Virus record (IMG/VR): IMGVR_UViG_3300027736_000276
Span: 1-21,885 of that record
Source: a virus
Reading direction: 5' to 3' (one strand)
Length of the DNA stretch: 21,885 bases
The position numbers and the translations under genes were made by a program. Within the stretch, counting starts at the first letter, position 1. Each line of letters starts with the position of its first letter. Below are positions 1-21,885 of the stretch, one piece after another. The notes under the pieces are model-generated. The model had not been told where the DNA came from, searched no databases, and saw only the letters and a list, made by a program, of their open reading frames with translations.

Positions 1-520
1 CTTCTTTAAGGTCACCATCTGTGACCGCTGATCGGTTTTCATAGAGATGGGCAGCAAAGAACAACATCCCAGATTTCAGCAATTTAGGCACCATGCTAGG
101 GGTGGTGTAGCCAGTGGTGTAACTGACTTGCACAGCATTAACTACTTCTGCGGTTGCTGGCCATGATTGACCAAAGGCAGGTGTGATTCTTGCAGGGTTA
201 GACACTAGGTCTTCTATCCAGTCAGCCATTGAATCTAGATCATTTTCTGAGTCTGAGTAGCTAATATCTTCTACAGATTGGACTGGTCCTCTTGGAAGAT
301 AAACTATGTCATCGAAAGAATCCAAAGCCAGTAGGAGTTCTTGACTGGCTATGGATATTTCGCACTGCGATTCAAAGTACATCCTTGCACTGGTTATGCA
401 GCTAGATAAAAGCGCATCATCATAATTGCCATCAACTCTTAGATGGTTTTTTACCTCTTGCAGTGTCAGAGGTTCGGTTGTCGGTGGTGTCACTACCTGA
501 ATTCTGCCCTTGATTTCCAT
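1..520 (-). CDS. gp6-like head-tail connector protein (partial, 3' end beyond the window)
   Basis: The reading frame opens at ATG 520 and stays open to the window edge, about 173 residues. It begins MEIKGRIQVVTPPTTEPLTL and continues with EVKNHLRVDGNYDDALLSSC. This is the usual start of gp6-like head-tail connectors, which form the ring under the portal after DNA packaging. Later segments fit the same helical family, such as ARMYFESQC, VQVSYTTGYTT and a final FFAAHLYENR. A TAA stop lies three codons upstream of ATG 520, so this is the most upstream start possible. GAGG about nine bases upstream serves as ribosome binding site. The first 89 bases overlap the end of the upstream small gene in another frame. 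Position after the capsid gene is standard for HK97-like head modules. Confidence 0.85.
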   Translation of the reverse strand, partial: MEIKGRIQVVTPPTTEPLTLQEVKNHLRVDGNYDDALLSSCITSARMYFESQCEISIASQELLLALDSFDDIVYLPRGPVQSVEDISYSDSENDLDSMADWIEDLVSNPARITPAFGQSWPATAEVVNAVQVSYTTGYTTPSMVPKLLKSGMLFFAAHLYENRSAVTDGDLKE

Positions 521-698
521 GATCTCTTACCTCAGGTATGACTTTGGAACTGGCCTTTTCTTTAGCTGCTGGTGTGGCAGGAGTGGCATAACCAATCCTG
601 CACCATTCAGCACCTACATCGTCAGGCACATCTATGATTAGGCCAGCGTTGGTGTCTTCCCAAGCACTGGCCACACTGATTATCATTTTTATTTTCAT
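432..698 (-). CDS. small conserved head-module protein between capsid and connector
   Basis: This 88-residue protein starts at ATG 698, whose A is shared with the last base of the capsid TAA stop (TAATG), so it is probably translated by coupling. An open frame runs further upstream into the capsid gene, but that part is only a shadow. Residues 1-40 form a compact segment containing DVPDDVGAEWCRIGYATPA. Small proteins with this kind of VPDDVGAEW..AGYATP motif are common right after capsid genes in HK97-like phages and have no settled function. The C-terminal half is polar and low in complexity (NQGQNSGSDTTDNRTSDTA) and ends in basic residues. That tail is encoded in the stretch that overlaps the connector start, so it may be under weak constraint. 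Function not recognised. Confidence 0.7.
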   Translation of the reverse strand: MKIKMIISVASAWEDTNAGLIIDVPDDVGAEWCRIGYATPATPAAKEKASSKVIPEVRDHGNQGQNSGSDTTDNRTSDTARGKKPSKS

Positions 699-2023
699 TA
701 GCTTGCTGCCATTAATAGGGACCAGATTGGGTTGTAGGTGGTAGTGTTCCCAGTAAGGACACAACCATCAAACCTACTGAACGCTACCCAGCCGATTTGA
801 GCAAGTGCTGCATAGGTTTCATTTTGGCGAACCAAAGTGAGACCACCAGAACCTACTACAGTTCGGACCGTATAAGCTGACAAGTCACCAAAGATGATAG
901 GCTTGGTTCCAGCAGCAGCAGATGCCATGTTGTTGTTAAGAACAACAGGATATCCAAGGATGGTAGGAAGTCGGCCAGAGGCATCAACATAATTGGAAAC
1001 CAAGATAGGACGGCCAGCCGTATCTAGGATAGATGCAATCTGATTCATGGTGGTACTGTTCATCATGAATGCACATTTAGGACTGGCCCTATGTGCTGGA
1101 TCAACATTACCAATTAAGGTCATGATGTTGGCCACAGTGATTGCAGTAGTACTAGCAACAGCAGTGGAAGCATTAGCACCCACTACGATCCCAGTAGGCT
1201 GGCTTGATCCAGTTCCGGTACTCATGTGAGTTTCAGTAATTCTCCCCAATCGTGTGCCTGCCACCTTTGCTACAAGGCTTTCAATGTCAATCAAAGAATC
1301 TTCAAACAATTCATAGGAAGTCAGAATCTGTTTTGAAGAATACTTATAAGCATTCAAGGTCTTGGTTGCAGTGGTGAAAGCAGTTTGGGCTGATGCACTA
1401 TTTTCACCTAAGAGTTCACCAGTCACACCAGTTTCATCAAGCAATGGGAAATTAAGTGCAGATCCAGTGCTGGTACTGATAACAGTAGCAACTTGCATCA
1501 CTGAGTTATAGTCTCTCAAGGCTTCTGTGAGGGTGTCATAAAAACCAGAGTTAGTGAGTGCGCCACCGATGCCAGCAGAGCCAATGCCCTGGGCAGCTCG
1601 GGTAGCTCCAAGATCAAGGGTATTGCTGTTGAGGTCTAGGCCAGTTTCATTAGCAGCAGCAGCGAATTCATTTCTGAATGCAGGTGTGCCTTTGGTAAAC
1701 CAACCACGCAGAGCATTGGACTGATTGGCTTTTGCTTTGCGGTCTGACACATCAGCAACAAAGTGGGGTGCTGAAATAGGTGCAGACTTTCTTACACTGC
1801 GTTTGGCAGCTTCCAGCTTTTCTGAATTCTGTTGCATGGATGCAGAACCAGCAGCAGCATCTTCTAAGAGCATCAATCTGGAATCGATATCTGCAACAGA
1901 CGCTGCAAGATTATCAAAGCTGGTTTGTTCCTCTGGGGTCAATGCCCTGGCTGCCAAAGTTTCCATCGAGTTTACTTTCTCGATGCGATCAAGCTGCAAA
2001 GCTTTGATTTCTGAAATACTCAT
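698..2023 (-). CDS. major capsid protein, HK97 fold
   Basis: This 441-residue protein forms the icosahedral head shell. The first 60 residues are a charged helical segment (EEQTSFDNLAASVADIDSRL) typical of the HK97 delta/scaffold domain that the prohead protease removes. An Ala/Ser/Lys-rich linker follows, then the shell domain from about residue 130. It contains features usual in Phage_capsid family members: SALNFPLLDETG, YKYSSKQILTSYELFEDS, GTGSSQPTGI, and LGYPVVLNNNM near residue 360. Length fits the family (about 390-450 residues). Start ATG 2023 has AAGGAA about nine bases upstream. It follows portal and protease and precedes the connector, the standard head order. A candidate promoter and leader hairpin lie upstream (2054-2158), so it may be expressed above its neighbours. 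Confidence 0.95.
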   Translation of the reverse strand: MSISEIKALQLDRIEKVNSMETLAARALTPEEQTSFDNLAASVADIDSRLMLLEDAAAGSASMQQNSEKLEAAKRSVRKSAPISAPHFVADVSDRKAKANQSNALRGWFTKGTPAFRNEFAAAANETGLDLNSNTLDLGATRAAQGIGSAGIGGALTNSGFYDTLTEALRDYNSVMQVATVISTSTGSALNFPLLDETGVTGELLGENSASAQTAFTTATKTLNAYKYSSKQILTSYELFEDSLIDIESLVAKVAGTRLGRITETHMSTGTGSSQPTGIVVGANASTAVASTTAITVANIMTLIGNVDPAHRASPKCAFMMNSTTMNQIASILDTAGRPILVSNYVDASGRLPTILGYPVVLNNNMASAAAGTKPIIFGDLSAYTVRTVVGSGGLTLVRQNETYAALAQIGWVAFSRFDGCVLTGNTTTYNPIWSLLMAAS

Positions 2024-2053
2024 AAGTATTATTCCTTGAAAAAGAGTTCTTCA

Positions 2054-2080
2054 AGGTGCCCGCTATACGCAGTGGCACCT
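2054..2080 (-). other. 7-bp inverted repeat in the capsid mRNA leader
   Basis: AGGTGCC at 2054-2060 and GGCACCT at 2074-2080 pair perfectly around a 13-base loop. The hairpin lies about 30 bases upstream of the capsid start and downstream of the candidate promoter, so it would be in the 5' leader. No T-run follows it, so it is not a standard terminator. Transcript stabilisation or translational control is possible. Confidence 0.4.
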
Positions 2081-2130
2081 ACTGGAATGCTCCAGCGGCC
2101 ACCTTGCGTAAATACTGCAGGGCTAACCCC

Positions 2131-2158
2131 ATTTTCACATGGGTTTAAAATGTGTCAA
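2131..2158 (-). promoter_or_regulatory. candidate promoter ahead of the capsid gene
   Basis: On the minus strand a perfect TTGACA (2158-2153) is followed 16 bases later by GAAAAT (2136-2131), preceded by TG as in extended -10 elements. It lies in the only sizeable gap of the head module (2024-2243). Capsid protein is needed in large excess, so a private promoter is plausible, but the -10 is weak and host promoter preferences are unknown. Confidence 0.35.
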
Positions 2159-2243
2159 ACTGTATGGAATGATAAAAAATACCGCATGCTGAATGGCTTG
2201 TTTAATAGGCTTTTGCCTTTTGATCACGAAACAGATTTCAGGA

Positions 2244-2510
2244 TCAGATCACTTTTGGGATACCTAGACTTTTATACATTTTCTTAGCCTCTGGATTATC
2301 TTCAAAGGCCATCACCACCTGTGATGCTATAGGTTCAACATTTTCTTTCTTGGATTGAATCTGCTCTTCTTTGGATGGTCCTACATCGTTCATCAAGAGT
2401 TTATCAAACAAAACACCAGCAGCTTTGAGACTACTGGTGGTAATTTGTCTCTGACTTTCCATCCTTCCAGTGACTACATAAATCAAATGCAGTTTGGAAA
2501 GCTCATTCAA
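2244..2510 (-). CDS. second half of a HAD phosphatase-like domain, in the -1 frame relative to the prohead protease
   Basis: This frame has no good independent start: the first candidate is TTG 2510, with no ribosome binding site. It is open upstream through the A-run that ends the protease gene. Read in continuity with the protease end, it supplies the missing motifs of a HAD-superfamily phosphatase. These are LHLIYVVTGR (motif II, Thr in VVTGR), LKAAGVLFDKLLMND (the usual AG..yD.LimN stretch), Lys residues in the SKKEN segment (possible motif III) and VVMAFEDNPEAKKMYKSLGI (motif IV, ED). Motif I (SDIDNTLL) is at the end of the protease frame. A -1 shift at the run of ten A, or one added A, would join them into a protein of about 307 residues. 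As written it is either a frameshift-expressed extension or a disrupted domain. Confidence 0.7.
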   Translation of the reverse strand: MNELSKLHLIYVVTGRMESQRQITTSSLKAAGVLFDKLLMNDVGPSKEEQIQSKKENVEPIASQVVMAFEDNPEAKKMYKSLGIPKVI

Positions 2511-2515
2511 CTGAT

Positions 2516-3166
2516 CTATTTTTTTTTTACTGGTTGAGTTCCATTCACTAATAAAGTGTTGTCAATGTCTGACACTACGATTCCTGATTTAGCTCGAGCA
2601 GATAACTTCATCAGTTTAACCTGATTAAGTCGTTTTTGTATTTCTACTAACTCATCCTGTTTTTCTGCTAAGAAACTTGACAGGCTTCTTAGACCTATTT
2701 CAGTATTTAAGTAGGCTGGGTAGGTGACCGCAGACACATCATGTAAATCGACATCGAGCAGGGTTCGGATGTTCTTATCACCTTCTTTATCCCATGCATC
2801 CTTCTTGGTGATGAAAGCAAATGACATCTGGGTAACATCACCCCTACTCATCGAGACCATGAGATCCCTTGCATAGCTGGTATCAGGTGGGGTGATTTCT
2901 ACTAGTAACCCTTCAGAATCCACAGAAAGATTAAGAGTGCCACTGGTGGACCTTCCTAGAATTAGATTCTGATCATGGTTAATAAGTGCGCGAACATCTG
3001 CACCCTGCGCCAATGACCTTGTGAAAGCTTTGGGATCTATCTGTTCTAAAAATCCACCCAAGTCCTGAGACCTATTAGGGCTGAACTTGGCAGCATAACC
3101 CACCAGTTTCTTCCCATCTTGCTCTACCCTAAATTCTGTGGTGAATCTTGTTTCTAGTTTAACCAT
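2516..3166 (-). CDS. HK97-family prohead protease, with the start of a HAD-like domain at its C-terminus
   Basis: This 216-residue protein is the serine protease that matures the prohead by cutting the capsid delta domain and itself. The core covers residues 1-165: FTTEFRV start, GYAAKFSP, His64 in ALINHDQN, Ser115 in QMSFAF, and the closing VDLHDVSAVTYPAY segment. A short coiled coil follows (EKQDELVEIQKRLNQVKLMK). Residues 195-206 (GIVVSDIDNTLL) do not belong to the protease. They match HAD motif I, with Asp200 and Asp202 as candidate nucleophile and acid/base. The frame then stops at TAG 2518 right after ten A. It overlaps the portal gene by 13 bases. The protease call is firm; the HAD reading rests on motif order on both sides of the A-run. 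Confidence 0.92.
   Translation of the reverse strand: MVKLETRFTTEFRVEQDGKKLVGYAAKFSPNRSQDLGGFLEQIDPKAFTRSLAQGADVRALINHDQNLILGRSTSGTLNLSVDSEGLLVEITPPDTSYARDLMVSMSRGDVTQMSFAFITKKDAWDKEGDKNIRTLLDVDLHDVSAVTYPAYLNTEIGLRSLSSFLAEKQDELVEIQKRLNQVKLMKLSARAKSGIVVSDIDNTLLVNGTQPVKKK
2519..2528 (-). other. run of ten A at the protease stop: possible slippage site
   Basis: On the minus strand the protease ends GTA AAA AAA AAA TAG. Slipping back one base, or adding one A, gives AAA ATA GAT CAG and continues in the frame that holds the rest of the HAD-like domain. The run contains the A AAA AAA type of slippery heptamer and is long enough for RNA polymerase stutter. It is equally a typical place for a sequencing error. 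No strong downstream pseudoknot was recognised by eye. Confidence 0.6.
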
Positions 3167-5013
3167 GTGACTTTCTCCCAGTTAGCTTTGGTATCAATCC
3201 AGTTCAATAATTTAGCATCGGACAAAAGTTTTAGATTTCTTGGTGTGGCTGATCCAGCTAAGTCCAACCATTCAGCCTTTAATGCTTCACAGTGATCTGC
3301 AGCAGCTCGGACACCACCACCCGATTCAGGCTGAATGAATTCCATGACAGGTTCCAAGATAATCTGGACCCGCTCTTGGTGGGCTTCAAGAAACTTCTCA
3401 AGTGCTGTAATAAAATCCCCAGGCTTATTAGAAATTCTTCCAAGATGGTTGGCTTCAATCTTGCGGATTTGTTTTCTGGCAGCTTCCAACAACTTAGCAA
3501 AGCCAAAGGTATTTTGTTGGGGTGCAGGTGGTGGGGTTGGATCGGGTGCGGGTGGATTAATTTTTAAACCTGAGAAGATGGAATCCAAAATAGTCTGATC
3601 CAGAAATGGGAAGGATGCTAGGGCAATTGCCTTGGCTGATTCCATCGGGATAAGACCTTCACCAACCTTAGCCACTAGATCGACCAACGATGTGATCTGT
3701 GCGTCATTTAAAGCTGTTGCTGCCACACCTGCGGTAGGTGGTGCTATTGGTGCTGATGCTGTTGGGTCTTGTGGGCTTGTTGGAAGCTGCCCAGTCAGGG
3801 CTGCAGCATCTACTGCCACCTGTGATTGCCCAGGACCAAATGCTGGATCCATGTTTTTTGGAATCATATACCCATCAAGTCCTGATATGCTCGGAAGGTT
3901 CTCAAGTGCCCTAACATCATTACGGCTTAGCCAGCCCCAGTTCAAAGCCTGAGCATAGAAAGATGATCTGCCTGCAGTGTCACCCCTTAAAAGTGCATCT
4001 TGATTATGCTCTGCATAAAGCTGGTCAAGCGAGCTGATCAACTTGAAGTTAATTTCCTGCTCCCATCGGATTAGCCAAGGGCGCAAAGTTTCCTGAAGGA
4101 ATGCTAGATTATCTTGCTCAAGGCTGCTGTAAGTTCCTGCACCAGCACCAATTTTGCTGGCTGGAATTTTGAACCATCGTGCCACTTCTTGAAGCTGGAA
4201 TGATCTAGATGCTATCCACTGGGCATCATCGGGTGGGGTTCCTATGGTCTGATAGGTTACACCATTTTGCAATATCGCTACTCGATGTGCATTCTTAACA
4301 GTCGCATGCATATCCTCCCATGATTTCCTCATGTTCTGAATAGCTTCACTATTTAGTTTGCCAGGAACACTGATGACCCCAGCAGGTTTTCCACCCTGGC
4401 CAAAGAAGGTAGATCCAAATTCCTCAACGGCCATACCAAGACCAATACTATTTTTAGCCTGGGCAATTACTGAGTAGCCTTTGACCCCATCAAAGCTCAA
4501 GCCCTTGATGTGCAAAATCTCAGTGGGTAAAAAGATCACTGATCCGTATTTGTAAAACAGTTCCCCTTTTTCATCTCGCACAGGTTCAACCTGTGAAGGA
4601 TCGAGTGGCCAGAGTTGTTGCACCCTGCCAGAGTTTTTATCCCTTACAATTTCTGCATAGCCATTACCCCATACCAAAGCATGACCCATGAGGGTTTCAC
4701 GAAAAGTAAGTGCGCTCATTTCTGGGTTTGGCTGGTCGTGCAGGATTCGATAAAGTGGGTGGTCATTGGCCTTTGATCTTGAACCATCATGACCCCTGCG
4801 GAATACTTGCAATGGCAGACTGGCTACACCTTCAGAGATAGCCCGAACTGCTGCCCACACTGCGGAATAAGTCATCGATGATGCCTGATTAACATTCTGG
4901 CCAGTGGTAGAAATGCCTGTGTAGGTCCATGATCCAGAGTCGGTGACCAAACTATAGCCAGCTAATTTGTTGATGGTGTTTGCAAATAAAGATCGTAGGG
5001 ATTTTAATGGCAT
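3154..5013 (-). CDS. portal protein, HK97 family, with long C-terminal extension
   Basis: The portal is the dodecameric ring at one head vertex through which DNA enters and leaves. Residues 1-410 match HK97-type portals: MTYSAVWAAVRAISEGVASL near residue 50, HPLYRILHDQPNPEMSALTF, the GNGYAEIVRD segment, ILHIKGLSFDG, and FKIPASKIGAG followed by LEQDNLAFLQETLRPWL. The last 210 residues are unusual in length. They hold a Pro/Ala linker, a helical segment ITSLVDLVAKVGEGLIPMES, a second proline-rich linker (PPAPDPTPPPAPQQ) and a charged helical end. Similar helical appendages with 'NDAQITSLVDLVAKV' followed by 'FP' are seen on other portal families. Start ATG 5013 lies four bases after the large terminase stop. 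Confidence 0.94.
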   Translation of the reverse strand: MPLKSLRSLFANTINKLAGYSLVTDSGSWTYTGISTTGQNVNQASSMTYSAVWAAVRAISEGVASLPLQVFRRGHDGSRSKANDHPLYRILHDQPNPEMSALTFRETLMGHALVWGNGYAEIVRDKNSGRVQQLWPLDPSQVEPVRDEKGELFYKYGSVIFLPTEILHIKGLSFDGVKGYSVIAQAKNSIGLGMAVEEFGSTFFGQGGKPAGVISVPGKLNSEAIQNMRKSWEDMHATVKNAHRVAILQNGVTYQTIGTPPDDAQWIASRSFQLQEVARWFKIPASKIGAGAGTYSSLEQDNLAFLQETLRPWLIRWEQEINFKLISSLDQLYAEHNQDALLRGDTAGRSSFYAQALNWGWLSRNDVRALENLPSISGLDGYMIPKNMDPAFGPGQSQVAVDAAALTGQLPTSPQDPTASAPIAPPTAGVAATALNDAQITSLVDLVAKVGEGLIPMESAKAIALASFPFLDQTILDSIFSGLKINPPAPDPTPPPAPQQNTFGFAKLLEAARKQIRKIEANHLGRISNKPGDFITALEKFLEAHQERVQIILEPVMEFIQPESGGGVRAAADHCEALKAEWLDLAGSATPRNLKLLSDAKLLNWIDTKANWEKVTWLN

Positions 5014-5016
5014 GAT

Positions 5017-6564
5017 TTACAGGAATTCAATCCCTGCTCCTGTGGTTTCAGTGTGTGTTTCAGCTCCTGCCGTAACCATCCACCTGCCTAGCCCCATGAC
5101 TAAAGCTATAATCCCATCGATTTTATCACGGCTCTTCTTTTTCGACAATTTGTAGTTATTGTTATCATCAAGACTCACTGAGATGTTGCCAAGATTCCAT
5201 CTCAAAACAGGGTTTCCATTGTGCGAAATCTGCTTAGCTAGTATCCATTCCTCTAGCTTTTTGGTGGGTGGTGATAGGTTGGCTGGGGTCTGCCCAAACT
5301 TGACCATAGTAAAATCATCTGACAGTTCATGAACAATCTGATCAGAGTGCCAAGGATCGTAAGCAATCTCTTGAATCTTGTAGATTTCACCAAGTGCCAT
5401 GATATCCCTTTTGATCTGCCGATAGTCCACCCGATTACCAGGGGTGGCTGTTATTTTTTTAGCCTTTACCCATGGCTTGATTCTAAATCGGTTTAGTCTT
5501 TCTCTTAACTTATCAGCTTCTTCAGGTGCCCAATAAAATGGCAAGACATAGTGTGGCTCATCTTCATTTTCACTGGGGAAAAAAAGTGTAAGCGCAGTCA
5601 TGTCCATAGTGGCTGAAAGATCCAGTCCAGCCCAGCATTCACGCCCAGTAAGATCTGGACTTGGTATCTGGCATTCATCCCACTTAAGTGGACTAATCCA
5701 TCTAACATCGGTTTCAATCCACTGATTAAGATGGTCCCTTCTGAAAGCTGCTTCCAGTGCTGGATTATCTTTGCACTCCTGAACCTTCTGGTGAAAGTAT
5801 GCTTCCTTAACTGTAATGCCATAACCAGGATTAGCTTTCTTCCAAGTTTCCTCTGAGGTCCAGTCAGCATCGAGATCAGCAGCAAAGATTTTGGCATAGA
5901 ATGTTTTGTCCTTGATGGTTCCGTCTAACCATTTCATAGCGTGACTATGCATATCGTGACAGAATGATGTGCGATCACTGCCAGCAGTGGTAATCATCAC
6001 ACACAATGGTTGCCTTCTAGCCAGAGTTCCAGTCATTAAAGTGTCATAAAGTTCGCGCGATTTCTGAGTATGCAATTCATCAATTACAATTCCATGAGGG
6101 TTGCCACCATGCGCTGTGTGAGCATCTGCACTGATCGACTTATAAAATGATTTTGTGTCAGGGTAGATGATGGTATTTTTAAATGGTTGGAGTTTTGCTG
6201 CCAATGGTGGGCATGCCTCTACCATATTTTTAGCACTATCAAAACAAATGTGTGCTTGCTCTCTGGAAGCTGCTGCACTGTAGATCTCTGCACCTGGTTC
6301 ACCCTCTATCAAAAGCCATAGAGCAATGGCTGATGCAAGGGTTGTTTTGCCAGCTTTTCTCGGCACTTCCAAATAGACCTGCCTGATAATTCTGTTTCCA
6401 TGCTTATCCACTTTCCCAAACACTTCACGCAGTATTTCCTTCTGCCATTCTTGAAGGGCAAATCTCTTCCCTGCCCATTCACCCTTGTGATGTTTGAGTG
6501 CCCTTTCGATGAATGGAATGATCAATGGATCAGCAGGTTTTTTCTTTGGTTTCTTAATCGCCAT
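5017..6564 (-). CDS. terL: terminase large subunit
   Basis: This 515-residue ATPase-nuclease pumps DNA into the prohead and cuts concatemers. The ATPase half shows a Walker A-like motif PRKAGKTT (residues 68-75), Walker B with catalytic Glu in GIVIDELH (158-165), and coupling motif ITTAGS (191-196). The nuclease half begins with ECWAGLDLSATMDMTAL, where Asp315 fits the first RNase H-like metal ligand. It continues with EIAYDPWHSDQ and ends with a conserved DGIIALVMGLGR. This is the Terminase_1 type found with P27-like small subunits. ATG 6564 is preferred: the frame is open further upstream, but that part lies inside the small subunit gene. It overlaps that gene by 11 bases. Confidence 0.96.
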   Translation of the reverse strand: MAIKKPKKKPADPLIIPFIERALKHHKGEWAGKRFALQEWQKEILREVFGKVDKHGNRIIRQVYLEVPRKAGKTTLASAIALWLLIEGEPGAEIYSAAASREQAHICFDSAKNMVEACPPLAAKLQPFKNTIIYPDTKSFYKSISADAHTAHGGNPHGIVIDELHTQKSRELYDTLMTGTLARRQPLCVMITTAGSDRTSFCHDMHSHAMKWLDGTIKDKTFYAKIFAADLDADWTSEETWKKANPGYGITVKEAYFHQKVQECKDNPALEAAFRRDHLNQWIETDVRWISPLKWDECQIPSPDLTGRECWAGLDLSATMDMTALTLFFPSENEDEPHYVLPFYWAPEEADKLRERLNRFRIKPWVKAKKITATPGNRVDYRQIKRDIMALGEIYKIQEIAYDPWHSDQIVHELSDDFTMVKFGQTPANLSPPTKKLEEWILAKQISHNGNPVLRWNLGNISVSLDDNNNYKLSKKKSRDKIDGIIALVMGLGRWMVTAGAETHTETTGAGIEFL

Positions 6565-7036
6565 TGGCACCAATATCCACACCACAAAGATCCTTGATCC
6601 AATTCCCCTGGGTAACCACAGGATCACTGACCATCTTGGATCTGGCCATGGGTGATAGCCCCAAAGATTTTCCAAGGGTGGAAAGTCGCGCTGAAAGACT
6701 GGTTAGCTGATCTACTGCTGGATCTGATTTCTTTGGTCGGCCTTCCTCCTGGATGAATCCACCAGAATTATTTATCTGTTGCTGGCACCTAACTACTTGG
6801 GAATACATCGCACAGTAAACAGCAATCGCATCAGCATCAACTGATGAAAGAATAGCCATTGGCTTTAGACCTGTCAGAAGTTCATGCCACTTTTTCTGAC
6901 CAGTTGCATCCAACCAGTCTGGCATTCTTGGATCGTTCACATCCCATTCAACAGGACTTGGGTTTACTGTCGATGGTCTTGGGTTTGGATTAAGAGACAA
7001 TAGTTGTCTCTTATTAGGTTTTCTACCTCTAGTCAC
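6554..7036 (-). CDS. terS: terminase small subunit, P27 family
   Basis: This 160-residue protein recognises phage DNA for packaging and hands it to the large subunit. It starts MTRGRKPNKRQLLSLNPNPR, the typical RGRKP basic start of P27-type small terminases. The family segment with WLDATGQKKWHELLTGL, ILSSVDADAIAVYCAMYSQV and GRPKKSDPAVDQL follows. Near the C-terminus comes the usual LSARLSTLGKSLGLSPMARSK stretch (SLGLSP..R). Length is normal for the family. It directly precedes the large subunit, overlapping it by 11 bases. A 145-base non-coding stretch and an HNH gene lie upstream, the arrangement seen in cos-type phages. Confidence 0.93.
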   Translation of the reverse strand: MTRGRKPNKRQLLSLNPNPRPSTVNPSPVEWDVNDPRMPDWLDATGQKKWHELLTGLKPMAILSSVDADAIAVYCAMYSQVVRCQQQINNSGGFIQEEGRPKKSDPAVDQLTSLSARLSTLGKSLGLSPMARSKMVSDPVVTQGNWIKDLCGVDIGANGD

Positions 7037-7181
7037 TTTATCACCTCATTTTGCCCTAAAAAATCATGCAAAAATCCTGAAATTTGCGAGAAGGTACTCC
7101 CGAGCCTATTTTGGACTTTTTGACCCCCCCATAGGTAGTGGCACTTTTGCCCAAAAAATTTGCATTTGTCAGGTAATTTTT
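7037..7181 (-). other. non-coding stretch between HNH and small terminase; possible cos region
   Basis: No convincing gene is seen on either strand. The 145 bases hold A/T-rich blocks, an isolated run of seven C at about 7124-7130 (plus strand) and two copies of AAATTTGC. In phages with an HNH gene next to the terminase, the packaging cut often falls here. That is inference from gene order only; no cos ends can be seen. Confidence 0.3.
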
Positions 7182-7475
7182 TCATTTCTTTTTTCCCCAT
7201 GTTTCATGCCATGTTTTGCTGTTGTGGCAGGAAATACACAAAGGTTGCAGGTTTGTCTTGTGGTTTGTGCCACCTTGTTTTAATGGTTGGATATGATCCA
7301 CACAGGTGGCTGGGCCTTGGCATCCTCTGCATAGTGGTTCTTCTCTGAGGATCGCTAGCCTGATCTTCTCCCATGCTCGACCATAGCCTCTGCGGTGTGG
7401 GCTTGGCCTATCTGTTCGCCTACCCTGTGCTGGTCTTGGATTGTGTTTCTTGTGATCGTGATCTGATGGCATCAT
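7182..7475 (-). CDS. HNH endonuclease, packaging-associated type
   Basis: This 97-residue nuclease shows the classical small phage HNH layout. Its first 47 residues are basic and Arg/His-rich. Zinc ligands follow in LCRGCQGPA (Cys49, Cys52), the catalytic His in CVDHIQPL (His61), an Asn in NHKTNLQPLC, and a second Cys pair with His in CISCHNSKTWHETWG (Cys80, Cys83, His84). HNH proteins of this size next to the terminase genes are known in several cos phages to assist the large terminase in DNA cutting. ATG 7475 is chosen because it overlaps the RusA stop by ATGA and has AGG close upstream; ATG 7499 in the same frame has no visible ribosome binding site. Confidence 0.88.
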   Translation of the reverse strand: MMPSDHDHKKHNPRPAQGRRTDRPSPHRRGYGRAWEKIRLAILREEPLCRGCQGPATCVDHIQPLKQGGTNHKTNLQPLCISCHNSKTWHETWGKKK

Positions 7476-7834
7476 GCACCTGCTATCGTGAGGTGGCATT
7501 CTGCAGGTCTACCATCGCCTTTGGCATAGGTGACTAGCAATCGGGTAATGTGCTGGCAATTGTCTTCTTGAATAATTCCTATGTGCTGCAACAGATCCAG
7601 TACAGGTTTCCAGCAGTTATCTAAATCGCGATCTTTGCGCCAGCCTGACCCACCAATAATGGTCATGGTTATGGCATAGGGTGGATTGATTACCTTGCCC
7701 TTCTTGGTGAGCATTGCCATTAACTCTGCAGCTTTTCGCCAGTCTGTATATTTCTTGGATCGGTAAACCTGACCCCTGCGGGATGCCCGAAAGATGTGAT
7801 TTGCGCTCGGTGGTATGGGAAGCTCTAGCCTCAT
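7472..7834 (-). CDS. rusA: RusA-family Holliday junction resolvase
   Basis: This 120-residue protein resolves four-way junctions, clearing branched DNA before packaging. It opens with the substrate-binding PPSANH motif (LELPIPPSANHIF). The acidic active-site cluster is in KDRDLDNCWKPVLDLL, with Asp70, Asp72, Lys76 and Asp80; a further Asp91 sits in IIQEDN. Length is exactly that of the family. A GGGGG stretch lies close upstream of ATG 7834. It sits between a zinc-ribbon gene and the HNH gene, at the change from replication to packaging genes, the usual site for phage RusA. Confidence 0.93.
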   Translation of the reverse strand: MRLELPIPPSANHIFRASRRGQVYRSKKYTDWRKAAELMAMLTKKGKVINPPYAITMTIIGGSGWRKDRDLDNCWKPVLDLLQHIGIIQEDNCQHITRLLVTYAKGDGRPAECHLTIAGA

Positions 7835-7872
7835 GCCCCCATTTTTGCCGATAATGTGTTAGATACAAAATC

Positions 7873-8091
7873 TCAAGGACTGGATTTACACCTAGCCAGC
7901 TTAGCCTTGGCAGTCTTTAGCTGAAACTTTAGCAGCCTTCTCTCATGCCTTAGCTGTGCAATCATGGCTTTCTGTTTACCTAATAAGACCATCATCTGAG
8001 TGGCAGTGCGGGCTTCAGATCCGCAGTAACCACACACACCATACCTAAGAAGTCTGATCCTTAAACAACTTCTGCAAGTTCCTGCTGTGAT
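7873..8091 (-). CDS. small zinc-ribbon protein with basic coiled-coil tail, non-standard start
   Basis: A 72-codon open frame fills the gap between the upstream nuclease-like gene and RusA. It encodes CRSC (residues 6-9) and CGYCG about 12 residues later, a plausible four-Cys zinc ribbon. A strongly basic helix follows (LLGKQKAMIAQLRHERRLLK and on), ending ARCKSSP before TGA at 7873-7875. No ATG, GTG or TTG precedes the first Cys pair in this frame. AGGAG lies seven bases before an in-frame ATC at 8091, and ATA is two codons earlier. Either a rare ATC/ATA start is used, or translation continues by coupling from the gene stopping at 8102. GTG within the ribbon would lose the first Cys pair. 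Role unknown; nucleic-acid binding is likely. Confidence 0.5.
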   Translation of the reverse strand: MTAGTCRSCLRIRLLRYGVCGYCGSEARTATQMMVLLGKQKAMIAQLRHERRLLKFQLKTAKAKLARCKSSP

Positions 8092-8101
8092 AACTATTCT
8101 C

Positions 8102-8650
8102 CTACCATTTTAAAGTTTCGGGTGGGGTTAAAAACTCTTGCTCAATGGTAATCCGGTGCAGCCCTTCATGCCACCAATGGTGCTTTAGTCGGTCAATAAC
8201 TTCCCCATGAATGCTGCCGATGATGTCTACTGATATAGTCTCAGGCTTGCTCGGGTGTTCACTTTGAACCACACACAGAACATACCTGACCTTGGTATCT
8301 AATTTATGAGGTGTGATAATTAGCCAGGGGATTGGGTCAGTGATAAGATCGCGAGTCTTGACATCCAGCCCTGGCATATCGGTGCCACCATCGGTCAAAG
8401 ATTGGGATTCATGAAGGTTGGCTTGTTGCTCCCAGAATCCTGAGAGGTCACCATATAGCCATTCCCACAGAGCTGCTTCACCTGCTAGACCACAGAACTG
8501 GTTATAGGTTCTAGCTTGTTCCTCACTGATGTTAAACTTAGTCATCCTTTGGATATGGATAGGCCAGTTATTTTTCTTGAACCATAACGATTTAGCCTGA
8601 CCAATTTGCCAAAGTAAATTTGTTGTGTGTGGACCAAAATCAATTCGCAT
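8102..8650 (-). CDS. putative PD-(D/E)XK-like nuclease
   Basis: This 182-residue protein has a pattern expected of restriction-type nucleases. Helix 1 holds Glu58 in CGLAGEAALWEWLYG. A core Asp91 sits in DGGTDMPGL, followed by the Asp96-Val-Lys98 pair in LDVKTRD, i.e. D-x(4)-D-x-K. A beta-rich half follows (VRYVLCVVQ, SVDIIGSIHG). The C-terminus TIEQEFLTPPETLKW seems a natural end. The motif spacing is right, but I do not recognise a precise family, so function stays inferred: DNA repair, recombination or host DNA breakdown. ATG 8650 has AAAGGA about six bases upstream. It lies two genes ahead of RusA in the same transcript. Confidence 0.55.
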   Translation of the reverse strand: MRIDFGPHTTNLLWQIGQAKSLWFKKNNWPIHIQRMTKFNISEEQARTYNQFCGLAGEAALWEWLYGDLSGFWEQQANLHESQSLTDGGTDMPGLDVKTRDLITDPIPWLIITPHKLDTKVRYVLCVVQSEHPSKPETISVDIIGSIHGEVIDRLKHHWWHEGLHRITIEQEFLTPPETLKW

Positions 8651-8690
8651 GGATTCCTTTTCCGGTTGCGGGATCCATCCCTATCAGATC

Positions 8691-9359
8691 TCAGCCATAA
8701 GTCCTAACAGATGCATCTACAATCATTCTTGGTGGTTCTTCCTCTGGTGCTTGAAATCGTTTGACGATCCTGTCTAAGATTTCATTCAGTTCTTTGCTCG
8801 CATTGGGTGTCAGGTCATTGATGGTTTTAGCCAGGTTGCGCTCGGACTCTTCAGCTTGCGCCATGTGTCTCATCCAGTTGGGGTTCCTTAGTTCGTAAAG
8901 TTCCAAGGTCATTACTGATTTTTTTCCCTCACCAGATGCAGTGGTCTTGAATGGCAGAGAGTTGATGCAGATGCAGCTAACCCAGCTTTTAATCTTAGAT
9001 GTCCAGATCCCATCTTTCACATGCGATAGGAATGGCACCAACACTAAACCAGTTCCCCTGCACATCGAGCAGTCAGCCACCTCAGGTTTAACAGTCCTGC
9101 GGTAATTATCCCTGCGGATCCTTAAAGCCTTTTCAAGTTCGTAAATCGTTTCCTCCCGCTTAAATATTTTGACCCCAGTCAAATCCTTGGAAGCTGCCAA
9201 AAGTTCCTCAGGTCCATAACCTTCACCTGCAAAGTAGGTTGACCAGGCTAAAAGCATCTTCAGTTCTCGTTCCTGATCCCAGCCGTAAAAGGTGGAGTGA
9301 AACTGAATCCAATCAGGCCAATCGAAATAAGGTTGGTTTGCATCGATGATCATATTCAT
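8691..9359 (-). CDS. hypothetical protein with internal zinc-finger-like Cys cluster
   Basis: This 222-residue protein is not recognised. The N-terminal half is helical and acidic-aromatic (ANQPYFDWPDWIQFHSTFYG). The middle holds CSMCRGTG, with a second cluster WVSCIC about 26 residues later, resembling a DnaJ-type or ribbon zinc site. The C-terminal half is charged and helical and ends EEEPPRMIVDASVRTYG. ATG 9359 is chosen because AAAGGA lies eight bases upstream, in a leader identical to that of the PAPS-reductase-like gene. The frame is open up to a TTG at 9395, which lacks a ribosome binding site. Position between replication-type and nuclease genes suggests a DNA-metabolism role, without direct proof. 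Confidence 0.7.
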   Translation of the reverse strand: MNMIIDANQPYFDWPDWIQFHSTFYGWDQERELKMLLAWSTYFAGEGYGPEELLAASKDLTGVKIFKREETIYELEKALRIRRDNYRRTVKPEVADCSMCRGTGLVLVPFLSHVKDGIWTSKIKSWVSCICINSLPFKTTASGEGKKSVMTLELYELRNPNWMRHMAQAEESERNLAKTINDLTPNASKELNEILDRIVKRFQAPEEEPPRMIVDASVRTYG

Positions 9360-9372
9360 GGTTGAATCCTTT
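9355..9372 (-). promoter_or_regulatory. shared translation leader, copy 1
   Basis: AAAGGATTCAACCATGAA covers the ribosome binding site and start codon of the 222-residue gene. The same 18 bases recur at 10200-10217, and a near copy with one added T precedes the winged-helix gene at 15086. AGGA also fits the core of a CsrA site. Confidence 0.6.
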
Positions 9373-9376
9373 AAAA

Positions 9377-9559
9377 TCAGTCTGTACAAAAACAAGAAAC
9401 GGTATCATCAAAATCTGTAAATAATGGCAATTGCATTTTGGACTGCTTAACTATGCTTTCATAGCTTGGCCGATCTTTCCTGAAAGTATGGTTCTTTGCA
9501 GTTGCTGAACCAATGATCTTGGCCTCTTGAGCTATCCACCAATCCAAAGCTGCTGGGTC
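9377..9559 (-). pseudogene. C-terminal remnant of the PAPS-reductase-like gene, in frame after the TAA
   Basis: The 60 codons after the TAA stay in the same frame and reach a TGA at 9379-9377, 17 bases before the next gene. They encode DPAALDWWIAQEAK, then HTFRKDRPSYESIV and a final DFDDTVSCFCTD. The FRKDRPSYE motif and the CFCTD end are what I expect at the C-terminus of phage PAPS-reductase-like proteins. The break is therefore one nonsense codon in an otherwise intact gene of about 275 codons. Readthrough, a recent mutation or a sequence error are all possible. Confidence 0.75.
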
Positions 9560-10204
9560 TTACTTGGCTACAAGGTCAAGTCTATATCTAGATTTCAGGA
9601 AACACCCTTGGCAGTTGCCATGATGCATCTGAAGGCTTAAATCAAATGACTGCTTGTTCCAGAATGAAAAGATTTCTGGCAGTGTGTTCTTAGCTTCAAA
9701 GATTGGAAAGATTGCAGGGTTGCGCCTAGAGTTTGATTTAACATTAGCCACCCTTCTTGGTTCGTCATACCTAAGGCCAATAGCTTGGTTGCACTTTTTA
9801 AACTCTGCTCCAAGGGTTTTCACATACCTGTCCAAAAGTCTTATCTTCAGCTCCACTGTACAAAACCTAGCAACTGGGTTGGGTAGGTATTGTCTCTCAT
9901 CAATCAGAATTCCAAAGGGTTCACCATTTCTGGAAGCTGTTTCAAAGGTAACTACTTTGTATCTTTCATCATGTATTTTTCCTTGATATTCAATCCAAGT
10001 AATTTTAATGCCCCAGTTAGCTTCACAAGCTTTGATAAATTCGTAAGTTTTTTCATGTTCTAATCCTGTGTTGCAGAAAACTACTTTTATCCCATCTGGA
10101 AGTTTGCCATCATAAGCCTCAATAATTTTTGCGAGCATGTACCCAGAAGTTCTACCACCTGAAAAACTAATGATGGCAGGGTATTCAATTCTGTAAGGGT
10201 TCAT
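9560..10204 (-). CDS. PAPS-reductase-like protein (PP-loop), truncated by an in-frame TAA
   Basis: The 214 residues form the N-terminal part of a phosphoadenosine-phosphosulfate reductase family protein (adenine-nucleotide alpha hydrolase fold). The PP-loop is IISFSGGRTSGYM (residues 11-23). Cys-containing family segments follow: VVFCNTGLEHEKT, NPVARFCTVELKI, and MHHGNCQGCFLKSRYRL near the end. Phage members are common near replication genes; sulfur or nucleotide chemistry, such as DNA modification, is proposed for relatives but not shown here. The frame ends at TAA 9562-9560 in the middle of a helix, and family-like sequence continues in the same frame for 60 codons. ATG 10204 overlaps the upstream stop and has AAAGGA eight bases upstream. 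Confidence 0.85.
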   Translation of the reverse strand: MNPYRIEYPAIISFSGGRTSGYMLAKIIEAYDGKLPDGIKVVFCNTGLEHEKTYEFIKACEANWGIKITWIEYQGKIHDERYKVVTFETASRNGEPFGILIDERQYLPNPVARFCTVELKIRLLDRYVKTLGAEFKKCNQAIGLRYDEPRRVANVKSNSRRNPAIFPIFEAKNTLPEIFSFWNKQSFDLSLQMHHGNCQGCFLKSRYRLDLVAK

Positions 10205-10217
10205 GGTTGAATCCTTT
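10200..10217 (-). promoter_or_regulatory. shared translation leader, copy 2
   Basis: Identical 18 bases to 9355-9372, here at the start of the PAPS-reductase-like gene. The upstream half lies inside the end of the preceding replication-type gene, so identity is not forced by coding. Confidence 0.6.
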
Positions 10218-10995
10218 GTGGTAATTGAAATCCCCTGGGCATTGCTGCTAAGGCTTCTTGAAGATTGGGTTTGGGTTTGCCATTGGTTTGAAAGCTTCTT
10301 GGTTGGGCTGGCCTATCTGTTTGGTTTGCCATCCATCTGGATAGGAATGCTGGCATTCCCTTTGCCGTCTTTCTCTTAGCTGGGGTTGTCTCTGACCAAA
10401 GCTTGGCCTTCTTAATCCAATCCAAAATAGGGGCATCTGGATAGGCTTCTTGGATCTGATTAAAAAGCTTTTGAGTTAGTGACCATGTTTTGGGATTTCC
10501 TACACATGGAAAAATCATTTCAGGTTGGTAAAGTTCTGGGGTGGTTGGCTCAGAGATGGGAACCAGCTCAGAGCAGGTGTCTGCCTCTCCTCTACTCTCT
10601 CTCTCCTCTGTCTCTTCTCTCCTCTCCTCTTCTCTCTCTCTAGGCACTGTTTTGCGTACATTTGCTTGCATGTTGCTAGCATCTGCTTGCATGTTGCTAG
10701 CATCGACCTCAACAATTTTAAATAACCCCTTATCCAGTAAAGACTTAATGCCTTTAGAACATTCTGCATCAGACACCCTCAGCACCACTGCTATGTCTTC
10801 AATGTTGTAGGGTATGTGTCCATCTGTATAGGCACTGGCTAAAATCCACAACATGGGGCAAAGTGATCTCCCAAAGACATCAAGGCGCAGAAATGCAGGG
10901 TCCATTAGGCACCCTCTGTGCAGTTTTATCCAGGGTGGATTCCTGTTCTTGTAGTGTTGAAAGTTGGACCAGTTTTTAGGTACTAGGAATTTCAT
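10201..10995 (-). CDS. putative replication initiation protein (winged-helix N-terminus)
   Basis: This 264-residue protein resembles phage replication initiators of the DnaD or replisome-organiser kind. Residues 20-100 look like a winged helix: PPWIKLHRGCLMDPAFLRL, HIPYNIEDIAVVLRV, GIKSLLDKGLFKIVEV. The middle is a strongly charged linker with REREEERREETEERESRGE and a doubled ASNMQAD peptide from a 21-base tandem repeat. The C-terminal third has WSLTQKLFNQIQEAYPDAPI and GMPAFLSRWMANQ, similar in style to the end of phage replication proteins that load helicase. Its place in the early region before RusA supports the call. The exact family was not identified. Confidence 0.6.
   Translation of the reverse strand: MKFLVPKNWSNFQHYKNRNPPWIKLHRGCLMDPAFLRLDVFGRSLCPMLWILASAYTDGHIPYNIEDIAVVLRVSDAECSKGIKSLLDKGLFKIVEVDASNMQADASNMQANVRKTVPREREEERREETEERESRGEADTCSELVPISEPTTPELYQPEMIFPCVGNPKTWSLTQKLFNQIQEAYPDAPILDWIKKAKLWSETTPAKRKTAKGMPAFLSRWMANQTDRPAQPRSFQTNGKPKPNLQEALAAMPRGFQLPQRIQP
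10663..10704 (-). repeat. two perfect 21-bp tandem repeats inside the replication-type gene
   Basis: TGCTTGCATGTTGCTAGCATC (plus strand) occurs at 10663-10683 and again at 10684-10704 without mismatch, adding seven residues to the protein linker. Next to it, 10584-10643 is an almost pure pyrimidine tract on the plus strand. Two copies only; an iteron-type origin is possible but not shown. Confidence 0.85.
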
Positions 10996-11013
10996 TTTTC
11001 TCTCTTTAATTAT

Positions 11014-11110
11014 GGGTGGGGTAATTCCCCCACCCTGTGTTTAAAACCCCATTGCAAATGTTAAACCCCAGCATCAACAACAAGTCTTAGCTGGCATCAT
11101 TTGCAATGGG
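11014..11110 (-). terminator. structured intergenic region: terminator-like stem plus GC-rich hairpin
   Basis: CCCATTGCAAATG (11048-11060) and its exact reverse complement (11098-11110) form a 13-bp stem. A smaller CCAGC/GCTGG stem lies inside, and on the minus strand GTTTT follows the outer stem. A second hairpin, GGGTGGGG/CCCCACCC (11014-11021 and 11028-11035), comes next, just before the replication-type gene. The outer stem covers the stop of the upstream gene. This could be a terminator or attenuator, or a single-strand origin-like structure. Confidence 0.5.
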
Positions 11111-11408
11111 ATTGCTCCTTTAAACTGTTAGCGATCGCCAGATAAGCTGCAGCATCTTCCAAACTGTCCTGATGATGCCCTTTAGAAAGTCGCGCAATCT
11201 TCAGTAATGACATCATGATGGCAACATCGTAGGGAGTGGTTTTGCAATCGGTGTAGGTCTGCCAGTACAGTGCGATTTTAGCCAGGCTAATTGCTGGGGG
11301 TTCATACTCAGCAGCTCGCTCTCTTATTAGGTCATAGCACCTCTCAAAGAATGCGCTGATGTTTTCATGTTCATCTGGTGGAAGATGTGGGATGGATTGG
11401 TTAGTCAT
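11097..11408 (-). CDS. DUF6378-like phage protein
   Basis: This 103-residue protein contains the pattern seen in DUF6378 phage proteins. ERAAEYEPPAISLAKIALYW is followed by TTPYDVAIMMSLLKIARLSKG and a closing SLEDAAAYLAIA. The helical make-up with conserved Glu and Asp resembles MazG-like nucleotide pyrophosphohydrolases, but I see no certain catalytic set, so only the family name is offered. The start ATG 11408 overlaps the upstream stop by ATGA, so the gene is coupled to the one before it. Its stop codon lies in the arm of a long inverted repeat. Confidence 0.7.
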   Translation of the reverse strand: MTNQSIPHLPPDEHENISAFFERCYDLIRERAAEYEPPAISLAKIALYWQTYTDCKTTPYDVAIMMSLLKIARLSKGHHQDSLEDAAAYLAIANSLKEQSHCK

Positions 11409-11686
11409 TGTTTAGGCCTTTTAGTTTTTAGCATCTGACGATTGGTTCGATACTTTGCCTCAATCCATCTCTGAACATAGGCATCTATGTGTGCTGATAC
11501 TTCTTGAAGAAGCAATCGCCTAGAAGAATACCTGATATCCAGATAGGTTTCTAAGGCTCTCTTGATCACCTTCATCTGTCGTTCTTTTAAAATGTCTGGT
11601 TCATCTTCCATCTGGTGCTGGATGTTTTGTTTGATCGCTGAGCCATCACCCTTCATGAAGGGAAAGAAGGTTTGCTGGTCTTTCAT
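11405..11686 (-). CDS. hypothetical early protein
   Basis: This 93-residue protein is not recognised. It begins MKDQQTFFPFMKGDGSAIK and is mostly helical and basic towards the end (RTNRQMLKTKRPKQ). A central amphipathic region (MKVIKRALETYLDIRYSSRR) could form a helical bundle. ATG overlaps are found on both sides: its start lies in the GIY-YIG gene stop, and its stop in the DUF6378-like start. It is therefore very likely translated, but no function can be given. Confidence 0.65.
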   Translation of the reverse strand: MKDQQTFFPFMKGDGSAIKQNIQHQMEDEPDILKERQMKVIKRALETYLDIRYSSRRLLLQEVSAHIDAYVQRWIEAKYRTNRQMLKTKRPKQ

Positions 11687-12093
11687 TGGGAATCACTCCC
11701 ATCAAAATCAAACCATTCTCCAGCTAGCAAATATTTTTTGCAGGCAAGTATAAAGTCAGTTTCGTATTTTTCAGCATATAGCTTATTCCTTGCTGCAAAT
11801 GATTTAATAAATTTAAAACTCGCAAAAGGAATACTATTTTTATGAGAGCTAAACCTTTGAATAATGTTTTGTGAAATTCCAACTTTATAAAGTGTTTTTC
11901 CTAATATATTTACTTCCAACAAATATACATAACATTTTTTACAACTTTCAGATTCATCTTCTGGTGGTGGTTGCCAATTATTATTTTCAACACATTGAAT
12001 CCAAGTATTTTCTAAAGTTCCTTGCCACTCATAAAAAGGTTTTAAAAAGCCTTCTTTTTCCATAAGCAAGGCATGACTGCTTTTGTCACTCAT
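11683..12093 (-). CDS. GIY-YIG/T5orf172-like domain protein
   Basis: This 136-residue protein carries a C-terminal T5orf172 (Mug113) type GIY-YIG domain. CYVYLLEV supplies the first strand, LYKVGISQNIIQRF the second with the conserved Arg80, and LYAEKYETDFILAC and AGEWFDF finish the fold. A preceding CKKC may bind metal. Such domains cut DNA or sit in phage defence or counter-defence proteins. ATG 12093 has AAGGAG nine bases upstream; a GTG at 12111 covers that site and is rejected. The gene and its upstream neighbour are visibly richer in A+T than the recombination genes before them, which suggests later acquisition. Confidence 0.75.
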   Translation of the reverse strand: MSDKSSHALLMEKEGFLKPFYEWQGTLENTWIQCVENNNWQPPPEDESESCKKCYVYLLEVNILGKTLYKVGISQNIIQRFSSHKNSIPFASFKFIKSFAARNKLYAEKYETDFILACKKYLLAGEWFDFDGSDSQ

Positions 12094-12146
12094 ACAACCA
12101 TTCTCCTTCACCTAACAAACTTTGTTTTATTCAGTCGTGTGGATAT

Positions 12147-12437
12147 TTACGCTTTTGTTGGATAAGGATTAGATTGTTTAAAGGGCTGATTATTTCCTTG
12201 AGATTTTATCCAGCCCACAAATTGCCAAGGAAATTCAACATGATTAAATGGGTCATGCTCATCATCTGGGCGTGTAAAACTGTTAGTTGGGCCACTAAAG
12301 CTAGTTAATCTTGTTTCATTACCATTGCCTACGACAGCAAATACAGCCACTTCTAGAAACATATAGTTATCATCGATTCCAATATGCTTCCATCTAGATG
12401 ACCATCCTGTTCCAGGACTAATGCTTAATATTTTCAT
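12147..12437 (-). CDS. hypothetical protein, A+T-rich
   Basis: This 96-residue protein is not recognised. It starts MKILSISPGTGWSSRWKHIG and contains YMFLEVAVFAVVGNGNETRL, then FPWQFVGWIKS, and ends in a polar tail. The strand-rich character with many Trp and Phe suggests a small compact beta fold. ATG 12437 has AAGGAA about eight bases upstream. A 206-base stretch without an accepted gene precedes it, so it may begin its own transcript. Together with the GIY-YIG gene it looks like a small accessory insert between recombination and replication genes. Confidence 0.65.
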   Translation of the reverse strand: MKILSISPGTGWSSRWKHIGIDDNYMFLEVAVFAVVGNGNETRLTSFSGPTNSFTRPDDEHDPFNHVEFPWQFVGWIKSQGNNQPFKQSNPYPTKA

Positions 12438-12643
12438 CTATTTATTCCTTATTTTATTTGTGTGTGTTTTAAATATCAGGCTGGCTAGTTCTTGCGACAA
12501 GCAAGGTGTGTTACTAAGCCAATCTCAACTGGCACAAACCAACCTGATAAGCGCATAAATATTAATGATGCTGGTGGGTGGGTAACAGCATCCCCATCGA
12601 AACTCCACAGAAGATTAACTGTGGCCACCCCAGATGGGTTGGT
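12438..12643 (-). other. intergenic stretch with hairpins and a possible short ORF
   Basis: CCACAG/CTGTGG (12605-12610, 12619-12624) and, on the minus strand, CTTGC/GCAAG near 12494-12508 form short hairpins. The frame following the SSB-like stop stays open for 52 codons to TAG at 12485. It includes a GTG at 12628 and an ATG at 12556 (MRLSGWFVPVEIGLVTHL and on), but no ribosome binding site is clear. I do not call it a gene. Confidence 0.35.
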
Positions 12644-13096
12644 CTAGAAGGGCAGGTCATCCAGTTCAGCCTGAAGTTCTGAATTAGATTCTGATAGTTC
12701 ATCAAGACCAATGGCAGGGTAGCCATTAGAGGTGGTGCTTTTATGGAAACTCAGGATGTGATTGGTCAAAGTTTCACCTGCCTTGATTAACTCATTTTCA
12801 TAAGGCTTATTAAACTTTGGCCCCCATGCATTAACATCAAAGCCAATTCTGCCAAGGCTGGTTAGCAGTCGTCTAAAGTCTGCATCAGTCTTTAGCCAAT
12901 AAGTTATCTGAGTTTCAACCCCTGCCAACATTACTTTGATCTGGTAAGTCTGTTTTTTCTCACCAGTTTCCTTAACAGTTATCTCTACAAAACCAGCAAA
13001 AGAAATCTTGCCAGAATATTTGCCGTCAGCCAGATCATTAGCCTTGGCAAACTTTGATTGCTGTTTCAGATCTTGCTGCACATTCATAAAATCCAT
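12644..13096 (-). CDS. single-stranded DNA-binding protein-like
   Basis: This 150-residue protein likely coats ssDNA during phage recombination and replication. The main evidence is the C-terminus: a Ser/Asn/Glu-rich flexible stretch ending AELDDLPF. This matches the acidic tip (DDLPF/DDIPF) by which bacterial SSBs recruit partner enzymes. The body is beta-rich, with GKYSGKISFAGFVEITV, KQTYQIKVMLAGVETQITYW and LKTDADFRRLLTSLGRIGFD. It is not close to classic E. coli SSB and resembles phage proteins of the DUF669 kind. Gp157 and a putative annealing protein lie directly upstream, a usual phage recombination set. AGGAG lies nine bases before ATG 13096. Confidence 0.75.
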   Translation of the reverse strand: MDFMNVQQDLKQQSKFAKANDLADGKYSGKISFAGFVEITVKETGEKKQTYQIKVMLAGVETQITYWLKTDADFRRLLTSLGRIGFDVNAWGPKFNKPYENELIKAGETLTNHILSFHKSTTSNGYPAIGLDELSESNSELQAELDDLPF

Positions 13097-13107
13097 TAGT
13101 CAATCTC

Positions 13108-13632
13108 CTATTTGATTCTTAAGGAAGTTCCGCGCTGTAGTAATTTGACACCATCAATTTCAGTTCCCATTTCCAAAGCTTTCCTGATGCTGGCGTTATC
13201 TGCTTCAATGGTGATCTTTTGGAATTGAACTGGTAACTGATCTGCTGGCAAGTCCACCTGAAGTGGTTGGACCCCACCATTATTGGCAATTGAAACCTTG
13301 AAGGTTTTGCATTCAAGCTTTTGAATTGATTGAGTTTCAAAAAAGAATTTCAATCTTTCCTTCAAGCTCTTCACTAGATTTTCATTAGTGGTTGCAAGGG
13401 CTTTAATGCGCTTAGATTCTAAAAGCCTAATAGCTGCCCTGGCCTCTATCTCCCTAATCAGCCAGCAGTAGTTTTCCACCTTGGATTCAATGGATCCTTC
13501 AAGCTCTTTCAACAGATCATCAATGGTGGTATCAATTTCCCCTGTCAACTCCCCTGCATCATCCGTCTTAGCTTCTGTTTCAAGCCAAAACTTCATAATG
13601 GCTGAACTTGCGCTTAAATCAAATAGGCTCAT
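13108..13632 (-). CDS. siphovirus Gp157 family protein
   Basis: This 174-residue protein matches the Gp157 family, linked to phage recombination modules. Typical parts are visible in order. First comes an N-terminal acidic helix with GELTGEIDTTIDDLLKELEG. A long coiled coil follows (ENYCWLIREIEARAAIRLLE and KRIKALATTNENLVKSLKER), then KLECKTFKVSIANNGG and LPVQFQKITIEADNASIRKA. It closes with EIDGVKLLQRGTSLRIK, a near-diagnostic ending. Biochemical role is not settled; some relatives are tied to phage resistance phenotypes. It is coupled by an ATGA overlap to the upstream annealing-like gene and followed after 11 bases by the SSB-like gene. Confidence 0.9.
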   Translation of the reverse strand: MSLFDLSASSAIMKFWLETEAKTDDAGELTGEIDTTIDDLLKELEGSIESKVENYCWLIREIEARAAIRLLESKRIKALATTNENLVKSLKERLKFFFETQSIQKLECKTFKVSIANNGGVQPLQVDLPADQLPVQFQKITIEADNASIRKALEMGTEIDGVKLLQRGTSLRIK

Positions 13633-14348
13633 GATCGGCCTCCCATCTTTTTAGCTATCAGCTTTTCAGCATCGATTCTTTGAGCTTCAACCAATTCATC
13701 AACTGAATTAACTTTGTAGTGTTTCAGCATTCCCTTCATGGTGCCAGGGAAAGCATGCTCAACAGCCCTGCAAGCATCTTGAAAAGTTTCCATGGGCTTC
13801 TGCTCATCCACTACCACTGGTGCTGCCAGAGCTGGTAAAGCAATCCTAGTTTGTAGCTGTAACTGGGGTTCCACTTCAGTTTCATCCAACCAACCAAGAC
13901 CGCAGATGCTAAGGGTAACCCTGCGCTTAGCTTTAGTTTCAGCACACATAATCTTGTTAGATCTGGCTTCACCCTGCAAACCCTTCAAACTTACCACCCC
14001 ACAGGATTCATCATTCCTTCCAGTCATGTCCTCTGCTCGAGCTGTTACTGTGTAGATGTCTTCAACCAGTTCCCTAGATAGGATCTGAATAGATACCCCA
14101 TGAAGTTTCCTAAGCTGATCACTGCAAGCTCTAGTGGCATACAACTTCAACTTCCCACCCAAAGGGATAAACTCAAAGGGTTGGGTGTGTGGATTCAGGC
14201 CAAGACTTTCACAGACCCGCATATAGTAGGCACTGCGTTGGTCTTCACTAAGGGTAGATAGATCGCCCTGGATAAGGACCGCATCTGTTTTTACTGCCTC
14301 TAGCTCAACAGGCTTAAGGCTATTTTTTGTCTTCAAAATTGTTGTCAT
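13629..14348 (-). CDS. conserved phage recombination protein, putative RecT/Red-beta-type annealing protein
   Basis: This 239-residue protein carries a conserved phage pattern. YYMRVCESLGLNPHTQPFEF is followed by KLKLYATRACSDQLRKLHGV, a middle GRNDESCGVVSLKGLQGEA, and TKAKRRVTLSICGLGWLDET. These blocks recall the core of RecT/Red-beta single-strand annealing proteins (SLGLNP, a basic KAKRR stretch), but the link is remote and I rate it as inference. A C-terminal helical segment, FQDACRAVEHAFPGTMKGML, may be separate. Gp157 and an SSB-like protein follow at once, as in many annealing modules; no exonuclease partner is visible. ATG 14348 lies 29 bases inside the CsrA gene end. Confidence 0.65.
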   Translation of the reverse strand: MTTILKTKNSLKPVELEAVKTDAVLIQGDLSTLSEDQRSAYYMRVCESLGLNPHTQPFEFIPLGGKLKLYATRACSDQLRKLHGVSIQILSRELVEDIYTVTARAEDMTGRNDESCGVVSLKGLQGEARSNKIMCAETKAKRRVTLSICGLGWLDETEVEPQLQLQTRIALPALAAPVVVDEQKPMETFQDACRAVEHAFPGTMKGMLKHYKVNSVDELVEAQRIDAEKLIAKKMGGRS

Positions 14349-14511
14349 CTAACATTTCCTTCCGAAAGATTTTAAAGTTTCTAGGACCATCAAAACCTAA
14401 TTGATAGGATCCATCCACTGCTCGCTTAAGGGTGACCACCAGAATCTTGTTCGGGTCTGATTCATCCCAGATTAATACCGATTCATTAAACTTTCTTTCT
14501 AGTATCAGCAT
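14320..14511 (-). CDS. csrA: CsrA-family translational regulator, phage-encoded
   Basis: This 63-residue protein matches CsrA/RsmA, the dimeric RNA-binding protein that binds GGA in hairpin loops and blocks or stabilises mRNAs. It starts MLILERKFNESVLIW (canonical MLIL.RK..ES). The strands continue with KILVVTLKRAVDGSYQLGFD and end GPRNFKIFRKEML. Leu4 and Arg50 take the places of the RNA-contact residues Leu4 and Arg44 of E. coli CsrA. The insert WDESDPNK is a little longer than usual, and an acidic tail DDNNFEDKK follows. AAGGAG lies eight bases before ATG 14511. A perfect AGCA-AGGA-TGCT hairpin sits on the start codon, which suggests autoregulation. It lies between regulatory and recombination genes. 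Confidence 0.85.
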   Translation of the reverse strand: MLILERKFNESVLIWDESDPNKILVVTLKRAVDGSYQLGFDGPRNFKIFRKEMLDDNNFEDKK

Positions 14512-14518
14512 CCTTGCT
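14507..14518 (-). promoter_or_regulatory. candidate CsrA site on the csrA start codon
   Basis: On the minus strand AGCA AGGA TGCT forms a 4-bp stem with an AGGA tetraloop, and the ATG begins at the last loop base. A second GGA lies in the ribosome binding site AAGGAG just upstream. Two closely spaced GGA sites around the start are the usual layout of CsrA-repressed mRNAs. Confidence 0.5.
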
Positions 14519-14711
14519 ACTCCTTGTCTGTGGGTTCATCATGTAAGACCGCCATGTATTCTGCGAGAACTTCTAGGTGTCGTTTCACTCTCCCTTCAAT
14601 GTGCTTCTGCTGTCGTTTGGTATTCTCAGGGTGTAACTGGCTAGAGAAGTCCAGAACCTTGGACATCTGATCCAGTAATAAATTTGCCATCTGTTTGGTC
14701 ATCCGTGCCAT
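14517..14711 (-). CDS. small helical hypothetical protein in the regulatory block
   Basis: This 64-residue protein is not recognised. It begins MARMTKQMANLLLDQMSKVL, continues with a basic middle (ENTKRQQKHIEGRVKRHLEV) and ends acidic (HDEPTDKE). It is probably fully helical. The ribosome binding site AGGAGGA lies six bases before ATG 14711, the strongest in the window, so high expression is likely. It is the first gene after the CTGACA operator-like region and lies six bases ahead of csrA. It is probably co-transcribed with csrA and the recombination genes and controlled by the operator upstream. Confidence 0.65.
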   Translation of the reverse strand: MARMTKQMANLLLDQMSKVLDFSSQLHPENTKRQQKHIEGRVKRHLEVLAEYMAVLHDEPTDKE

Positions 14712-14757
14712 GTGTTCCTCCTATAAACTTATCCTATCCGAAATGTTTACAGTTGTC

Positions 14758-14798
14758 TGTCTGACACCTGCCTGACATCTGCCGTCAGAAGTCTGACA
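14758..14798 (-). promoter_or_regulatory. operator-like array of CTGACA/TGTCAG boxes
   Basis: CTGACA occurs on the plus strand at 14761, 14772 and 14793, spacings of 11 and 21 bases, so all three face one side of the helix. Two dyads overlap: TGTC-T-GACA (14758-14766) and GTCAGA-AG-TCTGAC (14784-14797). The region lies between the winged-helix gene and the first gene of the recombination operon. This strongly suggests binding of a phage regulator. Confidence 0.65.
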
Positions 14799-14801
14799 TG
14801 G

Positions 14802-15086
14802 CTATTTGTTTATTTTGTAACCACCCTTAGCTCTGATTAGGATCATGCGCTCGACCATGTTGGACAGGCATGCTCGGAAGGAAGAACTGTTTTCAAGCTG
14901 CATTAGATTTGCGATCTGCTGGGCTGATATGATTTCTTTTTTAACAGACCTAATCACTAGCAGTTCAAGTTCGGTAAAAAACCGCCAGTGGGAAGGTCGT
15001 TTTTTCTTTTTGGAAGGTAGGGCATCCTGCCCTGATTGTTCATCCTGAACTAGCTTAAACTGTTTCGCATCGTCTTGATTATTCAT
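14802..15086 (-). CDS. winged-helix DNA-binding protein, putative phage regulator
   Basis: This 94-residue protein has a disordered, basic N-terminus (residues 1-32, with SKKKKRPSHW) and a C-terminal winged helix. ELELLVIRSVKKEIISAQQI gives helices 1-2, ANLMQLENSSSFRACLSNMV gives the recognition helix region, and ERMILIRAKGGYKINK gives the wing. Such small wHTH proteins act as repressors or excision regulators in phages. The gene lies between integrase and the CTGACA operator, so it is the best candidate to bind that array. Its ribosome binding site is held in the loop of a 6-bp hairpin (15089-15104), pointing to post-transcriptional control, possibly by the phage CsrA. Confidence 0.7.
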   Translation of the reverse strand: MNNQDDAKQFKLVQDEQSGQDALPSKKKKRPSHWRFFTELELLVIRSVKKEIISAQQIANLMQLENSSSFRACLSNMVERMILIRAKGGYKINK

Positions 15087-15088
15087 GG

Positions 15089-15104
15089 TTAGAATCCTTT
15101 CTAA
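15089..15104 (-). promoter_or_regulatory. AGGA-tetraloop hairpin over the ribosome binding site of the winged-helix gene
   Basis: On the minus strand TTAGAA AGGA TTCTAA forms a perfect 6-bp stem whose tetraloop is the Shine-Dalgarno core, with ATG 15086 two bases after the stem end region (AACC spacer). GGA displayed in a short hairpin loop is the classic CsrA target form. Confidence 0.6.
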
Positions 15105-15122
15105 TGAGTTTTGTCTGAAGTG

Positions 15123-16031
15123 TTAGTTTTGAATCTCATGGTTAAGGCCACCAATAAAATCACCACTGGGAATGGGAGTCCCTGCGTAGTGAGAAGTCAT
15201 CCGCTGATCAGTATGACCCAGTAATATTCGTGCAGCTTCTAGACCATGCAATGTCTGCATGTGTCTTGCTCGACCAGATCGAATACCTCTGATAGTCCAT
15301 TCAGGTGGGTGCTTTAGAATTCCATTCTTAATTAATTGTAGTGTACATTTTTTCACTACTCGCTGGTAGGTTAGCCTTGTTAAAAATCCCTCAATATTTT
15401 TTTTACTGGGAAATAGGAATCCTTTTGGGTCTGGTTCGATCTGCTGAACAATCCTAATAGCATCAGCCCCAAGGTATAGCTGGCGATCCTGACCCCTCCA
15501 AGCACCCTTATGGTCAGGTAAAGTCCAGATCCAGAGGTCAGGCTTAACTTTGGAAAAGTTGTTGGAATTGATCTGCACTATCTCGCATGGCCTAGCAGCT
15601 GTCAGCCAGTGCAGTTGGATCAGGTTAGAAAGATATGTAGGTAAATGTGGTAGAAGCTCTGCGATTTGTAACCATGTGACAGATTTAGTCCTGACTGGTG
15701 GTCTACCCTGCCTTGGGTTTGGCATCCACATAGACTTGCAAGCTAGGTAGGTTGCTTGTGAAACCTTGCCCTGCTCCCAGCAAAAACCTACCCACCTGAT
15801 AATCCGGTGCAGGTATTCCCTGATGGTCTTCCTAGCTAAACCCTGAGCAATCATGTGATCTCGGAACTTTCTGAGATGACTGACAGCTAATTTCTTGGGA
15901 TCGGGTAAACTGATACACTCAAGGAACTTAGCCTGAGCGCATCTGTGGGTGGTTAACTCGGTTGAGTTTTGGAGATAGGTCTGGAGATAGTCCAGAAAAT
16001 TCCGAAATGAAATGGTGACTAAGCTTTTCAT
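15123..16031 (-). CDS. int: tyrosine recombinase/integrase
   Basis: This 302-residue enzyme integrates the phage at its att site. The N-terminal SAM-like DNA-binding domain covers residues 1-105 (NFLDYLQTYL, TIREYLHRIIRW). The catalytic domain shows Arg147 in LTAARPCEI, Lys175 in PDHKGAW, Arg251 in TIRGIRSGRARHM, His273 in LLGHTDQRMTSHYAG and nucleophile Tyr282. The usual first His of the HxxR motif is Arg248 (RGIR), a known kind of variation but worth noting. Length is on the short side of normal. ATG 16031 is preceded by a short hairpin with GGA in the loop. A tRNA-Pro 3' fragment 60 bases upstream is the probable attachment site. Confidence 0.93.
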   Translation of the reverse strand: MKSLVTISFRNFLDYLQTYLQNSTELTTHRCAQAKFLECISLPDPKKLAVSHLRKFRDHMIAQGLARKTIREYLHRIIRWVGFCWEQGKVSQATYLACKSMWMPNPRQGRPPVRTKSVTWLQIAELLPHLPTYLSNLIQLHWLTAARPCEIVQINSNNFSKVKPDLWIWTLPDHKGAWRGQDRQLYLGADAIRIVQQIEPDPKGFLFPSKKNIEGFLTRLTYQRVVKKCTLQLIKNGILKHPPEWTIRGIRSGRARHMQTLHGLEAARILLGHTDQRMTSHYAGTPIPSGDFIGGLNHEIQN

Positions 16032-16090
16032 AGGGTTCCATCCTAGTAAGGGAAAAAGTATCCTTATCTAGAACAGAACCGCCATGTGAG

Positions 16091-16137
16091 TCGGGGAGAC
16101 AGGATTCGAACCTGCGACTTCTTGGTCCCAAACCAAG
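16091..16137 (-). other. 3' half of tRNA-Pro(TGG): putative attP core
   Basis: On the minus strand these bases fold as an anticodon arm (CTTGG, loop TTTGGGA, CCAAG; anticodon TGG), a 5-base variable loop and a T-arm with TTCGAAT. The acceptor 3' strand CTCCCCG and discriminator A complete the half. The matching 5' acceptor strand and D-arm are absent; upstream lies the end of a protein gene. A tRNA half beside integrase is the standard attP core that restores the host tRNA after integration. CCA is not encoded. Exact core borders cannot be seen from one sequence. Confidence 0.85.
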
Positions 16138-16156
16138 CGACTTTGTACTAGATATG

Positions 16157-16558
16157 TCAGAAGTCTAGTGGATCATCCTCATCGATGTCAAGGGAAATTC
16201 TTCTAGGTGCCCAATTATTTGATAACACTCCTTTTCTTTTCTTCATGCTTCCATCTGATTTAAAGTAGCAGTCAGGTGTTACCACCGCATCATCTGGATG
16301 ATGAATTTCCCTAAGATCCTCTAGCCTCTGCGCCATCACTGCCATCTTTTCTTCTGACCCTGGTAGAAATTCTGTGGGGTGATCTGGTAACCCAATAGGC
16401 TCCATAAATGCGTTGGTATTTCTTTCCACTCGGTGGCGAGTTTCTATTTTTAATGGGTCAGATTCTGGCCTTTGATAACAGGCTAGGCAGAGGTTTCTAG
16501 ATTTGTGTGGTTTCGTTTGTCCGCATAATAAACATTCAATCAGCCGGACTGTAGGCAT
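16157..16558 (-). CDS. zinc-ribbon hypothetical protein with acidic tail
   Basis: This 133-residue protein has an N-terminal four-Cys site (CLLCGQTK and CLACYQR, residues 9-30). A central LPGSEEKMAVMAQRLEDLRE with HHPDD follows. This 'PG..EKmavma.R...l...HHPDD' pattern is familiar from hypothetical proteins of planctomycetes and their phages, one of the few host clues here. The end DIDEDDPLDF is strongly acidic and resembles SSB-type interaction tips. It lies just before the att site, at the end of the lysis/tail-side gene group. ATG 16558 has an AGGATCC stretch upstream that can pair with a second GGATCC. Function unknown; nucleic-acid or protein binding is likely. Confidence 0.7.
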   Translation of the reverse strand: MPTVRLIECLLCGQTKPHKSRNLCLACYQRPESDPLKIETRHRVERNTNAFMEPIGLPDHPTEFLPGSEEKMAVMAQRLEDLREIHHPDDAVVTPDCYFKSDGSMKKRKGVLSNNWAPRRISLDIDEDDPLDF

Positions 16559-16582
16559 AGAGGATCCTAGTGCGGATCCATC

Positions 16583-16903
16583 CTAAGGTCTGGTTTCAAT
16601 CTTCTTATAATACTTGACACAGTCCATCCTAACATCTTTATTATGACTCTTCCAGCTCAGCAGATGGCCATGAACAAAGTGACAGCGACCACTACCCATG
16701 CAGAGGGTAATCATATTTTCAAAAGATAGTTCTAGGGATCTGTCTTGGTGGTATGGAATGACATGGTGAACCTCTAGCTTATCACTGCTACCACATGCAG
16801 CGCAAAATGGATTTACTTTAAGATATTGTGTGCGGACCCCAGGCCATTTAGATGACCTAGGGATTCCGAAACAAAGTCTAGCTGCCTGCTTAGAGTACAG
16901 CAC
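16583..16903 (-). CDS. HNH endonuclease domain protein (second copy type)
   Basis: This 106-residue nuclease has zinc ligands Cys34 and Cys37 in PFCAACGSSD. Catalytic His46-His47 lie in LEVHHVIPYHQD, Asn63 in LSFENMITLC, and a Cys-His cluster in GRCHFVHGH. It is clearly different from the terminase-linked HNH at 7182. The VHHVIP-type sequence is usual for free-standing phage HNH proteins, which may act as homing endonucleases or nick foreign DNA. The start is GTG 16903, within the end of the preceding gene by 14 bases, without a clear ribosome binding site; coupling is likely. Confidence 0.85.
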   Translation of the reverse strand: MLYSKQAARLCFGIPRSSKWPGVRTQYLKVNPFCAACGSSDKLEVHHVIPYHQDRSLELSFENMITLCMGSGRCHFVHGHLLSWKSHNKDVRMDCVKYYKKIETRP

Positions 16904-17219
16904 TGACGATCAGCTTGATCAGGACTTTTAAAACAATTGACCAGGGGATGATGCCAAACTGAACAGGGTCACCATTTTGGGGTACTGAGTAGAATCCTTG
17001 GATGCGTTCTAACAAAGCTACCACCTCATCATCCGAGATGGGGTAGTCTTGCACAGGTTCAGCCTCTGCGCTTTTCACTGGAACTTGAGTAGCAGCGTAA
17101 CCTGCCAAATTCCAAGCTGCGTTGAGAGCTGTCTGCAAGGGAATAGGTTTTCCCCTGAGTCTATCTATTAATATTCCTACACCTTCAATAGGTAGGTCTT
17201 GTGGGAATGGTAGTAACAT
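16890..17219 (-). CDS. hypothetical protein with hydrophobic C-terminus
   Basis: This 109-residue protein is not recognised. It starts at ATG 17219 in a TAATG overlap with the preceding gene. A helical middle (LQTALNAAWNLAGYAATQVP and DDEVVALLERIQGF) is followed by a strongly hydrophobic end, GIIPWSIVLKVLIKLIVSAVL, long enough to span or anchor in a membrane. With the coupled upstream membrane protein it may take part in lysis or in altering the host envelope, but that rests on position only. Confidence 0.6.
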   Translation of the reverse strand: MLLPFPQDLPIEGVGILIDRLRGKPIPLQTALNAAWNLAGYAATQVPVKSAEAEPVQDYPISDDEVVALLERIQGFYSVPQNGDPVQFGIIPWSIVLKVLIKLIVSAVL

Positions 17220-17485
17220 TATTTCTTCTCCTGTGATTCCAGAGAATCTGAAATCTTTTGTGTAAGGTTAATGATTTGACTGCTTTGATCGTGCTGGGTT
17301 TCTACGATCCTACTGATCCCAGCTTCTAACCTGTCTAGGAATACTAGGTGCCGTTGATGGATTGGCATTAGGATGTTGTTTCCTAACCATCTAGCAGAGT
17401 TGTGCAGGCCATAACCAATTGCTATAAGGGCCACACATGGTAGCCCTAATCGATCAATGATAGTTAGCCAGTCAAAACTATACAC
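17219..17485 (-). CDS. small membrane protein, holin-like candidate
   Basis: This protein of about 88 residues has one membrane segment near the start (RLGLPCVALIAIGYGLHNSA) and an amphipathic, partly coiled C-terminal half (FLDRLEAGISRIVETQHDQS and on, ending ESQEKK). This layout recalls phage holin-associated or small tail-lysis membrane proteins. GTG 17485 is chosen because AAGGGG lies eight bases upstream; GTG 17494 in the same frame touches that site. It sits between a secreted Cys-rich protein and a gene with a hydrophobic end, downstream of a papain-like peptidase. Confidence 0.5.
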   Translation of the reverse strand: MYSFDWLTIIDRLGLPCVALIAIGYGLHNSARWLGNNILMPIHQRHLVFLDRLEAGISRIVETQHDQSSQIINLTQKISDSLESQEKK

Positions 17486-17660
17486 AGCGACCACCCCTTT
17501 TAAATTTGCCTTTGATTCTTAATCGGTCTCGGGTGATTTTCTTTACTGGTCCGGTGTAAACTGCTGCACCAGATACACAAGATTTAGAATAGCGTTTGCA
17601 TTCTTCACAGGAAGAATCTACTGGGGTCATCGCCAAAACTGCTGCTAAAATAAATGACAT
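17478..17660 (-). CDS. small secreted or lipoprotein-like Cys-rich protein
   Basis: This 60-residue protein starts MSFILAAVLAMTPVDSSCEE, a short signal peptide. Cys residues at 18, 21, 28 and 59 follow in a basic mature part (KKITRDRLRIKGKFKRGGRC). The signal could be cut after Ala or processed near the first Cys. Small Cys-bearing secreted proteins next to holin-like genes suggest a spanin-type or envelope role, without firm proof. ATG 17660 has AGGAG seven bases upstream, so it is preferred to an ATG at 17684. Its end overlaps the next gene start. Confidence 0.6.
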   Translation of the reverse strand: MSFILAAVLAMTPVDSSCEECKRYSKSCVSGAAVYTGPVKKITRDRLRIKGKFKRGGRCV

Positions 17661-17671
17661 ATTCACTCCTA

Positions 17672-18586
17672 TTAAATTAACCAATCGAGTTTCTGTACTG
17701 GGAAACCCTCAAAATTAGATAGGGAAAACACTTCCCCATCCTTGCAAATCCAATCCATGTCCTTAGCCTGAATCCAAAAACCACCTTCTGGTTCATGGTA
17801 ATGCCCTGGGCTTTTCCCATGGCAGACACCCCATGAATTCTGAATCCAGAAAATATCTTTAAGCTCGGGATGATCGACCCATGCTAAGACACACATCTGA
17901 TGACCCCACTGGGTCACCCTTCTATTTAAGATGACTGCCGGATTTCCTGTGATGGGTGGGTTCATTTCCCCACCCCAGTTGCTGGCACAGGTTAAGGGGT
18001 ATCCATTGATGAGGGCAGCCTTGGCTTCCTGCCATGATTTGATTCTGGCTGATGTTTGCAGGGTGTATTTTTTAGACTGCAATAGGAATGCAGGTTTGAT
18101 AGCTGCACCATCTGACCACTGCATTTCAGCGGCTTCCCCCCATGTCCATGCACCATCCACTAGTTTGGGTTTGGGAACAGAAGGATCATCGGATGGCAGG
18201 GTGCCAAATTTCATGAGTGCTTCTATTGCTGCACTGCCGAAACTGCCCTCACCCTTACCAGACATCCCAGCAAGTTCGCGCGATTTCCCATAGGGCAATA
18301 ACCAGAATGGACAGACTGGATTTTCAAGCTGACCTAGTTGGTTTACTTCAATCGATTCAAGGCACCAGAGGGCCATTCCTAAGCCATTACCTACACAACT
18401 TCCTGTCATCTGGTAGAAGGGTTTATGATCATGAATGAAGCGATAGAGAAGGGCTGAGGTGGGTTCTTTGTATTTGCCCCTGATCTTAAAGGGTTCCCAT
18501 CGAGATTGAATTTGGTTATCCAGTTCTATCTGTTCTGATGTGCGGTCACTGGGTGGAATCCATCCTAGATTGGTTGGTCCGGTCAT
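17672..18586 (-). CDS. papain-like (C1 family) cysteine peptidase
   Basis: This 304-residue protein has the papain catalytic set in the right order: Gln59 and Cys64 in YQMTGSCVGNGLGMAL, His229 in QWGHQMCVLAW and Asn250 in FWIQNSWGVC. The NSWG motif is typical of the C1 fold. No signal peptide or pro-region is seen; the start is MTGPTNLGWIPPSDRTSEQI. Its position between a secreted protein and small membrane genes, on the tail side of att, fits a lysis or peptidoglycan-opening role, or a tail-delivered peptidase. No other endolysin is visible in the window. ATG 18586 is joined to the upstream gene by ATGA. Confidence 0.85.
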   Translation of the reverse strand: MTGPTNLGWIPPSDRTSEQIELDNQIQSRWEPFKIRGKYKEPTSALLYRFIHDHKPFYQMTGSCVGNGLGMALWCLESIEVNQLGQLENPVCPFWLLPYGKSRELAGMSGKGEGSFGSAAIEALMKFGTLPSDDPSVPKPKLVDGAWTWGEAAEMQWSDGAAIKPAFLLQSKKYTLQTSARIKSWQEAKAALINGYPLTCASNWGGEMNPPITGNPAVILNRRVTQWGHQMCVLAWVDHPELKDIFWIQNSWGVCHGKSPGHYHEPEGGFWIQAKDMDWICKDGEVFSLSNFEGFPVQKLDWLI

Positions 18587-19248
18587 TTAGTTATTCGTTC
18601 CAATGCCTTAGATATTTCCAGAAATTTCCCAGATATCATCTTTTTTATTTTTTCATCCAGTTTTGCATCTGGATCAGTCGGGAAATTTACTAACTCTGAT
18701 TGTATCCTCACTCTTATTTCTCGCAAATCTGAAGGGCTAAGCACCCTTGCTACTGCCTCTTTGCATAGGGCTAATAACTCTCCTGCGGTCTGGACTTCCT
18801 CACCCTTGACAGTGGTTGCAAAGCTGGCATAAAGGCTGGATAGTTTGGTTACTTTAGATTGTTTATCATCCTCTGAAAGTGACACATAAAGTGACTTTAG
18901 TTCTTTGGTTAATTTGCTGGTGGTCTCATCGGGTGCTGGGGTGGGTTCGGGTGGATCACCGATGATCACTGTGGTGATGACTGGCTTAGATGCTAAATCC
19001 CCTTTGGCAGCATAGGCTAGGACTCTGTATTTGCCAGGACTATTCGCGCTGACTACTGCGGTGGTGGTATCTCTGAGCAGCTCCACTGGGAAAAGATTAA
19101 TCCCAACATCAAGGACCACCCATTGAACGGACTTGCAATCGGTGACTGATGGGATGCTGATGAACTGCCCTGGCTGACCATGGATTTCTTGAGGCAGGGT
19201 AACCTGCTGGCCAACTACTAAAAAAAAAGAAATTAGTATTATGTTCAT
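18583..19248 (-). CDS. secreted Ig-like domain protein
   Basis: This 221-residue protein starts with an apparent signal peptide (MNIILISFFLVVGQQVTLPQ). A beta-rich Ig-like domain follows at about 25-105: PGQFISIPSVTDCKSVQWVV, SANSPGKYRVLAYAAKGDLA and SKPVITTVIIGDPPEPTPAP. The rest is a Thr/Pro linker and a long helical region ending EKIKKMISGKFLEISKALER. Such proteins with an Ig-like fold plus 'PEPTPAP' linker are common in phages of planctomycetes; role unknown, perhaps surface binding. The signal is encoded by a run of nine T, a place for slippage. The stop overlaps the peptidase start. Confidence 0.6.
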   Translation of the reverse strand: MNIILISFFLVVGQQVTLPQEIHGQPGQFISIPSVTDCKSVQWVVLDVGINLFPVELLRDTTTAVVSANSPGKYRVLAYAAKGDLASKPVITTVIIGDPPEPTPAPDETTSKLTKELKSLYVSLSEDDKQSKVTKLSSLYASFATTVKGEEVQTAGELLALCKEAVARVLSPSDLREIRVRIQSELVNFPTDPDAKLDEKIKKMISGKFLEISKALERITK

Positions 19249-19251
19249 GTT

Positions 19252-19614
19252 TTACCCCTGCGCCTTGAGTAGTTTTCTGATCGCTTTTATTTCTGCTTTG
19301 GTCAGGAAGTTATCTACTTGCTCTGCGTCACGCTCTGCTCTCTCGGCTTTGCGTTTCGCTTTTTCCTCTGGCGAAATATCTTTGACCTTGGTTTTCACCT
19401 TCCATTTACCAGCCACCTTTTTCGGTGGTTCAACTTCTGTGTCTTGCGTTAGGTAGTCGGTGGCCGGTGTGTCCTCAATTTCAACTAGGACATAGGTGCT
19501 GCCTTCCACATCGCCACCCTGCCAGCCATCGCCAAAGCTGGTTTGTGGATGGTTCTGCTGTGGATAGGATGGAAACTCTAGGATCGTGTCACCGTTTATT
19601 TTTGCGTATTGCAT
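19252..19614 (-). CDS. tail-fibre assembly-like protein
   Basis: This 120-residue protein starts MQYAKINGDTILEFPSYPQQ, followed by a short beta-rich part and DTPATDYLTQDTEVEPPKKV. It ends in a long charged helix (EEKAKRKAERAERDAEQVDN and FLTKAEIKAIRKLLKAQG). The combination of a small N-terminal fold binding 'P.Y....' and a charged helical tail is usual for tail-fibre assembly chaperones, and the gene follows the fibre genes directly. The family cannot be named with certainty. GGAG lies eleven bases upstream of ATG 19614. Confidence 0.55.
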   Translation of the reverse strand: MQYAKINGDTILEFPSYPQQNHPQTSFGDGWQGGDVEGSTYVLVEIEDTPATDYLTQDTEVEPPKKVAGKWKVKTKVKDISPEEKAKRKAERAERDAEQVDNFLTKAEIKAIRKLLKAQG

Positions 19615-19620
19615 GGGTTG

Positions 19621-20628
19621 TTAGCTCCGAGTGAAGATTGAGACTGTGCCAGAAGATTGGTAATTCGTTGCGTAAACATTTTTACCATCAGCAGAAATAC
19701 AGATTCCATAAGGACTCGTGCCAGTGGCAATGGTGGTGCTTCCAGATAAGGCACCACTAGAAGTATTCCGAGAAAATATTGAGACCGTGTTTCCATTGCT
19801 ATTAGTTACATAGACGCTTGCACCATCCGCAGAGATGCATACATTTCTAGGGTAAGCTCCTGTGGCAATCGTACTGGTTCCAGAGAGTGCCCCTGTACTG
19901 GTGTTTCGTGTAAATATTGATAAAGTAGAGGTGTCGTTATTAACTGCATAGACACTAGCCCCATCAGCAGAAATACAAATTCCACTAGGATTTGTTCCTG
20001 TGGCAATCGTACTGGTTCCAGAGAGTGCGCCTGTGCTTGTGTTTCGTGTAAATATTGAGACAGTGGCAGAACTATAGTTAGTTACATAGACACTAGCCCC
20101 ATCAGCAGAAATGCAGATAGCTCTTGGGCTAGACCCAGTGGCAATGGTACTCGTCCCAGATAATGCACCTGTGCTGGTGTTTCGTGTAAATATTGATACC
20201 GATGTGCCGTAAGCATTTGGAGCATAGACATTTTTTCCATCGGCTGAGATGCACACATCATTAGGGCCAGACCCTGTCGCTATCGTGCTGCTTCCAGAAA
20301 GTGCGCCTGTGCTTGTGTTTCGTGTAAATATGGATAAGGTGTTAGGCGAGTTATTCGCCACATAAACGCTTGCACCATCGGCAGAAATACAAATTCCGTC
20401 AGGATTCGTACCTGTTGCAATTGTACTCGTCCCAGATAATGCCCCTGTGCTGGTGTTGCGTGTAAATATTGAAGTAGTATTGCCAATGTAGTTTGCTGTA
20501 TAAACGCTTGCACCATCCGCAGAAATACAAATAGCTATAGGGTAAGCTCCACTAGCGATAGTGCTAGTGCCAGATAATGCGCCACCCGCAGCCCTACTCA
20601 CACCCATGATTTTTCTATTAATTGGCAT
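19621..20628 (-). CDS. seven-repeat beta-propeller-like tail protein
   Basis: After a short start (MPINRKIMGVSRAA) the 335-residue protein consists of seven 46-residue repeats. A typical unit reads GALSGTSTIATG..P..ICISADGASVY..N...NTLSIFTRNTST, close to the YVTN/lactonase type blade. Seven blades would close a complete propeller. Its place between a repeat fibre and a tail assembly-like gene suggests a receptor-binding tip. Repeats are near identical in DNA too, at a 138-base period, which favours unequal recombination. ATG 20628 overlaps the upstream TAA (TAATG); the longer open frame to 20679 lies inside the upstream gene. No enzyme residues were identified. Confidence 0.85.
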   Translation of the reverse strand: MPINRKIMGVSRAAGGALSGTSTIASGAYPIAICISADGASVYTANYIGNTTSIFTRNTSTGALSGTSTIATGTNPDGICISADGASVYVANNSPNTLSIFTRNTSTGALSGSSTIATGSGPNDVCISADGKNVYAPNAYGTSVSIFTRNTSTGALSGTSTIATGSSPRAICISADGASVYVTNYSSATVSIFTRNTSTGALSGTSTIATGTNPSGICISADGASVYAVNNDTSTLSIFTRNTSTGALSGTSTIATGAYPRNVCISADGASVYVTNSNGNTVSIFSRNTSSGALSGSTTIATGTSPYGICISADGKNVYATNYQSSGTVSIFTRS

Positions 20629-21458
20629 TAGAAGTTTTGGCCTCCTACCATAGCAAACCAAGTTGTACCGCCATCCCAAGTGGTCAACACAAAGATGTCC
20701 ACTTTGTTATTGGTACTTGTCAAAGTTGGTGCCGTACCGCCACTCCACTTTACTGCTGCTGGCCATGTGACAGCCCTAGCGGTTCCATCAGCGGTAAAAG
20801 CTAAAGTAAGTCCGTATGCGGTTCCGGTAGTCGGAATGTTGGAAAAAGTTATGCTCGTAATCGCTGCATTGAGCGAAACATGAAACACATTTCCAGAGGC
20901 ACAATTTAAAGCTAACACACCAGAGGCAATTGCTGGTGCGGTCTTGACTTCATTTAATCCGGTGATGGTTGGGGTGGTAAGTGCTGGACTGGTTGCAAAA
21001 ACAGCAAGCCCGCTGCCTGTTTCATCCGTGAGGCATGAGGCAAGATTTGCACTTGATGGTGTAGCCAAGAAAGTTGCAACACTTGTGCCAAGGCCAGAGA
21101 CACCTGTGGAGATTGGCAAGCCAGTGCATGAAGTTAGCGTTCCGCTGGCAGGTGTGCCGAGTATAGGAGTAACTAGCGTAGGGCTAGTGGCGAAAACATT
21201 TGCCCCTGTGCCAGTTTCATCTGTCAATGCTGCTGCTAAATTTGCTGATGTTGGTGTAGCCAAAAAAGTCGCAACACTTGTACCAAGTCCAGAAACTCCT
21301 GTCGAGATTGGCAAGCCAGTGCAAGAGGTTAGCGTTCCAGATGTTGGTGTGCCAAGTATAGGAGTGACGAGCGTAGGTGAAGTCAGCGAAAGCGTATCAC
21401 CGCTTTGCAGTTCCTGCACTGTGGTCGTGTTCACTACTAGTGGATATCGTGCTGCCAT
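20628..21458 (-). CDS. tail fibre/tip protein with 65-residue repeats
   Basis: This 276-residue protein has two full 65-residue repeats (residues 27-91 and 92-156). Each contains SPTLVTPILGTP.SGTLTSC, TGLPISTGVSGLGTSVATFL and ATP.SANLA..LTDETG.G..VFAT; a partial third copy follows. This repeat is very widespread in phage tail fibres. The C-terminal 100 residues form a beta-rich domain (VFHVSLNAAITSITFSNIPT and AVTWPAAVKWSGGTAPTLTS) found at the ends of fibres and probably trimerising or receptor-facing. AAGGAAA lies close upstream of ATG 21458. It is followed at once by the propeller gene in TAATG coupling. Confidence 0.9.
   Translation of the reverse strand: MAARYPLVVNTTTVQELQSGDTLSLTSPTLVTPILGTPTSGTLTSCTGLPISTGVSGLGTSVATFLATPTSANLAAALTDETGTGANVFATSPTLVTPILGTPASGTLTSCTGLPISTGVSGLGTSVATFLATPSSANLASCLTDETGSGLAVFATSPALTTPTITGLNEVKTAPAIASGVLALNCASGNVFHVSLNAAITSITFSNIPTTGTAYGLTLAFTADGTARAVTWPAAVKWSGGTAPTLTSTNNKVDIFVLTTWDGGTTWFAMVGGQNF
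20991..21380 (-). repeat. two 195-bp tandem repeats in the tail-fibre gene
   Basis: Units at 21186-21380 and 20991-21185 encode the 65-residue fibre repeat and are highly similar in DNA (for example GTATAGGAGT at both, 195 bases apart). Such repeats allow length change of the fibre by recombination. Confidence 0.85.
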
Positions 21459-21467
21459 GATGTTTCC

Positions 21468-21749
21468 TTAACTGACAGTTACATTGACGGTGGTAACGCC
21501 ACCAAATAACAAGACTGGTAATGAGCCATTTGAGATAGACACATTCTGCACTGAGCCACTGTAGAGAGTGACAGGTAAAACAGTGACTGATGAAGCACCT
21601 ATCTGAATGATGCTGGCCGTTCCGTTATCCTTGCGTGTGTAGAGCTTGCCATCGTAGGTATTAACCCCAAGCTCACCCAATGCGAGATCACTTGTAGTTG
21701 GCACTCTTGCAGCTACTGCGCTCTGTTTTATTTTGATGGTATTAGCCAT
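21468..21749 (-). CDS. small tail protein with 'ALGELGVNTYDGKLY' motif
   Basis: This 93-residue protein starts MANTIKIKQSAVAARVPTTS, then DLALGELGVNTYDGKLYTRK DNGT. This N-terminal module is very common in phage tail fibres and tail tip proteins, where it is followed by variable receptor-binding parts. Here it stands alone with a short beta-rich end (VTLYSGSVQNVSISNGSLPV and ending TVNVTVS). It may form the attachment module of the next fibre protein, encoded separately. AGGAA lies six bases before ATG 21749. Confidence 0.8.
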   Translation of the reverse strand: MANTIKIKQSAVAARVPTTSDLALGELGVNTYDGKLYTRKDNGTASIIQIGASSVTVLPVTLYSGSVQNVSISNGSLPVLLFGGVTTVNVTVS

Positions 21750-21757
21750 GAGTATTC

Positions 21758-21885
21758 CTAGAAGGTTGACCCATCAATGGTAGATGAACTAGAAAGATAG
21801 TCAGTGCCTGCACTTGCTGCGGTCAAACTGCTTCCAGACTTCTTGAAGATGGCCCCTTCTGCTGCTGCCGATAGATCCCCACCTG
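21758..21885 (-). CDS. C-terminal end of a tail protein (5' part outside the window)
   Basis: The last 42 codons of a gene enter from the window edge and end at TAG 21760-21758. They read GGDLSAAAEGAIFKKSGSSL and TAASAGTDYLSSSSTIDGST before a final Phe. Such 'LSAA..G..LTAASAGTDYL' ends are typical of repeat-type tail fibres. The ribosome binding site of the next gene lies in the stop region. No more can be said about its size. Confidence 0.75.
   Translation of the reverse strand, partial: GGDLSAAAEGAIFKKSGSSLTAASAGTDYLSSSSTIDGSTF

Follow-up and report, generated by a model that had tools for sequence, protein, structure and literature searches.

We found that the window, an entire virus record of 21,885 bases from a metagenome assembly, carries on its minus strand a NinC-like gene (9377-10204) that is interrupted by a single in-frame TAA, and we consider it likely that a recent nonsense mutation produced this allele of an optional, swappable phage gene, with a short and probably inactive product. 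The intact gene would encode a NinC-like protein of about 275 residues with the PP-loop/PAPS-reductase fold, and would be a removable cassette that is passed among related phages, seated at the overlapping junction that joins a replication gene to one of unknown function. The TAA at codon 215 would have arisen by one substitution, ending translation after 214 residues and removing the invariant Cys-x-Cys tail together with two predicted helices. Since these helices and the tail would be lost, the product is presumed inactive, and the loss would be tolerated because the gene is optional and most relatives do not have it.

The interrupted reading frame and its close relatives

Translation of the minus strand from position 10204 gave 214 codons (9563-10204), which hold the PF01507 domain at residues 11-169 and were assigned using Pfam and phrog_424, followed by a TAA at codon 215 (9562-9560). 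Past this TAA the same frame stays open for 60 codons up to a TGA at 9379-9377. The orphaned stretch (9377-9559 including the TGA, minus strand) contains FRKDRPSYE and CFCTD, corresponds to the conserved C-terminal region of the homologues and ends in Cys-x-Cys-Thr-Asp, and the ATG of the neighbouring gene (9359-9357) lies 17 bases beyond the TGA. A preliminary description had reported the 60-codon continuation with both motifs and the 17-base gap, and translation confirmed it. Among 36 window genes picked as likely real, 14 are closed by TGA, 12 by TAA and 10 by TAG. Genome-wide reassignment of TAA was ruled out by these 12 genes, in agreement with the earlier statement that TAA is a true stop elsewhere in the window and that general recoding is not involved.

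When the first 214 residues were used as query, four viral loci were matched, three of them at 95-100% identity, and the last 60 residues alone matched nine loci, including the same three at 97-100% protein identity. The tail is part of the gene, beyond chance, since three viral records have intact genes whose C-terminus is this similar. In these close relatives (L002, L003 and L004), whose proteins are 95-99% identical to that of the window, the frame is open across the stop site (9560-9562, minus strand in the window), where a Glu codon stands. This single open frame ruled out two separate overlapping genes, and it supports the earlier proposal that one codon change restores a protein of about 275 residues. 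The window gene differs from that of L002, the closest relative, at 5 of 828 bases. Three of these differences precede the stop (two silent changes and one Val/Met replacement), one creates it, and the last, beyond it, is silent. The stop appears young, since the tail is without decay and just this one silent difference from L002 was found past the stop. The TAA is private to the window record among the records compared, and a motif scan found the same motif with the TAA in 0 viral contigs, the window's own record being possibly outside that scan.

A base error, that is, a consensus or sequencing mistake in the record of a phage population whose gene is intact, would also fit the TAA, which no other record shows, which results from a single-base change in undecayed surroundings and which stands in a gene otherwise nearly identical to intact L002. 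The base change behind the stop is a transversion, and DNA damage can also mimic changes of this type. We regard such an error as rather unlikely, and against it the record does not appear error-rich: in a comparison of the window with five near-relative records, which covered 17,346 of its 21,885 bases, no other gene looked broken and no internal stop in other genes was judged real. In this comparison 23 of the 106 matched frames showed a stop or a split and were flagged, and those other than the NinC-like gene were judged by position alone, as antisense or upstream-start frames, a difference in portal length and the replication gene, which is chimeric.

Family, fold and conservation of the removed region

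PF01507 was the sole Pfam match of the gene (28.2 bits, cut-off 22.5). The first 214 residues matched the NinC-like family phrog_424 at 4.2e-45, covering residues 1-208, and intact L002 matched it at 1.2e-50 over residues 1-273. The window gene thus matches the profile of phrog_424, with the tail-cysteine region encoded after the stop and so absent from the predicted product; judged by sequence, the gene is a member of this family by descent and its predicted product is truncated. An intact relative was modelled using AlphaFold2 with 46 sequences, giving a mean pLDDT of 88.8, and the predicted helices lost with the truncation are residues 217-229 and 248-257. The last approximately 15 residues were modelled at low confidence (pLDDT about 50), and the role given to the Cys tail is therefore presumptive. 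The best fold match was 2goy (Z 13.2, rmsd 3.8, 182 residues); PAPS/APS reductases, ATP sulfurylase, LarE, NcsA and GMP synthases were tied at Z of about 12-13 (within 1), and no clear relative turned up when solved structures were searched by sequence (best E 0.032). The intact protein would be an ATP-using PP-loop enzyme, probably activating sulfur or transferring it to a nucleic acid or a small molecule.

Using PADLOC, the SspD model matched 46 of 46 homologues (best 2.5e-20), and the two DndC models matched 16 and 14 of the 46, respectively. All four isolated-phage homologues were matched by the SspD model (33-55 bits) versus one of six host CysH/CysD proteins (17 bits), these controls being labelled CysH/CysD from their tails and neighbours. 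The BrxP model matched 18 of the 46 homologues, and this match is not specific since five of the six CysH/CysD controls were also matched. One of the 46 homologues matched the NCBIfam phosphoadenylyl-sulfate reductase model. By these profiles the predicted product is NinC-like and nearer SspD than CysH, and among the defence-library models it is most similar to SspD. The earlier label 'PAPS-reductase-like' is a loose name, as SspD is nearer than CysH by profile.

For the conservation analysis, 82 homologues were used, consisting of the best 80 of 330 relatives from an alignment-based scan and 2 of 27 genome loci; the other 25 loci were left out as distant or partial. The residue at the stop position in this set (best 80 of 330 plus 2) is E in 68, D in 5, Q in 3, S in 3, L in 2 and A in 1, and 0 of the 82 have a stop at the codon-215 position. 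Cys115, Cys198 and both tail Cys are invariant in the 61 distinct homologues of the set, while Cys201 is present in 60 of the 61. In the removed region, W223, E227, F241, R245, Y248, C271 and C273 are invariant or nearly so in the same 61. The C-terminal Cys-x-Cys occurs in 61/61, with a tail of Cys-x-Cys-(Thr/Gly)-Asp in most homologues, and is lost from the predicted window product. Six annotated phage homologues have lengths of 267-302 aa, all with the tail cysteines, and none of the six ends near residue 214. The preliminary description had taken the tail for family sequence and had named two findings that would speak against this, homologues ending at the same place or extra codons unrelated to the family; on alignment, no homologue examined ends there, and the 60 extra codons are family sequence, conserved in the homologues.

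The 214-residue form could be a working shorter protein with a role of its own, e.g. substrate binding without the tail, and the retention of PF01507 and the fold core would agree with this. We consider it highly unlikely, because no examined family member ends there and the removed region has the columns listed above, invariant or nearly so across the distinct homologues.

Two other homologues also contain a lone in-frame TAA, L052 (2501-3319) at its residue 180 and L062 (1639-2454) at its residue 255, where the near relative L059 reads Gln. A second set of 80 more distant homologues contained no lone nonsense and one frameshift; the frame of this homologue (L226, 455-1290) breaks within its first third. 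As controls, 58 terminase matches gave 0 mid-gene nonsense and one frameshift (L182), and 208 copies of neighbour genes gave 0 mid-gene nonsense. The nonsense excess in the NinC-like family (2/162 versus 0/58 terminase and 0/208 neighbour) was not significant by Fisher test (p about 0.14-0.18, with codon totals supplied partly rounded). The 162 homologues exclude the window and include three proteins identical between the two sets, and the frameshifted L226 and L182 were not scored as nonsense. Nine stops were set aside in the neighbour control, eight of them roughly four codons short of where the gene at 11097 naturally ends and one before the terminase start, and four terminase matches in which a stop preceded the start codon were likewise not counted. 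In 8 of 28 relatives a stop closes the gene at 11097-11408 some four codons sooner, at a position where the window reads Gln (11097-11108, minus strand).

Functional readthrough, or a regulated pair of short and long products, would be compatible with the intact and undecayed frame after the stop and with the lone TAA elsewhere in L052 and L062. A programmed stop would, however, be expected to be conserved, and this one occurs in 0 of the 82 homologues and in no other record; TAA is also a normal stop in the 12 window genes mentioned above, and the TAA sites of the window, L052 and L062 are three different codons. Since the stop is conserved in no relative, readthrough seems most improbable. 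As to a base error, the 2 of 162 other homologues with a lone TAA argue against it in that nonsense alleles occur in the family, although both of these could be errors themselves. The preliminary description had listed a fresh mutation, readthrough and a base error side by side; of these, readthrough is now unlikely, and the TAA is most likely due to one of the other two, with mutation favoured over base error. We infer that the TAA base is real and not an assembly error.

The junction downstream of the replication gene

The left neighbour of the NinC-like gene is a phage replication/DnaD-like protein (10201-10995, minus strand; phrog_26426, 2e-25), and the right neighbour is a gene of unknown function with no convincing family match (8691-9359, minus strand), which was used as the census anchor. 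In L184, L186 and L189, three longer insert-free records that were read, the two flanking genes overlap directly. The census covered 29 records sharing the downstream gene, the window not counted, of which 23 are insert-free with overlapping flanking genes, three (L203, L206 and L208) have an intact NinC-like gene and three (L196 at 2546-3004, L197 and L199) have a 152-codon Mom-like gene at the same junction. When the 29 records were searched by profile over their whole length, the NinC-like gene was found in 3 of 29, the same records as in the census, and the Mom-like phrog_1384 was found in 3 of 30 whole records. The Mom-like protein (152 aa) matched phrog_1384 at 2.7e-34 and PF25680 at 28.5 bits (cut-off 27.1), and its three copies represent one lineage, since the gene and the 1,400 bases that follow it are identical in all three records. 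The NinC-like gene was found in 0 of 26 records with a 93-98% identical terminase (26 of the 28 closest), many of which are short and do not reach across the site. As a cassette the gene is optional, being gained and lost among relatives, and it would appear dispensable in the wild.

The insert of the window is flanked by two exact copies of an 18-bp direct repeat, 845 bases apart. The left copy (10200-10217, minus strand) covers the end of the replication gene, an RBS-like AAAGGA and the start codon of the optional gene, and the right copy (9355-9372, minus strand) covers an RBS-like AAAGGA and the start codon of the next gene. Insert-free L190 has a single 18-bp copy. Exact copies in the intact carriers number two in L208, one in L203 and none in L206; as two copies were present in L208 only among these three, an exact repeat does not always accompany the insertion.

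Relative to L203, the window has 0-2 differences per 60 bases from 10220 to 9440. On the right, past 9380, there are 4-18 per 60; on the left there are 2-13 per 60 as far as 10580, and beyond that point as many as 26. The backbone of the window is close to gene-free L189, with the replication protein 97.7% and the downstream protein 98.2% identical. A near-identity tract with L203 in a backbone near that of gene-free L189 points to a recent entry or exchange of the gene, and we consider that it probably entered or was exchanged in the window backbone recently. The stop would then be younger than this entry or exchange, or an error. The replication protein (10204-10995, minus strand) is itself chimeric among relatives, its C-terminal half being 89% and its N-terminal half 57% identical to that of L095.

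The gene order on the minus strand is the DnaD-like replication protein, the NinC-like gene, two genes of unknown function, a small ORF, RusA, an HNH-like ORF, terminase, portal and head protease, with the HNH-like and terminase labels given by eye. In the portal gene, approximately 76 codons near the C-terminal part (3520-3747, minus strand) are missing from the portals of L220 and L221, giving split matches. Among the late genes, 19621-20679 (minus strand) encodes a protein of about 40-residue repeats (STGALSGTSTIATG...), which looks beta-propeller-like by eye.

Comparison with known systems

The NinC-like phage proteins of phrog_424, which are optional and are likened to the window gene through the profile, are its best profile match, and the window copy differs from this family in being truncated by a stop. 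In the relevant passage of PMC10695390, the nin region of lambda is located after O and P; the window gene likewise adjoins a replication gene and lies upstream of a RusA gene. That passage also gives lambda ninC a PAPS-reductase family label and describes it as nonessential once gene Q is supplied. SspD and DndC are sulfur-transfer proteins of DNA phosphorothioation, in which dndC and sspD are the 'PAPS reductase' according to a review (PMC12707154). The SspD model covers only residues 11-222 of L002, and PADLOC gave no match for the two neighbouring genes scanned, with no sspB/sspC or dndD/dndE partner seen among those two; the records are fragments. Since SspD and DndC matches in prophages are reported in part of PMC12429752, the resemblance is not new in itself.

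The likeness to CysH consists of the PF01507 match above cut-off and the same fold, with 2goy as the best match. The tails are different: three host CysH end in ECG(I/L)H or nearly so, whereas the NinC-like homologues mostly end in Cys-x-Cys-(Thr/Gly)-Asp. The ECG(I/L)H tail is catalytic in CysH PAPS/APS reductase. PAPS reductase genes of phages are listed in papers as cysH-type auxiliary metabolic genes, one example, possibly of another family, being that in PMC8226683; for the NinC-like family this label looks doubtful.

The Mom-like DNA modification gene uses the same junction as the NinC-like gene, but its protein is unrelated. Mom modifies adenine, from which protection of phage DNA was inferred in a passage on jumbo phages (PMC7824862). 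Speculatively, it may be that the junction is a slot for interchangeable DNA-protection genes, holding nothing, a Mom-like gene or an SspD-related NinC-like gene that a point mutation can switch off, and that phage genes of this family called 'PAPS reductase' or cysH may serve nucleic-acid (sulfur) modification and counter-defence, not sulfate assimilation. As a single record, the window presents an ordinary disrupted accessory gene. Related backbones that lack the gene, carry it intact or broken, or have a Mom-like modifier in its place offer a natural comparison for the function of the NinC-like 'PAPS reductase', and the Mom-like alternative at the swap slot is a lead worth keeping. A literature search found no paper joining NinC with PAPS reductase in phage and no paper on nonsense pseudogenes of morons in phage genomes. 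In the neighbourhoods of L303, L123 and L306, the phage homologues adjoin a DNA methyltransferase, a RusA or a dATP/dGTP diphosphohydrolase-domain gene.

Follow-up and report, generated by a model that had tools for sequence, protein, structure and literature searches.

A CsrA homologue in a probable temperate phage control region and candidate GGA hairpins at its own start and at a neighboring regulator

The window analyzed here (i.e., the whole stretch of 21,885 bases of a viral record) encodes an HK97-type capsid protein with a prohead protease, a terminase, and a tyrosine integrase. Based on these genes and a partial tRNA-Pro beside the integrase, the record is assigned as part of a temperate tailed phage. 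On the minus strand, the integrase gene is followed by the gene of a 94-aa protein, a 64-aa ORF (ORF64), csrA, and the gene of a 239-aa protein (13629-14348), whose start overlaps the end of csrA (Table 1). ORF64 lies directly upstream of csrA with 5 nt between its stop and the csrA start, and a family profile search with ORF64 returned nothing above the cut-off. In this family of temperate phages, the locus most likely serves as the control region, made up of the integrase gene, the gene of a small and probably winged-helix protein, a probable operator, and an operon formed by ORF64, csrA, and the gene at 13629-14348.

Table 1. Positions of the genes, repeats, and hairpins of the control region in the window
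Feature	Position	Strand	Basis
csrA, 63 aa, divergent family member with an extended loop (WDESDPNKI)	14320..14511	-	PF02599 match
GGA hairpin on the csrA start, AGCA-AGGA-TGCT	14507..14518	-	sequence, folding
ORF64, 64 aa, no assigned family	14517..14711	-	ORF list; conserved with csrA
csrA Shine-Dalgarno AAGGAG, contains first GGA (-12)	14520..14525	-	invariant in relatives covering the site
Three TGTCARRC direct repeats, probable operator of the csrA operon	14759..14798	-	phasing, conservation
94-aa probable winged-helix DNA-binding protein	14802..15086	-	weak family matches
GGA hairpin over the winged-helix ribosome site, TTAGAA-AGGA-TTCTAA	15089..15104	-	sequence, conservation
Tyrosine integrase	15123..16031	-	phrog_1, E 9.7e-21
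18-bp hairpin pairing the integrase ribosome site, includes ATGGA	16034..16080	-	folding, conservation
Partial tRNA-Pro, probable attachment site	16099..16158	-	Rfam tRNA 27.4 bits, under gathering score 29

A complete tRNA was looked for in the window and none was found. Near-identical integrases of different relatives are adjoined by tRNA-Pro fragments of two kinds, which run in opposite directions (anticodons read as TGG and CGG) and were noted in the window and just upstream of the integrase in contigs L077, L079, L083, and L086-L089; an attachment-site switch is possible. Two attempts at a host assignment were discarded, as a scan of genome contigs gave a spurious 17-residue match in Acidithiobacillus only and the terminase relatives were generic and pointed to no host. 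Elsewhere in the window, a PAPS reductase-domain protein is encoded at 9560-10204 (PF01507), and a PAPS reductase is likewise present in the Bcep22-like csrA phage JC1 (PMC9144972). A 352-aa ORF at 19621-20679 is built of repeated SADGASVYVAN / FTRNTSTGALSGTSTIATG units.

The csrA product matches Pfam PF02599 with 33.6 bits (cut-off of 27). In an alignment to solved CsrA chains, its Leu4 aligns with Leu4 and its Arg50 with Arg44, which bears out the initial annotation of a 63-residue CsrA homologue with Leu4 and the C-terminal Arg. The phage protein resembles the CsrA/RsmA family in its length, its N-terminal MLILERK strand, its terminal FRKEM segment, and the two residues just named, both of which are invariant in the family alignment. 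In contrast, it carries six extra residues in a loop, a glutamate at position 5 (invariant in the phage CsrA family alignment, Thr in E. coli CsrA), and a score of 35.4 bits against the TIGR00202 csrA equivalog cut-off of 70.1 bits. As this score is far under the cut-off, the protein is classified by sequence as a divergent member of the CsrA family and not as an equivalog. Glu5 might weaken the stem contacts of the phage protein. The structure model of the monomer (mean pLDDT of 57.8) was too weak for judging the swapped-strand dimer fold. Close csrA relatives occur in about 25 IMG/VR viral contigs with identities of 76-100%. A tblastn search with this csrA against GenBank phages gave no match, a search for plasmid relatives gave just two weak ones, and E. 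coli CsrA matches 85 GenBank phage records.

The 94-aa protein shows a weak AbiEi N-terminal match, and a homologue with 34% identity in contig L054 matches HTH_11 with a score under the cut-off, while the structure model of the 94-aa protein (pLDDT of 63.8) was too weak for a fold search. The winged-helix label given to this protein in the initial annotation can thus be kept as probable, albeit weakly supported. C runs of ~10-20 are found just upstream of the winged-helix gene in L069, L045, L071, and L072, and also at the starts of L033, L039, and L054, where they precede the control gene or share its frame; such a run may be a phase-variable tract or mark a break in the assembly. Three TGTCARRC repeats separate the 94-aa gene from ORF64-csrA and begin at 14798, 14777, and 14766, so that their starts are 21 and 11 bp apart. 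A comparable cluster was found in none of 300 random windows, and the repeats are present in every examined csrA contig that has the 94-aa gene. In L033, L039, and L054, the csrA operon is combined with another upstream module, which encodes 94-aa protein homologues; behind them, TGTCA-type repeats again occur with an 11-bp phase. The repeats are therefore regarded as the probable operator of the csrA operon, to which the 94-aa protein may bind, and possibly they are excisionase-type sites.

At the winged-helix gene, the hairpin TTAGAA-AGGA-TTCTAA covers the ribosome site exactly as it had been described. Its AAGGA is the Shine-Dalgarno sequence, the A(N)GGA motif is found in the hairpin loop overlapping the ribosome site, and this GGA is the only one of the leader. 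With a predicted energy of -2.4 kcal/mol (z of -0.5) the hairpin folds no better than shuffles, and an equally long stem arises by chance with a P of 0.0042 when GGA is fixed and the other bases are shuffled. No known RNA family was found at the leaders. The hairpin and spacer (18 nt, TTAGAAAGGATTCTAACC) show no variation at any of the 18 sites in 14 contigs with this first leader type (window included), compared with variation at 7/18 other sites of the intergenic region and at 59/94 third codon positions of the winged-helix gene. The hypergeometric P for this invariance relative to the flanking sites is ~0.004 (0.012 without the Shine-Dalgarno sequence), which is optimistic, as variable sites are linked. 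Four contigs carry a second leader type (TGGAAGGATTCCA), in which a GGA at the unchanged position (-11) is enclosed by a different stem of 4-5 bp, and pair counting shows that two of the six pairs of the first-type register are broken. Covariation had been suggested as a check on this stem: the GGA hairpin is re-formed in the second type without the pairing register being kept, and we therefore read it as a re-formed hairpin and not as clean covariation. The three csrA contigs with a distant homologue of the winged-helix gene show no comparable hairpin, and their gene starts are ambiguous.

At the csrA start, the hairpin AGCA-AGGA-TGCT was likewise recovered just as described; it is extended by a U.G pair to UAGCA/UGCUG, and the final A of its loop is the A of the start codon. 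Its folding (-5.0 kcal/mol, z of -1.3) is unremarkable compared with shuffles, and an equally long stem is obtained by chance with a P of 0.08 (GGA positions fixed, other bases shuffled). The Shine-Dalgarno sequence of csrA overlaps the end of ORF64. GGA motifs at -12 and -2, 10 nt apart, are present in all relatives, and the leader AAGGAGTAGCAAGGATGC is invariant in all relatives covering it, although it is largely coding or Shine-Dalgarno sequence. In about half of the relatives, the protein begins with M-P-L-V, which changes TGCT to TGCC and removes the fourth (outer A-T) pair, while an alternative stem with one mismatch reaches a similar stability of -4.0 kcal/mol. Conservation of the csrA leader in relatives thus covers both GGA motifs and the inner three pairs of the stem, and the outer pair in part. 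Sites separated by 10-63 nt can be bridged by a CsrA dimer (PMC7652899), and the spacing in the csrA leader lies at the bottom of this range. Most other phage csrA leaders, though not all, have GGA at the ribosome site, and no hairpin common to them was found. Taken together, the winged-helix leader gains real support as a candidate CsrA target, and the csrA site appears weaker.

A third site does not stand. A TAGG/CCTA hairpin with ATGGA in its loop (16045-16031) had been proposed ahead of the integrase gene, but the same bases fold into a stronger stem in which ATGGA is paired. When upstream sequence is included, an 18-bp stem of -22.4 kcal/mol (z of -6.0) is predicted, and the P of a GGA-loop stem by chance is 0.65 (GGA-fixed shuffling). 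Every one of the 10 distinct leaders forms the inner 10 pairs (three of these via one-sided changes, with G.U pairs present), the loop varies in sequence and length, and the outer stem is not the same across relatives. As its GGA is paired and not exposed in a loop, this hairpin was rejected as a CsrA site; more likely, the stem would restrain integrase translation by itself or mark DNA sites of the integrase.

In hcnA, glgC, and RsmZ, CsrA targets hairpins whose ANGGA loop covers the ribosome site or lies close to it. The phage leaders are similar in that they offer an AAGGAU loop and a short stem over the Shine-Dalgarno sequence as well as two GGA motifs at csrA; they differ in that the phage hairpins are predictions and N is missing from the 5-nt loop in the second leader type. 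The high-affinity form bound by CsrA/RsmE is an ANGGAX hexaloop placed directly on a stem, and binding drops 10- to 1000-fold when the loop has no N (PMC4005645). With the inner A-U pair opened, either phage hairpin presents an AAGGAU hexaloop on a stem, and such loops are predicted to be compatible with CsrA sites. The second leader type can form a 5-nt AGGAU loop, which corresponds to the weaker form.

In the proposed circuit, the phage CsrA would bind at two leaders, namely to the AAGGAU loop over the winged-helix ribosome site and to the two GGA motifs that mark the ribosome site and the start codon of csrA. Ribosomes would be kept off both leaders, so that CsrA would limit itself and the neighboring regulator. 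The winged-helix protein, in turn, would bind the TGTCARRC repeats and set the transcription of the csrA operon. We assign a rough probability of 40% to the reading in which CsrA restrains its own translation and that of the winged-helix protein and the latter controls csrA transcription. That the two proteins form a switch, in which CsrA represses translation of the DNA-binding protein and this protein controls csrA via the phased TGTCARRC repeats, is considered doubtful. We infer RNA binding, repression, operator binding, the direction of control, and an effect on lysis and lysogeny from the observed genes, motifs, conservation, and placement over ribosome sites. For the repression of csrA itself and of the regulator, as put forward in the initial annotation, the conserved winged-helix leader speaks in favor and the partly kept csrA stem against, and the repression is best called putative.

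The main rival, which we consider nearly as likely as the CsrA circuit, holds that the needs of translation explain the conservation of these ordinary, strong ribosome sites, that the hairpins are incidental, and that the phage CsrA is aimed at host messages. AAGGA is simply also a Shine-Dalgarno sequence, the count of GGA-loop stems is not raised over the 38 leaders of the phage (GGA-fixed shuffling), and two other genes (9359 and 10204) have nearly the same ribosome site, AAAGGATTCAACC-ATG, but no hairpin. Host messages as targets find a precedent in RsmQ of plasmid pQBR103, a CsrA homologue that is likewise carried by a mobile element and takes global control of the host (PMC9928087); RsmQ acts on host messages, whereas the candidate targets in the phage are genes of the element itself. 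However, the 5' arm TTAGA and the spacer are non-coding and lie outside the Shine-Dalgarno sequence, yet they are invariant, and a hairpin surrounds the corresponding GGA in the second leader type, too. Moreover, the comparison leaders do vary: because the AAAGGATTCAACC-ATG sites without a hairpin differ among relatives, the ribosome-site formula alone does not explain the invariance of the winged-helix leader.

It is unlikely that the hairpins are instead read by the host CsrA, which would tie the phage to host physiology and leave the phage copy as a decoy or booster. The loop has the general CsrA/RsmE form that any CsrA could read (PMC4005645), but every relative covering the region has its own csrA (relatives with the winged-helix gene and without csrA, sought as a natural control, were not found), and the host csrA is putative. 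Even less probable is a role of TTAGAAAGGATTCTAA as a DNA operator for self-repression by the winged-helix protein. It is a perfect 6-bp inverted repeat just before the winged-helix gene; however, a search for further copies of the TTAGAA palindrome found one per phage only in the fetched stretches, and in L015 and L028, where the DNA-binding domain is almost the same, the palindrome has another spacing. The TGTCARRC repeats make a stronger operator candidate, and the probable binding of the 94-aa protein to them argues against the palindrome as its operator. Finally, structures acting alone as weak temperature- or coupling-dependent translation gates would suit an AU-rich stem of only -2.4 kcal/mol but are very improbable, as both hairpins leave GGA unpaired and thus expose rather than hide the ribosome site.

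The presence of csrA on phages is already known, as it was counted in 30/2517 phages (~1% of sequenced phages) in one survey (PMC7366521) and is described for JC1 (PMC9144972). The csrA reported here shares with the GenBank phage genes (Pseudomonas, Vibrio, Xanthomonas; JC1) that it is carried by a phage, but differs from them in its position close to an integrase gene, the gene of a small DNA-binding protein, and a probable operator. The accessible portions of both reports name no phage gene as a target, and within the literature available to us no published report of what phage csrA genes regulate was found. The region described here places two concrete candidate phage targets beside csrA, together with a candidate operator through which the loop would be closed. 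Should binding be borne out, the region would offer a worked example of a phage CsrA acting on the phage's own genes and not just on those of the host. If the CsrA circuit as a whole is true, it would represent a phage life-cycle circuit with a post-transcriptional arm built from a captured CsrA.
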